Origin: Sideroxydans sp.
Lineage (GTDB): Bacteria; Pseudomonadota; Gammaproteobacteria; Burkholderiales; Gallionellaceae
Assembly (NCBI GenBank): GCA_027310725.1
Contig: DAIDAG010000068.1
Location: forward strand, 1 to 64,000
Direction: 5' to 3'
Length of the DNA: 64,000 nucleotides
A program made the position numbers and the translations under genes. Positions 1-64,000 of the stretch are shown piece by piece. Positions within the stretch are counted from its first letter, which is position 1. Every line of letters begins with the position of its first letter. Under the pieces are notes generated by a model. That model was not told where the DNA came from. It made no database searches and saw nothing but the letters and a program-made list of their open reading frames with translations.

Positions 1-33
1 TCAAATCTGTGTCCATGCTGTCCTCCGTGTAGT

Positions 34-936
34 CTACTTTTGTACGGTATTTTGCAAAGCGTGACGGATCGCTTCGGGAGCCTTCATGATGTTCATGAAG
101 CTGTTCTTGCCCATCATGCTCAGATCGGGGAAGTCGATCGCTATGCGAAAACGCGCATACAGCGCATAGACCTTGTTGCCCGAGACCAGCACTTCATATG
201 GCAGGTGCGCTGTCGATTTCACATCGTGAAAATCGATCTCGTTCATGATGAACTTGTCGTCCATGTACTTGTTGTCATCACTGCCTTTCATCCCGACGCC
301 GAACACGCTCTCCTTCTTGCCAGGAATATCGACGCGATAGACCTTGGACACACCATTCTTGTTGTTTCCCAGCTTGGCATCCACCGCCTGCACGGCTTCT
401 TCATAGCTGCCGTATTCCGCCAGCACGCTGGGATCATCGAAATACTCCATGCCGATGGTGTAATGGTATTTGCGCGCCTGTTTTGCCGTCATGCCCTGCG
501 CACCGAATTCCTCCACTTTGCCCAATGCAGTTGCCAGCGATGCTGCCACGCCGCCCAGGTCGCCCTGCATCCGATATACGTTCGACATGTAAACCGGGTT
601 GGTATAGCTCACCTGCACTTCTTTGCCGGCCTCGGTGATTGACACACGCTGCACTGCCCCGTATCCGCCGAAATCAGATGCTGCCGCATTCTTTTTCAAT
701 TCGTCGTTGGTGACGATGATAATGTCGGCACCGGCATAGGGCGCATATTCACCGACAACCGAGAAGCCGGCCGCAGTCAGTGCCGTTTTCACCTGAACCG
801 ATTTTTCGGCTATCGTTCCTGCGCTTTTCGAAGCCAGTACAAAAGGCTTGAGTATCACGTCGGAGGCCTGCGCGTTCGCGCTAATGAACAGAAACAACGC
901 TGGCAGCAACATACTTCTGATTGTCATACTCATCAT
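34..936 (-). CDS. Secreted protein of unknown function, last gene of the dsr cluster
   Basis: A 300-residue protein with a clear Sec signal peptide (hydrophobic stretch LLPALFLFISANAQA, residues about 9-23), so it should act in the periplasm. The rest has alternating strands and helices without cysteines, heme motifs or membrane segments; the early pattern (VKTALTAAGFSVVGEY) loosely resembles a DUF302-like fold, but I cannot establish this. It lies 38 bases downstream of cysG on the same strand and is probably the last gene of the dsr transcript in this window. Its function is not known to me; the context suggests periplasmic sulfur metabolism, which is inference only. Confidence 0.75.
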   Translation of the reverse strand: MMSMTIRSMLLPALFLFISANAQASDVILKPFVLASKSAGTIAEKSVQVKTALTAAGFSVVGEYAPYAGADIIIVTNDELKKNAAASDFGGYGAVQRVSITEAGKEVQVSYTNPVYMSNVYRMQGDLGGVAASLATALGKVEEFGAQGMTAKQARKYHYTIGMEYFDDPSVLAEYGSYEEAVQAVDAKLGNNKNGVSKVYRVDIPGKKESVFGVGMKGSDDNKYMDDKFIMNEIDFHDVKSTAHLPYEVLVSGNKVYALYARFRIAIDFPDLSMMGKNSFMNIMKAPEAIRHALQNTVQK

Positions 937-974
937 CTATTCTCTCCCTGTTGTTATCGGACTTGGACTGCTTG

Positions 975-2354
975 TTATGATTTTTGCGGATGGAACCAGG
1001 CCAGTTTTTCTCTAAGCGCAACCACCCCGCCGACGATGATGAGAGTCGGTGCCTGCGGCTTCTCGCGTTCGGCAATGCCGGGCAATGTCGCCAATGTGCC
1101 GGTGAAGACGCGCTGATTTTGCGTGGTTCCCTGTTGCACGATCGCGATCGGTGTGGTGTCAGGCATGCCATGTTTGACGAGTTCGCCGCACAGGGTATCC
1201 AGTCCATGCAGCCCCATATACACCACGACGGTCTGCTTGGGCCGTGCCAGCGCATCCCAATCCAGATTCATCGTGCCGTCCTTGAGGTGACCGGTCACGA
1301 ACAGGCAGGATTGTGCATAGTCGCGATGAGTCAGCGGGATGCCCGCGTAAGAGGCCACACCCGAAGCCGCGGTGATGCCGGGCACCACCTGGAACGGAAT
1401 GCCCTCTGCTGCCAGAGTCTCGATCTCTTCGCCACCGCGGCCGAAGATGAACGGGTCGCCCCCTTTCAGGCGAAGCACGCGTTTTCCTTCCTTGGCCAGC
1501 CTTACCAGCAGTTCGTTGATCTCTTCCTGCCGCAATGTATGGTCGGCCCGTTTCTTGCCAACAAAGATGCGTTCTGCATCACGCCGGGTCATCTCGACGA
1601 TGGGCTTGGACACCAGGTTGTCATACACCACCACATCCGCTTTCTGCATCAGGCGCAATGCGCGGAAGGTCAGCAAGTCGGGATCGCCGGGGCCTGCGCC
1701 GACCAGATACACCTCGCCGCGCTGGATGTTGTCTTCATTGGCCAGCATCTTTTGCAGCATGGCTTCCGCGCCAGTTTCATCCCCGGTCAGCACCTTCTCG
1801 GCGACCACACCTTCCAGCGCGTTCTCCCAGAATATGCGGCGCTTCGCCGGATTGATGACACGCGTTTTGACCAGTTCGCGGAAGCGTTCGGCAAATGCGG
1901 CAAGCCGGCTGTAGTTTTGCGGAATGATCGTTTCCAGCTTGCCGCGCATCATGCGTGTCAGCACCGGCGATGCGCCGCCGCTGGAAAAAGCGATCATCAG
2001 CGGAGAGCGATCAAGGATGGCAGGCATGATGATGGAGCACAACTCGGGGTCATCGACCACATTGACCGGAATATTGCGCGCTTGCGCCAGCTCGGAGACC
2101 AGCTTGTTGACGCTACGATCATTCGTTGCGGCGATGATCAGCGTTACACCTTCAAGATGTGATGCGTCGAATCTCGCAACGACAGGTTGAACGCGCTGTT
2201 GCTTTGCCAATGCGGGATCGATCTCGGGAGCGACCACGCGCACGATCGCGCCTGCCTCCAGCAACACGCCTGCCTTGCGTTTGGCGACTTCGCCGCCACC
2301 GACCACAAGGCACAACTTGCCTTTGACGTTATGAAATACGGGCAGGAAATCCAC
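975..2354 (-). CDS. cysG: Siroheme synthase CysG (multifunctional)
   Basis: A 459-residue fusion. The N-terminal half is precorrin-2 dehydrogenase/ferrochelatase (NAD-binding [13 protein letters not shown] near residue 20). The C-terminal half is uroporphyrinogen-III C-methyltransferase ([15 protein letters not shown] near residue 217; [13 protein letters not shown] near 300). The length matches full CysG. It makes siroheme, the prosthetic group of DsrAB. It lies one base downstream of the DUF4202 gene and after dsrN, whose product amidates siroheme, so cofactor supply is co-transcribed with the enzyme that uses it. Identification is firm. Confidence 0.96.
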
Positions 2355-2355
2355 G

Positions 2356-2958
2356 TTATCCCTTGACCGCTTTGAGAATCAAAGGCACCAGCGCTTCCGG
2401 CAAAGCGATCTTGCCTGCCAATGCGAAATCATGAGCGCGGGAAGACATCTTGTTCCAGGTCTTTCTGATGATCTCTATCCACTTGGCTTCGTCATACTCC
2501 GGATGGCCACTGGCAAAACCGATCATGTAATACTCGATGAACACCAGATCCACCACGTCTTCCATCAACTGCGTCTCCGGATTGACTTTGAGCGCCTTCT
2601 TGCCGACGATGGTCTTCACGCGCTCGATCATCTCGTCGTCGTAGCCGACCTGCTTCATCAGATTGCCGGCGGTCTCGGCGTGGAATTTGTACAGTCCGGT
2701 GCGCCATTGCAGATAGCCATTTCGATCCATGGGGAAGTTGCTGCGCGGGCTCTTCCAGCGCTGGATATGCTGGGCACGCACAGCCAGTTTCACCGCCTCG
2801 GATGCTTCCGGCGCATAACGTTCCTGCATCTCCGTCATGCGTTGCGCGTAGAGAAGTTCTTTCGGATATTCCTTGCCATTCGCCATTTCCTTGTTCGGAT
2901 CTTCTGCATTCGCCTTGTCAAAGGCCGCAATGGCGGCCTGATAGAGTTGCTGTGTCAT
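2356..2958 (-). CDS. DUF4202 family protein in the dsr operon
   Basis: A 200-residue soluble protein I assign to DUF4202 from its overall pattern (N-terminal [17 protein letters not shown]; conserved [20 protein letters not shown] around residues 84-103; [17 protein letters not shown] around 133-149). The many conserved H, D and E residues recall HD-type helical hydrolases, but no activity is established. It overlaps dsrN by four bases and sits one base from cysG, so it is translationally coupled between two siroheme-modifying enzymes. A role in siroheme(-amide) handling or DsrAB maturation is a guess from position. Confidence 0.8.
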
Positions 2959-4364
2959 AGTGCTTTCTCAGTGTTGGTTGATGTCGCGATTGCTTGCTGC
3001 TCCTTGCATCGCCGTACAAAAGCGACGAAGCGGGTAGCCCAATAGCAACTGCCGATGGTACGCAGGTGGGTATAGGACGCCAACAGGTTATGAACGATAA
3101 TTCCGTCCCGATCCCCGTCGATGCCGTATCCGCGCTCGACATGGTAAGCGAAGCGGCTATCCGGCGGAAGGTTCTCCAGGCTGGAATAATGAAACTCGTG
3201 CGCCTTGATCTGCTTGGCGGGCGTATTCGGCCGCGGCCAGGGATGCGCTTCATCCTCCTTAAGATGGACATAGCCGCGACCGATCGGTTTGTCGTGCATC
3301 TTCACATCGCCGGGGATCGCTCCGACCATCCGGTAAGTCTGTCCCTGATACTCGATACCGCGCGCCAGATACATCAATCCGCCGCATTCCGCATAGGCCG
3401 GCATACCGCCGTCGATGGCTTTTTTGATCTGGGAACGTAATGCCGCATTCGCTTCCAGTTCGGTAGCGCAGGTTTCCGGAAAACCCCCTCCGATATAGAG
3501 CCCGTCCACTTCCGGCAATTGTGCATCGCGCAAGGCATCGAACGGCACTAGTTCCGCCCCTGCGGCTTCCAATGCATCGAGATCGTCTGCATAGTAAAAG
3601 CCGAAGGAGCGGTCCCGCGCGATGCCGATACGCACCTTTTCGCCGCAGGGCAAGGGGCTCACTTCGGCCTTGTGCGGGATGGCCAGCGGTTCTTTTTTAG
3701 TCAGCACGAGCAATTTGTCGAGATCGACCTGCTCCGCAATGGCCTCGCCGATCTGCTTGATCTTGGACGTGGCCACATGAGACTCATTGCTGGGCATCAG
3801 GCCGAGATGGCGTTCGACGATGCTCAGTCGCTCGTCGTGATGGATCGCGCCGACCACCGGCACATCGGTGTAATGCTCAATGACGGCGCGCAGCTTGGAT
3901 TCGTGCCGGCTGCCGCCCAGATTGTTGAGGATGATCCCGGCGATATTGATGTCGCGGTCGAATGCCTGGTAACCGAGGATCAGCGGTGCGATGCCGCGTG
4001 TCATGCCGCGAGCGTCGATCACCAGCATAACAGGCAGGTCCAGCAATTTAGCCAGCGCTGCGTTGCTGTTGCTGCCGTCCAGCGCCAAGCCGTCGTACAG
4101 CCCCTTGTTGCCCTCGACCAGATTGACTTCCGCGCTATGGCGAGCGAAGGTGGCGACGATATCGTCGTTTTCCATCAGGTACAGGTCGAGATTGCGACAG
4201 GCATGGCCGGCGGCCTGGCTGAGCCACATCGGGTCGATGTAGTCGGGGCCCTTCTTGAACGGCTGCACAACATGGCCGCGCGCAGCAAGCGCCGCGCAAA
4301 GGCCAATACTGACCATGGTTTTCCCGGAGGATTTATGTGCTGCCGAGATCAGCATACGGTTCAT
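2955..4364 (-). CDS. dsrN: DsrN, siroheme amidase (CbiA/CobB-like)
   Basis: Glutamine-dependent amidotransferase of the cobyrinate a,c-diamide synthase family, which in dsr operons converts siroheme to siroheme amide for DsrAB. An N-terminal P-loop of dethiobiotin-synthetase type is visible (SAAHKSSGKTMVSIGL), followed by a C-terminal class I glutamine amidotransferase domain with nucleophile region AYAECGGLMYL and late histidines (KAHEFHYSS). I take the start at the ATG of MNRMLIS, seven codons inside the ORF-track start, because GGAGG lies five bases upstream of it. It overlaps the DUF4202 gene and follows dsrP. Confidence 0.92.
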   Translation of the reverse strand: MNRMLISAAHKSSGKTMVSIGLCAALAARGHVVQPFKKGPDYIDPMWLSQAAGHACRNLDLYLMENDDIVATFARHSAEVNLVEGNKGLYDGLALDGSNSNAALAKLLDLPVMLVIDARGMTRGIAPLILGYQAFDRDINIAGIILNNLGGSRHESKLRAVIEHYTDVPVVGAIHHDERLSIVERHLGLMPSNESHVATSKIKQIGEAIAEQVDLDKLLVLTKKEPLAIPHKAEVSPLPCGEKVRIGIARDRSFGFYYADDLDALEAAGAELVPFDALRDAQLPEVDGLYIGGGFPETCATELEANAALRSQIKKAIDGGMPAYAECGGLMYLARGIEYQGQTYRMVGAIPGDVKMHDKPIGRGYVHLKEDEAHPWPRPNTPAKQIKAHEFHYSSLENLPPDSRFAYHVERGYGIDGDRDGIIVHNLLASYTHLRTIGSCYWATRFVAFVRRCKEQQAIATSTNTEKAL

Positions 4365-4381
4365 GGCAGCCTCCTGCAGGG

Positions 4382-5563
4382 TCAATCTGCTACGTAGGGT
4401 TTGTCATGGGGCATGAAATCTAGCACGCGCACGCCAACAGTGGTGATCACGAAAGCGATTGCCAGACCGCCGATACCCAGCAGGAATTCGTAGATGGATG
4501 GATGATATGACGCAATCTGTCCGTCACCGAAGGTGCTTTTGACCTCGAAGCCCGGGAAGATGTCGAGCGGGAAAGCCTGTCCGCCGATGATGAATACATA
4601 CAACAGCGACAAGGCTCCCAGGACCACCAGCAGTGAAGCCGCCATGACACATTTGGCTTTCCCCAGACCGGGTACATAGATCAACAACAATGGCAGCAGA
4701 TTGCCGATCACGATGTACCCCCACCAGAACATATCCGGGAAAACACCACCATCGCGCAGGATGAAGTTCTCAAAAGCGGATTTGTGCGCGAAATACAGAT
4801 TGGTCATATGGTAAATGGTTACCATATACAACGAACCAATAATGAACACCCCGAGCAGGTTCTTCTTGCGGCGCAGGATGTCGGCATCAAGCGTCTTTTC
4901 GTTCCAGGCATAGATTACGGTCTGCACCACATGGAACACGGCCAAGCCCCAAGCGAACGACAACACGATGAACATCGGCGGCAGGATGGCCGAGCCGTAT
5001 GCCTGTCGCGCAGTCAAAAATGCAAAGATCAGGCCGGTACCGGTGGTCAGGATGAAACGCCAGGCAAAAACAGCCAATCCCGCTGTTTTGTTCCAGGGAT
5101 TCATACGGCGTTCCATCATCGTCCACAGATAAATGATCACGAGCGAGAACATGCCCGAGTACAACACCACATTCCAGGCAAATACGGAGGTGAGATTGAA
5201 ATTGGTCGCCGCCACGATAATGCGGTCCGGTCTGCCCAGATCCAGCATCAGCACGGTCAGGCCTCCCGCCAGCATGGCAATGGACAGCAGACTGGCCAGC
5301 GGTGCACGCGCCTTGTAGATAGCCTTGCCGAACACCGACCCGATGGAAGCGACGTTAAGCACCCCGGACGCGGCTACGATCAGAAAGATCGCGAACACAT
5401 GCGGCAGACCCCACACGATCTGGTTGTTCATGCCAGTGATGATGTGACCGTGCGATTCCATCATGTGCACGGCATATAGCCCGGCCAGAACGACCAGACC
5501 TGCAATAGCAAGCAGCACGTAGTACAAACGGTTCTTGGAACGCAATGCGTAAAGATCGGCCAT
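4382..5563 (-). CDS. dsrP: DsrP, NrfD-family membrane subunit of DsrMKJOP
   Basis: A 393-residue integral membrane protein with about ten hydrophobic segments, of the NrfD/PsrC quinone-interacting family. In the DsrMKJOP transmembrane complex it partners the periplasmic iron-sulfur subunit DsrO and exchanges electrons with the quinone pool. It lies two bases downstream of dsrO and just upstream of dsrN, the standard position. No truncation is seen. Confidence 0.95.
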   Translation of the reverse strand: MADLYALRSKNRLYYVLLAIAGLVVLAGLYAVHMMESHGHIITGMNNQIVWGLPHVFAIFLIVAASGVLNVASIGSVFGKAIYKARAPLASLLSIAMLAGGLTVLMLDLGRPDRIIVAATNFNLTSVFAWNVVLYSGMFSLVIIYLWTMMERRMNPWNKTAGLAVFAWRFILTTGTGLIFAFLTARQAYGSAILPPMFIVLSFAWGLAVFHVVQTVIYAWNEKTLDADILRRKKNLLGVFIIGSLYMVTIYHMTNLYFAHKSAFENFILRDGGVFPDMFWWGYIVIGNLLPLLLIYVPGLGKAKCVMAASLLVVLGALSLLYVFIIGGQAFPLDIFPGFEVKSTFGDGQIASYHPSIYEFLLGIGGLAIAFVITTVGVRVLDFMPHDKPYVAD

Positions 5564-5565
5564 GT

Positions 5566-6282
5566 TTAAAGTCCTTGGTAACGGATGCCAGGATTCAACT
5601 GCATATCGGCACGTATCTGAACGGATGCGACGCTGCGCAACTTCTGGGCTATCTCGCTGTTCGCATCATTCAGATTACCGAACAGAATGGCTTTGTTCGG
5701 GCATGCTTGCGCGCAGGCAGGCTGCTGTCCCTTATCGACGCGATGTACGCATAGGGTACAGGACTCGACTGTTCCCTTGCCGCGCGGTACGTCCGGTTTC
5801 TGGTCATGCAACGGCTCGTGCACGAAAGAGCGGGCCTTGTACGGGCAGGCCATCATGCAATAGCGGCAACCGATGCAACGATGTCTGTCCACCAGAACGA
5901 TCCCATCTGCACGCTTGAACGAAGCACCGGTCGGGCACACATCCACACAGGGGGGTTCCTCGCAATGCTGGCACATCATCGGCAGCGACGTTTCGCGTCC
6001 GCTGCTGATGTCTTTGATATCGATCTTGCGCATCCATTGGGAATCGGTAGGCAACGTTCCTCCCGACAACCCATTCTCCTTGTTGCAAGCGGTGACGCAA
6101 TCGTTGCAGCCGGTCTTGCACTGCGCTGTATCAATCAGCATGCCCCAGCGCACTTTGCTGCTGTCGGCTTCCGTTTTACCGTGTGCCGTATCGAACAACA
6201 ACATGCCGGGCGCGATGGCAACCGCCGCAGCTCCCAGGGATGTCTTCAGGAATTGTCTGCGTTGTGTATCGTGATCGCTCAT
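5566..6282 (-). CDS. dsrO: DsrO, periplasmic iron-sulfur subunit
   Basis: A 238-residue ferredoxin-like protein with a Tat signal (RRQFLKTSLGAAAVAIAPG, residues 8-26). Cysteine clusters for four [4Fe-4S] centres follow: CKTGCNDCVTAC, CQHCEEPPCVDVC, CIGCRYCMMAC and CTLCVHR. It is exported folded and docks on DsrP, linking DsrJ/DsrP electron transfer. It overlaps dsrJ by four bases (ATGA type), indicating coupled translation. Confidence 0.95.
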   Translation of the reverse strand: MSDHDTQRRQFLKTSLGAAAVAIAPGMLLFDTAHGKTEADSSKVRWGMLIDTAQCKTGCNDCVTACNKENGLSGGTLPTDSQWMRKIDIKDISSGRETSLPMMCQHCEEPPCVDVCPTGASFKRADGIVLVDRHRCIGCRYCMMACPYKARSFVHEPLHDQKPDVPRGKGTVESCTLCVHRVDKGQQPACAQACPNKAILFGNLNDANSEIAQKLRSVASVQIRADMQLNPGIRYQGL

Positions 6283-6647
6283 TTCTCATCCTTATTGACG
6301 AGCGCTACCCTGCGTTTGCTGGCGTGACATTCGAAGCAATCGATCTTTACCGCCTCGTAACGATGGCAACCGGCACAGAAACTGTCCTCCCGCGCGATCA
6401 CGCTGTCGTCCTTCAAACTGGCATGACATTCCACACAGTTCTTCAGGCTGATCTGCTCGTCGCGTATCCCCTTGCGCACCGCCTCGTCGCGTTGATGTAT
6501 GAGCAGGTGCATATGGTTCTTGCGCATCCACTGGGGATCTCGTACACACTGCCCGCCCTTGCCGATATCCAGCTTGGGCGCGTTCGCCTCGGTAGCCCAT
6601 GCCAACGGGATGCAAAGACAAAGCAGCAGAGATACGAGCAGTTTCAT
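6279..6647 (-). CDS. dsrJ: DsrJ, periplasmic triheme cytochrome c
   Basis: I place the start at the ATG at 6647 (MKLLVSLLLC), which begins a clean signal peptide and overlaps the dsrL stop as TAATG; the longer ORF-track start would run into dsrL. The 122-residue product carries three CxxCH heme sites (CVECH, CAGCH, CFECH) and an upstream non-heme cysteine (QCVRDPQWMR), corresponding to the cysteine known as an unusual heme ligand in DsrJ of Allochromatium. Periplasmic subunit of DsrMKJOP, proposed to take part in sulfur-compound redox chemistry outside the membrane. Confidence 0.93.
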   Translation of the reverse strand: MKLLVSLLLCLCIPLAWATEANAPKLDIGKGGQCVRDPQWMRKNHMHLLIHQRDEAVRKGIRDEQISLKNCVECHASLKDDSVIAREDSFCAGCHRYEAVKIDCFECHASKRRVALVNKDEK

Positions 6648-8614
6648 TATTCGCCCAAGCCCATTTGGATATAGCCGGTCGGACATACGTCTGCACAAAT
6701 GTGGCAGCCGATGCACTTGTCATAGTCGGTAGCAACGTAGCGCCCCAAGGTAGACTCGGTCTTCTTGACGCGATACACGGCAGTCTGCGGGCAATACACA
6801 ACACAATTGTCGCACTCGAAACACATGCCGCAGCTCATGCAACGCTTGGCTTCTGCAACAGTCTGTTTCTCATCCAGCACTCCCAAACGATCCTGGAAGT
6901 TGCCCAATGCGCTTTCCTTATCGAGTGTGGTCACTGCTCGTTGGTTGCGAGCCACATAAGAGAAGTGTCCGAGGAACAGCTTGTCATGCGGGATGATGTA
7001 GCGGTCGGAACGGTTATCGAAATTGTGTACCGCGGCATTGGAATCGCACGTGCCGCGCATCGGCTCGTGATTTTCCTTGGGCTCGAGGCCTTTTTCCGCC
7101 AATTTTCTGATCAGGTCGAATTGGTGCGCGTCGATCTTGGGACGTTTTTCCAATTCCTGGCCGTTCATATAGTGATGGATACCGTCGGCCGCGATGGAGC
7201 CGTGTCCGATAGCGGTGGTGAGCAAATGCGGGCGAATCACGTCGCCGCCGGCGAATACACCGGGCTGTCCGTTCACCACGTAATTGCGGTCAGTCGAGAC
7301 GGCACCTTTGCCATTGTTGAATTGCTCCAGTCCGGTGAAATCGACCGCCTGGCCGATCGCAGAAACGATCAGGTCGGCTTCGATGTCATGTTCGCTGCCT
7401 TCGATGTTCTTGATCTCCAGCTTGCCGCCCGCCATCTTGGCTTCGCACTTCACCACTCGCAGTGCCGTGGCACGACCGTTGGCGTCGCGCACAAGGCCGA
7501 CAGGTGCCAGACTGCCGATGATCTGGATGCCTTCGGCCAGTGCCTGCTCTATTTCGTGTTTGTTGGCCTGCATCTTGTCGATGTTGAAAATCGAGGTCAG
7601 CGTGACTTCAGCACCTTGTTTGGCGGAAATATCCGCCACATCGTGTGCGAGTCTTCCGGCGATAGCGAGTTCGGCATCGGTCGGTTTGGCATGCTTGATG
7701 TGACCGAGACGGCGCGCTACTGTCGCCACGTCGATTGAAGTATCGCCACCACCCACCACTACCACACGCTTGCCGACATGCTGCAGACGCCCGTCATTGA
7801 AGGCTTTCAGGAAGGCTGTCGCAGTCACGACATTAGGAGCCGCACTGTCCGCGATAGGCAATGCACGGCCTGCTTGCGCCCCCATACCGAGGAACACTGC
7901 GTCAAATTCTTTACGAATCTGTTCCATGGTAATGTCGGTGCCGACGCGTGTCTTCATGCGCGTCTTCACACCCAGGTCCAGGATGCGCTGGATTTCCGCG
8001 TCCAGTACATCGCGCGGCGTACGGAAGCCGGGAATACCGTAACGCATCATTCCGCCCAGAAATTCATGCTCGTCGAACACAGTGACTTCATGTCCTTTCA
8101 ATGCCAGTTGATAGGCGCAGGACAAACCGGCCGGTCCAGCACCGAGGATAGCGACCTTCTTTCCTGTTGTTTGAGCAGGTTTGTTGAATTTGAGCTTGTT
8201 GGCGATCGCGTATTCGCCCAGGAAATGTTCGACCGAATTGATACCGACATGGTCTTCCACTTCGTTGCGGTTACAACCCGTCTCGCACGGAGCCGGACAG
8301 ACACGCCCCATCACCGACGGGAACGGGTTGGCTTCAGTCAAACGGCGCCACGCGTATTCCTGCCAGGGCATTGTCGGCTTGCCATCTGCGCCGACAGGCG
8401 GCTTTTCGGTACCGCGCACGATGGCCAGATAGCCGCGAATGTCCTCACCCGCCGGGCAGCTTCCCTGGCATGGTGGTGTGGACTGTATATAAGTCGGACA
8501 TTTGTAGGTATGGCTGGCCTGAAAAATCTGCTGGTTAAAGCGAACGGCTTTGCTATCGCCGTCCTTATAACGACGGAATGTGATTTTCAACGGGGTTTCG
8601 CTCACTACTGACAT
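6647..8614 (-). CDS. dsrL: DsrL, NAD(P)H:acceptor oxidoreductase
   Basis: A 655-residue flavoprotein related to the small subunit of glutamate synthase. Visible are the N-terminal iron-sulfur region (CPAPCETGCNRN), an FAD-binding motif (VAILGAGPAGLSCAYQLALKGHE near residue 150), an NAD(P)-binding motif (VVVVGGGDTSIDVATVARRLG near 285) and a C-terminal two-cluster ferredoxin domain (CMSCGMCFECDNCVVYC, CIGCHICADVC). DsrL is characteristic of oxidative dsr operons and accepts electrons released by DsrAB. Its presence supports the oxidative direction of the pathway here. Confidence 0.96.
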   Translation of the reverse strand: MSVVSETPLKITFRRYKDGDSKAVRFNQQIFQASHTYKCPTYIQSTPPCQGSCPAGEDIRGYLAIVRGTEKPPVGADGKPTMPWQEYAWRRLTEANPFPSVMGRVCPAPCETGCNRNEVEDHVGINSVEHFLGEYAIANKLKFNKPAQTTGKKVAILGAGPAGLSCAYQLALKGHEVTVFDEHEFLGGMMRYGIPGFRTPRDVLDAEIQRILDLGVKTRMKTRVGTDITMEQIRKEFDAVFLGMGAQAGRALPIADSAAPNVVTATAFLKAFNDGRLQHVGKRVVVVGGGDTSIDVATVARRLGHIKHAKPTDAELAIAGRLAHDVADISAKQGAEVTLTSIFNIDKMQANKHEIEQALAEGIQIIGSLAPVGLVRDANGRATALRVVKCEAKMAGGKLEIKNIEGSEHDIEADLIVSAIGQAVDFTGLEQFNNGKGAVSTDRNYVVNGQPGVFAGGDVIRPHLLTTAIGHGSIAADGIHHYMNGQELEKRPKIDAHQFDLIRKLAEKGLEPKENHEPMRGTCDSNAAVHNFDNRSDRYIIPHDKLFLGHFSYVARNQRAVTTLDKESALGNFQDRLGVLDEKQTVAEAKRCMSCGMCFECDNCVVYCPQTAVYRVKKTESTLGRYVATDYDKCIGCHICADVCPTGYIQMGLGE

Positions 8615-8628
8615 TTTTCATCTCCTCT

Positions 8629-10158
8629 TTATTTCGGTCCTAACTGGATCGCATTGCTCACCAGCTGATGCACGCCGCCCACCATCTTTCTGTCGAAGCC
8701 GTAGATGGGCATGATTTTGGTAAATTGTGCCTTGCAGATGGCGCATATAGTCGCCATAAAGTTGACGCCGTGCTCATCGACTGCCTGCTGCAACACTTCC
8801 ATACGCGGCAGAGCGCCCTTCACACGCAACTCAAGCAGATCGTCGGTAAGCAGTCCGCCGCCGCCGCCGCAACAGAAGGTCTGTTCTCGCGTGGTATTGG
8901 GCGCCATCTCGATGAAGTTGTTGGCCACCGCTCTGATGATGTTGCGCGGAATCTCGAATTGCCCGCCGGGCAGATCGCCCATGCTCGAGCCGCGCGCCAC
9001 ATTGCAGGAGTCGTGGAAGGTGATGATGTGCTTATCGTTGGCCGACTTGTCGAAGGTCAGACGATTATCCTGAATCATGTCCCAAGTGAATTCGCAGATA
9101 TGAGCCGGTTGCTTGTAGCGATGATCCAGTTGTTTTTGCAGCATCTGGGCGAAACGATCGTTGGCATCCGCACCTTCTCCAACCCCGGTCAGGGTATTCC
9201 AGAAGCTGTAGGCTACACGCCAGGCATGACCGCATTCACCGACCACAATACGCTTTACACCCAGCTCCAGCGCTGCCTGGCGGATACGCATGGCAATGGT
9301 GCGGAGCTGGTCGTAATTACCGATGAACATGCCGAAATTGCCCGCCTCGGACGACATCGACGATAGCGTCCAGCTGGTACCGGTGGCATGGAATACTTTT
9401 GCGTAACCGATCAGACTGTCGATATGCGGCTCTGCGAAAAAGTCGGCGGACGGCGTGATGAGCAGCACTTCCGCCCCCTTCACGTCCATTGGAAAACGCA
9501 CATCAATGCCGGTGGCATCCTTGACGTCTTCTTCCAGACCTTCCAGCGTGTCGAGCAACGCCGGGCCGGGCAGGCCGAGGTTGTTGCCGATTTTGTGTAC
9601 CTTGCCAATGATCTCGTTGGAATATTTCTGTCCGTAACCGACGGTATCGAGTATCTCGCGCGCGGCCATGGTGATTTCGGCAGTATCGATGCCGTAGGGA
9701 CAGAACACCGAGCAGCGGCGGCATTCGGAACACTGGTTAAAATAGTTGTACCACTCGTCCAGCACTTCGCGCGTCAGATCGCGCGCGCCGACCAGTTTTG
9801 GAAACAGCTTGCCGGGCAATGTAAAGTAGCGGCGATAGACGCTGCGCAGCAGGTCCTGACGCGCCACCGGCATGTTTTTAGGGTCTTGCGTGCCGATAAA
9901 ATAATGGCATTTGTCGGAGCATGCGCCGCAATGCACGCAGGCATCCATAAATACTTTTAGCGAACGGTATTTGGACAGCAAATCACCCATCTTGCCGATG
10001 GCGCGGTCATGCCAGTCTTCCACCAGTTGGCCGGGAAAACCGAGGGCTTCGTTGAGCTTTTCGCCTGCAACAAATGGCCCCTTTCCTTCCATCGCTCCCG
10101 GCTTCAATGCGGGGATGATGGGGAAAACGCGATAGGCCGGTGCTGTTATGTCCGCCAT
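8629..10158 (-). CDS. dsrK: DsrK, HdrD-like iron-sulfur subunit
   Basis: A 509-residue cytoplasmic subunit of DsrMKJOP. It has two [4Fe-4S] motifs (CVHCGACSDKC near residue 95; CSECRRCSVFCPYG near 145) and C-terminal CCG domains of heterodisulfide-reductase type (FHDSCNVARG, FCCGGGGGLL). DsrK is the site proposed to oxidise or reduce the DsrC cysteine pair or trisulfide. It lies one base from dsrM and 14 bases before dsrL. Confidence 0.96.
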   Translation of the reverse strand: MADITAPAYRVFPIIPALKPGAMEGKGPFVAGEKLNEALGFPGQLVEDWHDRAIGKMGDLLSKYRSLKVFMDACVHCGACSDKCHYFIGTQDPKNMPVARQDLLRSVYRRYFTLPGKLFPKLVGARDLTREVLDEWYNYFNQCSECRRCSVFCPYGIDTAEITMAAREILDTVGYGQKYSNEIIGKVHKIGNNLGLPGPALLDTLEGLEEDVKDATGIDVRFPMDVKGAEVLLITPSADFFAEPHIDSLIGYAKVFHATGTSWTLSSMSSEAGNFGMFIGNYDQLRTIAMRIRQAALELGVKRIVVGECGHAWRVAYSFWNTLTGVGEGADANDRFAQMLQKQLDHRYKQPAHICEFTWDMIQDNRLTFDKSANDKHIITFHDSCNVARGSSMGDLPGGQFEIPRNIIRAVANNFIEMAPNTTREQTFCCGGGGGLLTDDLLELRVKGALPRMEVLQQAVDEHGVNFMATICAICKAQFTKIMPIYGFDRKMVGGVHQLVSNAIQLGPK

Positions 10159-10159
10159 G

Positions 10160-10888
10160 CTATTTCTCCGATTCCAACTTGGCAGCCCAAGCGCTCAGAT
10201 GGCGCTTCTCCCGCGAGTCGTCTTTCTGGTTGCGTGTCGGCGAAAAAAAGACTCCTGGCGCGTGCAGCAGTTTGCTGTTGGGGAACACGACCAGGAGTGA
10301 CACAACTAACGACAGATGAACCATTAACAACAGATCGGCAGGAAGCATTCCGACTTCAAAATGCATCAAGCCAAGGAAATATGTCTTCACTGCAATCACA
10401 TCGGTGTGTGCAGCGAACTTCATCATCAAACCTGAAGCGGCTATACCGATAAGCAACAGCAGCATCAGGTGATCAGACGGTGTCGAGATGTAACGGATGC
10501 GCTCGACGAACATGCGTCGCGCCCACAATCCGCACAATCCCAACAGCATGGTGATACCTGCATACATTCCGAACGGCTGGATGAATGCGACCCATTCCCA
10601 AACCGGTTCAGTGAAATAGCGCAGATGGCGCAGGATCACCAACAACAGACTGGCATGGAACAACCAGCCCAGACCCCATATCCACAAATTGGCCTTGAAC
10701 AGGCTTTCGAAGAACACCACCTCGCGCGTCATGCGCAACACGACTCCGCCGGTCGTTTTTGGCGCAGGCGTAGTCGGTATCTTCAGCGGAACCGGGGTGC
10801 GGGCGTAGGTGCTGATACGATAGAGCAGCCCTACGACAAGCAACAGCGTCGCGAGATAAAACAGGATCGCAAAAACGATGCTCGCCAT
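10160..10888 (-). CDS. dsrM: DsrM, membrane cytochrome b subunit
   Basis: A 242-residue NarI-like protein with about five to six membrane segments and histidines in helices suited to bind b-type heme (WLFHASLLLVILRHLRY; LMVHLSLVVSLL). It anchors DsrK and exchanges electrons with quinones. It sits between dsrC and dsrK; a short G-rich stretch (GGGACTCTC, read on the minus strand) precedes the ATG. Confidence 0.94.
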   Translation of the reverse strand: MASIVFAILFYLATLLLVVGLLYRISTYARTPVPLKIPTTPAPKTTGGVVLRMTREVVFFESLFKANLWIWGLGWLFHASLLLVILRHLRYFTEPVWEWVAFIQPFGMYAGITMLLGLCGLWARRMFVERIRYISTPSDHLMLLLLIGIAASGLMMKFAAHTDVIAVKTYFLGLMHFEVGMLPADLLLMVHLSLVVSLLVVFPNSKLLHAPGVFFSPTRNQKDDSREKRHLSAWAAKLESEK

Positions 10889-10915
10889 GAGAGAGTCCCT
10901 ATAGCCTGACCTGAA

Positions 10916-11251
10916 TCAAACGCAACCGGTGGGCTTGGGCAGACCGGCAATCTTGCATGCCTGCTTGCCTGGACCGTAAGGAAACAGGCCATACAGGTAT
11001 TCGCTGTTGCCTTTTTCCGCACCGAGTTTCTTGCCGATAGCCTTGGTCAGAACACGCACTGCCGGAGCGATCTGGTATTCCTCGAAATATTCGCGCAGGA
11101 AGTTGACGACTTCCCAGTGCTGATCGGTCATGGTGACATTCTCAGTCTGTGCGATGTAATTCGCGACCTCGGTGTTCCAATCGGCCAGATTGGTCAGATA
11201 ACCTTCTTCATCAGTTTCGTAACTTTTACCGCCGACTTCGATTGTTGACAT
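10916..11251 (-). CDS. dsrC: DsrC, sulfur-carrier protein
   Basis: A 111-residue protein of the TusE/DsrC/DsvC family with the flexible C-terminal arm and both conserved cysteines: C110 (penultimate) and C99, exactly 11 residues apart (ACKIAGLPKPTGCV). This is the full redox-active form that carries persulfide or trisulfide between DsrEFH, DsrAB and DsrMK. Compare the paralogue at 15877-16206, which lacks both cysteines. Confidence 0.97.
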   Translation of the reverse strand: MSTIEVGGKSYETDEEGYLTNLADWNTEVANYIAQTENVTMTDQHWEVVNFLREYFEEYQIAPAVRVLTKAIGKKLGAEKGNSEYLYGLFPYGPGKQACKIAGLPKPTGCV

Positions 11252-11277
11252 GCTTTTCTCCTTCTATATGTTGCTGA

Positions 11278-11574
11278 TTAAAGCCAAGATTGGCAGGTTT
11301 TATTATTGCTGGTCAGATCGACGAACCCGCCGTAATCGACTGGTGAAACACCTTCGATGAGCCTGTCGCCCAGACCGCGCGCCTCGAGATCCGGCATCAG
11401 GACATGTACCTTGAAGCGCCCCATAGCGGCCCGGAGTTTTGCCTCAAAAGCGCTGCCTCGCGTCGCCGCATAGACACCATCTTCGATAAGCAGAATGTCC
11501 CCGCCCGTCGCCGTATTCAAACAACTTTCTAGCGAGACACTGGTCAGGGGCGATTTATTGATGATATGTAACAT
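11278..11574 (-). CDS. dsrH: DsrH, sulfurtransferase subunit
   Basis: A 98-residue TusB-like protein, third subunit of the DsrEFH hexamer that passes sulfane sulfur to DsrC. The typical DsrH N-terminus (MLHIINKSPLT) is present; cysteines occur at positions 18 and 93. It lies nine bases after dsrF and 26 bases before dsrC. Confidence 0.94.
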   Translation of the reverse strand: MLHIINKSPLTSVSLESCLNTATGGDILLIEDGVYAATRGSAFEAKLRAAMGRFKVHVLMPDLEARGLGDRLIEGVSPVDYGGFVDLTSNNKTCQSWL

Positions 11575-11583
11575 GCATTCCCC

Positions 11584-11949
11584 CTAGAAACTCAAGACCA
11601 CGTCTTGCTCATCCATCAGCTTGCCCATTTCGGCACGGCTGAGCAAAGTCACGGGTACCAGAAAATCTTCCTCGGTAAGGCCGCGTGCTTCCATGGCTTC
11701 CTTTTCCACATACAGTTTTTCAATGTCGTAGTCTTCCAGGGCACGATAAGCCGGCGAGAAATTCTTGGTTTCTATCCCTTTTGTCTGTTGCCCTTTTTTC
11801 AGCTGGTACACGCCGTCATCCAGAAATGCCAGCGACACATCCTGGTCAAAGGCGGCGGTAATCAATACCACCTCCAGCGACTCCAGCGCGTAGATCGTGC
11901 CGTAAGGCGCCTTGCGGTTGACGAACATGAATTTTTTAGCATCACTCAT
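11584..11949 (-). CDS. dsrF: DsrF, sulfurtransferase subunit
   Basis: A 121-residue TusC-like protein of the DsrEFH complex. It has the family start (KKFMFVNRKAPYGTIYALESLE) and the segment AFLDDGVYQL, and contains no cysteine, so sulfur must be held by DsrE. It is 11 bases downstream of dsrE. Confidence 0.94.
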   Translation of the reverse strand: MSDAKKFMFVNRKAPYGTIYALESLEVVLITAAFDQDVSLAFLDDGVYQLKKGQQTKGIETKNFSPAYRALEDYDIEKLYVEKEAMEARGLTEEDFLVPVTLLSRAEMGKLMDEQDVVLSF

Positions 11950-11960
11950 TCCGTCTCTCC

Positions 11961-12320
11961 TTAATCGCCGAAGGTGACCAGACGGTCACACTTGATACCG
12001 GCTTCCACCAGCTGCCCCAGCCCCGAGATACGGAAACCCTGGGCCAGGTTCTCTTCCTTGATACCGCGACGCAGAGCAGCAGCGACGCAGACCACCAGAT
12101 CGACCTTGTGCTCTTCCGCCAACTTCGCCCAGCGATTCACGATATGCCGGTCATCCTGCGGCGGCTCGGTCAATTTGGACGCGTTGTTGACGCCATCGTG
12201 ATAGAAGAACACGCGCCACACTTCATGCCCTTTGGCGATTGCGGCCTTGGCGAACAGATAAGCCGAATCGCTGGCTTGATGCTGGTATGGCCCTTCGTTG
12301 ACGACGATTCCGAATTTCAT
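11961..12320 (-). CDS. dsrE: DsrE, sulfurtransferase subunit with catalytic Cys78
   Basis: I start it at the ATG at 12320 (MKFGIVVNEGPY), which leaves a 14-base gap to dsrB; the ORF-track start would lie inside dsrB. The 119-residue protein has a cysteine at position 78 in DLVVCVAAALRRG, the same position as the active cysteine known for Allochromatium DsrE. It binds persulfide sulfur for transfer to DsrC. Confidence 0.94.
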   Translation of the reverse strand: MKFGIVVNEGPYQHQASDSAYLFAKAAIAKGHEVWRVFFYHDGVNNASKLTEPPQDDRHIVNRWAKLAEEHKVDLVVCVAAALRRGIKEENLAQGFRISGLGQLVEAGIKCDRLVTFGD

Positions 12321-12334
12321 CAAGAACTCCTCGC

Positions 12335-13426
12335 TTAGAAACGAATATGCGTCGAAGCGTTCAGGTTGGAACGCGAACCGCGCCAATCGTCGATCAGATA
12401 CTTGGTGAACGGCAAACCGGTCTTTTCAAAGAAACGCGGCCAGCCGATACGGTCGATCCAGTCGGCCATACGCTCCCAAGGACGGGCATCTGCCTTGTAA
12501 ACGCGAAGGATGTTCTTTACCGCTGCGCCGACTTCGGGCCAGCGCGGAGCATTGTTCGGATATCCGGATGCGACCATCTTCATGAAAGTCGGCTTGCCGC
12601 GTGCGTTGGAGTTTTTGCCGCCTACCCAGATCGCCAGCTTGGAATTCTCCGGGTCGTTGATCTGCATCGGCGGGCAGGGAGGATAGCAAGCGCCGCAGCA
12701 CATGCATTTTGACTCATCGATTTCCAGCGAAGGTTTGCCGTTCACCATTGCCGGACGAATCGCAGCTACCGGGCAACGCGCTACAACGGCCGGGCGTTCG
12801 CACACGTTGGCAACCAGGTCATGGTTGATGACCGGCGGCTTGGTGTGTTGCACGATGATGGCGATGTCGGCCTGTCCGCCGCAATTGATCTCGCAGCAGG
12901 ATGTGGACATATGCACACGATTCGGCATTTCTTCCTGCTTGAACTCTTCGATCAGTTCGTCCATCAGCGCTTTCACCACACCGGATGCATCCGTACCCGG
13001 AATGTCGCAGTGCAGCCAACCCTGGGTGTGCGCGATCATGGTCACCGAGTTTCCGGTGCCGCCAACCGGGAAGCCATGCTTTTCCAGTTCAGCGATCAGC
13101 GGTGCGACCTTCTTCTCGTCCGACACGATGTATTCGATGTTGGAACGAATGGTGAAGCGTACGCGCCCTTCGGCGAATTTGTCGGCGATATCGCAAAGCG
13201 TGCGAATGGTATAGACGTCCATCTGGCGTTGCGTACCGGCACGCACTGTCCATACCTCATCACCCGAGTGCGACACATGGTGTAGCACGCCCGGACGGGG
13301 ACGATCGTGATATTTCCAGTTGCCGTAGTTCTTTGCCAGCAACGGGTGCAGGTATTTCTTGTTGTCCGGTACGCCAGTCTCTTTAGGCTTGCGCATCTGT
13401 ACAGGTGCGGGTGCATTCATTTTCAA
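12335..13426 (-). CDS. dsrB: DsrB, dissimilatory sulfite reductase beta subunit
   Basis: A 363-residue subunit with the siroheme-[4Fe-4S] motif region (STSCCEINCGGQADIAI near residue 175) and an inserted ferredoxin domain (KCMCCGACYPPCPPMQ near 240). With DsrA it forms the alpha2beta2 enzyme that, in the reverse direction, oxidises DsrC-bound sulfur to sulfite. It lies five bases downstream of dsrA. The oxidative assignment rests on dsrEFH and dsrL in the same operon. Confidence 0.97.
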   Translation of the reverse strand: MKMNAPAPVQMRKPKETGVPDNKKYLHPLLAKNYGNWKYHDRPRPGVLHHVSHSGDEVWTVRAGTQRQMDVYTIRTLCDIADKFAEGRVRFTIRSNIEYIVSDEKKVAPLIAELEKHGFPVGGTGNSVTMIAHTQGWLHCDIPGTDASGVVKALMDELIEEFKQEEMPNRVHMSTSCCEINCGGQADIAIIVQHTKPPVINHDLVANVCERPAVVARCPVAAIRPAMVNGKPSLEIDESKCMCCGACYPPCPPMQINDPENSKLAIWVGGKNSNARGKPTFMKMVASGYPNNAPRWPEVGAAVKNILRVYKADARPWERMADWIDRIGWPRFFEKTGLPFTKYLIDDWRGSRSNLNASTHIRF

Positions 13427-13431
13427 TCTCC

Positions 13432-14727
13432 TCAGGCAGCTTGCTTTTTGGCTTTGATTTTAGCGACTTCGTCATCCCATCCATCGGTACGGACGTAGGG
13501 GTTCATGCGTGGTGAATTGATCATCGCAGGATCGACTTCGACCTCCATTGCATCCAGGAAGTTGGCCAACCCGATACGCTCGATCATCTCGCCGGTACGC
13601 TCGTGTTCCAATGCGTTTTCGGCAAAGAAATCAATAGTGCGCTGCGCGAAATCGACCAGCTTCTCGACTTCTTCTTCAGTGTCCAGCTTCATGAACGGAA
13701 TGACCACGGTGCCCATCAGGCCACCGATCTTCAGGTGGCTCTTGCCACCAACCAGTACGCTTGCGCCCTTGTCCTTGCCTGGAGCCAATGCACCGGTCAT
13801 CACGTTGACACAGTGCATGCAACGCACGCAATCCTGATTGTCGATCTCGATCCCGTGTGTATCGCTCACTGCCACACTGGAAATATGCTCACCTTTTTTG
13901 ATCTTCTTGAGTTCCTTGACCTGGAAGGTCTTGGTCGGGCAACGTGCAACGATGTCGTTCACCAGCTCATCCATGCCGTGCTTGGCGAACCATTTCTTGG
14001 CCAACCCCTCATCGGTACGGATGTTATCGCGCCAAGTGCCGATCACGGCCATGTCGGAACGTTGAATTGCATTCATACAATCGTTCGGGCAGCCGGAGAA
14101 TTTGAACTTGAACTTGTATGGCAGCGAAGGACGGTGCAAGTCATCCAGGAAAGTATTCAGAACCGCACGGTGCGCATTTGCCTCGTCGTAGCAAGACTGT
14201 TCGCAACGTGCCGCACCTACGCAAGACATCGAGGTGCGTACCGCAGGGCCAGCGCCGCCGAGGTCAAAACCCATCTCGTTGATCTCGTCAAAGGCCTTTT
14301 GCACATTTTCGGTAGTGCAACCCTGGAACATGATGTCGCCGGATTGGCCATGGAACGCGATCAGGCCCGAGCCGTGCTTTTCCCAGATATCGCAGAATTT
14401 ACGCAGTGTATCGGTATCGTAGTGCATGCCGGGAGGAGGCATAACGCGCAAAGTGTGGAATTCTGCAGCATCCTTGTAGACGGCCTGGCCGTTCTCATCC
14501 TTGAGTTCGGTAAAGCGCGGAATCACGCCGCCGCCATAACCGAAGACGCCAACGGTACCGCCCTTCCAGTATCCCTTGCGAGTCTTGTACGATGTCTCAA
14601 GTTGCCCGAGCAGATCGACCATGAGGTCTTTGTCTTTGGCGAGCCGCTTCAGGCCAGTCACAAAACTCGGCCACTTACCTTTTTCCAGCTCATCCAGATT
14701 CGGAGTGTCATACATTTTTTTTGCCAT
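13432..14727 (-). CDS. dsrA: DsrA, dissimilatory sulfite reductase alpha subunit
   Basis: A 431-residue subunit, first gene of the operon. Motifs: TSMSCVGAARCEQSCYDEA (near residue 170) and KFSGCPNDCMNAIQ (near 215) for siroheme-[4Fe-4S] binding; CVRCMHCVNVM (near 300) in the ferredoxin domain. The following genes (B, E, F, H, C, M, K, L, J, O, P, N) are spaced by at most about 27 bases or overlap, consistent with one long transcript. A NarL-like dyad lies about 170 bases upstream. Confidence 0.97.
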   Translation of the reverse strand: MAKKMYDTPNLDELEKGKWPSFVTGLKRLAKDKDLMVDLLGQLETSYKTRKGYWKGGTVGVFGYGGGVIPRFTELKDENGQAVYKDAAEFHTLRVMPPPGMHYDTDTLRKFCDIWEKHGSGLIAFHGQSGDIMFQGCTTENVQKAFDEINEMGFDLGGAGPAVRTSMSCVGAARCEQSCYDEANAHRAVLNTFLDDLHRPSLPYKFKFKFSGCPNDCMNAIQRSDMAVIGTWRDNIRTDEGLAKKWFAKHGMDELVNDIVARCPTKTFQVKELKKIKKGEHISSVAVSDTHGIEIDNQDCVRCMHCVNVMTGALAPGKDKGASVLVGGKSHLKIGGLMGTVVIPFMKLDTEEEVEKLVDFAQRTIDFFAENALEHERTGEMIERIGLANFLDAMEVEVDPAMINSPRMNPYVRTDGWDDEVAKIKAKKQAA

Positions 14728-15030
14728 GATATTTTCCTTTCAAGTCGCGTTGAGCTACATTGCCCGGCGGGGCCTGGAATTCCTAATGTCGTACGGGCTC
14801 TGGTACTGAAATCACAACCACCGACCCGGTTTCTTAATGGTTCCGCATGGTACGGCGCAATATCAAGCCTAACTATCACCCTTAGCGACTATCCAAAGTA
14901 ACCCTTAAGGGGGGTACTTTTCACATCCCCAGTAGTATTCCAATCAGGGCGGTAATAGCGCTAGACTTGGCGCATACATAGGACTAGTCGATTCTCGGTC
15001 CGGTGCTTTTAACTAAACTTAAGGGAAAAC
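14728..15030. other. Divergent intergenic region between dsrA and the accessory cluster
   Basis: 303 bases with no gene. It must hold the promoters for the leftward dsr operon and the rightward accessory genes. The main recognisable element is the CCC-N4-GGG dyad at 14899-14914; a further half-site-like CACCCTTAG lies at 14878-14886. I could not define -35/-10 boxes with confidence. Confidence 0.7.
14899..14914. promoter_or_regulatory. NarL-like dyad upstream of dsrA
   Basis: TAACCCTTAAGGGGGG, with the perfect core CCCTTAAGGG. It shares the geometry (CCC, four bases, GGG) with the sites at 28563, 44428, 59573 and 59773. The layout resembles the 7-2-7 heptamer pairs bound by NarL-type regulators. 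Regulator identity is inferred. Confidence 0.5.
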
Positions 15031-15249
15031 ATGGCGAAAATCACGGAATTGAACAAGATCCATGTTCCTCTGGGGGGGCAACAAATCGAGCTGCAACAGG
15101 TCGACCATACGGAAGACGGCATGAGCATGTTGCGTGTTCGCATCCGCGAGGGCAAGCGATTCACCATCTTCGATATTGATCCGGCAACGGCAGGACAATG
15201 GGCGGCAACCATGTTGCAATGGGCCAACTCACAAGGCAATGACAAGTGA
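15031..15249 (+). CDS. Small hypothetical protein, first gene of the accessory cluster
   Basis: A 72-residue soluble protein with an amphipathic beta/alpha pattern (IHVPLGGQQIELQQVDH, then FTIFDIDPATAGQWAATML). No cysteine, no signal peptide. I recognise no family with confidence. It starts after an AAGGG-containing leader and overlaps the next gene by four bases, so the two are translationally coupled. Divergent position next to dsrA suggests a role tied to Dsr, which is inference. Confidence 0.75.
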   Translation: MAKITELNKIHVPLGGQQIELQQVDHTEDGMSMLRVRIREGKRFTIFDIDPATAGQWAATMLQWANSQGNDK

Positions 15250-15848
15250 CAGCCCCGCACACTGAAATGATCGATGTGGTTTTCGAAATAAGCGGCGGAA
15301 CATTGCCCACCGCTTATCCCTATACATTATGGGACGAACTGGTCCGGCTCGTCCCGCAACTCGGGGAAGATGAAAATGTCGGCGTCATCCCCTTGCGCAT
15401 GGCCACAAGCAAGGAAGGAATGTTGCTCCCTAAACGCGCCAAGCTGGTGTTGCGGTTGCCGCATGCGCTTGCCGATATCGTTTCCGACCTGGCACAGAAA
15501 CAAATGCGTGTGGCAGATAGTCTGATACAGCTGGGTTCATGCAAAAAAAGGCCAATATCGCACTACCCTACCCTGCATTCACATTTGGTGACAGGCGCCG
15601 ATGATGAAATCGCATTCATGCAAGAAGTGGAATCGGCTCTCGCAGGGATGGGAGTCGAAGCAAAATTGATCTGCGGCCAACGCCTCACCCTGACAAACGG
15701 TGAACGCGCGATCAAAGGATACAGCCTGGTTTTGCATGATCTCAGTCCGGAAGATTCGTTACGCGTGCAATATTCCGGATTGGGCAAGGAACGGCGGCTT
15801 GGCTGCGGTATTTTCGTGCCGTACAAGGTCATCTCCGGTCTGGAGTGA
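15246..15848 (+). CDS. Cas6/Cmx6-like protein without a CRISPR locus
   Basis: A 200-residue protein whose pattern matches the Cas6/Cmx6 (type I-MYXAN) family: MIDVVFEISGG.LP start, LWDELVRLVPQLGEDENVGVIPLR, a central RLPHALADIVSDLAQK helix, and the C-terminal glycine-rich loop GLGKERRLGCGIFVP that is the Cas6 hallmark. In the family as I recall it, a His lies where this protein has PTAYPYTL, so the usual catalytic histidine seems absent. No cas genes or repeat array occur in the window. It sits between a small unknown protein and a DsrC paralogue. RNA binding is a family expectation; any role in sulfur metabolism is inference. Confidence 0.7.
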   Translation: MTAPHTEMIDVVFEISGGTLPTAYPYTLWDELVRLVPQLGEDENVGVIPLRMATSKEGMLLPKRAKLVLRLPHALADIVSDLAQKQMRVADSLIQLGSCKKRPISHYPTLHSHLVTGADDEIAFMQEVESALAGMGVEAKLICGQRLTLTNGERAIKGYSLVLHDLSPEDSLRVQYSGLGKERRLGCGIFVPYKVISGLE

Positions 15849-15876
15849 CGTTTTATTGAGAGAAAGGGAAAGAAAG

Positions 15877-16206
15877 ATGGGATACACAGTTGCAGGAAAC
15901 GAATTGGAAACCAATGATGACGGTTTTCTGTTGGAACCGGATTACAGCGAGGAAGCGGCAAACGTGATCGCGGCGGCTGAAGGGATCGAACTGACCCCCA
16001 AACACTGGGAAGTCATTAACTACATGCGCGAGCAGTATCGCGAACATGGCCACACACCCAATTTTCGCAACATGCTGAAAGACATCAACGAATTCTGGCC
16101 GGAAGCCGACAGCAAGGCATTGTACGATCTGTTTCCGATGGGTCCAGCCAAACAGGCTGCAAAGGTCGCCGGATTGCCGCAACCTCTGGGCAAAGGCGGC
16201 TACTGA
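15877..16206 (+). CDS. DsrC paralogue lacking both redox cysteines (RspA-like)
   Basis: A 109-residue DsrC/TusE-family protein; the start at 15877 follows an AGAAAGGGAAAGAAAG ribosome-binding stretch (the ORF-track start is inside the previous gene). The fold-defining segments match DsrC (TPKHWEVINYMREQYREHG, LYDLFPMGPAKQAAKVAGLPQP), but the arm ends in LGKGGY: C110 is lost and C99 is replaced. Such cysteine-free homologues have been grouped as regulatory sulfur-related proteins (RspA). It cannot carry sulfur as DsrC does, so a regulatory, DNA-binding or decoy role is plausible. The helix-turn-helix-like core is retained. Confidence 0.9.
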   Translation: MGYTVAGNELETNDDGFLLEPDYSEEAANVIAAAEGIELTPKHWEVINYMREQYREHGHTPNFRNMLKDINEFWPEADSKALYDLFPMGPAKQAAKVAGLPQPLGKGGY

Positions 16207-16344
16207 AACGACGCATCAGCAAGGGTGCACCGTGTCCGTACCCAGATGCGGGCAATTGACTAGGCAAAAAGTCGCGAACGGAATCGGCACTACCAAAAGC
16301 AGTGAACCGACACCAGCCAAATCGCTGGTTATAAGGAGATGAAG

Positions 16345-16824
16345 ATGGGAATGGATATGGTCAACGTCGTACTCGACATGAAGGGGCTTTCCTGCCCCAG
16401 GCCGCTCATCGGGGCGAAACGCATGGTCGATGAGCTTGCCGCAGGGCAGGTGTTACTGCTGGTGTCGGATTGTCCTGGAACACAGGATGATCTGTTCGCC
16501 TGGGCGAAACTGACCGGCAACCAGATACTGAAAACCGAAAAGATGCCGGATGGCGGAACCGGGTATCACATCCAGAAAGGCAAAGGCCATGCACACAACG
16601 CCAACGTCACGCTGGACATACGCGGCGCAGTCTGTCCCGGCCCCATCGTCGAGGCCAAAAAGCTTCTGAACGGGATGCAAACAGGCGAAGTGTTGAAACT
16701 GGTCAGCGACTGCCCGGGCGTACAGTCAGACATCGGCGGCTGGGCTTCCGCCACCGGCATGACTTTACTGGAAACCGTTGAATCTGCGGCCGGCGTGCAC
16801 GAGTTCTACATTCGTAAAGGCTGA
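16345..16824 (+). CDS. Tandem TusA-domain sulfurtransferase
   Basis: A 159-residue protein made of two TusA domains in a row. The first has the sulfur-carrying motif LSCPRPLIGAKR (residues about 15-26), the second VCPGPIVEAKK (about 93-103). Each also has a second conserved-looking cysteine in SDCPG. The start at 16345 is chosen because AAGGAG lies six bases upstream; the ORF-track ATG at 16339 abuts the ribosome site. Single-domain TusA is the norm, so the duplication is unusual; it could hold two persulfides or relay sulfur between domains. Confidence 0.9.
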   Translation: MGMDMVNVVLDMKGLSCPRPLIGAKRMVDELAAGQVLLLVSDCPGTQDDLFAWAKLTGNQILKTEKMPDGGTGYHIQKGKGHAHNANVTLDIRGAVCPGPIVEAKKLLNGMQTGEVLKLVSDCPGVQSDIGGWASATGMTLLETVESAAGVHEFYIRKG

Positions 16825-16827
16825 GCC

Positions 16828-17424
16828 TTGCGCATCAAAAGCAGCTGGTTCAAGGATGGCCGCGAACGTACTCCGCAAGAGATATCGGACGCGCTGGCGT
16901 TCGTCGTCTCGCGTATTGCCGATAATGCCCTGAAGAACACGCGGAAGGCGAAATTCGAAATTGAAGTCGGTCCCCAATATTTCGAGTTCCTCGCCGAATT
17001 CTCGCTCTTCCTCATCATTTCCGCAGACCGTATTGTCTACGGCAAACTTTCGGAGGCAGACAGGTTCGTTTTTACCAGCAATCTGGCGAACCGCGTGGCA
17101 GAAACCTATGCCGAGAATCGCAGCCGCCTGCTCGTCGAAGACATTAAAGAGTGCAAGCGGCGCTTCATCGATCTGCTCAACCAGCGCGCAGGCGAATACG
17201 CCGAATTCGGCTACGATGAAAACGGCCCCGCTTATACCTTCTATCGCTATCTCGCCTATTGCATCGGCGAGATCATGACCGATGAAGACAGCGGCTGGAT
17301 CATCGACCAGATCATCAGCTTCGAAGCGCCCGAGGCAATACAGATGATCGAAAAGACCCTGCGCGGCTTATATGAAGCCGAACCGAAGAAGACGCGCCGC
17401 CGCACATCGACCAGCGGGGACTGA
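16828..17424 (+). CDS. Hypothetical helical protein (TTG start)
   Basis: A 198-residue, charged, mostly helical protein with a lysine/arginine-rich tail (EPKKTRRRTSTSGD). It begins with TTG three bases after the tandem tusA stop and ends directly before the ATG of the next gene, so it belongs to the same operon. There are two cysteines (IKECKRR, LAYCIGE) but no recognised motif. Function unknown. Confidence 0.8.
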   Translation: MRIKSSWFKDGRERTPQEISDALAFVVSRIADNALKNTRKAKFEIEVGPQYFEFLAEFSLFLIISADRIVYGKLSEADRFVFTSNLANRVAETYAENRSRLLVEDIKECKRRFIDLLNQRAGEYAEFGYDENGPAYTFYRYLAYCIGEIMTDEDSGWIIDQIISFEAPEAIQMIEKTLRGLYEAEPKKTRRRTSTSGD

Positions 17425-18297
17425 ATGAAAAGCCCGTTCGATCTGAGTGATACCGAAAGTTACCTGCGCTGGCGCGAGCAGAAACTCGCTTCCGCGCCGA
17501 AATCGGTGAATGAACTCATCGTCGAAGTGCATGATCCGCGCGCACTGACGCCGCTTGAACACAATGCGCTGGCCGAGTGTGTTCGCCGTAGCAACATGGC
17601 GATCTACGCCAGCCCCTTCCACGATGCCGACACCGAAATCCCGCGCTTGCTGGGCGCCCAATTCGGTCTGGAAAGCCTTGATGCCAACTGGCTGGCGGGC
17701 GAAGACGGCATCTCCGAGATCCGCGTATTCGATAACGGTACGCGCCAAAATTACATCCCCTACACCGACAAACCGATCAAGTGGCACACCGACGGATATT
17801 ACAACCCGCCGGAACGCACTATCCGCGGCATGGTGCTGCATTGCGTGCGCACGGCCAGCAGTGGCGGAGAAAATCAACTGATGGACCACGAGATGGCATA
17901 TCTGCAGTTGCGCGACGAGAACCCGCAACACATCCTGGCATTGATGCAAGCAGATGCGATGACCATTCCGGATCGGGTGGATGAGACGGACGGAGTGCGT
18001 ACCGCACAGAGCGGCCCGGTGTTCTCTCTGGACAGTGGCGGAAATCTGCATATGCGCTACACCGCCCGCACCCGCAGTATCGAATGGAAAAAGGATGCGG
18101 CAACCTTGGCCGCGGTGGCTGCATTGGAACGGCTACTGGCATCCGATACGCCGCACATCTTCCAAGCCCGCCTCGATCCCGGCATGGGTCTGCTATGCAA
18201 CAATGTGCTGCATGACCGCAGTGCATTTATCGACGACCCCGGCCAGCCTTCGCGTTTGCTTTATCGCGCACGTTATCTGGACAGGATGAACACTTGA
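17425..18297 (+). CDS. TauD/TfdA-like Fe(II)/2-oxoglutarate dioxygenase
   Basis: A 290-residue protein with the facial-triad signature HTDGYYNP (His-x-Asp, near residue 120), the second-half histidine LLCNNVLHDRSAF (near 262) and a following arginine (LLYRARYLDR) suited to bind 2-oxoglutarate. TauD relatives hydroxylate sulfonates, carnitine precursors or amino acids; the substrate here is unknown. Translation is probably coupled to the gene before it (TGA then ATG). A link to organosulfur substrates or to modification of a sulfur-pathway protein is only inferred from the context. Confidence 0.82.
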   Translation: MKSPFDLSDTESYLRWREQKLASAPKSVNELIVEVHDPRALTPLEHNALAECVRRSNMAIYASPFHDADTEIPRLLGAQFGLESLDANWLAGEDGISEIRVFDNGTRQNYIPYTDKPIKWHTDGYYNPPERTIRGMVLHCVRTASSGGENQLMDHEMAYLQLRDENPQHILALMQADAMTIPDRVDETDGVRTAQSGPVFSLDSGGNLHMRYTARTRSIEWKKDAATLAAVAALERLLASDTPHIFQARLDPGMGLLCNNVLHDRSAFIDDPGQPSRLLYRARYLDRMNT

Positions 18298-18390
18298 GAA
18301 CCTGCTAAAGCTTTCACGATTCAAGTCGATACCCTTACAGGCAGGCTCGCTTTTAATTCAATTGAAGAAATCCCACTGTAAAGGATATCC

Positions 18391-19578
18391 GTGACCACCC
18401 ATTCACCTTCAATTCTCAGGCAACTCAAATATTCCTTTTTAGGCTTCGGCCTGACCATGGGTTTGGTTTTTCCGCTGTATGCCAACTTCTTCGTTAACTG
18501 GAAAGAAGGCATGCTGGTCTGGTTCTGTCTGGGCTGCATCGTCGCCGGCATTACAATCGGCATCTCCAATCATAAGCTGCTCGAATGGCTGCTCGTACGC
18601 AAATTGCGCATGGTTGCAGTCGCATCAGAGCGCATCCGCAAGGGCGATCTACGTGAAGGCTGCGGCGTGCGCAGTTCGGATACAGTCGGCGAGATCACTG
18701 AGGGCTTCGACGCCATGGCCTCCAGCCTGCGCGAGACTATGGGCGAAGTGGCCAAGTCTGCCGATTCTGTCGACACCACTGCACGCGAAATCGGATCGTC
18801 CATGCAAACGCTGGGGGACGACATGGATAAATATCGCCAGGATGCACAGGAGATTATCAAAGTCATCAATGGAATGGCCGATGCTGCCGACACCATCCTC
18901 ACTTTGTCGGATGCCGCACGAAATAGCGCATCTTCTGCCGATGAGCTCGTGCACAACGGCGTATCTCAAGTGGCCAATACCGAAAAGGCCATTTCCGTAC
19001 TTGATGAAGCCAGTCGCAAAATATCAGCCAATGCAGGCAGTCTTGCGCTCAGCGCCAAAGAGGTCGAGACAGCCGTGTCGGCCATACGCGCCATCGCCGA
19101 GCAAACCAATCTGCTGGCCCTCAATGCCGCCATAGAGGCTGCACGTGCGGGTGAACAAGGCCGCGGGTTCGCTGTCGTGGCAGACGAGGTCAGAAAGCTG
19201 TCTGAACAGGCCGCGCAAGCCACCACACGCATCGATGCCGTTCTCAAAAGAGTCAGTCTCGATGTCGCTTCCACAGTCAGCATTTCGGAAGAGAACGCCA
19301 TCGCAGTCCAGGATGGACTCCGGGCAGCCAAATCATCTTCTGAAATATTCGATCAGATTGAAAAAGCGACTGTAGACATGAGGCACTCGGTCGAGGCTGT
19401 GCGTGAAGCCGCAGACGATCAACAGATGCTGGTGGGCATCGTTCTCTCGCGCATGTCGGAAAGTGAATCACGCACGGAAAGTGTCGCCGATCTCACGAAG
19501 GCTTGTATCAAAGAGGCAGGCCGCATGATTCAGGTGGCGCAAGATCTTAATTCAACTACCAGGAAATTTGTAGTGTGA
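18391..19578 (+). CDS. Methyl-accepting chemotaxis protein
   Basis: A 395-residue receptor with a GTG start. Two membrane helices (about residues 10-31 and 37-55) are separated by only a few residues, so there is no sizeable periplasmic ligand domain. A HAMP-like region (about 60-115) leads to the long coiled-coil signalling domain with the conserved hairpin tip [26 protein letters not shown]. The lack of a sensory domain suggests that it senses an internal, membrane or redox signal. A terminator hairpin follows at 19644. Confidence 0.92.
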
Positions 19579-19643
19579 GCTTTGGTAAGCTTTTATAAGA
19601 AAGAATCACCCCCTTCGATTGTGTAAAACAAATTCTGCTCGTT

Positions 19644-19672
19644 AAAAAGCCCGCCATTAAGGCGGGCTTTTT
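19644..19672. terminator. Bidirectional terminator between chemoreceptor and FadL-like gene
   Basis: AAAAAGCCCGCC, loop ATTAA, GGCGGGCTTTTT: a 12-base perfect stem with A-tract and T-tract on either side, so it serves both converging genes. Confidence 0.9.
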
Positions 19673-19704
19673 AATTCAAGTCAGACTATTAGTACTAGCC
19701 AGTA

Positions 19705-20967
19705 CTAGTACCAACCGAAAGACAGGCTGAGCGAATCCTCGTGCATGCTGATGTTCGCATTGCCACCACCCAATCCTGGGATAATGGTTCCGCTGACGGT
19801 CTGATTGAAGGCATGGATGTAGGCAAACGTCACTTCTTGCTTGTTTGCGAGTTTCCATGTGCTGCCCAGAGACAGGTGGTTTTGAACAACGCCTGGAGCC
19901 AATACGTTCAATAAAGTCTGGCTGCCCGGAATTTGCTGGTTGTTATGGTTATAACCGGCACGCAAAGTCAGCGTCGAGTCGTAAGCATAACTAACCCCGA
20001 GTTTGACTACCGTCATGTCTTGCCAGCCGAAACCAGGACCACCGGTCGCACCAAGCGGAAGACCAGTACCGCCAGCTGTAGTAGGCAAAGCCGTAAACGA
20101 GTTACCTACGGAGCCAACTCCACTGTAATTGATACGCTCGACATCGAAAGCTACCGTGGTCTGTTGGGTAGCTTTGACTGCTGCACCAAGACCATAGTTG
20201 GACGGTATATCGAAACTTCCTTGATCAGCAAACAGGCCTTTGTAATTGCTGAATTTGCTCATCTTGGTCTTGGTCTGGTAGGTAGCACCCAAGGTCACCA
20301 TGGGGCTAACTTCTCCAGTCCAGCCGATCCTTAATCCATAACCCGTCGATGTATCCGTTCCTTTATTGGTTACAAAACCTGGATTGCTGGAAAAGAATGC
20401 ATTATCGAAAGCCTGCAATCCGGTTGCGCTGAACATCTGATAGGCCAGGTTCAAGGAAACACCAACTGAGTTGTTTGCATTGATCTTCTGTGACCAGGTT
20501 GGCGCGATGAAGAGTTGTTCCAGATTGATACCTAACGGCCCCGTTCCTCCCAGGAAATTGGTATCGTACTGGGTGTTCATGCCGCCATTGCCAAATACCG
20601 AGACACCGACTGAAGTGTCAGCGCTGATCAATTTGTTATAGCCGAACGACGGAATATAGAACATGCTCCTGCCGTTTCCGTCAAAATTGCCATTCGTAAA
20701 ACCAGGATTTTGGGCACCACTTATTTCTGCGCTGCGAGTTGGCTTGAAAAAGATCAGTCCGACATCAACACGATCTCCGACCATCACCATACCGGCTGGA
20801 TTATTCGCAGCCGCAAGTGAATCCATGGGCAGCGCAATACTTGCTCCGCCCATACCTTCGTTTTGCGAGCCATAGCCGATTGGAAAATAACCATTGGTGG
20901 CATTCGCCAACGGCGATGCCACCATACCCAACGAAAACAATGAAGCTACGATCTTTTTGATTCTCAT
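19705..20967 (-). CDS. OmpP1/FadL-family outer membrane transporter
   Basis: A 420-residue beta-barrel protein with signal peptide (residues 1-23, ending ANA) and the N-terminal FadL-type sequence TNGYFPIGYGSQNEGMGGASIA. The C-terminus (SLSLSFGWY) ends in an aromatic residue, as outer membrane barrels do. FadL proteins pass hydrophobic compounds across the outer membrane. Here, among sulfur genes and with no fatty-acid genes nearby, transport of hydrophobic sulfur species is conceivable but unproven. Confidence 0.9.
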   Translation of the reverse strand: MRIKKIVASLFSLGMVASPLANATNGYFPIGYGSQNEGMGGASIALPMDSLAAANNPAGMVMVGDRVDVGLIFFKPTRSAEISGAQNPGFTNGNFDGNGRSMFYIPSFGYNKLISADTSVGVSVFGNGGMNTQYDTNFLGGTGPLGINLEQLFIAPTWSQKINANNSVGVSLNLAYQMFSATGLQAFDNAFFSSNPGFVTNKGTDTSTGYGLRIGWTGEVSPMVTLGATYQTKTKMSKFSNYKGLFADQGSFDIPSNYGLGAAVKATQQTTVAFDVERINYSGVGSVGNSFTALPTTAGGTGLPLGATGGPGFGWQDMTVVKLGVSYAYDSTLTLRAGYNHNNQQIPGSQTLLNVLAPGVVQNHLSLGSTWKLANKQEVTFAYIHAFNQTVSGTIIPGLGGGNANISMHEDSLSLSFGWY

Positions 20968-21041
20968 GCTTCTCTCCCCTGATTGTGAAAATGCCCCTAT
21001 GGCATCTCAAGTTACAACACCCTGATACAACAAACCTCGTC

Positions 21042-21512
21042 TTATATGAACAGACAGATATCCGTGTCTCCGGCGAAGCCCATGAACGTGGCTGCACCGC
21101 CGTATTCGCACTGTTCGATGAACTCGCTCTTGTCGAATTCAAACAAATCGACGGTCATCTGGCAAGCAACGAATTTCACATCCGCTTCCAGGCAAAGGTC
21201 ACGCAATTCCTGCAGCGAAGCGACACCATGCTTCTTGAGCTTCTGCTTCATCATCATGGTCGCCATGGATTCCATGCCGGGCAGCATCTGCACCATCACC
21301 GGCATCGGTATCGGCATCGGCATCGCCGGGTTGGCGAGCGGGCTGATCATCACAGTCGACAGATCCTTGCGCAGCAATTGCAGGCCGTAGAAGGTAAAGA
21401 AAATCTGTACGTCATAACCCAATGCAGCGGCTGTCGAAGCCAGAATGAACGGCGGATACGCCATGTCCAGTGTGCCTTTGGTGGCGATGATCGCCATTTT
21501 TTTGGTAGCCAT
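21042..21512 (-). CDS. dsrE2: DsrE2-like sulfurtransferase
   Basis: A 156-residue DsrE/F-superfamily protein of the DsrE2 type: KKMAIIATKGTLDMAYPPFILASTAAALG at the start, a Pro/Met-rich hydrophobic segment (about residues 58-82) that may contact the membrane, and the sulfur-binding cysteine in VKFVACQMTVDLF. It lies 37 bases downstream of tusA. In other sulfur oxidisers rhd-tusA-dsrE2 forms a relay that mobilises persulfide sulfur; here the rhodanese is not adjacent. Confidence 0.92.
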   Translation of the reverse strand: MATKKMAIIATKGTLDMAYPPFILASTAAALGYDVQIFFTFYGLQLLRKDLSTVMISPLANPAMPMPIPMPVMVQMLPGMESMATMMMKQKLKKHGVASLQELRDLCLEADVKFVACQMTVDLFEFDKSEFIEQCEYGGAATFMGFAGDTDICLFI

Positions 21513-21549
21513 TCTTGCCCCTTAATATGTTTGGTTGCAGGTGATTCGA

Positions 21550-21777
21550 TTACTTCTTCTTCATGTAAAACACGTATTCGCCATTGACTTCTTCCTGGCT
21601 CAATAGCGGGTTGCCAGTCTGCTCGGCAAATGCGGCCATATCTTTCACCGAACCGCAATCGGTCGAGATGACCTTGAGGACCTGATTGGAAGTCATGTCT
21701 GCAAGCGCCTTCTTGGTCTTCACGATGGGCAAGGGGCAAGACATACCGCGCGCGTTCAGTTCTTTATCAAAATTCAT
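21550..21777 (-). CDS. tusA: TusA sulfur-carrier protein
   Basis: A 75-residue single-domain TusA with the CPxP motif (ARGMSCPLPIVKTKKAL). I start it at the ATG at 21777 (MNFDKELNARG) because GGGAGAAG precedes it; the ORF-track version adds 19 unlikely residues. In sulfur oxidisers TusA passes sulfane sulfur to DsrEFH. It is paired with dsrE2. Confidence 0.94.
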   Translation of the reverse strand: MNFDKELNARGMSCPLPIVKTKKALADMTSNQVLKVISTDCGSVKDMAAFAEQTGNPLLSQEEVNGEYVFYMKKK

Positions 21778-21879
21778 TATTTCTTCTCCCACGAGTGAAT
21801 TAAAACTACTACCGAAAAAAGTGCGTCGCCGCACATAACTTGAGTTGCATTATAGGGATAAGCAACCCTACAACGTCCA

Positions 21880-21895
21880 TAGCCACCAAGGGTAA
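21880..21895. promoter_or_regulatory. Degenerate copy of the NarL-like dyad upstream of tusA
   Basis: TAGCCACCAAGGGTAA has the same 7-2-7 layout as the stronger sites but breaks the CCC half (CCA). Half-site-like CAACCCT and TAGGGTT occur on either side (21863, 21913). It is about 100 bases upstream of tusA. Weak evidence. Confidence 0.25.
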
Positions 21896-22097
21896 AATAC
21901 GATAGCTCTTTAGGGTTATCTTTAAGCATCTGCTTATATATGGTCCCGCCGGCGACAACAATCGTACTCCCAATCTTAAACTACTCCCAGCATCAGGAAT
22001 ATCGCACGGCCCAGTCGGTATCTTGCCTACCCGCGCGAAAAGCGCGCGTGTGAGTCAATAGAGTTCAATATCTACGGCTCAAATGAAATACACGGCT

Positions 22098-23795
22098 TCA
22101 ATGGAATTCAGTCTGCCGGTCCAGACGCAGGCAGATTTCATCGATCGCCATCCTGTCGGTCGCAAAAATGTTTTCCGCGCTGATTTTATCGGTCAGACCC
22201 GTTCTATCCATCACGTCGGATACTTGCTTCTTTAACCCGCTGAACGTCAGCTTGATCCCGCTCTTCTGGAAACGCTCAAGCAGATTGCGCAGCATCTCGA
22301 TACCAGATGCATCGATCTCGTTGATGCCGCTCGATTGGACGAGAATGCATTCCATCTCCGGGTTCTCCCGTTCCAGCTTCAGCAGCGCATCTTCAAAATA
22401 CGAGACGTTCACGAAACGCAATGCGCCGTCAAAACGGATCGCTCCCAGCTTCGGGTGCAACGGAGGCAGGTTGTGGCGTACGGCATCGCGCAGGGTGGTG
22501 TCGCTATGCAGACCCAGCACGGCTATCCTTGGACGCATCATGCGATAGAGCAACAGCGAGAGAGACAGGATGATGCCGGTGAGGATACCGTTTTGTATAT
22601 TCGGCGCAAAAGCCAGGGTCGCTGTAAAAGTGACAATCGCGGCAATGCCATCATCCCGGCTTGCCCTCCACGCGTTCCTGACGGACTGGAAATTGATGAG
22701 ATTGATGACTGCCATCATGATGATGGCGGCAAGAACCGGCTTAGGCAGATGGAAAAGCAAAGACGTAAAGAAGAGTAATGTGAGAAGCACGAAAACTGCA
22801 GAGATGATGGATGACAATGGCGTCCTGGCATCCGATGCGAGGTTGAGCGCCGATCGGGAGAATGAGCCGCTCACCGGCATCGATTGGCAAAATGCAGCCG
22901 CCACCTTGGCCAGCCCCTGCCCGATCAGTTCCTTGTTCTCATCCCAGGGTTGGCGGGTCTTGATGGCGATCACCTTGCAGCTCGACATGGCTTCCATGAA
23001 ACTGATCAGGGCAATCACGAAACTGGCGGGCAAGAGCGCGACAGTCGCGTGCCAATCCAAAGGCGGAAGGCTCAGGGTCGGCAGGCCTTGTGGCACGACC
23101 CCGACTACCCTGCCCCCCAAATTGGCATAGTCGATCACATAGCTGATCCAGGTCAGTGAAGCAACCGTCATCAACACGCCGGGCAGCTTGGGTGCAAATC
23201 TCTTGAAGCCAAGCAGCATGAAGATGGCGGATATGCCGAACCCGATCGAAAGCGCATGTGCGGTATCTATATGCATCAGCACCCGGCTAATATCGAGCAA
23301 AAAATGTTCCGACTGCGCGGCCGGGATGCCCAATAAAGTCGGCAATTGCGACAGCCCGATAATGATTGCCGCGGCATTGATAAATCCCATCAGCACCGGA
23401 TTGGACAAAAAATTGAGCAGAACGCCTACCCGAAACAGTCCGAACGCAATTTGAAACAAGCCGGAAACCAACGCCAATAAAATTGCATAGGAGTAGAACA
23501 GCTCACTGCCATGTCCTGCCAGCGGCGCGATACTGGCTGCTGTCAGCAGGGATGTCATTGCAACAGGACCGGTCGACAATTGATTGGACGAACCGAACAA
23601 GGCGCCAATCACCGTTGGAATCAATGCAGCATACAAGCCGTAATAAGCCGGAACTCCCGCAAGTTGTGCATAGGCCAATGACTGTGGGATCGCAACCAGG
23701 GAGACCGTGATGCCGGCAACCAGATCGGCCTTAAGAGTGCCGGCCCGCATGTCAAAACGCCCAACAAAATTGCGCCAAATTGCCTGCGGGTTCAT
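22098..23795 (-). CDS. SulP (SLC26) family anion transporter with STAS domain
   Basis: A 565-residue permease. The N-terminal family sequence is clear (DLVAGITVSLVAIPQSLAYAQLAGVPAYYGLYAALIP, residues about 23-59), about 12-14 membrane segments follow, and the C-terminal STAS domain spans about 440-560 (SGINEIDASGIEMLRNL). SulP proteins move sulfate, bicarbonate or other anions. It lies 16 bases downstream of soeC, so it is probably co-transcribed with soeABC, which fits export of sulfate or import of sulfite or bicarbonate. Confidence 0.93.
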   Translation of the reverse strand: MNPQAIWRNFVGRFDMRAGTLKADLVAGITVSLVAIPQSLAYAQLAGVPAYYGLYAALIPTVIGALFGSSNQLSTGPVAMTSLLTAASIAPLAGHGSELFYSYAILLALVSGLFQIAFGLFRVGVLLNFLSNPVLMGFINAAAIIIGLSQLPTLLGIPAAQSEHFLLDISRVLMHIDTAHALSIGFGISAIFMLLGFKRFAPKLPGVLMTVASLTWISYVIDYANLGGRVVGVVPQGLPTLSLPPLDWHATVALLPASFVIALISFMEAMSSCKVIAIKTRQPWDENKELIGQGLAKVAAAFCQSMPVSGSFSRSALNLASDARTPLSSIISAVFVLLTLLFFTSLLFHLPKPVLAAIIMMAVINLINFQSVRNAWRASRDDGIAAIVTFTATLAFAPNIQNGILTGIILSLSLLLYRMMRPRIAVLGLHSDTTLRDAVRHNLPPLHPKLGAIRFDGALRFVNVSYFEDALLKLERENPEMECILVQSSGINEIDASGIEMLRNLLERFQKSGIKLTFSGLKKQVSDVMDRTGLTDKISAENIFATDRMAIDEICLRLDRQTEFH

Positions 23796-23811
23796 TGTTC
23801 CATCTCCACGT

Positions 23812-24783
23812 TCAACCTATGGTTTGATAGTAAAGATTTTGCGGGTGATTGGCTTGCGCGAAGAAGAACCAGCGCTCGGCAAGGAGTCCGATGTACTGCA
23901 GCGCAAACGCGAGACCGAGAAGCGATGGAGTAAATATGCCCAGTGCCAGCAAAAGCAGCGGCATCACAAAAGCCAGAAGCAGAAAGGCCGGTTTGATCGT
24001 ACGCAGGAATGCCGGACTCTTGCCATGGAAGAATTCGCGGGTATTGAACGAGCCCCCCATGGCGCCCATCGAGCGTTGCACGATGTGCGGATGCTTTACG
24101 CCGATGGCAGTCTGCATCGTGGATTTCGGTTTGAGGCGCGCGTTGCGTATCAAGGATGCGATGCGTCCGACGAATGCAAGCAAAGTGATGATAATCGCCC
24201 AGCCAACGAAGAAATAGGTCTGTGACGGTGCTGCCAATGCCGCATAAAAAGCCGCCAGTATGAAACCGGAAGATCCTCCCATCAGGATATAGTTGATGAC
24301 CGTCAGCGGAGAGTACCATTCGCGGAGAAAGCGCAGGCAGGCGTAGACCATACCGGTACAGACGAACAGCACGAACGCCAGAAATGTACCGATGTAGCCT
24401 ATCACGACTGACAGATCGATAAGCAGGCCGCTCGGCAAGGTCACCACTTCGGGTCGCAATCCGGCCAGGTGAGAGACGCCATAAGCGAATATCGCCCCCA
24501 TGAATATCGGCAATGCAATCACTTCACGCGACAGCCAGGAGGTACGCCATTGCGACGCTGCGCGCCATGCACGCTCCGGCCTACCAAGGTGAAAGAACGA
24601 AGCGATCAACCCTCCTCCCAGAAGCAGCAGCGCAATGGCGCTTCCATAACCATAGAAGGCATCCGACTGCATCGGCAGAAGGCCGAACAGGGCATAAGAT
24701 TGATGTGTGAACAGCGCTAGGAACAAGCCTTGCCCGGCACCGAGCAAGGTCGTCAAAAAAATCACGGAAAAAGCAGGTTTCAT
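23812..24783 (-). CDS. soeC: SoeC, membrane anchor of sulfite dehydrogenase
   Basis: A 323-residue DmsC/NrfD-like membrane protein with about eight hydrophobic helices (KPAFSVIFLTTLLGAGQGLFLALF at the start; HLGRPERAWRA loop). In SoeABC it anchors the cytoplasm-facing SoeAB and passes electrons to quinone. The gene lies nine bases after soeB. Confidence 0.9.
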   Translation of the reverse strand: MKPAFSVIFLTTLLGAGQGLFLALFTHQSYALFGLLPMQSDAFYGYGSAIALLLLGGGLIASFFHLGRPERAWRAASQWRTSWLSREVIALPIFMGAIFAYGVSHLAGLRPEVVTLPSGLLIDLSVVIGYIGTFLAFVLFVCTGMVYACLRFLREWYSPLTVINYILMGGSSGFILAAFYAALAAPSQTYFFVGWAIIITLLAFVGRIASLIRNARLKPKSTMQTAIGVKHPHIVQRSMGAMGGSFNTREFFHGKSPAFLRTIKPAFLLLAFVMPLLLLALGIFTPSLLGLAFALQYIGLLAERWFFFAQANHPQNLYYQTIG

Positions 24784-24792
24784 AATTCCTCG

Positions 24793-25524
24793 TTACCAGG
24801 CAGAAGCATCGTCCATTGACGGCGCACCCTTTGCAGGTTTGGGCAGTTGGCCGTCCACTTTGAGCGGATTGTCCGCACGTTCCAGCTCGTCCATGTGTAT
24901 CTTGAGCTTGGTCTTGCGGCGCGGCAAATAATGATTGGCGGGATGCGTACCCCACTCCGGCATCAGCGGATAGCCGCCGTCCTCGCGTATCGCTTGCGAT
25001 ATCTCGGATTCGGGATCGTGGATATCGCCGAACAGACGTGCACTGGTCGGACACGCTTTCACGCAGGACGGTTTGCGGTCGATCTCGGCCAGCGACTCGT
25101 CGTAGATGCGATCCACACACAAGGTGCATTTTTTCATCACCTTCTCTTTTTCATCGAATTCACGAGCGCCGTACGGGCAGGCCCAGGTGCAATACTTGCA
25201 GCCGATGCACTTGTCGTAATCCACCAGTACGATGCCATCCTCCTTGCGCTTGTATGACGCACCGGTCGGGCACACCGGCACACAGGGCGGATCTTCGCAA
25301 TGCAGGCAGGATTTTGGGAAATGCAACGTCTCGCTGTTCGGATATTCGCCGATCTCGAAAGTCTGCACGCGATTGAAGAACGTGCCGGTCGGATCGGCGC
25401 CATAAGGGTTCTCGTCGCACAACGGTCCGGCCGAACCGGAGGTGTTCCATTCCTTGCAACTGGTCACGCAGGCATGACAACCGACGCAGACGTTAAGGTC
25501 GATCACAAGTGCCAATTGGGTCAT
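24793..25524 (-). CDS. soeB: SoeB, iron-sulfur subunit of sulfite dehydrogenase
   Basis: A 243-residue ferredoxin-type subunit without a Tat signal, with four [4Fe-4S] motifs (CVGCHACVTSCKEW, CLHCEDPPCVPVC, CIGCKYCTWAC, CTLCVDR). The lack of a signal supports the cytoplasmic location that distinguishes SoeABC from periplasmic relatives. It overlaps soeA by four bases. Confidence 0.92.
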   Translation of the reverse strand: MTQLALVIDLNVCVGCHACVTSCKEWNTSGSAGPLCDENPYGADPTGTFFNRVQTFEIGEYPNSETLHFPKSCLHCEDPPCVPVCPTGASYKRKEDGIVLVDYDKCIGCKYCTWACPYGAREFDEKEKVMKKCTLCVDRIYDESLAEIDRKPSCVKACPTSARLFGDIHDPESEISQAIREDGGYPLMPEWGTHPANHYLPRRKTKLKIHMDELERADNPLKVDGQLPKPAKGAPSMDDASAW

Positions 25525-28436
25525 TTTGCACCGCCCTTCTTTTTGCCGCCGCCGAAATAGGCCAGCAAGCTCGGATGTACTTTCATGCCGGGATATTTTT
25601 TCATGGGTTCGAATTGCGGCGAGGTCTGTTCTGGCTCGCCCTCTTCCGCCTTGTAGATGCGTACACGCACGTCGTACCAGGCTGCCTGCCCGGTGACCGG
25701 GTCGGAGTTGGAAAAGCGCTTGCCGCTCGCTTCCGGCGGCAGTTCTTCCGAGATGACGTGATTAAGCAGGAAGCCCTGCTGCGATTCGTTAGCATCGGGA
25801 GACAGATTCCACGCACCGGCTGCCTTGCCAATGGCATTCCAGGTCCACACGGTACCGGGTTCCACAGACTCGCTATAGCGTGCCATGCAGCGTACCTTGC
25901 CCCATTGCGATTCGACCCATATCCAATCGCCGTCTGCGATACCCGCATCCTTTGCCGTCTTGGAATTGGCATACAGGTAATTGTGCGCGTGGATCTGGCG
26001 CAACCAGGCATTCTGCGAATCCCAAGAGTGGTACATCGCCATCGGTCGTTGCGTCAGCGCCGACAGCGGATATTTGCGCTTGTCGCAGGTCTGGGTTTCC
26101 AGCGGCTCGTAATAGAACGGCAGCGGATCGAAGAAGGTCTCGATACGTTTGGCCAGATGCGCCGGAGGTTGACGTGTAATGCTCTTGCCCTGTGCAGCGA
26201 GGCGGAATTTTTGCAGCACCTCAGAATACAGATGGATCAGGATCGGTTCGGCATAGCGCGTAATGCCGCTGCGCTGCGACCATTCGAGATATCCCTTGTT
26301 CCAGTTGCGCATGTACTGGTAGGAGCGCGGCAATACATGGTGATGCACGCAATCGTTTTTGGCGTACATCTCCCACTGGTTTGGATTCGGCTCGCCGCGG
26401 ATTGATTTCTCCCCGCCCTTGCCGCGCCATCCCATAAGGAAACCGATGCCGGAACCCGGCGCCGTTTCCCAGTTGACGATGAAGTCGGGATAGTCGCGAT
26501 ATTTGCGTTGACCTTCCTTGGTGACAAAGGCCGGCAGTTTGAGACGCGTGCCGAGTTCGATCAGCACTTCCTGGAACGGCTTACATTCACCCGTCGGGGG
26601 CAGCACCGGAATACGCACCGAATCCACCGGACCGTCAAATTCGGAAATCGGGCGATCGAGCATGGACATCACGTCATGGCGCTCGAGATAAGTCGTATCC
26701 GGCAGGATCAGATCAGCAAACGCGGTCGTTTCCGAATGGAAGGCATCGCATACCACGATGAACGGGATCTTGTATTCACCATCTTCTTCCTTGTCGACGA
26801 GCATCTTGCGCACTTCGCCGGTATTCATGCTCGAATTCCAGGCCATGTTCGCCATGAACAGCATCAGCGTATCGATCTTGTACGGGTCGCCGCGCCAGGC
26901 ATTGGTGATGGCGTTATGCATCATCCCGTGTACAGACAGCGGATATTCCCAGGAAAATGCCTTGTCGAGACGCACCGGACTGCCGTCGGCATTGACGAAC
27001 AGGTCGTCCGGGTCGGATGGCCAGCCCAGCGCCATACCGTCCAGCGGCGTATTCGGTTGCACTGCACGCGGATCGTTCGGCGTACGTGCACAGGGTGGAA
27101 TCGGGCGCGGAAACGGAGTCTTGTGGCGGAAACCACCCGGACGATCGATGGTGCCCAAAAGTGTCATCAGGATTGACAGCGCACGTATGGTGTGGAATCC
27201 GTTGGAGTGCGCCGCCAGACCGCGCATGGCGTGGAACGACACCGGATTGCCGGTGACTGTGTCGTGCTCTTTGCCCCATGAATCGGTCCAGGCAATGGGT
27301 AGTTCGATCTTCTGGTCGCGTGCCGTGATACCCATCTCATGCGCCAGACGGCGAATGGTTTCGGCGGAAATGCCGGTAATCTGCTCCGCCCACTCCGGCG
27401 TGTAATCTTTCACGCGTTCCTGTAGCAATTGGAATGCGGGCTTGACCGGCGTGCCGTCCGCCAGCTTGAATTCGCCGAACAGGTAAGGATCGGCACCTTC
27501 AGTATGGGTAACGACTGCTTTTTCAGTATTGCGATCCCACCACAGCTTGTTCTGCGGGTCGTAGCAGCCCTCTTCCTGCGGTACTTCCGTACGCACGAAC
27601 ATGCCGAACTCGTCATGCGCGGCATCGAGATTCACCAGCTGCCCGGAATTGGTATAACGCACCAGAAAGTCGCGGTCGTACAAACCGAGCGCAATGATCT
27701 CGTGGATCAGTGCGAGCATCAGCGCTCCGTCGGTACCGGGACGGATCGGCACCCATTCGTCGGCAATGGCTGAATAGCCGGTACGCACCGGATTGATGGA
27801 AATAAAGCGGCCGCCCTCGCGCTTGAACTTCGACAGCGCGATCTTCATGGGGTTGGAGTGATGGTCTTCCGCCGTACCTATCATGATGAACAGCTTGGAG
27901 CGCTCCAGATCGGGCCCGCCGAATTCCCAGAACGAACCTCCGATGGTATAGATCATGCCGGCTGCCATGTTGACGGAACAGAAGCCACCGTGCGCAGCAT
28001 AATTGGGTGTGCCGAACTGGCGCGCAAACAAACCTGTCAGCGCCTGCATTTGGTCGCGTCCGGTAAACAGTGCGAACTTCTTCGGGTCGGTCGCGCGTAT
28101 CTTGCCCAGGCGCTCGCCGAGAATGGAGAAAGTCTCTTCCCAACTGATCTCCTCGAAATCGCCTGCGCCACGTTCCGAACCCGGTTTGCGGCGCAAGGGC
28201 TTGGTCAGCCGTGCCGGCGAATACTGCTTCATGATGCCGGACGAACCCTTGGCACAAATCACGCCATTATTAAGCGGATGGTCCGGATTGCCGTCGATGT
28301 AGCGCACTTCACCGTTGCGCAAATGCACACGAATGCCACAACGGCAGGCACACATATAGCAAGTAGTATTGCGAACTTCGATTTTTGCATCCGCAACTGG
28401 CGGTGCAAGCGGGTCGTGCAATGGAGTCGATGACAT
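25521..28436 (-). CDS. soeA: SoeA, molybdopterin subunit of sulfite dehydrogenase
   Basis: A 971-residue complex-iron-sulfur-molybdoenzyme catalytic subunit with an N-terminal [4Fe-4S] site (TTCYMCACRCGIRVH near residue 25; GVICAKG near 58) and a C-terminal molybdopterin dinucleotide-binding domain. There is no Tat signal, so it stays in the cytoplasm. Assignment to SoeA rather than another CISM family member follows from the order A-B-C, the missing signal and the sulfur-oxidation context. It oxidises sulfite directly to sulfate, parallel to AprBA-Sat. The gene is divergent from sat. Confidence 0.88.
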   Translation of the reverse strand: MSSTPLHDPLAPPVADAKIEVRNTTCYMCACRCGIRVHLRNGEVRYIDGNPDHPLNNGVICAKGSSGIMKQYSPARLTKPLRRKPGSERGAGDFEEISWEETFSILGERLGKIRATDPKKFALFTGRDQMQALTGLFARQFGTPNYAAHGGFCSVNMAAGMIYTIGGSFWEFGGPDLERSKLFIMIGTAEDHHSNPMKIALSKFKREGGRFISINPVRTGYSAIADEWVPIRPGTDGALMLALIHEIIALGLYDRDFLVRYTNSGQLVNLDAAHDEFGMFVRTEVPQEEGCYDPQNKLWWDRNTEKAVVTHTEGADPYLFGEFKLADGTPVKPAFQLLQERVKDYTPEWAEQITGISAETIRRLAHEMGITARDQKIELPIAWTDSWGKEHDTVTGNPVSFHAMRGLAAHSNGFHTIRALSILMTLLGTIDRPGGFRHKTPFPRPIPPCARTPNDPRAVQPNTPLDGMALGWPSDPDDLFVNADGSPVRLDKAFSWEYPLSVHGMMHNAITNAWRGDPYKIDTLMLFMANMAWNSSMNTGEVRKMLVDKEEDGEYKIPFIVVCDAFHSETTAFADLILPDTTYLERHDVMSMLDRPISEFDGPVDSVRIPVLPPTGECKPFQEVLIELGTRLKLPAFVTKEGQRKYRDYPDFIVNWETAPGSGIGFLMGWRGKGGEKSIRGEPNPNQWEMYAKNDCVHHHVLPRSYQYMRNWNKGYLEWSQRSGITRYAEPILIHLYSEVLQKFRLAAQGKSITRQPPAHLAKRIETFFDPLPFYYEPLETQTCDKRKYPLSALTQRPMAMYHSWDSQNAWLRQIHAHNYLYANSKTAKDAGIADGDWIWVESQWGKVRCMARYSESVEPGTVWTWNAIGKAAGAWNLSPDANESQQGFLLNHVISEELPPEASGKRFSNSDPVTGQAAWYDVRVRIYKAEEGEPEQTSPQFEPMKKYPGMKVHPSLLAYFGGGKKKGGAK

Positions 28437-28562
28437 GGGCAGTTGGCTGAATTAATAGTTATAGAGGCAATGCCGCCTCACCAAAATAGTCGGCTTTATC
28501 AGGGTCGCAAGTATGCGTATCCCTTGCCAGTACTGCCATAGCTGTGATGAGGGATTAAAGCA

Positions 28563-28578
28563 TAACCCATAAGGGGGG
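28563..28578. promoter_or_regulatory. NarL-like dyad between soeA and sat
   Basis: TAACCCATAAGGGGGG, core CCC-ATAA-GGG, located in the 253-base divergent gap, about 112 bases before sat and 127 before soeA. It closely matches the dsrA site (14 of 16 positions or better). It could control both sulfite-oxidising routes together. Confidence 0.5.
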
Positions 28579-28689
28579 TGCGCCCCTCAACCCATGAGAG
28601 CTATCGCGGACAGGATGAGCTTGCTCTAGTGTGCGGTACCTGAGAAATCATAAGTACCTGACTAGATTACTAGATTATAGGAGACGCAT

Positions 28690-29904
28690 ATGGCATTGGT
28701 AAACCCGCATGGTGGAGGCGAACTCAATCCCTTGTTGCTGGATGGCCCCAGCCATAAGACGGAACTCGAGAAAGCCAAGAAGCTGACTCAAGTCAAAGTC
28801 AGTTCGCGCGAAAAGGGCGATATCATCATGCTCGGCATCGGTGGCTTCACCCCATTGAACGGTTTCATGACCCATGCCGACTGGCAAGGTGTCTGCGACG
28901 GCATGACCATGACCAACGGCCTGTTCTGGCCCATCCCCATCACCCTCTCCACCGACAAATCCACTGCCGACGCCATCCCTACTGGAAACGAGATCGCGCT
29001 CATCGACCCCGAAGACGGCAGCATTCTTGCCACGATGAAAGTCACCGAAAAGTACACCATCGACAAAGGGCACGAATGCGCCACTGTGTTCGGTACCACC
29101 GACATCGAACACCCCGGGGTGAAGATGGTCATGGAACAAGGCGACGTAAATCTTGCCGGTCCGGTAAAGGTGTTGTCGCAGGGCGGCTTTCCGGAGAAAT
29201 ACGGCACGTTGTTCATGACGCCGAAAGAGACGCGCGCACTCTTCAACGAATTGGGGTGGAGCAAAGTTGCAGCGTTCCAGACCCGCAACCCGATGCACCG
29301 TTCGCACGAATATCTGGCCAAGGTCGCCATCGAAGTTTGCGACGGAGTGCTTATCCATTCGCTGCTCGGCAACCTCAAACCCGGAGACATCCCGGCCGAA
29401 GTGCGTACCCATGCCATCATGGCGCTGACCAAACATTATTTTGTCGCCAAGACCATCGCCCAGGCAGGTTATCCGCTCGACATGCGTTACGCCGGTCCGC
29501 GGGAAGCCCTGTTGCATGCGCTGTTCCGCCAGAACTACGGCTGCTCGCACCTCATCGTCGGGCGCGATCATGCCGGGGTCGGCAGCTATTATGGCCCGTT
29601 CGACGCGCATCACATTTTCGACAAGATTCCCAAGGGCTCGCTCGAAACACAAGCGCTCAAGATCGACTGGACTTTCTGGTGCTACAAGTGCGGCGGCATG
29701 GCCTCCGCGCGTACCTGCCCGCACGACGATAAAGAACGTCTACTGCTCTCGGGTACCAAGTTGCGCAAGATGCTTTCCGAAGGATCCGATGTACCACCGG
29801 AATTCAGCCGTCCCGAAGTGCTGGAGATATTGCGCAAGTACTATGCGGGGCTGCAAGAGCATGAGAAGGTAGAAGTAAAACTGACTGGGCATTCCGCGAA
29901 GTAA
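28690..29904 (+). CDS. sat: Sat, dissimilatory ATP sulfurylase
   Basis: A 404-residue enzyme with the signature motifs [12 protein letters not shown] (near residue 198) and GRDHAGVG (near 296) and a C-terminal zinc-like [16 protein letters not shown]. In sulfur oxidisers it runs from APS and pyrophosphate to ATP and sulfate, giving substrate-level ATP. GGAG precedes the ATG by six bases. It is the first gene of sat-aprM-aprB-aprA. Confidence 0.97.
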
Positions 29905-29966
29905 GGCCAGCGGATATTCCGGTTATGTAGGATGGTCATTCGTCTGCAATTTTTGAGGAGAAACTA

Positions 29967-30791
29967 ATGTTCACAAGCAATCCCTTTGCCGGACTTTCGG
30001 CATCGATTCCAACCGTCTACATGCAAGGGTATATCGTCGTGATGTTCCTGCTGGTCATGGGCGGGACGATACTTGACATGCTTCATAAGAAAAGCGCGCA
30101 GTACTTTTTCGCAAATGCGGAAAAAGCACAGAAGAGTGCAAAACGCGAAGTGAGCGGTGGTGAAAAGGTGGCGATGGCCACTGCCGTGCTGGTCAAGGAA
30201 GTGCTGACCTCCGGCGAATTCGACAATCCGCGCCGCAGGATTTCCCATCTGTTGACCATGTGGGGAACCATCATCTTCATCGTGACGACCGCGATCATGA
30301 TCTTCTCGCCGGGGTCCACCTCCACCCTGCTGCCACAGCTGTGGCACATCGGTGCGCTGATGCTGGCTGTCGGCGGATACTGGTTCTGGTTCTTTATCCG
30401 CGCTGATGTGGCTGCGGAAGGCCTTTCCAGCTTCCGGCTCGAGCGTGCGGATCTGTTCATTCTCTCGCTTCTGGCTACCTCGACCTTCGCATTGGCCTGG
30501 TCGTTCACCGGCGGCGGCGTGGGCGTGCTCTTCGCCCTGTTCATCCTGTCCAGCACCGTGCTCTTCGGCGGCGTGTACTGGTCCAAGTTCGCCCACATGT
30601 TCTTCAAGCCCGCTGCAGCCTTCCAGAAACGCGTCATCATGGCCGACGGTGGCCGCGAGAATCTGCCTCCCGACTATGATCTGACGGATCCTGAAGTGCA
30701 GCGCAAGTTTCCGGATGTGCCTCAGTACATGGGCAAGAACCCGCCCAACATGGGGCTTTGCATCAAGGCCGAAAGAGCCAACCATTACTAA
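29967..30791 (+). CDS. aprM: AprM, membrane anchor of APS reductase
   Basis: A 274-residue membrane protein with about five hydrophobic segments (starting YMQGYIVVMFLLVMGGTIL) placed directly before aprB. AprM is the anchor described in sulfur oxidisers that lack QmoABC and is thought to connect AprBA to quinone. The start follows GAGGAG. No qmo genes are present in the window, in line with this. Confidence 0.9.
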   Translation: MFTSNPFAGLSASIPTVYMQGYIVVMFLLVMGGTILDMLHKKSAQYFFANAEKAQKSAKREVSGGEKVAMATAVLVKEVLTSGEFDNPRRRISHLLTMWGTIIFIVTTAIMIFSPGSTSTLLPQLWHIGALMLAVGGYWFWFFIRADVAAEGLSSFRLERADLFILSLLATSTFALAWSFTGGGVGVLFALFILSSTVLFGGVYWSKFAHMFFKPAAAFQKRVIMADGGRENLPPDYDLTDPEVQRKFPDVPQYMGKNPPNMGLCIKAERANHY

Positions 30792-30834
30792 TGCTGTCTT
30801 GACTAATTTTCTATAAGAAATAGAGGAGTATCGA

Positions 30835-31317
30835 ATGCCAACCTTTGTATATATGACACGTTGTGATGGTTGCGGAGAATGCGTTGACATCTGCCCGTCC
30901 GACATCATGCACATCGACAAGAAGCTGCGTCGCGCTTACAACATCGAACCCAGTATGTGCTGGGAATGCTATTCCTGTGTAAAGGCATGCCCGCACCAGG
31001 CGATCGATGTGCGCGGTTATGCCGACTTTGCTCCGCTTGGACACAGTGTTCGCGTGATCCGTGATGAAGAGAAAGGCACGATTGCGTGGCGCATCAAGTT
31101 CCGCAACGGCAAGAAAGACATGGAATTGCTGGCGCCGATCACGACCAAACCCTGGGGTTCTGCGACACCGGACCTCGCTAAGGTGCCTGCCCCCAGCAAG
31201 GAGATGCGCGACAGCCAACTGCTGTTCAATGAGCCTAAGTACATCCGTATGGATGACGGCGGACTGCACACACTGCAATCCAATGGCTTGGAAATCAAAA
31301 AAGGGGTGCAATACTAA
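30835..31317 (+). CDS. aprB: AprB, iron-sulfur subunit of APS reductase
   Basis: A 160-residue ferredoxin-like subunit with two [4Fe-4S] motifs (CDGCGECVDICPSD; CWECYSCVKACPHQA) followed by the C-terminal tail that wraps AprA. A GAGGAG ribosome site lies before the ATG. It shares its last base with the first base of the aprA ORF (TAATG junction). Confidence 0.97.
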   Translation: MPTFVYMTRCDGCGECVDICPSDIMHIDKKLRRAYNIEPSMCWECYSCVKACPHQAIDVRGYADFAPLGHSVRVIRDEEKGTIAWRIKFRNGKKDMELLAPITTKPWGSATPDLAKVPAPSKEMRDSQLLFNEPKYIRMDDGGLHTLQSNGLEIKKGVQY

Positions 31318-33209
31318 TGAGCTACTCGACAATTATTGAAGACAATATCGACATCCTGGTTGTCGGTGCGGGCCTGGGCGGAACGGGTGCGGCATTCGAA
31401 GCAAGATATTGGGGTCAGAACAAGAAGATCGTCATCGCCGAAAAGGCAAACATCATGCGTTCCGGCGCCGTCGCCCAGGGCCTGTATGCGATCAACTGCT
31501 ACATGGGTACACGCTTTGGCGAGAACAATCCCGAAGATCACGTGCGCTATGCGCGTATCGACCTGATGGGTATGGTGCGTGAAGACCTGCTGTTCGACAT
31601 GGCACGCCACGTAGATTCCGCTGTGCATAACTTTGAAGAATGGGGCCTTCCCATCATGCGCAACGAGAAGAAGGGTTCGTATCTGCGTGAAGGTCGCTGG
31701 CAGATCATGATTCATGGTGAATCCTACAAGCCTATCGTTGCTGAAGCCGCCAAGAAGTCGGCGGACAAGGTTTTCAACCGCATCTGCGTGACTCACCTTC
31801 TGATGGACGAATCCAAAGAGAACCGTGTTGCCGGTGCCGTGGGCTTCAATGTCCGCACGGGTAACTACCACGTGTTCAAGTCCAAGACTGTTATCTGCGG
31901 TGCCGGTGGCGCTTCCAACATCTTCAAGCCGCGCTCTGTCGGCGAAGGTGCGGGTCGTGTCTGGTACGCACCGTGGTCTTCAGGCTCTGCATATGGCCTG
32001 ATGATCGAAGCCGGTGCCAAGATGACACAAATGGAAAACCGTATCGTGCTGGCTCGTTTCAAGGATGGTTACGGCCCTGTCGGTGCCTACTTCCTGCACC
32101 TCAAGACCTATACCCAGAATGGCTACGGCGAAGAGTATGAGTCCAAGTGGTTCCCGGCACTGCAGCAAATGGTGGGCAAGGAATACCTGGACCCGGAAGT
32201 TTCGCACAGAACCCACAGGCCCATTCCGACCTGCCTGCGTAACCACGCGATCATCAACGAGGTTAATGCAGGTCGCGGCCCGATTCACATGGTCACCATG
32301 GAAGCCTTCCAGGATCCTCACCTTGAAGAGATCGGTTGGCACAACTTCCTGGGCATGACCGTTGGTCAGGCGGTACTTTGGGCAGCCACAGACGTTGATC
32401 CCAAGTACGAGAATCCTGAGCTGACCACCTCTGAGCCTTATGTTATGGGTTCACATGCTACCGGTTGCGGCGCCTGGTGTTCAGGTCCGGAAGATCTCTC
32501 TCCGCCGGAGTACTTCTGGGGTTATAACCGCATGACGACTGTTGAAGGTCTGTTCGGTGCCGGAGATGCGGTAGGCGGCACACCTCACGCCTTCTCATCG
32601 GGTTCTTTCACCGAAGGTCGTCTGGCTGCCAAGGCTGCCTGTAAATATATCGATGATGGCAAAGCAGAAGGCATCCGTGTTTCTGACGCTCAGATCAATC
32701 GTCGCAGGGAACAGATCTACAAGCCCTTGGAAACTTACCGTGTTTTCAGTAATGAGGTGGTTGCCGGTACCGTCAATCCCAACTTCATCAATCCAAGACA
32801 GGGCCTTGATCGTTTGCAGAAGATGATGGATGAGTACTGTGGTGGTTTTGGTGTCAACTACATGACCAACGACAAGCTCCTGAACATCGGCCTGAAGAAG
32901 ATGTCGATTCTGGGGGAAGATCTGGAAAAGGTTGCCGCGTCAGATATCCATGAACTGCTGCGTGCATGGGAGCTGAAGCATCGTTTCCTGACTTCCGAAA
33001 GCGTGTTCCATCATACGCTGTTCCGTAAGGAGACACGTTGGCCGGGTTACTATTACCGTGGTGATGTCATGAAGCTGGATGACAAGAACTGGCACGTGCT
33101 GACAGTTTCGCGTCGTGACCCCAAGACGGGTGAGTACACGATGGAAAAAGCACCGCTCTACCACCTGGTAGGTGATGTAGAGAAAGCGGCGCCGGTAGAC
33201 CACCACTAA
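31317..33209 (+). CDS. aprA: AprA, FAD subunit of APS reductase
   Basis: A 630-residue flavoprotein of the fumarate reductase/AprA family: FAD-binding DILVVGAGLGGTGAAFEA at the N-terminus, RSGAVAQGLYAINCYMG and HATGCGAWCSGPEDLSP in the catalytic part. In this host it oxidises sulfite plus AMP to APS. Codon choice toward the 3' end is less GC-rich than in the neighbouring sulfur genes, but the protein is intact. Two hairpins follow the stop codon. Confidence 0.97.
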   Translation: MSYSTIIEDNIDILVVGAGLGGTGAAFEARYWGQNKKIVIAEKANIMRSGAVAQGLYAINCYMGTRFGENNPEDHVRYARIDLMGMVREDLLFDMARHVDSAVHNFEEWGLPIMRNEKKGSYLREGRWQIMIHGESYKPIVAEAAKKSADKVFNRICVTHLLMDESKENRVAGAVGFNVRTGNYHVFKSKTVICGAGGASNIFKPRSVGEGAGRVWYAPWSSGSAYGLMIEAGAKMTQMENRIVLARFKDGYGPVGAYFLHLKTYTQNGYGEEYESKWFPALQQMVGKEYLDPEVSHRTHRPIPTCLRNHAIINEVNAGRGPIHMVTMEAFQDPHLEEIGWHNFLGMTVGQAVLWAATDVDPKYENPELTTSEPYVMGSHATGCGAWCSGPEDLSPPEYFWGYNRMTTVEGLFGAGDAVGGTPHAFSSGSFTEGRLAAKAACKYIDDGKAEGIRVSDAQINRRREQIYKPLETYRVFSNEVVAGTVNPNFINPRQGLDRLQKMMDEYCGGFGVNYMTNDKLLNIGLKKMSILGEDLEKVAASDIHELLRAWELKHRFLTSESVFHHTLFRKETRWPGYYYRGDVMKLDDKNWHVLTVSRRDPKTGEYTMEKAPLYHLVGDVEKAAPVDHH

Positions 33210-33215
33210 GCAAAT

Positions 33216-33253
33216 GCAGGCCCGATTTACCGATTTTGTAAAATCAGGCCTGC
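33216..33253 (+). terminator. Stem-loop directly after aprA
   Basis: GCAGGCC-C-GATTT ... AAATC-A-GGCCTGC, beginning seven bases after the stop codon. There is no following T-run, so it may stabilise the mRNA end rather than terminate; the U-tailed hairpin 36 bases further on is the better terminator. Confidence 0.55.
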
Positions 33254-33288
33254 GAAAATATATTTGCCATAACTTGTTAGTATGTTAG

Positions 33289-33322
33289 AAAGGACCGGCA
33301 TATTTTTGTTGGTCCTTTTTTT
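33289..33322 (+). terminator. Rho-independent terminator of sat-aprMBA
   Basis: AAAGGACC, 14-base loop, GGTCCTTTTTTT. The stem is 8 bp and ends in a T-run. Confidence 0.75.
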
Positions 33323-33392
33323 ATCTAACCGGCGAGTAGTGTGACATCGCTATAGATAAAATCATGAAACACTGTGTAGTGTGAGATATTTT

Positions 33393-33743
33393 ATGAACAT
33401 TATTGAAAAAACAGATGAAGAGATTTTAGAATTGGCCCACCCGATGTGGGCTGATCTTATCAAGTACTCTAATGAAGGAAACTACGGCGCTTTCACGCGT
33501 AATTTTTCAAGCTCTTTTATTGCGGGTGCCAATGAGGTTGAAATGGGTAAGCAGTTTGCGAGAAGCGACCTTGCGAAAAACCTGTCAGAGGATTATTCCT
33601 ATCTGGGCATGATACGCCGTGGGGAATATGTCACTGTTCTGTACAAAGTGATAAACAAAAAAAATCAAAGTGAATGGCTGGGAAGACTGGTGCTGGGTTA
33701 TGAAAAGGACAAGGTAAGAATTTTCGGCGCTACGTTGTTCTAA
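33393..33743 (+). CDS. Hypothetical protein (about 116 aa)
   Basis: A small soluble protein with the feel of an NTF2/SnoaL-like fold (helical start MWADLIKYSNEGNYGAFTRNFSS, ending in strands WLGRLVLGYEKDKVRIFGATLF). I prefer the ATG at 33393; the ORF track starts at a GTG four codons earlier and neither has a strong ribosome site. It has lower GC than the sulfur genes around it. It stands 32 bases before the SlyD-like gene. Function unknown. Confidence 0.65.
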   Translation: MNIIEKTDEEILELAHPMWADLIKYSNEGNYGAFTRNFSSSFIAGANEVEMGKQFARSDLAKNLSEDYSYLGMIRRGEYVTVLYKVINKKNQSEWLGRLVLGYEKDKVRIFGATLF

Positions 33744-33775
33744 GAAAACTTTATCATTATCAGGGCGTTCCAGTC

Positions 33776-34285
33776 ATGTCAGATACGATTGAAGACGAAA
33801 AATTCGTTGAACTAAATTACAAGGTCATCGATAACAAAACCGGTGACGTATTGGTTACTGTGGATTATCCGCTGGCTTATGTTCATGGCGTGAATGATGT
33901 GATGTCTGAAGAAGTGACAAAGGAACTGTATGGAAAAAAAGTCGGCGACATCATAGAAGTGCCAATAGACACTACGAAGTTATACGGCGAGAGAGATGAA
34001 TCGCTGGTATTTACCGATCGTTTAGAAAATGTCCCGGAAGAATATCGGGAAATCGGTATGACCATCACCATGGAAAATGAACAGGGTGAGCCCAGAGACT
34101 TCATCGTTACCCGATTCGACGACAAGACATTGACTGTAGATGGCAATAATCCCCTTTGCGGCAGAGAGGTCACTTTCATGCTGGAAGTCTTGTCTATACG
34201 CGAAGCTACCGAGGAAGAGATCGAGCTTGGCGGAGCGGTCGGGGCCGATCCTGACCTGAATGAAATACTCGATCGGGCAAAATGA
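33776..34285 (+). CDS. SlyD-like FKBP-type peptidyl-prolyl isomerase
   Basis: A 169-residue protein with the SlyD layout: N-terminal FKBP part (NYKVIDNKTGDVLVTVDYPLAYVHG), an insert-in-flap domain and return (VDGNNPLCGREVTFMLEVLSI), where NPLxGxxxxFxxxVxxI is the SlyD/FKBP signature. The histidine- and cysteine-rich metal tail of E. coli SlyD is missing. It likely folds or holds proteins in the cytoplasm. Its stop overlaps the start of the next gene. Confidence 0.88.
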   Translation: MSDTIEDEKFVELNYKVIDNKTGDVLVTVDYPLAYVHGVNDVMSEEVTKELYGKKVGDIIEVPIDTTKLYGERDESLVFTDRLENVPEEYREIGMTITMENEQGEPRDFIVTRFDDKTLTVDGNNPLCGREVTFMLEVLSIREATEEEIELGGAVGADPDLNEILDRAK

Positions 34286-35349
34286 ACCACTCAATCAATT
34301 ACATTATTTCCCTGCCGAACAAGGCTCTGGAACGTGCAATAGCGAATTCTATTGGCATACTAAGTGAAGAGTTGGCCGCAGCGGCTGTTCCGGATACCAA
34401 AGTTGCTGTAGCGGATAATTTTCGTTACGCTCGGGGAAATTATGAGCAGCACCGTTTCAGTTCTCGAATCTATGAGAGTTTACGCGAGGCACTTGAGGCA
34501 TCGCTGACAGACGCTACCGATACAGGTGGTCTTGCTGCAAAGATCAGTCGCGCACGAGAGCCATTGGTCTGGGCAGAGACGCAGAACAATCTCGGAAACA
34601 TTCTTGCCGCACTGGGGCAGCAGCGCAGAGATGCAACGTTGTTTGAACGGGCTATCCAATGTTTCAGCAAGGCATTGGAGGAGTTCACACACGAAAGCGC
34701 TCCCGAGGAATGGGCAGCCACGCAATATAACCTGGGCACAGCCAACCAGGCGCTTGGTCGGTTACTTGAATCTACACAGCCTTTAAAGATCGCTGTAGAT
34801 GCATACACCAATGCTTTGCTGGTTTGGACACGAGAAAAGTCACCGGAAAACTGGATGTACAGCATGCATCAACTGGGGGCCACCTTACATACGTTCGGCA
34901 AACTGCTTAAAGGCAACCGTCAATTTCAAAAGTCCGTTGTTGCCTATAAGAATGCCCTTGCCGCACTGGACGCAGACAATTACGCATTGGAGCTGACTGC
35001 CACCCATAACAATCGGGCTGCCGCTTTGCATCATCTCGGTGAGTCGGAAGAAAACCCTGATCGCTTAAAAGAAGCGATCAATTCCTACGAATTGGCATGG
35101 ACCGTCAGCATGGAGCAGCAGTTGCCTATCCATTTGGCAGTCATCTGCCGAGTGAACAAGGCGACAGCACAAAATGTACTGGCTCAATTAACAAATGACG
35201 CTATGCTTGCAGAAGAGATCGCGGATGAATTCGAGGTGATCATCGAATGTTTTCCTCACGCACTACAACCACTCTGTTTGAAGCATTGCGAGGAACAGCT
35301 GAAAATGGCGCAGGCACAGCTGCAAGCGATTAACAGCCAGATTGCTTGA
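34282..35349 (+). CDS. TPR-type repeat protein
   Basis: A 355-residue helical protein with tetratricopeptide-like repeats, e.g. EWAATQYNLGTANQALGRLL and NWMYSMHQLGATLHTFGKLL with A/L/G spacing about every 50 residues. Such scaffolds bind other proteins. It overlaps the SlyD-like gene by four bases, so the pair may act together. No enzymatic domain is visible. Confidence 0.82.
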   Translation: MNHSINYIISLPNKALERAIANSIGILSEELAAAAVPDTKVAVADNFRYARGNYEQHRFSSRIYESLREALEASLTDATDTGGLAAKISRAREPLVWAETQNNLGNILAALGQQRRDATLFERAIQCFSKALEEFTHESAPEEWAATQYNLGTANQALGRLLESTQPLKIAVDAYTNALLVWTREKSPENWMYSMHQLGATLHTFGKLLKGNRQFQKSVVAYKNALAALDADNYALELTATHNNRAAALHHLGESEENPDRLKEAINSYELAWTVSMEQQLPIHLAVICRVNKATAQNVLAQLTNDAMLAEEIADEFEVIIECFPHALQPLCLKHCEEQLKMAQAQLQAINSQIA

Positions 35350-35362
35350 GAGAGGACTGAAA

Positions 35363-35779
35363 TCAAATCCGCTCGGAAAGTTTATTTTCCACCTCAATGA
35401 ATGAGCCGGTATCCGCCAGGAAACGGATCGTTCTGGCGCCGAACCCGACTTCGGGGCTTGATTCACTTTTATCGATAGATAAAGTCAGCGTCACGCCCAA
35501 CCTTGGAGATAGATTGTGACTTTTACAGACTTCAACGATTTTTTCTTTAATCGGTTCCAGCTGCTTAACGATGATATCCGTCAAGGCAAATACGTTCACC
35601 TCTCCGGAAAGGGTCTCCGTGGATAACTCCCAGGAACTTATGACGGGTTTATCAAGGCCGCTGTATGCGCCAGCAGCATTGACGGAGGTGGGTTCTATCC
35701 CGAGCAGGCGTGTGATGTCGTCGGGGTTGAAATGATAACCAAGCAGTGCAAAGTAAGCTCGTCCTTTATTCGATGCCAA
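35363..35779 (-). CDS. DUF4279-family protein
   Basis: A 138-residue protein with the DUF4279 pattern: AYFALLGYHFNPDDITRLLGIEPT at the start and the WELST segment at the middle. These proteins are of unknown role and often sit in accessory or toxin-immunity contexts. It is a single gene convergent with the TPR gene and flanked upstream by a MITE-like repeat. Confidence 0.75.
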   Translation of the reverse strand: MASNKGRAYFALLGYHFNPDDITRLLGIEPTSVNAAGAYSGLDKPVISSWELSTETLSGEVNVFALTDIIVKQLEPIKEKIVEVCKSHNLSPRLGVTLTLSIDKSESSPEVGFGARTIRFLADTGSFIEVENKLSERI

Positions 35780-35821
35780 GATAGTTTCCTCGTTAACAAG
35801 ATTATGTGTCGAAGTATAAAG

Positions 35822-35968
35822 TATAGGGAGCCTCTAAAATCCAAATTTCGTCGCAATACTGCGTTGCTCACAAAAAATTACTCCTTACATATCACTCATA
35901 TGCTGCGTCGTAATTTTTTGCTCGCGCCTTGTCTTGCTTAGAACTTTGAATTTTGGAAACTCCCTATA
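35822..35968. repeat. Near-palindromic MITE-like repeat, about 147 bp
   Basis: The ends are TATAGGGAG and CTCCCTATA (inverted). Imperfect arms follow (GGGAGCCTCTAAAATCCAAA against GGGAGTTTCCAAAATTCAAA when the right arm is reverse-complemented, 15 of 20). The inner arms include a perfect 11-base inverted repeat CAAAAAATTAC/GTAATTTTTTG at 35871-35881 and 35910-35920. It is AT-rich with no ORF, in a gap between DUF4279 and HIT genes. It looks like a non-autonomous miniature element. Confidence 0.7.
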
Positions 35969-35989
35969 GATTGAACCGGAGGTGTTCTG

Positions 35990-36403
35990 TTGTCGTCTGA
36001 AGCCACACAAGAGAAGAAAAGAGACCCCAATGATCCATGCCTGTTTTGCAAAGATCCGCGTGGGGTATCGATACAGCATGAACTTGCTTACAGTGCTCGT
36101 GACTCATACCCGGCGAGTCCCGGGCACACCGTGGTCATCCCACGTCGGCACGTATCCAGCTTTTTCGACCTGACGCCGGAAGAAGTGGCTGCCTGCATGG
36201 GCCTCATCAAAGAGGAAAAAAAACTCATCGACAAGGAATTCAATCCGGATGGCTACAATATCGGCGTCAATGTCGGACCAGCGGCCGGGCAAAGCATTTT
36301 CCATGTCCATATTCACATCATCCCCCGCTACAAAGGGGACGTTGAGAATCCCCAAGGGGGTGTGCGGCATGTGATACCAAAGAAGGCATATTACACACGC
36401 TGA
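35990..36403 (+). CDS. HIT-family nucleotide hydrolase/transferase
   Basis: A 137-residue histidine-triad protein with the motif HVHIHIIPRYKGD (near residue 105) and GPAAGQSIFHVH before it. The start is TTG, with GGAGG eight bases upstream. HIT proteins cleave nucleotide phosphoramidates, dinucleoside polyphosphates or adenylylsulfate; the last is worth noting in an APS-using cell, though no specificity can be read here. A CxxC pair (PCLFCKDPRG) at the N-terminus may bind zinc. Confidence 0.9.
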   Translation: MSSEATQEKKRDPNDPCLFCKDPRGVSIQHELAYSARDSYPASPGHTVVIPRRHVSSFFDLTPEEVAACMGLIKEEKKLIDKEFNPDGYNIGVNVGPAAGQSIFHVHIHIIPRYKGDVENPQGGVRHVIPKKAYYTR

Positions 36404-36502
36404 ATAGTATAATTTCAGCAGCAAAATGGGAGGGGTCGATATGCCTGTTTTCATACTTCCCGTTTTCAACCACCACTTTTTTTAACCCAAGGAGATAGGA
36501 TC

Positions 36503-36673
36503 ATGAGTGATGATAAGAAACCTTTTATGCGCCCCAAGATTCCAGATGGCCACGCATTTCGCGTAACTACCCGTCAGAAAGAAATTGTACCTGGGCAGTT
36601 TTTTGTAGGCTATGAAACTATCTGGGAACCGCACCAAAAAGAAGTGCCCTACACCACTCCCAAGAAGCCCTAA
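36503..36673 (+). CDS. Small hypothetical protein, 56 aa (below ORF-track cutoff)
   Basis: ATG at 36503 with AAGGAGATAGGATC just upstream; product begins MSDDKKPFMRPKIPDGHAF and ends TTPKKP. It is soluble, proline- and lysine-rich, without cysteine or signal. The strong ribosome site and the hairpin after its stop support a real gene. Function unknown. Confidence 0.7.
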   Translation: MSDDKKPFMRPKIPDGHAFRVTTRQKEIVPGQFFVGYETIWEPHQKEVPYTTPKKP

Positions 36674-36696
36674 AGTAATCAGCAAAGAATAACTCT

Positions 36697-36724
36697 GCCG
36701 CGCGAGCCTGAATGGTCGCGCGGC
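36697..36724 (+). terminator. Probable terminator after the 56-aa gene
   Basis: GCCGCGCGA, 10-base loop, TCGCGCGGC followed by TTTTACGTTTT. The stem is a perfect 9 bp and the T-run is interrupted. Confidence 0.65.
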
Positions 36725-36918
36725 TTTTACGTTTTAGAGTTATTGTGTGGTACCCGGGATTACTGCCAAGCTGTAGTTCGCTATCGGCCAGTTGCGACGT
36801 CACGACCTTGCCTTAACGCTCCAGAAGCAAGGTCGAGACGCGTTTTTGATCGCTGTTGGGGAAATCAAAAATGCTAATTTATGTTTGAGCTCAGGGAAGC
36901 CCATCAAACCGCCAGCTA

Positions 36919-37357
36919 TTGTGGGGAGTTGCGATGGCGACTGTCGTCGAGTTCGCCCTCGAATCCGCGCGAGACGTTATAGCCCCTTTTCAGCCCCGAA
37001 TTTTCCAGCATCTCTCGCCCCAGCATCGGCAAGCCGACCAAGCGCAGCTTGCAACTGTTCTTCATGGTCTGTTACGACACCGAACGTTTCCGAGAATTCT
37101 TGGTCAGCGAAGGCAGCTCCGCGACATCCCACCGATGAGATGAAGAACTGCTCTCCGACGACACCGAACTCATGCTGTTCGGTTTCCGCTTCCTCAAGCA
37201 GATGCTGTTCGGCGAGAACACCGTCAAGATCCACGAAGAGACCGCGGCCAGGCGTATGGAGATCGCTGAGAAGAAACTGCAACAACTCGAAGCCGAGGCT
37301 CGCGAGAGACGTGCTGCAGACGGAGATGGGATGTATGATGATGAATCGTGGCTATAG
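36919..37357 (+). pseudogene. Decayed gene of unknown origin
   Basis: Pieces in different frames read as protein: MATVVEFALESARDVIAPF in one frame, then RPSIGKPTKRSLQLFFMVCYDTERF in another, then an in-frame TGA (after ATSHR), then DEELLSDDTELMLFGFRFLKQ and a charged coiled-coil tail EIAEKKLQQLEAEARER to DDESWL. At least one frameshift and one stop are needed to join them. I do not recognise the parent family. The ORF-track entry 36792-37373 is a shadow of this region. Confidence 0.45.
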
Positions 37358-37396
37358 AGAGTTAGTGCATTAACGCCATTTTCAAAAGGAATTTCG

Positions 37397-37765
37397 ATGT
37401 CAGATCTCAATGATCCAAGAGTCTTTTTTGCTGCCGAGCGCACCTTGCTTGCATGGAACAGAACCAGCCTCTCCCTGATGGCATTCGGCTTCGTTATCGA
37501 GCGGTTCGGCCTGTTTGTGCACATCCTTTTGCCCAAACATGACATGCCTCTGCAGCGTGGACTGTCCTTCTGGATTGGATTGATTTTTGTGTTACTGGGA
37601 GCGGTCACCGCCGCCTTTTCCACAGTGCAATACAGGAAAGTTCTCGACACCCTCAAACCCGTTGAAATCCCGGTTGGTTACCGCACTGATCCCGGAGTCA
37701 TCAGCAACCTGATCATCTCGGTGCTGGGCATCGTTCTGACGATCTATTTCTTCCAGGGCGTATGA
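37397..37765 (+). CDS. DUF202 (YidH-like) membrane protein
   Basis: A 122-residue inner membrane protein with the DUF202 signature (LNDPRVFFAAERTLLAWNRTSLSLMAFGFVIERFG) and three hydrophobic helices. Role unknown in the family. A purine-rich AAAAGGAA lies before the ATG. Confidence 0.88.
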   Translation: MSDLNDPRVFFAAERTLLAWNRTSLSLMAFGFVIERFGLFVHILLPKHDMPLQRGLSFWIGLIFVLLGAVTAAFSTVQYRKVLDTLKPVEIPVGYRTDPGVISNLIISVLGIVLTIYFFQGV

Positions 37766-37793
37766 TCGGACAAATAAGGTCACCATCGGCTAC

Positions 37794-37821
37794 AAAAAAG
37801 CCGCCCGAAATTTCAGGCGGC
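37794..37821 (-). terminator. Terminator of the repressor-RND-DUF2892 operon
   Basis: On the minus strand GCCGCC, 10-base loop, GGCGGC followed by TTTTTT. It lies 35 bases after the DUF2892 stop. Confidence 0.75.
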
Positions 37822-37856
37822 CTCAGCATCGCATTCACACTGGCAAGCAAACTCGA

Positions 37857-38066
37857 TTAGCACATTTTTTTCACACCAAGTCTGGCAAGAATGCTGTCAA
37901 GCGGGCAAAACCTGGTGATCCCGCTTTGGAACAAATTGAAACCGACAAACGCAGTAAACAGCAAGAAATAGCTGCTGACGAAAACAGGGCTGCTCTGGAC
38001 ACCCAACGCCAGTGACAACATGACAAATGTTCCTGCAACAATACGAACGATACGTTCTGAATTCAT
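37857..38066 (-). CDS. DUF2892 (YgaP C-terminal-like) membrane protein
   Basis: A 69-residue protein with two hydrophobic helices and the DUF2892 start NSERIVRIVAGTFVMLSLALG, with SGITRFCPLDSILARLGVK near the end. In E. coli YgaP this domain is fused to a rhodanese and controlled by YgaV. Here it is the last gene of an operon headed by a YgaV-like regulator, with a separate rhodanese upstream, so the same parts occur unfused. Confidence 0.88.
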   Translation of the reverse strand: MNSERIVRIVAGTFVMLSLALGVQSSPVFVSSYFLLFTAFVGFNLFQSGITRFCPLDSILARLGVKKMC

Positions 38067-38096
38067 TACTACTCTCCTGTAAAAATTGGTAAATAT

Positions 38097-41000
38097 TTAC
38101 GATACTTTTTTGTACAGTACCGCGTAATACAAGACCGGAATGACGATCAGTGTCAGCAATGTCGAGACGAGTATGCCGAATATCAAGGACAGCGCCAGAC
38201 CGTTGAATATCGGGTCATCAAGGATGAATAGCGCCCCCAGCATGGCGGCCAGACCGGTCAGGACGATGGGTTTGGCACGCGCTGATGCCGCATTGATGAC
38301 TGCATGTTGCAGGTCAATGCCGTCACGCAATTGCAGATTGACGAAGTCCACCAGCAATATCGAGTTGCGCACGATAATGCCGGCCAAAGCAATCATTCCG
38401 ATCATCGATGTCGCGGTAAACTGGGCGCCGAACAATGCATGACCGGGCATCACGCCTATGATCGTGAGCGGGATCGGCGCCATGATGACCAGCGGCACGA
38501 CATAACTCTTGAACTGCGCCACCACAAGCAAATAGATCAAGATCAGCCCGACGCCATAGGCAATACCCATGTCTCGGAAAGTCTCGAACGTCACCTGCCA
38601 TTCTCCATCCCACTTCAGCGCATAGCTCGCGTAGGGATCTGAGGGCTGCTTGAAGAAATATGACTTCAGCGAACCTCCCTGCTCCAGTTGCATGCCGCTG
38701 GTCTTGCCGTTGATGCCGAACATGCCGTACAGCGGGCTATCCAGCTTGCCCGCCATGTCGCCGGTCACGTATACCACCGGCAGCAAGTCCTTGTGATAGA
38801 TCGGGTAGTCGCGCTGAATCTGCAGTACCTGTACCACTTCGGACAAGGAAACCAGGGCACCGTCTCGCGCTCGCACTTTTAGCTTCAGCACATCGTCGAT
38901 GCGGCTGCGCTTCTCGGCAGGCAAACCCAGGCGCAATGGCGGAGCATATTTGGCATTGGCATCATGCAAGGCCGTCACGTCTTGTCCGGACAATGCGACT
39001 TGCACTGCGTCCACAATATCGCGCTGTGCGACGCCAAGCAAGGCAGCCTTGCTCTGCATCACGTGCAAAATCATCTTGGGCGCGACTTCACTCACGGTAT
39101 CATCGATCCCGACGATATCCGGAGTGGCGACAAACTGTTCGCGCACTTTTGTAGCCACCTGGCGCGCACCCTGATAATCCGGCCCGTAGATCTCGGCCAC
39201 GATAGGCGACATAACCGGCGGACCCGGCGGCACTTCAACGACTTTTACCTTGGCTCCCCATACCTTGGCGATCTTTTCGATCGGCTCACGCACCGAGGTT
39301 GCGATCTCGTGACTGCTGCGCGAACGATGATGCTTGTCCTGCAGATTGACCTGGATATCACCCTGCTCGGATGCGCTACGAAGATAGTACTGGCGCACCA
39401 GTCCGTTGAAATTGATGGGCGAAGCAGTTCCGGCATAGGCCTCGTAATCCGTCACTTCCGGCACGGTCGCCAGATAAGCGCCGATCTCATGCATCACCCC
39501 GGAGGTCTGTTCCAGCGCTGTGCCGCTGGGCATATCGATCACAACCTGAAATTCGGACTTGTTGTCGAATGGTAACATCTTCAACACAACCAGCTTGACC
39601 ACGGCCAGCGATACCGCGAACAGCAATGCACCCAATATTCCCAGCCACAGCTTGCGTCTAGCCGGTTTTCCATGCGCCCCGTTCAGAAATGGCGTCAAAC
39701 GATTGCGGAAGAAACGGGCTATTTTGGTGTCGCGCTCGTCCTTGATCACCGCGTGATGCGCATCAGCCAATTTGAGCGCCAACCAGGGGGTGATGATGAA
39801 TGCGATGGCCAATGAGATCAGCATACCCATGCTGGCGTTGATCGGGATCGGGCTCATGTACGGCCCCATCAGGCCGCTGACAAAAGCCATCGGCAACAGC
39901 GCAGCGATCACGGTAAAAGTCGCGAGTATGGTCGGACTCCCAACCTCATCAACCGCCTCTGGAATGATCTCGGACAGCGGTTGATGCTGCGCCAGTTCGC
40001 GACGGCGATGTATGTTCTCTACTACAACAATGGCGTCATCCACCAGGATACCGATTGAGAAGATGAGCGCAAACAGCGACACTCTGTTCAGCGTAAAACC
40101 GTATGCCCACGAAGCAAACAGCGTCGCTGCCAGTGTCAACAATACCGCAACTCCGACTATGACCGCTTCGCGCCGTCCTAGGGCGAACCACACCAGCGCG
40201 ACCACGGCAAATGTGGCGAAGAACAGTTTCTTGATGAGCTTCATCGCCTTGTCGTTTGCGGTTTCACCATAGTTGCGGGTAGTGGTCACCTGCACATCGG
40301 AGGGAATCACACTGCCTTTGAGTTCTTCCACTCGCTGGAGCAATTTATTGGCCACATCCACAGCGTTCTCGCCCGGCTTCTTGGTCACTGCGAGGGTTAC
40401 CGCGCCGAATTCACCATGTGCCTTGATGCTCTTGTCGCCCGCGGCCGCACCCGTACCCAGCCACACGTAGCTAGTGGGTTGATCGGCTCCATCCAGCACT
40501 TCAGCCACGTCGCGCAAGAATACGGGCTTGCCGTCTGTCACACCGACGACCAGCTGGCTGACCTCCTTCGCATCGCTGAGGAAATTGCCGGTCTGCACCA
40601 GCACTTCACGATTGTTCTGTACCAGGCTCCCCGCGCTGTGCGACACGTTGGACGCCTGCAATGCCGAACGAACTTCCTGCACCGAGAGCTGATGTGCGTT
40701 CAATGCTTCAGGATCCAGCAACACGCGCACAATGCGCGGAGTTCCGCCCAAGGTAATCACTTCGCGCGTACCGTTGACGCGCTTCAACTCGGCTTCGATG
40801 GCATGCGCGACCTGGGTCAGCGCCACACCGCCTGCTGCCTGTTCGCGCCACAAGGTGAGCGCCATGATCGGCACGTCATCGATGCCTTTGGCCTTGATGA
40901 TGGGCTGCATCACACCCAGCGTGGGCGGCAACCAGTCGGCATGCGAGTTAATCACATCGTAGAGTTTGACCAGCGAAGGTACGTGCTGCTCGCCGACCTT

Positions 41001-41300
41001 GAACTGGATAGTTAGCACGGCCATGCCCGGCTGCGATACGGAATAGACGTGATCGACGCCTGCGATCTGCGACAGCACCTGTTCAGCAGGCGTTGAGACA
41101 GTATTCGCCACATCTTGGGCGGAGGCACCAGGATAGGCGATCAGCACGTTGGCCATGGTGACGTTGATCTGCGGCTCTTCCTCGCGCGGGGTCACCATCA
41201 CTGCAAACAAGCCGAGCAATACTGCCACCAGCGCCAGCAACGGCGTCATCTGCGAATGCAGGAAGGTCCTAGCGATACGGCCGGATATGCCCATGCTCAT
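38097..41300 (-). CDS. RND efflux pump, inner membrane transporter
   Basis: A 1067-residue RND permease with the usual 12 membrane helices and two large periplasmic loops (about residues 35-330 and 560-870). The TM4 region has GILVDDAIVVVENIHRR with the acidic pair used for proton coupling. The N-terminal PREEEPQINVTMANVLIAYPGAS is typical of HAE1-like pumps. Substrate unknown. It overlaps the membrane fusion gene by four bases. No outer-membrane channel gene follows, so it must share one. Confidence 0.94.
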   Translation of the reverse strand: MSMGISGRIARTFLHSQMTPLLALVAVLLGLFAVMVTPREEEPQINVTMANVLIAYPGASAQDVANTVSTPAEQVLSQIAGVDHVYSVSQPGMAVLTIQFKVGEQHVPSLVKLYDVINSHADWLPPTLGVMQPIIKAKGIDDVPIMALTLWREQAAGGVALTQVAHAIEAELKRVNGTREVITLGGTPRIVRVLLDPEALNAHQLSVQEVRSALQASNVSHSAGSLVQNNREVLVQTGNFLSDAKEVSQLVVGVTDGKPVFLRDVAEVLDGADQPTSYVWLGTGAAAGDKSIKAHGEFGAVTLAVTKKPGENAVDVANKLLQRVEELKGSVIPSDVQVTTTRNYGETANDKAMKLIKKLFFATFAVVALVWFALGRREAVIVGVAVLLTLAATLFASWAYGFTLNRVSLFALIFSIGILVDDAIVVVENIHRRRELAQHQPLSEIIPEAVDEVGSPTILATFTVIAALLPMAFVSGLMGPYMSPIPINASMGMLISLAIAFIITPWLALKLADAHHAVIKDERDTKIARFFRNRLTPFLNGAHGKPARRKLWLGILGALLFAVSLAVVKLVVLKMLPFDNKSEFQVVIDMPSGTALEQTSGVMHEIGAYLATVPEVTDYEAYAGTASPINFNGLVRQYYLRSASEQGDIQVNLQDKHHRSRSSHEIATSVREPIEKIAKVWGAKVKVVEVPPGPPVMSPIVAEIYGPDYQGARQVATKVREQFVATPDIVGIDDTVSEVAPKMILHVMQSKAALLGVAQRDIVDAVQVALSGQDVTALHDANAKYAPPLRLGLPAEKRSRIDDVLKLKVRARDGALVSLSEVVQVLQIQRDYPIYHKDLLPVVYVTGDMAGKLDSPLYGMFGINGKTSGMQLEQGGSLKSYFFKQPSDPYASYALKWDGEWQVTFETFRDMGIAYGVGLILIYLLVVAQFKSYVVPLVIMAPIPLTIIGVMPGHALFGAQFTATSMIGMIALAGIIVRNSILLVDFVNLQLRDGIDLQHAVINAASARAKPIVLTGLAAMLGALFILDDPIFNGLALSLIFGILVSTLLTLIVIPVLYYAVLYKKVS

Positions 41301-42319
41301 TGCTTGTTCTCCGACGCGACCATACCCGCCTTGACTGCATCACGCGCCACTCGCTCCCCGATATTCAATCCGGCCAGCACTTCGATCTCGTTTTGTTCAT
41401 TGGCGTCGCCGAGACGAACCTGGCGCAGATGTGGCATATCCTTCTCGTCCACCACATACACCGCAACTACTTCACTTCGGCGCAGTACCGCGCTCACCGG
41501 AATCAGCAGTTTGCTGACCTTGCCCACCACAAAATGCGTACGCACGAACATGCCCGGATAAACGTTTGATTGATTGGCAGGCAGTTCGACACGCACTTGT
41601 GTACTGTGCGTGCGTACATCCGCTGAAGGCTGCACCGTGACCGATGCGGCCTTGATCCAGCGACTCAAGGAAGGTACCTCAACAGTTACATTCGGATGAC
41701 TACCGATGTCCTTCAATTTATCTTGCGGCACATTGGCGATGACACGCAGCTGCGACGGATCGAAACCTGTCATCAGGGGTTTGCCTACCGTGACCATCTC
41801 GCCCATCTCGACCATGCGCGCCGACACAACGCCCGCATAAGGTGCAATGACTGCGGTATAGCTTTGCGTCAACGCCGATTGCTGCGCACCTGCCTCGCTC
41901 GCAGCCGCCTGGGCCTGCGCGACATCGAAATCCGATTTGGCTTTGTCCAGCGCGGCCTGGCTGATGAATTTCTGCTCGAACAACTGTTTTGAACGCTCAT
42001 AGTTCAAACGCGCGTTCTGCAATGAAGCCTCGGCCTGCGACAATTGCGCCTTGCTACCGGCCAGGGCCTGGTTAGCTTCGCGCTCGTCAATACGCAGAAT
42101 TACCTGCCCTTTGCTCACGCGGTCACCCACGTCGAAAAATATGCCTTTCACCCGCCCGGAAATTTGCGCCGACACGGTTGATTGACGAGTTGCCTCGACT
42201 ACACCGTCAATGCTGTATGTCTGCTCGACCTCACGCATTTGAACCGGGGTAGTCGCCAGCGGTTCAGCCATAGATAGTGGGGCAACAATCAATAACATCA
42301 AGCCAATAATTTTCATCAT
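41297..42319 (-). CDS. RND efflux pump, periplasmic membrane fusion protein
   Basis: A 340-residue adaptor with a signal peptide (IIGLMLLIVAPLSMA), biotinyl-lipoyl half-motif (GRVKGIFFDVGDRVSKGQVI), coiled-coil hairpin (about residues 85-150, alanine- and glutamine-rich) and beta-barrel domain. I choose the ATG at 42319 (MMKIIG) because GGAAGAGAG lies just upstream; the ORF-track start is seven codons earlier. It links the RND pump to an outer membrane channel. Confidence 0.92.
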   Translation of the reverse strand: MMKIIGLMLLIVAPLSMAEPLATTPVQMREVEQTYSIDGVVEATRQSTVSAQISGRVKGIFFDVGDRVSKGQVILRIDEREANQALAGSKAQLSQAEASLQNARLNYERSKQLFEQKFISQAALDKAKSDFDVAQAQAAASEAGAQQSALTQSYTAVIAPYAGVVSARMVEMGEMVTVGKPLMTGFDPSQLRVIANVPQDKLKDIGSHPNVTVEVPSLSRWIKAASVTVQPSADVRTHSTQVRVELPANQSNVYPGMFVRTHFVVGKVSKLLIPVSAVLRRSEVVAVYVVDEKDMPHLRQVRLGDANEQNEIEVLAGLNIGERVARDAVKAGMVASENKQ

Positions 42320-42396
42320 TAATCTCTCTTCCATCGTCATCGGGTAACTTAATATCTTCTATTACGTAAATGATTTTCTGGATGATTTAGAACTCA

Positions 42397-42690
42397 TCAC
42401 ATAGAACAAAACACATCCCGCACCATACTTACCAGGTTAAGAGTGCGCGAATCGCTGATGCGGTAATACACACGATTGGCATCTTTTTGCGTTGCAAGCA
42501 AGTTTTTGTATCTCAATATGGCTAAATGCTGTGAAATATTACTCTGCGTCGACCCTACCCGTTCCACGATATCCTGCACGCTCAATTCGCTGTCAGCCAA
42601 CGCACACAAGATCTTGAGACGCAAGGGATGCGAGATAGCCTTGAATGAGGCCGCTGTGATGATGAAGTCCTCGTCCTTATCAATCAGCAT
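42397..42690 (-). CDS. SqrR/BigR/YgaV-type persulfide-sensing ArsR repressor
   Basis: A 97-residue winged-helix ArsR protein (HPLRLKILCALADSELSVQDIVERVGSTQSNISQHLAILR). It has just two cysteines, C29 and C95, 66 residues apart; these are the same positions as the dithiol pair of E. coli YgaV and the same spacing as in SqrR and BigR, which form tetrasulfide bridges with reactive sulfur and then release DNA. It lacks the CVC metal site of ArsR/SmtB metal sensors. It heads the operon with the RND pump genes, 77 bases upstream of the first, and has a dyad over its own promoter. Confidence 0.88.
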   Translation of the reverse strand: MLIDKDEDFIITAASFKAISHPLRLKILCALADSELSVQDIVERVGSTQSNISQHLAILRYKNLLATQKDANRVYYRISDSRTLNLVSMVRDVFCSM

Positions 42691-43083
42691 ATTTGCCCGT
42701 ATCTTCCCATTGCAACAGCCATTTTGAACATGTTAGCGAAATCGGTAAAATCATTCCGCCAATTACACATTTTCAGTATAACACAATATAAGCATATTCT
42801 AACATATTGAACATCGAATCATAATTATACATTTGTATTCAATAGATTACCGTTTTACGCCCTATACAATCCCGCTATATTTGAAAGTGTTCGGTCTATG
42901 ACTAGACCAGCAAAAGTCCAAAAATGCTCGTCGTCTCTGAGACTGGCTGCTGTGGCGCCTGAGGAAACATTCGCAAGCTGGCGTTCATGGTCAGCCTGGA
43001 CTTGCAGTAAGGTCAGAACGCAATTCTCCAGATTGTCATATTCGTCCCTGCCAGTGCCATATTGCTCGACTTCGGGGTCGATG
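42691..43083. other. AT-rich promoter region of the repressor operon
   Basis: 393 bases between the rhodanese stop and the repressor start. The stretch 42730-42860 is markedly AT-rich and holds a promoter and dyad for the leftward operon. The part nearer the rhodanese has only short shadow ORFs (42855-43193 minus, 42898-43131 plus) without recognisable content. Confidence 0.6.
42775..42809 (-). promoter_or_regulatory. Promoter and putative operator of the SqrR-like repressor
   Basis: Read on the minus strand, CAATAT-N14-ATATTG (42784-42809) contains the inner dyad ATAT-N2-TA-N2-ATAT and overlaps a plausible promoter: TTAGAA as -35 and TATACT as -10 (42775-42780), 16 bases apart. A repressor bound there would block its own operon. 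AT-rich palindromes of this sort are typical for BigR/SqrR-type proteins. Confidence 0.4.
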
Positions 43084-43470
43084 TTAGGTCTGGGCCCAAG
43101 GCAGGCCGTCGAAACGCCAGCCGTTATGTGAATTGCGATGATGCGTATCGTCCAGGTCTCCTTCGAAACCGTGAGCAACGTTATAAATGTCACTCAATCC
43201 GGCATTTTCCAAAACGAGTCCCGCATCTGCAGAGCGGCGTCCCGAACGGCAAATAAGCACTATAGGACGATTGACGCTGGCAGCCTTGCGCACGTGCGCT
43301 ACGAAATGGGGGTTGATCTCCCAATCAGGCCCGTCCACCCAAGGAATAAGGATAGAACCGCGTGGATGCCCGACGAACATGTGCTCCATCTCGCTACGCA
43401 CATCGATGAAAACCGCCTCAGGATTGGCTTGCAGGAAGTCATATGCCTCCTTGGGGTTAAGGTGCCGCAT
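43084..43470 (-). CDS. Rhodanese-domain sulfurtransferase
   Basis: A 128-residue single-domain rhodanese with active loop LICRSGRRSADAG (catalytic cysteine near residue 84). GGAGGGCG precedes the ATG at a good distance. It is soluble and lacks a signal peptide. It lies upstream of the SqrR-like gene on the same strand, which with the downstream DUF2892 gene recalls the E. coli ygaVP parts list. It probably moves persulfide sulfur or detoxifies sulfane. Confidence 0.92.
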   Translation of the reverse strand: MRHLNPKEAYDFLQANPEAVFIDVRSEMEHMFVGHPRGSILIPWVDGPDWEINPHFVAHVRKAASVNRPIVLICRSGRRSADAGLVLENAGLSDIYNVAHGFEGDLDDTHHRNSHNGWRFDGLPWAQT

Positions 43471-43521
43471 GGTATCCGCCCTCCAGGTTGATTTGTTCTG
43501 AAGGTTGGATTATAGCGCCCA

Positions 43522-43580
43522 GAACGGGCTGATGTATTAAAGCCCTGTCCATCTATCTGGACGAACGGGCTGATGCATTA
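43522..43580. repeat. 18-bp direct repeats next to the hdrB remnant
   Basis: GAACGGGCTGATGTATTA at 43522-43539 and GAACGGGCTGATGCATTA at 43563-43580, one mismatch. The second copy covers the stop codon of the hdrB remnant. Possibly a duplication scar from the event that broke the gene. Confidence 0.5.
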
Positions 43581-43802
43581 CTTGCCTGCGATATCCTTCA
43601 ATTTCTTCGGCTGAATGACATGCCCGTTCAGCACTGCTTCTTTCGCACTGCCGCCATAGGCTACGCTCATCAATTGTGAATAGTAAACCACCGGAATGGC
43701 GAATTTAGTAGCCTACTTTTTGTTGATCTCCGACTGGTAAATCTCGACGTTGGCTTGGCACAACTGGCAGGGAGTTACGATCATTTCAGCACCACGATCT
43801 CA
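43578..43802 (-). pseudogene. Remnant of an HdrB-like gene (C-terminal end)
   Basis: Translating the minus strand gives DRGAEMIVTPCQLCQANVE, then an internal TAG, then FAIPVVYYSQLMSVAYGGSA to DIAGK and a stop. The CxLCQ motif and the PVxYxxQLM segment are the C-terminal CCG domain of heterodisulfide reductase subunit B. The N-terminal two thirds are absent: the fragment begins directly after, and in frame with, the stop of the phosphoesterase gene. Both truncation and nonsense mutation make it non-functional. Confidence 0.82.
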
Positions 43803-44342
43803 AGCCTCCGATTCAGAATGCTGCAAGGTTCGTATTTCAAAATTCATTTGTTCCAGATCGCCCAGTATCCATGTTGATATGGCATCAACACCGGGGGCAT
43901 CGATGCCCGCAACCGAGCCGGGGTTGACAAGCCAGCTATGTCCGCCGGTAATGTTCGTTTGCTTCCCGACATGGGCGGTATGACTGTGTCCATGACAAAC
44001 CAGATCGTACTCTCCGGTACAGGCGAAAGCCTGCCCGTGATGCGGCATGTGCGTAACGAATATCTTGCGCCCGCCAAGTTCCAGCGCCGCTTCCTGTCCG
44101 TAATAAGTAAACTGTCCGTTGGATTTCGTCATCATGCGGTACAGTGCCGCGACATCCCCAATATTGTTGCCATGTACGGCATGGATAGGAATACCCAGCT
44201 TGACAGAAGCGCGCAAGGTATTGACGCCGATCAGGTCACCACAGTGGATGACCGCTTGTGCCCCGGCAGCCTGTGCTTCTACAATAGCCTCCACAAGGGG
44301 ATCTGAGCGGTCATGGCTGTCGGAAACAATACAGATCTTCAT
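43800..44342 (-). CDS. YfcE-like metallophosphoesterase
   Basis: A 180-residue calcineurin-like phosphoesterase of the YfcE/MJ0936 type with metal-binding motifs SDSHD (residue 7), HCGDLIG, HGNN and THMPHHGQ ... CHGHSHT. I start at MKICIVSDSHD (44342) since the extra 13 residues in the ORF track do not fit the family. Substrate unknown, probably a phosphodiester. It is a single gene divergent from the two-component system. Confidence 0.88.
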   Translation of the reverse strand: MKICIVSDSHDRSDPLVEAIVEAQAAGAQAVIHCGDLIGVNTLRASVKLGIPIHAVHGNNIGDVAALYRMMTKSNGQFTYYGQEAALELGGRKIFVTHMPHHGQAFACTGEYDLVCHGHSHTAHVGKQTNITGGHSWLVNPGSVAGIDAPGVDAISTWILGDLEQMNFEIRTLQHSESEA

Positions 44343-44427
44343 ACCTAAATTTGTGTCGCGTGGGTTCCATCTATTAGGCAAAATTCATGCTCGGAGTGTC
44401 TATAACCACATCGGGTGGGGGCTGCCA

Positions 44428-44443
44428 TAGCCCTGAAGGGGTA
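44428..44443. promoter_or_regulatory. NarL-like dyad 1 upstream of the two-component system
   Basis: TAGCCCTGAAGGGGTA. The right heptamer AGGGGTA fits the NarL/NarP half-site rule perfectly and the left differs at one base. It is about 126 bases before the preferred kinase start. Confidence 0.55.
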
Positions 44444-44492
44444 GTATTTAAAAATTCAGCAAGGTTATGTTGATATTAAAGGGAAAGCGGCA

Positions 44493-44508
44493 TACCCTAG
44501 TATGGCTA
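44493..44508. promoter_or_regulatory. NarL-like dyad 2 upstream of the two-component system
   Basis: TACCCTAGTATGGCTA, whose reverse complement TAGCCATACTAGGGTA resembles dyad 1. The inner spacing is less regular than at the other sites. Two sites in front of the regulator genes would suit autoregulation. Confidence 0.4.
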
Positions 44509-44569
44509 TTTGGAATATCAGCTTACAGTTATTTTCAGGCAAAAATTAGGACTTTCGGACATTTTATCG

Positions 44570-45799
44570 ATGGATGTTATGGATACAAAGTTCAAGTCAA
44601 CAAATGAGTCGGCCAACGTGGATTTCTACTGGACACGCGACCCTGAGTTGGTGTTTCCCGGCAAGAATGGCGGGCTGGAGGCTTGCGTAGAGCAGGAATT
44701 CACTGCATCCCGCACCAGTGACCTCAAGACACTGCTGAACACTTTCCTGGAAACAGCCACCAGTTTTATCAAGGCCAAGGCCGCTGTGGTGCGGGTTTTG
44801 CTCCCTGACGAGCAGACCCTGCAAGTTATCAGCGCAGTCGGACTGACCGGGGAAGAACTGGAAGCCGAGCGCATCGTCGAACTGGCCTGCGAAGATTGCG
44901 GCAAAGACGCTTTCAAACATGGCCTCTGCTCAACCAACATCGAGAGTTGCACTACCCGAAGCGGCGACCAGCCAAGACAGTTTCGTTCTGTGATCTCCAT
45001 TCCACTCGTATGCCGCAACACCCCTGAAGTTGTGCTCGGTGTTTTCACGCTTTTCTTTGACACGCCCCAATCCTCATCCGGCAATTCGGCAACCATGGCG
45101 AGCAGTTTCGCCGACCTGCTTGGTTCTCTAATCGAACACATCAAATCCACACGCGAAGCCAAACGGGAAGAATTGTTGATGGAACGTCAATCGATAGCAA
45201 ACGATATCCATGATTCGCTTGCACAGACCTTAAACTATGCACGCATGAGTACTACGCTGCTGAGTGACGCGATACGTAACAACAATGAAGTGATGGCAAC
45301 AAAATATGTTCGCGATATCGATGAGGCTCTCGAAATCGGTCAAAAATCCGTTCGTACGCTGATCACTGATTTTCGCAGCGATATGGATCCGGCCGGCCTT
45401 CTGCATGCACTGCAGACCCTTGTCGAGCAGTTTGTCCTGAAGCATTACATTGTTCTTGATTGTTCTATCCGTGTCGCCGATCTAGACCTACCCCTGGAAC
45501 ATGAGATTCAGACGTATCACATCGTACGTGAGGCACTCTCCAACATTGCAAAACATTCCAGCGCGAGCCATGCACGGTTGATAGTCGATCATCTATGCGG
45601 CTACTATGTATTCACAATTGAAGACAATGGCGTTGGAACATTTTCACCATTGGAAGGGCATTACGGGATCATCATCATGCGCGAACGCGCACAACGTATC
45701 GGCGGTGAAATTAAAGTGGAAAGCACGAAAGGATTGGGAACCTGCGTACAACTGTTCTTCCCTGAACCCGAGTTGAACTGGAGAACTGCGCATGGATAA
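44570..45799 (+). CDS. NarX-type sensor histidine kinase (GAF-HisKA_3)
   Basis: About 409 residues from the preferred ATG at 44570 (another is at 44579; the ORF track uses an upstream TTG). A GAF-like domain (about residues 45-200, with several cysteines: ELACEDCGKD, STNIESCTT) precedes the phosphoacceptor helix ERQSIANDIHDSLAQTLNYAR and a NarX-type ATPase domain (EDNGVGTFSP). No membrane helix, so it senses an internal signal; the cysteines might bind a redox cofactor. It overlaps the response regulator gene by eight bases. Confidence 0.88.
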   Translation: MDVMDTKFKSTNESANVDFYWTRDPELVFPGKNGGLEACVEQEFTASRTSDLKTLLNTFLETATSFIKAKAAVVRVLLPDEQTLQVISAVGLTGEELEAERIVELACEDCGKDAFKHGLCSTNIESCTTRSGDQPRQFRSVISIPLVCRNTPEVVLGVFTLFFDTPQSSSGNSATMASSFADLLGSLIEHIKSTREAKREELLMERQSIANDIHDSLAQTLNYARMSTTLLSDAIRNNNEVMATKYVRDIDEALEIGQKSVRTLITDFRSDMDPAGLLHALQTLVEQFVLKHYIVLDCSIRVADLDLPLEHEIQTYHIVREALSNIAKHSSASHARLIVDHLCGYYVFTIEDNGVGTFSPLEGHYGIIIMRERAQRIGGEIKVESTKGLGTCVQLFFPEPELNWRTAHG

Positions 45800-46499
45800 C
45801 AAACTAAAGATCGTGCTGGTAGACGACCAGGGCCTGTGTCGGCGCGGCCTAAGCGAACTGCTCACGCACTGTTACGATTTCAACGTACTCGGCGCAGTCG
45901 GTTCAATCGAAGATTTGCGCGTTCTTATTCAGGAGCAGCCGGACCTGTTGGTCATGGACCTGCGTATGAAACCGATGGACGGTCTAGCCATGCTTGAGCA
46001 GCTGCGCAAGGAAGGCTGCACCATTCCTGCCGTGATGTTGACCATGAGTGATTCAGAAACGGATCTGGGCAATGCGATACGTGCGGGGGTGCGTGGCTAT
46101 CTGCTCAAGGATATGGCACCGGAAGAAGTGGTGGATGCCATTCGCCGCGTTGCTGCCGGCGAATTGGTGGTCGCACCGACCATGACGGTGAAGATGATCG
46201 AAATGCTGCGCGGAGATCAGCCGGGGCAGGAGCCGAAGAATTCACTCAAACTACTGACCGAGCGCGAACGCGAAATCCTGCAATTGCTCTCTCGCGGTGA
46301 AAGCAACAAGGCCATCGCTCTCACCCTGTCGATCAGTTACGACACCGTAAAGCAACATGTGCGTCACATCCTGAACAAGCTCAACCTGTCGTCGAGAGTG
46401 AAGGCTGCTGTGCTTTTTGCCAAGGAACAAGGGACACCGGAAAACAGCGAATCGTCATCGAATATGCAGATCAGCTCAAAGAAGCAAGGAAGCAAGTAA
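45792..46499 (+). CDS. NarL/FixJ-type response regulator
   Basis: A 235-residue regulator: receiver domain with the phosphorylated aspartate in LLVMDLRMKPMDG (near residue 56) and a LuxR-type helix-turn-helix (LTEREREILQLLSRGESNKAIALTLSISYDTVKQHV, about 150-190). It pairs with the kinase upstream and lies 44 bases before sqr. NarL-type DNA-binding domains recognise paired heptamers, which fits the dyads found at dsr, sat/soe, hydrogenase and its own promoter. Confidence 0.93.
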   Translation: MDNKLKIVLVDDQGLCRRGLSELLTHCYDFNVLGAVGSIEDLRVLIQEQPDLLVMDLRMKPMDGLAMLEQLRKEGCTIPAVMLTMSDSETDLGNAIRAGVRGYLLKDMAPEEVVDAIRRVAAGELVVAPTMTVKMIEMLRGDQPGQEPKNSLKLLTEREREILQLLSRGESNKAIALTLSISYDTVKQHVRHILNKLNLSSRVKAAVLFAKEQGTPENSESSSNMQISSKKQGSK

Positions 46500-46543
46500 A
46501 CCAGGCATTAGTTCCATTAATAAACAAACAGAGAGGAAATAAC

Positions 46544-47815
46544 ATGGCACACATCGTCATTATGGGAGCAGGTCTTGGCGGCATGCCGGCGGCATACGAA
46601 ATGCGAGACAAATTGGACAGCAAGCACAAGGTTACGGTTGTCTCAAACACCGAGAACTTCCATTTTGTCCCATCCAACCCGTGGGTAGGTGTGAGGTGGC
46701 GTGACCGCAAGCAGATCGAGTTTCCCGTGCGCACTTATCTGGAGCGCAAGGGCATCGAATTCATCTCCACTGGCGTCAAACGTGTTCATCCCGACAAAAA
46801 CCAGCTCGAATTGAACGATGGCAAGAGCGTCGATTACGATTATCTGGTGATCGCCACTGGCCCCAAGCTGGCGTTTGACGAAGTCGAGGGACTGGGTCCG
46901 AACGGCGGCCACACTTATTCTGTATGTCATGTAGACCACGCGATGAAATCGCACGATGAGTGGGAAAGCTTCTGCGAAAATCCCGGCCCCATTGTCGTCG
47001 GTGCTGTGCAGGGCGCTTCCTGTTTTGGCCCGGCTTACGAATATGCCTTCATCATGGATACCGATCTGCGCAAGCGCAAGATTCGCACAAAAGTGCCGAT
47101 GACCTTCGTCACTTCTGAACCTTACGTCGGCCACTTGGGACTGGGCGGCGTGGGTGACTCCAAGGGCATTCTCGAGTCCGGCATGCGCGATAAGGGTATC
47201 AAATGGATATGCAATGCCAAGGTCACCAAGATTGAAGCAGGAAAAATGTTCGTCACCGAACATGACGACATGGGCGTGGAAAAAAAGAAACACGAGCTAC
47301 CGTTCAACTACAGCATGATGCTACCCGCCTTCAAGGGAGTCGATGCGGTGTTCGGAATAGACGGGCTGGTACAGGCGCGTGGCTTCGTCGTCGTGGACAA
47401 GCACCAGCGCAATCCGAAATACAAGAATGTCTTCGCAGTTGGTGTGTGTGTCGCAATCCCTCCAGTGGAAGCCACTCCGGTTCCATGCGGCACGCCAAAA
47501 ACCGGCTACATGATCGAATCCATGGTGACCGCCACTGTGCATAACATCCATGCAGATCTGGTCGGCGAACCTGCTGACAAGGAAGCAACATGGAATGCAG
47601 TTTGCCTGGCCGACTTTGGTGAAAGCGGAGTAGCGTTCGTTGCCATTCCGCAAATTCCACCGCGCAACGTGAACTGGTTCTCCGAAGGAAAATGGGTGCA
47701 CCTTGCCAAAGTCGCTTTCGAGAAATACTTCATCCGCAAGATGAAAAAAGGCACGTCTGAACCATTCTACGAAGGCAGTATTATGAAAATGTTGGGAATC
47801 GAAAAGCTGAAATAA
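46544..47815 (+). CDS. sqr: Sulfide:quinone oxidoreductase family flavoprotein
   Basis: A 423-residue FAD protein: IVIMGAGLGGMPAAYEMRDKL at the N-terminus and a second nucleotide-binding half. Cysteines typical for SQR occur in SVCHVDH, GASCFGP and FAVGVCVAIPP, and the C-terminus has an amphipathic region for membrane attachment. It oxidises sulfide to sulfane sulfur or polysulfide and reduces quinone. I cannot assign the SQR type. GAGAGGAAATAAC precedes the ATG. Cotranscription with the two-component genes is likely. Flavocytochrome c sulfide dehydrogenase is a less likely alternative as there is no signal peptide. Confidence 0.85.
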   Translation: MAHIVIMGAGLGGMPAAYEMRDKLDSKHKVTVVSNTENFHFVPSNPWVGVRWRDRKQIEFPVRTYLERKGIEFISTGVKRVHPDKNQLELNDGKSVDYDYLVIATGPKLAFDEVEGLGPNGGHTYSVCHVDHAMKSHDEWESFCENPGPIVVGAVQGASCFGPAYEYAFIMDTDLRKRKIRTKVPMTFVTSEPYVGHLGLGGVGDSKGILESGMRDKGIKWICNAKVTKIEAGKMFVTEHDDMGVEKKKHELPFNYSMMLPAFKGVDAVFGIDGLVQARGFVVVDKHQRNPKYKNVFAVGVCVAIPPVEATPVPCGTPKTGYMIESMVTATVHNIHADLVGEPADKEATWNAVCLADFGESGVAFVAIPQIPPRNVNWFSEGKWVHLAKVAFEKYFIRKMKKGTSEPFYEGSIMKMLGIEKLK

Positions 47816-47835
47816 TTCCAGCTGCAGAACCAACC

Positions 47836-47865
47836 AAAAAGCCCCGGAATCCCGGGGCTTTTTTT
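47836..47865. terminator. Bidirectional terminator after sqr
   Basis: AAAAAGCCCCGG-AATC-CCGGGGCTTTTTTT between converging sqr and the TlpA-like gene. Confidence 0.9.
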
Positions 47866-47879
47866 CTGAGCCAATTTCC

Positions 47880-48773
47880 TTATTTGCCCGACCTGGCGGC
47901 CACGTCGCGCAATAATGGCAAGTACTGCGGCCAGCGCGCAACTGGGCCGATGTTGGAAAACACTACGACACCATGTTTGTCCAGAATATACGTGGTGGGG
48001 AAAGCTGGGGCAATGTCGCGATCCCGTATCTTCATGCCATTTCCCAAAGATAGCATACTCATCTCCTTGGCCCTTATTCCCGAATCAGACAACGGTAGAT
48101 TCAAATGTTGTTCCAACATCCACTGGCTAGATTTTTGGAAATCTTCTTGCACCTGAAGCAAGACCATCTGTATATCTGCTAAAGGTTCCAATGATTTATG
48201 CAGACGCTGCAAATCAGGCATTTCGCTGCGGCAATGTGGGCACCAGGAACCCCAGAAATGTAGCAAAACCACTTTGCCGCGCAATTCGGATAACGTTATG
48301 CCCCTCCCTGATGCATCCGTGAAAGCCAGATTGAAAAATCGCTCGCCGCGATTCAGTCCGACATGAGCGCGGTTAGCCTGGTCAAGATTCAGGTACGGGC
48401 CCCAAAGCCGGGCCCAAGCATGAGCATCAAATACCACCTGATCATCCAGTGCATAGACGATACATGTTTGGCCGCTATCATCCCTGCAAGTCTGCAAGGC
48501 GCGGTCGGAAGCGGATTGGACAGTGGCTTCTCCGCTTTTCCAAGACCATGCACCACCCGGCGCGATGGCGAAAGCCCTGTGTTTTCCGGACGCAAGAAAT
48601 TCACTGTAGGCATCCTGTCCTGCACTGTCCAGATGTGGAACCGCCTTGATGTTGCCCAATGTCGCCGAAAGCCCAGTCAATGGAAATAAACAGATCAGGA
48701 TCGATAGCGCAGGCCATATTACGGTTCTGGAAATATCAAGACCGAACATTGATGTTGTCGACTCGGTACGCAT
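47880..48773 (-). CDS. TlpA-like periplasmic thioredoxin-fold protein
   Basis: A membrane-anchored or exported protein (hydrophobic IWPALSILICLFPLTGLSA) with a C-terminal TlpA/ResA domain holding the redox motif GSWCPHCRSEMPDL. An N-terminal extra domain of about 110 residues has two cysteines (LQTCRDDSGQTCIVYAL). The start is uncertain: the ORF opens at a TTG at 48893 inside the cytochrome b gene, and ATGs lie at 48803, 48773 and 48749. It follows the cytochrome b and octaheme genes, which suggests thiol chemistry for heme attachment or sulfur-compound reduction. Confidence 0.78.
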   Translation of the reverse strand: MRTESTTSMFGLDISRTVIWPALSILICLFPLTGLSATLGNIKAVPHLDSAGQDAYSEFLASGKHRAFAIAPGGAWSWKSGEATVQSASDRALQTCRDDSGQTCIVYALDDQVVFDAHAWARLWGPYLNLDQANRAHVGLNRGERFFNLAFTDASGRGITLSELRGKVVLLHFWGSWCPHCRSEMPDLQRLHKSLEPLADIQMVLLQVQEDFQKSSQWMLEQHLNLPLSDSGIRAKEMSMLSLGNGMKIRDRDIAPAFPTTYILDKHGVVVFSNIGPVARWPQYLPLLRDVAARSGK

Positions 48774-48874
48774 TCCATCGACGCCAGTCGAATGTTCGTG
48801 CATGACTTTCGTATCATCACCGCAACAAACGCCGCTACTTGTAGCGGTGTTTGTTGGCGCCGAAAGCGGCAGGT

Positions 48875-49480
48875 TCACTCCACTTCTTCCCAACCTGTGA
48901 TCATCGTCTTGATGTGCGCAGTGGGCTTATGCCCTGTGGTTGTCAGATAGACGTGTGCAATAAAGAAAACCAGCATCATGAAAGCCCCGGCCGTATGCAC
49001 GAGCGCCACGATTTCGAGACTCAGATAGGTATCTACACCCCAGATTTTCCAATAGGCGTAGAAAAGGTAGAACAGGCCTGAACCCCAGATGATAGGCGAA
49101 AGTACCGACAGTAGCGCGAGGTACGCCAATCGTTGCAACGGATTGTGCTTTTTCTCTGCAGTTTTATGAAATGGATTCGGTGCGTCGCGGAAAATGCCGA
49201 AGGCGTAGTAACGAACCATCGTATCCACTTTCTTCAGCGTCGGGATGTATTGCCTCCATTCACCAGTGGTGAATTGCCAGAAAATGGTGAGGGCCCAGAG
49301 AACCAGCAAAGTCCAGGCAAAGATGGTGTGGAGGTTTACCGCCTGTTCGAAACCGAACAAATTGTATGTGCCGTGCACTTCGAAGCCGGTGACCATCATG
49401 GCGATGACGAGTGCGGCCTGTGACCAGTGCCAGAAACGTTCATAGCGTTTGTAGAGATAGATACGGTTCTCTGCGTTCAT
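48875..49480 (-). CDS. Cytochrome b561-type membrane subunit
   Basis: A 201-residue protein with four membrane helices and paired histidines (RFWHWSQAALVIAMMVTG; NLHTIFAWTLL; VHTAGAFMMLVFFIAHVYLTTTG), as in thiosulfate reductase or hydrogenase cytochrome b. It overlaps the octaheme gene by four bases, so it is the likely quinone-linked partner of that periplasmic cytochrome. Confidence 0.9.
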   Translation of the reverse strand: MNAENRIYLYKRYERFWHWSQAALVIAMMVTGFEVHGTYNLFGFEQAVNLHTIFAWTLLVLWALTIFWQFTTGEWRQYIPTLKKVDTMVRYYAFGIFRDAPNPFHKTAEKKHNPLQRLAYLALLSVLSPIIWGSGLFYLFYAYWKIWGVDTYLSLEIVALVHTAGAFMMLVFFIAHVYLTTTGHKPTAHIKTMITGWEEVE

Positions 49481-51135
49481 TTGTTTTGCCCTTTTTTCTT
49501 ACTGGTATAAATACGAAGGCCACCGTGAATCATTATTCCTATCAGCGACAGCAGAACCAGCGTCCACCCCGCCATATCGAGCAACCGGTTGCTGTCGCGG
49601 GAGGGCATATACACACCCTCTATACCCTTCAAACGCCCGTTTTTGCTGTGGCATTGAGCACAGGATAAAGCGTCCTCTTCGGGCGCAACCATATGGGTGA
49701 TCGGCCAGGTCATCTCGGTGTTGACGAATCCGTACTCGCCACTGTATTTCAGGCCAGCAGCCTTCATTCCGGCACCGATTGCTTTCTGCCAATCGTAGTT
49801 GTGCCACAGGGCCGTCTCGTCCTCTCCTGCCGTATGTTGTACGGTCAGGATGCTATTCACCTTGTCATAGGGTTGTTTGCCGCGATGAACCTTGGTAGGC
49901 CAGATGCGTGAGCCGGGATCGTTCGGACTGCCACCCACTTCATTGATCTGCACGGTCTTGCTCGGATCGATCTTGTCTCCTATCACCTTGTAAGTCGAAA
50001 CGCCATTGAACCAACGGTATTCGGGTATGACGTAGGAATCCCACACCCATGCACCCTTTTTTGAGTCGAAAGCCCGACGCCCCGCACTATCCTTGCGCGA
50101 TATCGGATTGCCATCCGGTCCCATGGTGGTAGCTTGGGACCAGTCCCAACTCAACTCGGTGCCGATATCGTCGCGTGCGTACTCCGGAATATGACAAGTC
50201 TGGCAAGCGACTTTTTCCGTGTGCTGGTTAAGAATAGCCATAAAGCCATGGTGTGGTTTGTCGCCGTGACATGATTGGCAGGATGCAGGTGATTCGTCCG
50301 TTTTGCCACGAATATGTGCCGGGCCGCTGACTGCCGCCGCAACGTTGTAGCGACTCCCAGAAATCTGATGACTGGATGTGGCGTGGCACGTTACACAGGT
50401 GAAATTCAGACCTTTTTCATCCATGTGCACGTCGAGATATTTGCCAGGGTGCTGCAACGAACTATCGAGATCGCCGTGTTTCGCACCGTTAGCACCTGCG
50501 CCGAAGAAATGGCAGGAACCGCAGTTGCTGCGGCTTGGCCTGCCGATGCTCTGCGCCACTTTCTTGAGATCAGCAGGTTCAACGAACTTGCCTGATCCCT
50601 TCGGAAACTCAACGCGCTTGTACACCGGGCGTCCGGCGTCACCCGGCAGCTTGCGGTAAGTACCGGTCGTGTCGTGGCATACCAGACAATCGACGTTCTT
50701 TTCGACACTGAAGTCGAAACTGCTGTCTTTCCAACCGTAACCCGCATGACATGCCATGCAATCCTTTTCATTTGAAATCGGAGAGGTGCAGTAGTTGTTG
50801 ATGATATTTTTCTTGCCGCGCTTCTGCCCGGTCTTGGGATCGACCGATTCCCAGGTCCAGTGCTTGGTGTGCTGAACTTGCTTTGCAGCCTCGGTGTGAC
50901 AGATCAGGCAGGCTTGCGTCACTTCCGGACCGGTCTTGAAATTTTTCTGCAGTTCTTTGAATTTACTGTGGTCTGCCGTGGAAGCGTCTTTGGACTTGCT
51001 GGTTGAAGCGGTTTGTTGCACCGCTTGCGGAGCGATCGCCGCATCTTGCTTGGCGGGCATAGCGAAGGCGGTCAGCGTTGTTAGTACCATGCCGGTGGTC
51101 AATACCGGCAAAGTCATTCTGAATCTAGATGACAT
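49477..51135 (-). CDS. Octaheme c-type cytochrome, tetrathionate reductase family (OTR-like)
   Basis: A 552-residue exported multiheme protein with eight CxxCH sites (CLICH, CMACH, CLVCH, CGSCH, CVTCH, CQSCH, CQTCH, CAQCH), a signal peptide (LTTGMVLTTLTAFAMPA) and a C-terminal membrane helix (GWTLVLLSLIGIMIHGGL). The closest known type is octaheme tetrathionate reductase, which also acts on nitrite and hydroxylamine in vitro. With its cytochrome b it forms a quinone-linked periplasmic redox unit; the direction and substrate are open. Confidence 0.9.
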   Translation of the reverse strand: MSSRFRMTLPVLTTGMVLTTLTAFAMPAKQDAAIAPQAVQQTASTSKSKDASTADHSKFKELQKNFKTGPEVTQACLICHTEAAKQVQHTKHWTWESVDPKTGQKRGKKNIINNYCTSPISNEKDCMACHAGYGWKDSSFDFSVEKNVDCLVCHDTTGTYRKLPGDAGRPVYKRVEFPKGSGKFVEPADLKKVAQSIGRPSRSNCGSCHFFGAGANGAKHGDLDSSLQHPGKYLDVHMDEKGLNFTCVTCHATSSHQISGSRYNVAAAVSGPAHIRGKTDESPASCQSCHGDKPHHGFMAILNQHTEKVACQTCHIPEYARDDIGTELSWDWSQATTMGPDGNPISRKDSAGRRAFDSKKGAWVWDSYVIPEYRWFNGVSTYKVIGDKIDPSKTVQINEVGGSPNDPGSRIWPTKVHRGKQPYDKVNSILTVQHTAGEDETALWHNYDWQKAIGAGMKAAGLKYSGEYGFVNTEMTWPITHMVAPEEDALSCAQCHSKNGRLKGIEGVYMPSRDSNRLLDMAGWTLVLLSLIGIMIHGGLRIYTSKKKGQNK

Positions 51136-51195
51136 GATGTTCCCTTGATTTGACTGGGTGTGAAAATTACATGGACGCAGATCGCGATGTCTGTA

Positions 51196-51747
51196 TTAGC
51201 AGCCGCCCGCCGCGCCAGCACCTGAACCGCCGCTAGCTCCGGCACCGGGAGTGCCCTTGATCATTGCGGGCGCAGGTTTGCTCGGATCGAACTGGATGAA
51301 TTTGGCCTGATCTGCGGCGACATGACTCATGGTCTCGCCCACCATGGAACCGAACATCCCTCCCATGAATCCTGCGTTCATCATGCCAATATAGGTTTTA
51401 CCATCGTTTTTCTTATAGACCGATATCTTGCAAGGCATCAGGTTGGAGAGGAAACGAACCGAATCATCCTTGAGAATCGGTCCGGAATATTTTGTACTGC
51501 AAGCTTCGATCAAGAGCACCGGCAAGGTGTTCCCGCCATCCGCCTCGACTGCCTTTCCCGGATTGCGCAGGCCGGATAGCGCCCAGCCATTGCCTGTATT
51601 CTGAATATTTTGCTGAATGCGAGCGACAGTCTCTTCCACACCGAATGGACTTTGTACTTCCCTGAACATCATGCTCCCCATGAAGTTGTAAACGAGCACT
51701 CCGAAAAAACACGCTCCCGCGATAAAACCACCGACGACTTTCAACAT
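51196..51747 (-). CDS. DUF302-domain protein with N-terminal membrane helix
   Basis: A 183-residue protein: membrane helix at residues 5-27, DUF302 domain (about 35-150, pattern VEETVARIQQNIQNTGNGW ... LMPCKISVYKKNDGKTYIG) and a glycine/alanine-rich tail ending in cysteine. DUF302 proteins often accompany sulfur-oxidation genes; function unknown. It is transcribed just before the octaheme gene (60-base gap) and likely belongs to its operon. Confidence 0.85.
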   Translation of the reverse strand: MLKVVGGFIAGACFFGVLVYNFMGSMMFREVQSPFGVEETVARIQQNIQNTGNGWALSGLRNPGKAVEADGGNTLPVLLIEACSTKYSGPILKDDSVRFLSNLMPCKISVYKKNDGKTYIGMMNAGFMGGMFGSMVGETMSHVAADQAKFIQFDPSKPAPAMIKGTPGAGASGGSGAGAAGGC

Positions 51748-51850
51748 CCTGGAACCCTCCCTTTAGCGTCATTTAAAATAATTAATGAATGAATGCAGAC
51801 CAGTTAACAGCATGTATGGCCCGTTCCGTCGCGATGCGTAGATAGCCTCA

Positions 51851-52237
51851 TTAACAAATGCAACCACCCCCTCCAGGAAGCTTATGCTGCCTCTGGATCC
51901 TGTAGTTATGTGAGATAGCAGGCTTGATCACACCATTGAGGAAGTTGCACACCGCTTTTCGCGGATCGCTTTCACCACAGGTGATCACTTGAATACCACG
52001 CTGGGCCAGCTTCTCGACGAATCCTTGACTGGCATTCGCCGTAAGAATGACATCCATATCGTCCAGCGGATGTTTGCCTCCAGAGAACGCATGGAAAGAC
52101 ATTTTTATGGGAAGATCGAGCCACACTATCGCAGGGACATCGCAAGGGGTACCGACCTCGAAGATGATGAAGCGACGACTCTTTCCGGCATCTCCAGTAA
52201 CGCTCTTGAAGTTTTGGCTGGTAATCGCAATTTTCAT
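51851..52237 (-). CDS. NifX/NafY-like (Fe-Mo cofactor-binding fold) protein
   Basis: A 128-residue protein of the dinitrogenase Fe-Mo cofactor biosynthesis fold (MKIAITSQNFKSVTGDAGKSRRFIIFEV; ILTANASQGFVEKLAQRGIQVI). It ends in GGGGCIC, which could bind metal. The start at 52237 fits the family; the ORF track adds 21 residues. No nif genes are nearby, so a role in handling iron-sulfur or molybdenum centres is more likely than nitrogen fixation. Confidence 0.85.
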   Translation of the reverse strand: MKIAITSQNFKSVTGDAGKSRRFIIFEVGTPCDVPAIVWLDLPIKMSFHAFSGGKHPLDDMDVILTANASQGFVEKLAQRGIQVITCGESDPRKAVCNFLNGVIKPAISHNYRIQRQHKLPGGGGCIC

Positions 52238-52271
52238 ATCGTTTATTCCAGTTACAAGACTCTTGAAAAAG

Positions 52272-54942
<2,671 letters not shown>

Positions 54943-54952
54943 GTCGTGTTCC

Positions 54953-55399
54953 TCAAACGTTCAGAAATTCCGCCAGAATGCGGTATTGCGCTGCGCTTTC
55001 GGCATTGTCGGTGCCGCGACCGGCAGCGATGCTCTCGCTGGTTCGCGCCATGCGTGCGTGCATCGCGGCATTCCATGCAGGGCTGTCGCCTGGCTCGGCA
55101 GGCTTGAGGCTGGCTACCGCGGCCTGCGCAACAAAATGACCAGCCTGACTATTCCAGTCGCACTCTTTTCCGCACTGGGTAAAACTGTCCACGCTGGCTT
55201 TTTTGGCCGATTGAGCAGCGGCGGCAAGCTCGTCCTCGGTAATGTCTGCGCGCTTGGCTGCGTTGATCGCGCCTTTTACTCTGGGATCTTTGCTCAGCAC
55301 CAGCACGTTTTCTGCAAAACGCGCCGCGACCAAGCGCTGCCCTGCCCTGGACAGTTTGCTCAAGGCGGCCTTGAAATCGCTGTCGTTATCGATGGCCAT
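54953..55399 (-). CDS. Hypothetical protein in the hydrogenase operon
   Basis: A 148-residue, alanine-rich, helical protein with two closely spaced cysteines (FTQCGKECDW). No signal peptide. It lies between isp2 and hynL with gaps of three and ten bases, so it is certainly co-transcribed. I do not recognise a family; a chaperone or assembly role for the hydrogenase is a guess. Confidence 0.8.
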   Translation of the reverse strand: MAIDNDSDFKAALSKLSRAGQRLVAARFAENVLVLSKDPRVKGAINAAKRADITEDELAAAAQSAKKASVDSFTQCGKECDWNSQAGHFVAQAAVASLKPAEPGDSPAWNAAMHARMARTSESIAAGRGTDNAESAAQYRILAEFLNV

Positions 55400-55402
55400 C
55401 GT

Positions 55403-56665
55403 CTATTCTCCTTCCGTCAGGTGATCGGCGATCATCTCGGTAAGCCCTACCACTGGAATATTCATGTGGTAGTGCTCCAATCCTTCCTCCAGCACGATGC
55501 GGCAATTGGCACAGGCAGTCACCAGAGTCTTCGCGCCGGTCTCTTCCAGTTGCGATTTCTTCTTCTTGAACGCCTGCAGTCGTAATGGTTCTGCTTCTTC
55601 GATAGCACTCACGCCACCTCCGCCTCCGCAGCACCAGTTCATCTGCCCGTGGTCGGTCGTATCCACAAAATTCTTCGCCACCATCTTCAGCAGGTTGCGC
55701 GGTTGCTCCAGTACGCCTCCGCGCCGCACCAATTGGCAAGGGTCGTGGAAGGTAAGCAGCGCATCCTCGAAGCCCGTGGTCTTCAGCAGCCCGGCGCTGC
55801 GGAAGCCGTCCAGCACTTCCAGGATATGCAGTACGTCGAAGGTATACGGACGCCCCACCAGATTTGGGCCCTCCCAGCGCAATGCCGTATAGGCGTGGCC
55901 GCACTCCGGGCTGATCACCGTTTTGACCTTGAGCTTTTCCGCGCCATCGACGATGCGCTGCACGAGTATCTTGGCGATGTCGGAAACACCGATCTGAATT
56001 CCGCTGTTTGTGGCTTCGAACGCTTCAGAGCACAGCGTCCAGGTCTTGCCGGCCTGCTTCATGATCTTGGCTACCGCGGCAAGGTATTCCGGAAAGTTGA
56101 TGATCTCCATCGAGGACATCAATACCAGGTATTCCGCACCTGCCACGTCCAGCGGGATCTCGATGCCGGTGTCTGCCTGCACATGCTTCATCTGCGCCTT
56201 CACCGCAGGCAGGCGTATGCCCATGGGACTGCCGATCTCTACAGAACGCGTGCTTGCCCCGATCAAATCGGCCGGAGCGTGGCCTGAAGCGGCCATGCCT
56301 TCACGCATCTTGCGGATCATGTAGGTCATGTCGTTGCCTACCGGGCAAGCCATGGCACAACGGGAGCACATGGTGCAACTGTTGTAAACAAGAGGCTTCC
56401 ATTCCTCAAGTTCTGCATCGGTGACCGGCTTGGACAGGCCGAGCATTTTTCCCAGCTTGCCCAGCAAGGTATATTCCTGCTTCCAGACGCGGCGCAACGG
56501 CTCAAGTTTGTGGATGGGAGTGTATTGCGGGTCGCCGGTTTCCGTGTAGAACAGACAAGCTTCTGCACACAGTCCGCAATGCACGCAGCTTGAAAAGAAA
56601 CTGGCGATCGGCGCATCGATCACTTCCTTGAAGGCATTGATGCCTTTGGCGAGGTTCACACTCAT
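55403..56665 (-). CDS. isp2: Isp2, HdrD-like iron-sulfur protein of the hydrogenase
   Basis: A 420-residue protein with two [4Fe-4S] motifs (CVHCGLCAEAC, CTMCSRCAMACPVG) and CCG domains (FHDPCQLVRRGG, WCCGGGGGVS), related to DsrK/HdrD. I start it at 56665 (MSVNLAKGIN) because AAAGGAGG precedes that ATG. With Isp1 it forms the membrane electron-transfer module that links HynSL to quinone or to heterodisulfide-like chemistry. Confidence 0.92.
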   Translation of the reverse strand: MSVNLAKGINAFKEVIDAPIASFFSSCVHCGLCAEACLFYTETGDPQYTPIHKLEPLRRVWKQEYTLLGKLGKMLGLSKPVTDAELEEWKPLVYNSCTMCSRCAMACPVGNDMTYMIRKMREGMAASGHAPADLIGASTRSVEIGSPMGIRLPAVKAQMKHVQADTGIEIPLDVAGAEYLVLMSSMEIINFPEYLAAVAKIMKQAGKTWTLCSEAFEATNSGIQIGVSDIAKILVQRIVDGAEKLKVKTVISPECGHAYTALRWEGPNLVGRPYTFDVLHILEVLDGFRSAGLLKTTGFEDALLTFHDPCQLVRRGGVLEQPRNLLKMVAKNFVDTTDHGQMNWCCGGGGGVSAIEEAEPLRLQAFKKKKSQLEETGAKTLVTACANCRIVLEEGLEHYHMNIPVVGLTEMIADHLTEGE

Positions 56666-56705
56666 ATTGATGCCTCCTTTCGACCGGCAGTGCTCCACGA
56701 ACTCG

Positions 56706-56889
56706 GGCGTCGGCCTCCGGCGTCACTCGCGGACGCTCTCATCCCCGCTGTGCGGGGCCCCTGATCGCTGCTCATGACTCGGCCTCTTGTGCTTTCGGCT
56801 GTAAACCTCAATTTCAGGCGTCGGCCTCCGGCGCCACTCGCGGACGCTCTCATCCCCGCTGTGCGGGGCCCCTGATCGCTGCTCATGAC
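56706..56889. repeat. Two 73-bp direct repeats between isp1 and isp2
   Basis: Copies at 56706-56778 and 56817-56889 differ at one base. Each contains the hairpin CCCCGC-TGT-GCGGGG and the flanks GGCCTCCGGCG and GATCGCTGCTCATGAC. The second copy covers the isp1 stop codon. This looks like a REP-type element, inserted or duplicated inside the operon; the hairpins could lower or stabilise isp2 expression. Confidence 0.85.
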
Positions 56890-57542
56890 GCCACCCCCTT
56901 CCGCCCGAAAATATCGCCGTTGTACCAGCGGGAAATGAACAGGGAGAATGTGTGGAACAGTTTGGTGAATGGCAGCAGTACGAGCAGCAACTCGACCGAG
57001 AACAGATGCAGCGCCAGCATCAGGGTGTATTCCACAAACAGGTGGTGATAAGCCATGTAGCCGGTCAACAAGGGAAGGAATGTCACCGCCCATGCAAGAT
57101 AATCACCGATACCCGACAGCATGCGTTTCACCGGATTATTGAGCCGGTGCGCCAGCAGTACACCCAAAGCCACCATCGCCGCCACTACCGATGCGTCGAC
57201 CAGCGGCGTTGGAAGATTCGGCCAGCGCAACCCCGTCATGCTGCGGAAGAATTCGATATGCGGAGCCAGGAAGAAGATGGCCAAAAATAGTCCCAGGTGA
57301 AAAACATAACCGCTGATATAGGTCACTGGATCGCGTTTCAACATCCCTTCCGCCGGTAATGACCGGGTAAATACGGTGCGCCAACCGCTGCCGGGCGAGT
57401 TGGCGCGAGGCTTGGAAAGATCGGCTTTGCGACCGAGGCTGAATATCTCGAACAGGCGCAATACGACACCTGCTGCAAACAACATCAACGCCCAGTTCAA
57501 CGCATTACCGCGCGCGAAAGTCAGAAGTTCAAGATGGTTCAT
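56883..57542 (-). CDS. isp1: Isp1, cytochrome b subunit of the hydrogenase
   Basis: A 219-residue NarI/DsrM-like membrane protein with about five helices and histidines for heme b (YISGYVFHLGLFLAIFFLAPHI; LMLALHLFSVELLLVLLPFTKLFHTF). It anchors Isp2 and HynSL. It overlaps hynS by four bases. Its stop lies in the second 73-bp repeat, so the last residues may derive from the element. Confidence 0.92.
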   Translation of the reverse strand: MNHLELLTFARGNALNWALMLFAAGVVLRLFEIFSLGRKADLSKPRANSPGSGWRTVFTRSLPAEGMLKRDPVTYISGYVFHLGLFLAIFFLAPHIEFFRSMTGLRWPNLPTPLVDASVVAAMVALGVLLAHRLNNPVKRMLSGIGDYLAWAVTFLPLLTGYMAYHHLFVEYTLMLALHLFSVELLLVLLPFTKLFHTFSLFISRWYNGDIFGRKGVAS

Positions 57543-58654
57543 TTTTCCTCCCGCGCTAGATCCTGCACCGTCACTGTTTCGTGAGACGCTTTGGCCGCAG
57601 CCTTGGTCGAACGATTGTGCCAGGTGATGGCCACACCGGCAGCTGCGCCGGCTGCGACAGATGCACCCAGCATCGCAGTTGTTGCCGAGACCGGCATCGA
57701 TAATGCTTTGTAGAATGGGCCTGCGTCCCAGAACTTCGGCTCCGAGCAGCCGATGCAGCCATGACCGGATTCGATGGGGAAACTTGTACCGTCATTCCAC
57801 TTTGTCGTCGCACAGGCATTGTGGGTCACCGGCCCCTTGCAACCGAGCTTGAACAGGCACCAGCCATTCCTCGCCGCCTCGTCGTCGAAAGTCTCCGCGA
57901 ACTTGCCCTGATCGTAGAATGGGCGGCGATAGCAACGGTCATGGATGGTCTCGCCGTAGAAGGATTTGGGCCGGCCCAGTGCATCCAGTTCGGGTATCCC
58001 GCCAAAAGTCAGGAAGTGGGCCAAAACACCGGTCATCACCACAGGGATGGGCGGACAGCCCGGCACGTTGATGATGGGTTTGTCCTTGACGATGTCGCTC
58101 ACCGAAACGGCGCCCGTCGGATTTGGATCGGCCATGGGAATGCCACCGTAAGTCGCGCAAGTTCCTACCGCCACGATGGCTGCCGCGCCTTTGGCGGTTT
58201 CCACCAGCATATCGTGATTGCTAATCCCGGCGATGACGGAATAGCCGGGATTGCCCATCGGGATCGAACCGTCGACGATCAACAGGTACTTGCCCTCGTT
58301 GTCCTTCATCGACTGCAAGCGGGCATGCTCGGCAGCCTCTCCGGAAGCAGCTTGCAGCGTATGGTGATAATCGAGGGAGATCATGTCGAAGATCAGGTTT
58401 TCCAGCGTCGGCGAATGCGAGCGAGTAATGGACTCTGTACAGCCGGTGCATTCCTGAAACGAGAGCCAGATCACGGATTGCCGTCGCGCTTTACTGATGG
58501 CCTCTGCCATCACGCTGGCCATCGCTGGCGGCAATGCCAACAACGCCGCCAACGAGGTACAGTATTGGAGAAATTCGCGTCGGGTGACCCCGCGCTGTGC
58601 CAAACCCTCACCCACTGTCCCGGGCAATATTTCCGTCTTCTGCGTTTTTTTCAT
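57539..58654 (-). CDS. hynS: [NiFe] hydrogenase small subunit HynS
   Basis: A 371-residue iron-sulfur subunit with a Tat signal (TRREFLQYCTSLAALLALPPAMA, residues about 24-46), the proximal-cluster motif ECTGCTES and medial/distal cluster cysteines (GHGCIGCSEPKFWD). A C-terminal hydrophobic helix (TAMLGASVAAGAAAGVAI) anchors it in the membrane facing the periplasm. First structural gene of the Isp-type hydrogenase. Confidence 0.95.
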   Translation of the reverse strand: MKKTQKTEILPGTVGEGLAQRGVTRREFLQYCTSLAALLALPPAMASVMAEAISKARRQSVIWLSFQECTGCTESITRSHSPTLENLIFDMISLDYHHTLQAASGEAAEHARLQSMKDNEGKYLLIVDGSIPMGNPGYSVIAGISNHDMLVETAKGAAAIVAVGTCATYGGIPMADPNPTGAVSVSDIVKDKPIINVPGCPPIPVVMTGVLAHFLTFGGIPELDALGRPKSFYGETIHDRCYRRPFYDQGKFAETFDDEAARNGWCLFKLGCKGPVTHNACATTKWNDGTSFPIESGHGCIGCSEPKFWDAGPFYKALSMPVSATTAMLGASVAAGAAAGVAITWHNRSTKAAAKASHETVTVQDLAREEK

Positions 58655-58725
58655 GTCAACTCCCTGCGTTCAATGAACCACGGAATGTGCGAGAAATTTC
58701 GCGCGACCGATTTTGCTTACTCAAC

Positions 58726-59220
58726 TCACCCCATAAGTACTTGTTGTGACCGACTCCCTGCGAAACGCCTGATTATTTCAGATGCGGTGCTGCATATTTC
58801 CGGCAGAGCTGCTGCTACCGAAGGTGTCAACGCATCTCCCCATCCAACAAAAGCTGGCTGAACACCTATCAGCGCGCGCTGTTGCGGCCAGTATCCGGTC
58901 AGGAGCGAGATGGCGCGCAGATCGAGCAATCCGACTTCATGCACGGTACTCTTCCGGTTCTCACCCAGAAAACGGTCCATTTCTTCGCCTTCGAAACTGT
59001 GCATCGTACCCGGCAATTCACCAAGTTCGGCCGCATCGATCACCAGCAGTGCGTCGCATTCGCTGATTGGTACAGCCAGCGTAAAAGACAACGTACCACC
59101 GTCGATAAAATCCATGTCCTCGCTCGTGCCGAATCGTGTTTCCAGTTCGTTCATGGCAACAATACCCACCCCTTCATCGGCGAGCAACGTGTTACCAATT
59201 CCCAGAACAAGTATCCTCAT
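58726..59220 (-). CDS. Hydrogenase maturation protease (HynD/HyaD type)
   Basis: A 164-residue M52 endopeptidase: LVLGIGNTLLADEGVGIVAMNELE at the N-terminus, with the nickel-binding Glu/Asp, and DFIDGGTLSFTL and the conserved HEVG segment. It removes the C-terminal tail of HynL after nickel insertion. It overlaps the hypC-like gene by four bases and lies 71 bases before hynS. Confidence 0.93.
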   Translation of the reverse strand: MRILVLGIGNTLLADEGVGIVAMNELETRFGTSEDMDFIDGGTLSFTLAVPISECDALLVIDAAELGELPGTMHSFEGEEMDRFLGENRKSTVHEVGLLDLRAISLLTGYWPQQRALIGVQPAFVGWGDALTPSVAAALPEICSTASEIIRRFAGSRSQQVLMG

Positions 59221-59537
59221 GCTGTCTGCTCCGGCTTGAACGGCAGGGACGGCGCAATGTCAGGCAACATTGATGTGGTTGAAGAAGAGGGGAAGTAAGC
59301 ATCCAGATTGGTCTCACCCTGCAAAGCTGCAGCAAGACCATCGAGCGCCAGGTTAATCTCGTCGGCATGTTGAGGAGTGATTATTTCGCGAGCCTGCCCC
59401 AGAGTTGCGTAGACCCAATCGCCGGGAGAAAGCTCCTCCAGCAAAAGCGCATTCAGCCGTTCACGTCGACCGCGTCCTTCGCACCAGGCGAATACACCGT
59501 CGAGTTCGATGACATGCATGGGTATGCCAATACACAT
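59217..59537 (-). CDS. HypC/HupF-family hydrogenase chaperone
   Basis: A 106-residue chaperone starting MCIGIPMHVIE, where the cysteine after the initiator methionine is needed for iron-cyanide delivery. The ORF-track start 38 codons upstream is rejected since Cys2 must be exposed. The family core is followed by a longer C-terminal part, as in HupF. First gene of the hydrogenase operon; other hyp genes are not in this window. Confidence 0.9.
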   Translation of the reverse strand: MCIGIPMHVIELDGVFAWCEGRGRRERLNALLLEELSPGDWVYATLGQAREIITPQHADEINLALDGLAAALQGETNLDAYFPSSSTTSMLPDIAPSLPFKPEQTA

Positions 59538-59572
59538 ATTGAATATCCTATCAGCTATCCGTGACAATGACA

Positions 59573-59588
59573 TGACCCATATGGGTAA
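59573..59588. promoter_or_regulatory. NarL-like dyad upstream of the hydrogenase operon
   Basis: TGACCCATATGGGTAA with the perfect palindrome ACCCATATGGGT, 36 bases before the hypC start. The closest to an ideal symmetric site of the set; it could overlap or abut the promoter. Confidence 0.55.
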
Positions 59589-59772
59589 GACTAACGTCCC
59601 AATCGTATCCGGACAACTTTCCAAGGCGCATATTCTCTTATTCGCGATCAAGAGTTACCATCCGGTAGGCATTCTAATACGAGTCGAAATCAAAATAACA
59701 TGAGAGAAATAGTGCGGTATTATCGATATGACATCACTTGCATATATCTATATTACTCCCTTGCTTTCGACA

Positions 59773-59788
59773 TTGCCCATTAGGGGTT
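59773..59788. promoter_or_regulatory. NarL-like dyad between hydrogenase operon and small membrane proteins
   Basis: TTGCCCATTAGGGGTT, same CCC-N4-GGG geometry, 140 bases before the 62-aa membrane protein gene. Confidence 0.45.
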
Positions 59789-59927
59789 AAATCCTGACGT
59801 AACTCAAAACTGCACGGCATCCGGGAATCCACCAAGCCCAAATAGCCGGCTGTTTGGAATAAGGCTTGATGCTTGAGAATCAAAGCGCGATATGCGCCAT
59901 ACAAAAGAGAAAGAGAAGGAGAGTTAC

Positions 59928-60116
59928 ATGTTCAAACTGCCAATGGTAATCATCTATATGATCATCGCGTTTAATATCACCGCGTTTACCGCAATATTGC
60001 TGTTAAATGTGCTGATCATCAATTCGCCCATCGCCAAAGTCATTGCATGCGCATTGACAATCGGCGCTTGGGCTCTTGCATATATCAATCGGGACAAGGT
60101 CGTGACAATATTTTGA
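59928..60116 (+). CDS. Small membrane protein, 62 aa
   Basis: From the ATG at 59928 (MFKLPMVIIYMIIAFN), preceded by AGAAGGAGAG. Two hydrophobic helices, no cysteine or other motif. The ORF track begins 12 codons earlier without a ribosome site. Unknown; perhaps a small subunit of a membrane complex. Confidence 0.7.
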   Translation: MFKLPMVIIYMIIAFNITAFTAILLLNVLIINSPIAKVIACALTIGAWALAYINRDKVVTIF

Positions 60117-60196
60117 TGAAGCGTCGTGGTAGTTCCGCTAGTTGACCTGCACAGGTTGTGTGGCCGGCTCAACGCCAAATTCAAAGGAGGAAAATC

Positions 60197-60319
60197 ATGA
60201 ATCCGACTGCTCAAGCGTTCGGTATAGGAATCATTCTGGGCATAATCCTGTTTTTCGTACTCGCACGTGCCGGCTTGATTGATAAATTGCTTGCATCAAT
60301 GAACAAATGGTTCAAATAG
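60197..60319 (+). CDS. Tiny membrane protein, 40 aa (below ORF-track cutoff)
   Basis: ATG at 60197 with a strong AAAGGAGG site six bases upstream. The product MNPTAQAFGIGIILGIILFF... has a single membrane helix and a short basic-amphipathic tail (KLLASMNKWFK). Likely co-transcribed with the 62-aa gene 80 bases upstream. Confidence 0.7.
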   Translation: MNPTAQAFGIGIILGIILFFVLARAGLIDKLLASMNKWFK

Positions 60320-60418
60320 GGGCGACTCGCCATACGAGCACTTCGCCCGTGCACTAGTCACCGCATAACACTGATACAGTGGCAGAGGTTGCGCTTTATT
60401 CGGACTGTGGAGAAAATC

Positions 60419-61774
60419 ATGCGTGTCGCGATTATCGGTTCCGGTCCTTCCGGTTTCTACGCCGCAGAGGCGCTCCTCAAACGTACCGATGAAATTGTAC
60501 ATGTCGATATGTTCGACCGCCTCCCAACCCCTTATGGTCTCGTACGCGGAGGCGTCGCACCAGACCATCAGAATATCAAGGCCGTCACCCGCGTTTATGA
60601 AAAGACTGCTGCACGCCCGACATTCAGGTTCTTTGGAAATGTCCGCCTCGGAACTGACATAACTGTGGATGACTTGCGCCGGCACTACCATCAGATCGTC
60701 TATGCCGTGGGCAACGAGGCTGACCGCCGACTCGGCATTCCGGGGGAAGGCGTTCCGCGTTGTACCCCCGCAACAGTCTTTATAGGCTGGTACAACGGTC
60801 ATCCGGACTACCGTCATGCAAAGATCGATTTGTCGGTGTCGCGTGTTGCGGTGGTGGGAAATGGAAATGTGGCACTGGATGCCGCACGGATTCTGCTGCG
60901 AACACCCGCCGAGCTTGAAAAAACAGACATCGCCGCACACGCTCTGGACGCTCTGCGCAAAAGCCGGGTACGCGAAGTCTTCATTCTCGGCCGGCGCGGC
61001 CCCGAGCAGGCTTCATTCACGGCGACTGAGCTTGAAGAGCTCGGCGAGATGGAAGATGCCGAACCGGTCGTTGCACCAAGCGAACTTGTCGGTCTGGTTA
61101 TCCCGGAAGCCGCGCGCAACAAGCAGCAACAGAGAATCCTTGAAATTCTTCAGTCCTTTGCGACGCGGCAGGCCAGTGTGAAATCCAGAAAGCTTCACCT
61201 GCGGTTCCTTCTTTCCCCGACAGAGATAATCGGCGGTCCTGATGGCGGTGTGTCGGGCCTTAAACTCGAAAAGAACCGACTTGAGGTGCAGGCTGACGGC
61301 ACGGTCACCGTACGCGGTACTGGCGAAACTGAAGTCCTCGATATCGGAATGGTGTTGCCTGCGATCGGATTCAGCGCAGAGCGGATCGCAGGTGTTCCCT
61401 ATGACGAAAAGGCGCGCATCGTTGCCAACGAGGATGGTCGGGTCGTCGATCCCGTCATCCGCTCTGTAATTCCAAATGAATATGTCGTCGGCTGGGCACG
61501 TACCGGACCGCAAGGCCTTATCGGATCGCACAAGGCCGCATCTGCGCATGTTGTCGCACACATGATCTCCGATGGCGCCGGGCTTGCAACCCGGGTGCTG
61601 CCAGACCGTAATGCGATCATCGGCATGTTGCATCAGCGGGACGTGAAAACAGTCTCATTCGACGACTGGAAACAACTCGACGAGGTCGAGATGGCTCGCG
61701 GGGTGCGGCGCGACGCTCCACGCGACAAAATCGTCGATGTGGAGGCGATGCTCGCGATCCTGGGCCAGCATTGA
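60419..61774 (+). CDS. Adrenodoxin-reductase-type ferredoxin-NADP reductase
   Basis: About 451 residues from the ATG at 60419, preceded by TGTGGAG. FAD motif VAIIGSGPSGFYAAEALLKR, NADP motif VAVVGNGNVALDAARILL and the DRLPTPYGLVRGGVAPDH and WARTGPQGLIGSHK segments identify the FprA/adrenodoxin reductase family. It moves electrons between NADPH and ferredoxin, perhaps the YfhL-type ferredoxin in this window. Confidence 0.92.
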   Translation: MRVAIIGSGPSGFYAAEALLKRTDEIVHVDMFDRLPTPYGLVRGGVAPDHQNIKAVTRVYEKTAARPTFRFFGNVRLGTDITVDDLRRHYHQIVYAVGNEADRRLGIPGEGVPRCTPATVFIGWYNGHPDYRHAKIDLSVSRVAVVGNGNVALDAARILLRTPAELEKTDIAAHALDALRKSRVREVFILGRRGPEQASFTATELEELGEMEDAEPVVAPSELVGLVIPEAARNKQQQRILEILQSFATRQASVKSRKLHLRFLLSPTEIIGGPDGGVSGLKLEKNRLEVQADGTVTVRGTGETEVLDIGMVLPAIGFSAERIAGVPYDEKARIVANEDGRVVDPVIRSVIPNEYVVGWARTGPQGLIGSHKAASAHVVAHMISDGAGLATRVLPDRNAIIGMLHQRDVKTVSFDDWKQLDEVEMARGVRRDAPRDKIVDVEAMLAILGQH

Positions 61775-61820
61775 TCTATTGGCCGATCCAACAAACTGGG
61801 ACGGCAGCCGTTTTAACAGT

Positions 61821-62294
61821 CTATCGGGTCGGTTTCGGTTTTCGCTGCTCCGGTCGAAGCCGCGGTGCGAGCAGCACATCGCCGGTATCCGCATCTATCG
61901 CTTCTCCGTTCGCATTCACCAAGAGCAACTCGCTGTCGTTCCAGCCACGCACCCCGGTCTTGAGCGAAGCCACATTGGTGAACCCCATCCGCATCAGCGT
62001 ATCTGCTGCCAGAACCGAACGCTTCCCGGAACGGCAGATGATCACGATCTCCAGTTCGCGCCCGGCCGCCAATTCCGGCACAGTTTCATCGTAATCCCAT
62101 TCACAGGACTGCTCCAGTACCCCACGCGGCACGTTGACGGAATCGGGAATGCGCAGCATGGCGAACTCTGACGGTTCGCGCACATCGAGCAGGAGCGGTT
62201 TGCTGCCTGCAGCGATCGCCCTGCTCAAATCCCAAGGCATGATCTCTTTCACACCCACGATCACTTCCGCAATCAGTTCATCGTAGTTTTTCAT
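61821..62294 (-). CDS. Rhodanese-domain protein
   Basis: A 157-residue single-domain rhodanese with active loop IVIICRSGKRSVLAADTL (catalytic cysteine near residue 92) and the family start MPWDLSRAIAAGSKPLLLDVREPSEF. No signal. The C-terminal tail is basic (RPEQRKPKPTR). It is a second rhodanese in the window, separate from tusA/dsrE2. Confidence 0.92.
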   Translation of the reverse strand: MKNYDELIAEVIVGVKEIMPWDLSRAIAAGSKPLLLDVREPSEFAMLRIPDSVNVPRGVLEQSCEWDYDETVPELAAGRELEIVIICRSGKRSVLAADTLMRMGFTNVASLKTGVRGWNDSELLLVNANGEAIDADTGDVLLAPRLRPEQRKPKPTR

Positions 62295-62372
62295 TCGATG
62301 TTATTTCCCATTTTGATTTGGTCGGATGAAATGCTGCCAAAAAGATAAATTGAACAGTTGCCAAGCCATGGA

Positions 62373-63629
62373 TCAGAAAAACAGCGGCGCCAGGCCAAAT
62401 GCAGCCAGGGCCAACAAGAAGACCAGGCTCATTGTGCCTGTCCGTCGGGAAGACAAGGCAAAGGCATAAATGCCCTTGATGACATTGTTGCTGGACGCAG
62501 CAATCAGGATACCGGACGACGCCACATGCAATGGCGTAAGCGTTGGTGTTGCCTGGGTCAGGCCCATGATGAACGGATCAACATCCGTGACTCCCATAAC
62601 AGCGGCAAGGGTGTACACGCCCCCCTCTCCCAGGTACGCGATGGCAAAATGAGTCGCGATCAGCATAACCACGAAAAGCAGGGCAAAGAGAAGCGCTGCA
62701 CTTATTTCGAGCGGATTCTTTGGTTTGGACTCGCTGATCAACTTCAACTCGCTTTCATCCCTCCGCCTCGACCACAGCCAGCCGACACCAACGGCAAAAA
62801 TACCTAGCCCCAAAAATGGAAGCGACAATCTTGCCATCAATTCCTGATTGAATAGCGCCAACAGGACTGCAAGGCGCAGGTACATCATTCCAGAGGCAAT
62901 CAATAATCCCCCAGAAAACAGATGGGGTTGATTTTCGCTTTTCGACCTCCTCGCAAGCGCTACTGTCGTAACCGTGGACGAATACGCTCCTCCCAGAAAG
63001 GCGGCAAGGATGATGCCGCCTTGTCCCCTGGTCAATCTCTGGAGCACGTAGCTGCCATATGAGATCGCACTTACCGCCACAACGACGAGCCATGTCTTGA
63101 AGGGATTGATCTGGAATTGGCTGAACTGGGCATCGGGCAGCAACGGCAAGATTACGGACGAGAGGAGCAGGAATTTGGCAAAAGTAAGAATGTCGGTCGT
63201 CTCGATGCGTTTTGCCAGATTTTCCAGTCCTGCCTTGAGTTCAAGCAGGATGATGCTGGACACCGTAAGTGTGGTGGCGATCCAGAACATCTGGTGATAT
63301 ACAAGTGCGCCCACCAGATAGGTGGTAAGACCCGACATCTCGGAGGTCACGCCGGAATACGTGGATGAGGTGAGCTTATGCCAGTAGGAAATCATCAGGA
63401 ATCCGGCCACTACTGCAAAACCCAGCGCCTGCGGCAAGAGTTCTCCTCCGGATATCAAGCCCATGGAATAGCCAATAAGTCCTATCAGCGGAAAAGTGCG
63501 CACCCCCCCAAACGAATAATGGCCTTCGCTGTCCTTACGTTCCTCGCGCTCCAGTCCGATCAGAAAAGAGAGAAACAGTACAAAAAGAACTTGTACCCAT
63601 TCGGGTGACATCCATTCCAGGTATTTCAT
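62373..63629 (-). CDS. MgtC/SapB plus DUF4010 membrane protein
   Basis: A 418-residue membrane protein with about 11-12 helices. The N-terminus has the MgtC-like sequence FLSFLIGLEREERKD and GGVRTFPLIGLIGY; the C-terminal half is DUF4010. The transported ion or other role is not known. It is a lone gene divergent from the window end. Confidence 0.88.
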   Translation of the reverse strand: MKYLEWMSPEWVQVLFVLFLSFLIGLEREERKDSEGHYSFGGVRTFPLIGLIGYSMGLISGGELLPQALGFAVVAGFLMISYWHKLTSSTYSGVTSEMSGLTTYLVGALVYHQMFWIATTLTVSSIILLELKAGLENLAKRIETTDILTFAKFLLLSSVILPLLPDAQFSQFQINPFKTWLVVVAVSAISYGSYVLQRLTRGQGGIILAAFLGGAYSSTVTTVALARRSKSENQPHLFSGGLLIASGMMYLRLAVLLALFNQELMARLSLPFLGLGIFAVGVGWLWSRRRDESELKLISESKPKNPLEISAALLFALLFVVMLIATHFAIAYLGEGGVYTLAAVMGVTDVDPFIMGLTQATPTLTPLHVASSGILIAASSNNVIKGIYAFALSSRRTGTMSLVFLLALAAFGLAPLFF

Positions 63630-64000
63630 GTCGCGTCTAAAAAATCAGGAGTGTGAATTAACAATATATGCCATTTTAACAATGGCTGTAATGAACCTGA
63701 CGGGAATGCGTGTAAAAATCCCGGTTCAGCACGTGATCAATTGATTCAGCCCTTACGTAATAAGCGTTTCACCGGGCATCGTTGAACGCACTGACCCGAT
63801 GCTCGACTTGGTTGAGGCGCCGCCATAAATCAATATCATCAAAAATCTACTTTGAGTATTCAGGCAACCATTTCGCAGCAATACTGAATGGCAGTCGAAT
63901 CAAAAGCCGAAATAACTGCCATAATTAGCCTCTTGTTTTGCTGGCCGGGACGAGCATTCACCATCCAACATAACATATTGATTAATATAAGATGACTGTA
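63630..64000. other. Window end, no gene seen
   Basis: 371 bases without a credible ORF, hairpin terminator or repeat that I can identify. It may hold the promoter of the MgtC-like gene. Confidence 0.55.

Follow-up and report, generated by a model that had tools for sequence, protein, structure and literature searches.

A DUF302 protein with an invariant terminal cysteine accompanies the membrane-anchored octaheme tetrathionate reductase of Sideroxydans sp. and may act as its sulfur carrier

On what does the octaheme cytochrome of Sideroxydans sp. act, and which proteins work with it? The window analyzed here, a stretch of 64,000 nucleotides (contig DAIDAG010000068.1 of assembly GCA_027310725.1), carries the gene of this cytochrome together with dsrAB, dsrMK, aprA, and sqr. 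The same family was listed as octaheme tetrathionate reductase (OTR) in the Gallionellaceae pangenome, with its partners and role not discussed there (PMC10734462), and OTR was not mentioned in the study of Sideroxydans ES-1 on thiosulfate (PMC8788666). A preliminary description of the window proposed that the octaheme protein, a coupled cytochrome b, a TlpA-like thioredoxin, and a DUF302 protein next to sqr formed a possible new quinone-linked periplasmic redox system. The features of the locus are collected in Table 1.

Table 1. Features of the otr locus in the window, with the evidence for each assignment.
Feature	Position	Strand	Description	Evidence
sqr-like	46544-47815	+	sulfide:quinone reductase-like flavoprotein	Type III SQR model, 118 bits, below cut-off
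Hairpin 3' of tlpA	47836-47863	-	terminator-like	stem of 12 pairs
tlpA	47880-48773 (start estimated)	-	TlpA/ResA-like periplasmic thiol-disulfide oxidoreductase, WCPHC	PF00578/PF08534
Cytochrome b gene	48875-49480	-	b561/PhsC-like quinone-side subunit	PF01292, 84 bits
otr	49477-51135	-	552 aa octaheme c-type cytochrome	TIGR04315, 610 bits; 1SP3 alignment
DUF302 gene	51196-51747	-	DUF302 protein	PF03625, 38.7 bits, above cut-off
PF02579-like gene	51851-52237	-	small PF02579-related protein (dinitrogenase FeMo-cofactor family), cytoplasmic	E 2e-4, below cut-off
yfhL	52272-52526	-	YfhL-type 4Fe-4S ferredoxin	NF033683, 132 bits (cut-off 86)
Hairpin 5' of yfhL	52664-52686	-	terminator-like	10-pair stem and T-run

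The DUF302 gene lies upstream of otr across a gap of 60 bp, and the start of the cytochrome b gene (ATG) and the stop of otr share an overlap of 4 nt. The tlpA open reading frame extends over 47880-48893 on the minus strand, but its likely start is at about 48773, so it does not overlap the cytochrome b gene. Because strong terminator-like hairpins on the minus strand flank the block from yfhL to tlpA on both sides, it is plausible that yfhL, the PF02579-like gene, the DUF302 gene, otr, the cytochrome b gene, and tlpA form one transcription unit with yfhL first; the sqr-like gene is convergent to it. The right edge of the interval studied initially (52237) coincides with the start of the PF02579-like gene, and tlpA lies just beyond the left edge.

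All eight CxxCH motifs expected in the octaheme protein were located (residues 76, 126, 150, 205, 247, 286, 311, and 492), whereas at most two occurred in 20,000 shuffles of the protein. The match to TIGR04315 (cut-off 375 bits) was full length, over model positions 1-440, and the alignment with the Shewanella oneidensis OTR (PDB 1SP3, E 8e-117) showed full-length homology with the same eight motifs, heme-2 lysine, and non-heme cysteine. The heme-2 ligand K219, aligned with K153 of 1SP3, was kept in 104/104 relatives, and the non-heme C116 in 102/104. The protein has an N-terminal signal and a C-terminal transmembrane tail with conserved His537 and Arg541 and a lysine-rich end; H537 was retained in 97 of the 104 relatives, and almost every TIGR04315 member that is linked to a cytochrome b has such a hydrophobic segment. 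The soluble periplasmic state, a trait of the Shewanella type member and not of the whole family, is replaced here by a C-terminal anchor. Judged from its sequence, the window protein is an octaheme tetrathionate reductase by family, and a canonical, tail-anchored member in which the heme-2 lysine and the active-site cysteine are retained.

The partner cytochrome b exceeds the PF01292 cut-off of 30 bits, and its candidate heme-b ligands H18, H51, H162, and H176 were kept in 75-77 of 77 relatives. Almost wherever the flanks of a locus could be read, its gene adjoins otr, and OTR-cytochrome b fusion proteins exist (L159, L161), which confirms the pairing; we are almost certain that the two proteins form a complex. 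The quinone-linked periplasmic system of the preliminary description was supported, but its novelty was not, as OTR with cytochrome b is a previously known pairing: TDIS_1882/1883 of Thermosulfurimonas dismutans likewise combine an OTR with an adjoining multi-helix cytochrome b, and a membrane link was proposed (PMC4911364). No DUF302 carrier was reported for that pair, unlike the window locus (PMC4911364). Shewanella-type members lack both the anchor and the cytochrome b, and in their place the loci carry a monoheme cytochrome with a penultimate cysteine. The other genes named at the locus, DUF302, TlpA-like, and sqr-like, are all there, but the order with TlpA and sqr did not hold as a unit. 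TlpA was encoded within 4 kb in 26/50 DUF302-OTR loci, but 22 of these 26 have it in the opposite orientation, and sqr adjoined the OTR unit only in the window and two other loci (L002, L039). As neither orientation nor adjacency is conserved, TlpA and sqr were rejected as obligate members, and the sqr neighbor is local to the lineage of the window.

The third partner that proved to be conserved, which the single sequence behind the preliminary description could not reveal, is the DUF302 protein (DUF302-C). Its C-terminal cysteine is invariant, and this cysteine on a disordered tail is the new point of the locus. The protein (PF03625 cut-off 23 bits) has an N-terminal membrane helix at residues 2-27, a core with invariant C83 and C106 that matched PDB 1q9u in Foldseek (E 1e-8, TM 0.84 on target), and a Gly/Ala tail that was disordered in the predicted structure (pLDDT <50 over 166-183) and ends at Cys183. 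All 51 OTR-linked copies end in cysteine, as against none in a sample of 30 other DUF302 proteins. Further copies were each Cys-terminal and immediately upstream of OTR, and every Gallionellaceae copy sits directly 5' of it. OTR was present in 26/26 Gallionellaceae genomes with DUF302-C versus 6/132 remaining genomes, with gene content derived from family searches and the window's own genome 65% complete. A DUF302 paralogue in the same genome has no tail, the nearest tail-less relatives (L208-L210) are not adjacent to OTR, and a plasmid search for relatives of DUF302-C returned only one distant, tail-less Allochromatium protein. Taken together, the terminal cysteine very probably works together with OTR. 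A DUF302 protein of about 190 aa encoded between soxA and soxB in Acidithiobacillia also belongs to a sulfur-oxidation cluster, with a role in polythionate oxidation suggested, but it is linked to sox and the window protein to OTR (PMC5037610).

Cysteines within the final two residues were also found in unrelated OTR neighbors of several protein types, counted in a composition-filtered gene set, as raw ORF lists were mostly shadow frames. SoxY next to OTR ends in GGCG (L048) or TAGGC (L223), and SoxYZ genes also adjoin otr in lucinid symbionts, where the copy is SoxYZ-S3 (PMC11237559). The monoheme cytochrome family has a penultimate cysteine in 9/9 members, a member that lacks the heme still retains the cysteine, and 7/7 strong genomic matches to the family lie beside OTR. 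YeeE-rhodanese fusions end in GGCx (L142, L157), an ankyrin protein in GGRCx (L154, L162, L163), and a small TAGC protein recurs in three loci (L047, L057, L138). Each of the sister OTR clades has one of two partners, DUF302-C or the Cys-cytochrome. The enrichment test for Cys-ending neighbors was post hoc, included related genes, and relied on an approximate gene caller. A Cys-tailed carrier is not universal, since about 40 of the 105 OTR loci in the tree show no such neighbor, mostly in the alphaproteobacterial-type and deep clades, with some contigs being short. The PF02579-like neighbor, found in 15 loci, has relatives with Cys-rich ends as well, but it was not counted among the carriers, since it lacks a signal and only a minority of loci encode it.

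A flexible C-terminal arm with a cysteine at its end is a SoxY-like trait. SoxYZ with SoxAX/TsdA shares an arm of this kind, with the cysteine at or near the end, and SoxYZ has Cys-bound sulfur intermediates (PMC5336275; PMC11237559). DUF302-C is membrane-anchored and non-homologous to SoxY, with no match to the SoxY domain PF13501, and OTR is unrelated to SoxAX/TsdA; by analogy, DUF302-C would work like SoxY without being SoxY by homology. We consider it somewhat probable that DUF302-C is a sulfur carrier, and we give an even chance to the reading that the quinone-linked, membrane-bound OTR acts on sulfur held by its Cys-tailed partner. The dsrAB, dsrMK, and aprA genes of the window, the frequency of SoxB in genomes with OTR (given below), and the preference of BOGUAY_2386 for tetrathionate over nitrite (PMC6449678) also speak for this reading. 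The tail would serve as a swinging arm offering Cys-bound sulfur, a thiosulfate adduct (R-S-S-SO3-) or a persulfide, to the Lys-ligated heme 2, where an S-S bond might be formed or cleaved with two electrons, which would travel from or to quinone by way of cytochrome b and the chain of hemes. The chemistry would be of the SoxAX or TsdA type, one of the reactants being a protein thiol, and the TlpA-like thioredoxin could reset the carrier thiol. SoxS/SoxW-type thioredoxins are thought to reset the SoxY thiol. The low heme potentials of OTR, about -100 to -450 mV as for MmcA, would allow either direction; for this sulfur oxidizer, the oxidative one is weakly favored.

Purified OTR acts on free tetrathionate, nitrite, and hydroxylamine in the absence of a carrier. 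OTR could be a plain quinol-driven polythionate (tetrathionate) reductase, or a reversible tetrathionate/thiosulfate enzyme, with free substrate and with DUF302 as an accessory that carries no sulfur directly. The S. oneidensis OTR and BOGUAY_2386 of Beggiatoaceae reduce free tetrathionate, the latter faster than nitrite (PMC6449678), the T. dismutans pair was interpreted likewise, and many OTR loci have no Cys-tailed neighbor. However, this explanation leaves the invariant terminal cysteine, its restriction to OTR-linked copies, and its recurrence in unrelated neighbors unaccounted for, and we regard it as unlikely.

The terminal cysteine could alternatively serve heme maturation or disulfide exchange. 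ResA/CcmG proteins have such a maturation role for c-type cytochromes. A Cys-tailed protein acting with TlpA/ResA might reduce or guard the heme-binding cysteines of OTR or Cys116 during assembly, as suggested by the nearby TlpA/ResA-like genes and by C116 being a conserved non-heme cysteine; the prevailing opposite orientation of TlpA argues against it, and SoxY, rhodanese, and sulfur transporters near OTR in other clades point to sulfur handling and not maturation, so that this role seems distinctly improbable. The least probable explanation, for which we see little chance, is reduction or detoxification of nitrite, hydroxylamine, or NO (the ammonification reading), which was put forward for Deferribacter and draws on in vitro reduction of nitrite and hydroxylamine (PMC4484225), but HAO/ONR models were absent among the NCBIfam matches of the window OTR up to E 0.01, a Magnetospirillum homologue was rejected as HAO and did not respond to nitrogen source or oxygen (PMC12774639), and sulfur families were foremost among 90 OTR-neighbor proteins (rhodanese 9, Sulf_transp 6), and none of the commonest families was one of nitrogen-respiration enzymes. 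In keeping with the sulfur context supposed in the preliminary description, families of rhodaneses, sulfur transport, and redoxins prevail among the neighbors, and homologues always linked to nitrogen compounds, which would have spoken against it, were not what the neighbor families revealed. SoxB occurred in 25/32 genomes with OTR versus 34/126 others, a comparison confounded by clade.

Returning to the carrier-dependent reading, we tentatively propose that OTR in general could depend on a carrier and carry out, with heme and in connection with quinone, a chemistry equivalent to that of Sox. Its natural substrate would then be sulfur on a C-terminal Cys arm that is exchangeable by lineage (DUF302-C, SoxY, the monoheme cytochrome, and others). 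If true, this would answer what OTR does physiologically. The invariant terminal cysteine, swapped for other Cys-tailed proteins in sister lineages, turns this into a simple testable idea about the substrate. Furthermore, the Cys-tailed partner would connect OTR with the sulfur relay that comprises Sox, Dsr, and rhodanese in iron- and sulfur-oxidizing bacteria, and the carrier reading would give this DUF302 subgroup a first function.

In 50 loci and in the window, a DUF302 gene lay upstream of the octaheme tetrathionate reductase (OTR) gene on the same strand. All 51 OTR-linked DUF302 proteins (DUF302-C) had a terminal cysteine (last residues GGC in 45; otherwise SGC, AGC or SNC), preceded by a variable linker. 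Besides the terminal C183, two cysteines of the domain (C83 and C106) were likewise invariant, making three in all. An AlphaFold2 model built on a 29-row alignment comprised a membrane helix (residues 2-27), a confident DUF302 core resembling solved DUF302 structures (1q9u), and a tail (pLDDT < 50 over residues 166-183). A cysteine in the last two residues was found in none of 30 DUF302 proteins taken at 30 other locations across the phylum, the second DUF302 protein of the window genome had no tail, and the closest tail-less relatives (loci L208-L210), whose match ended before the tail, did not adjoin OTR. Among Gallionellaceae genomes, DUF302-C occurred in 26 of 158, all 26 of which carried OTR, and OTR occurred in 6 of the 132 genomes without DUF302-C (Fisher 2e-24, relatedness not removed). 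The 27 Gallionellaceae copies and 13 more in the order, some of whose genomes overlap with the 50-locus set, were all Cys-terminal and directly upstream of OTR. Two conserved families were also observed upstream of DUF302 (e.g., L004, L009, L016): 'c16', a single-helix protein of 139-160 aa in 8 loci, and 'c25', a membrane protein of about 477 aa in 6 loci.

The window OTR contained eight CxxCH motifs, shuffled sequences reaching at most 2, and scored 610 bits against TIGR04315 (cut-off 375). The protein aligned along its length with the Shewanella oneidensis structure 1SP3, and by this alignment K153 and C64 of 1SP3 corresponded to K219, invariant in 104 relatives, and C116, present in 102 of them. 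The structure published in 2004 reportedly has K153 as the heme-2 ligand and C64 in the active site. Ligation of heme 2 by a Lys is on record (PMC11024163). In OTRs that have a cytochrome b, the C-terminus forms a membrane helix in which a His and an Arg are conserved (H537 in 97 and R541 in 95 of 104 relatives). In a survey of 65 loci from genome contigs and 40 from genome surveys, almost all loci whose flanks could be read had cytochrome b after OTR; soluble OTRs of the Shewanella type and a small number of others (L048 and the second OTR of genome G054) were exceptions. In the window the two genes overlapped by 4 nt. H18, H51, H162 and H176 of cytochrome b were conserved in 75-77 of 77, and the pairing is already published for T. 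dismutans (PMC4911364). In L159 and L161, OTR, cytochrome b and a C-terminal response-regulator receiver formed single-chain fusions, which points directly to a joint function of OTR with cytochrome b. Such fusions join a membrane redox enzyme to a signalling domain; the L164 copy extends to the contig end.

Features of the OTR locus and its surroundings (window positions unless a relative's locus is named)
Feature	Position	Strand	Remark
Sulfur-oxidation island (dsrAB, dsrMK, aprA, SulP permease, PhsA/SoeA-type molybdoprotein)	8629-33209		
NarL-type two-component pair (GAF histidine kinase, LuxR-type regulator)	44510-46499	+	just upstream of sqr, also in L002 and L039 with sqr
sqr-like gene	46544-47815	+	convergent to minus-strand set
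Terminator-like hairpin	47863-47836	-	flanks yfhL-to-TlpA set, other side
TlpA/ResA-like gene	about 48773-47880	-	sixth in transcription order
cytochrome b	49480-48875	-	fifth
otr	51135-49477	-	fourth
DUF302 gene	51747-51196	-	third
PF02579-like gene	52237-51851	-	second
yfhL	52526-52272	-	first
Terminator-like hairpin	52686-52664	-	flanks yfhL-to-TlpA set, one side
NiFe hydrogenase set (large and small subunits, TmcC/Isp1-like membrane protein, DsrK/HdrD-like iron-sulfur protein, extra 148-aa gene)	53173-58654	-	directly upstream of OTR unit; Isp-type group 1e-like layout, recurs in L002 and L039
OTR-cytochrome b-receiver fusion	L159:1839-4538	-	
OTR-cytochrome b-receiver fusion	L161:2985-5837	+	
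OTR-cytochrome b-receiver fusion	L164:5765-8200	-	

In other lineages, unrelated Cys-tailed proteins repeat the DUF302-C theme beside OTR. The soxYZ genes adjoined OTR in L048 and in a genome of the same genus (G134, locus L223), with SoxY ending GGCG or TAGGC, and SoxYZ-S3 adjoins otr in lucinid symbionts (PMC11237559). A small periplasmic monoheme cytochrome family (Cys-cytochrome) had a penultimate cysteine in 9/9 members, including the L158 protein, which has lost its heme motif (CxxCH); strong matches adjoined OTR in 7/7 cases across 399 genomes searched, and a heme-less relative in genome G167, away from OTR, had no penultimate cysteine. YeeE-rhodanese fusions ended GGCA or GGGCG (L142, and L157 by its likeness to the L142 protein), periplasmic proteins read by eye as ankyrin repeats ended GGRCL or GGRCY (L154, L162, L163), and a short (about 104-aa) protein ended TAGC (L047, L057, L138). 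Among genes on the OTR strand and at most two positions from it, DUF302 excluded, 15 of 145 encoded a cysteine in the last two residues, vs 12 of 572 further away (Fisher 4e-5); this enrichment is supportive only, because the test was post hoc, included related genes and three PF02579-like cytoplasmic proteins, and used a rough gene caller. The OTR phylogeny requires at least 2 changes of the DUF302-C trait and at least 7 of the Cys-cytochrome trait, and a DUF302-C clade of 8 was sister to another 8-member clade in which Cys-cytochromes predominate, which fits the swapping of equivalent partners. A Cys-tailed neighbour was not seen in about 40 of 105 OTR rows; MAG contigs were short in places.

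Several gene rows are recorded here as observed. L223 read Cys-cytochrome, YeeE, OTR, cytochrome b, a further transporter, SoxY and SoxZ; in L224 (G054), the second OTR, lacking cytochrome b, adjoined Cys-cytochrome, YeeE and a triple rhodanese. The heme-less L158 gene (114 aa, about 1.6 kb downstream of OTR) encoded the penultimate cysteine as its sole cysteine.

The nearest matches of the window were Sideroxydans, Gallionella and Sideroxyarcus records, and the window is part of a Gallionellaceae-type genome. It also encodes dsrA, dsrB, dsrK, a dsrM-like gene, aprA, a SulP permease and a PhsA/SoeA-type molybdopterin reductase, and soxB is in the same genome. Therefore, from the established meaning of the dsr, apr and sox genes, the host is very probably a sulfur oxidiser. 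Across diverse loci, 90 OTR-neighbour proteins most often belonged to the Pfam families Rhodanese (9), Sulf_transp (6), AhpC-TSA/Redoxin (5) and cytochrome c; the thiosulfate transporter TsuA gave 4 NCBIfam matches, and no nitrogen-respiration enzymes were among the Pfam and NCBIfam families listed. NtrC-like regulator matches stem from the general sigma-54 family. Rhodanese, a persulfide dioxygenase-type metallo-beta-lactamase and SQR surrounded OTR in L134, and SQR, DsrE-like and TusA-like genes lay near it in L149, several of these names being assigned by reading sequences. SoxB occurred in 25 of 32 OTR genomes vs 34 of 126 other genomes of the family, with shared ancestry not removed.

The sequences show which components are present, how they are placed at the membrane, that they are constantly paired and that the cysteine is invariant; the mechanism that we consider most likely is as follows. 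The DUF302 domain would keep an arm at the membrane close to OTR, and its terminal cysteine would carry thiosulfate or sulfane sulfur, much as SoxYZ cysteine bears the intermediates of the Sox system (PMC5336275). The loaded arm would enter the site at heme 2; a bond between two sulfur atoms may be made or broken there, and electrons would pass between the OTR hemes and quinone by way of cytochrome b. OTR could still work reductively; we weakly prefer the oxidative direction, in which low-potential sulfur species would be oxidised with quinone as acceptor, because the OTR hemes are low-potential and the host is very probably a sulfur oxidiser.
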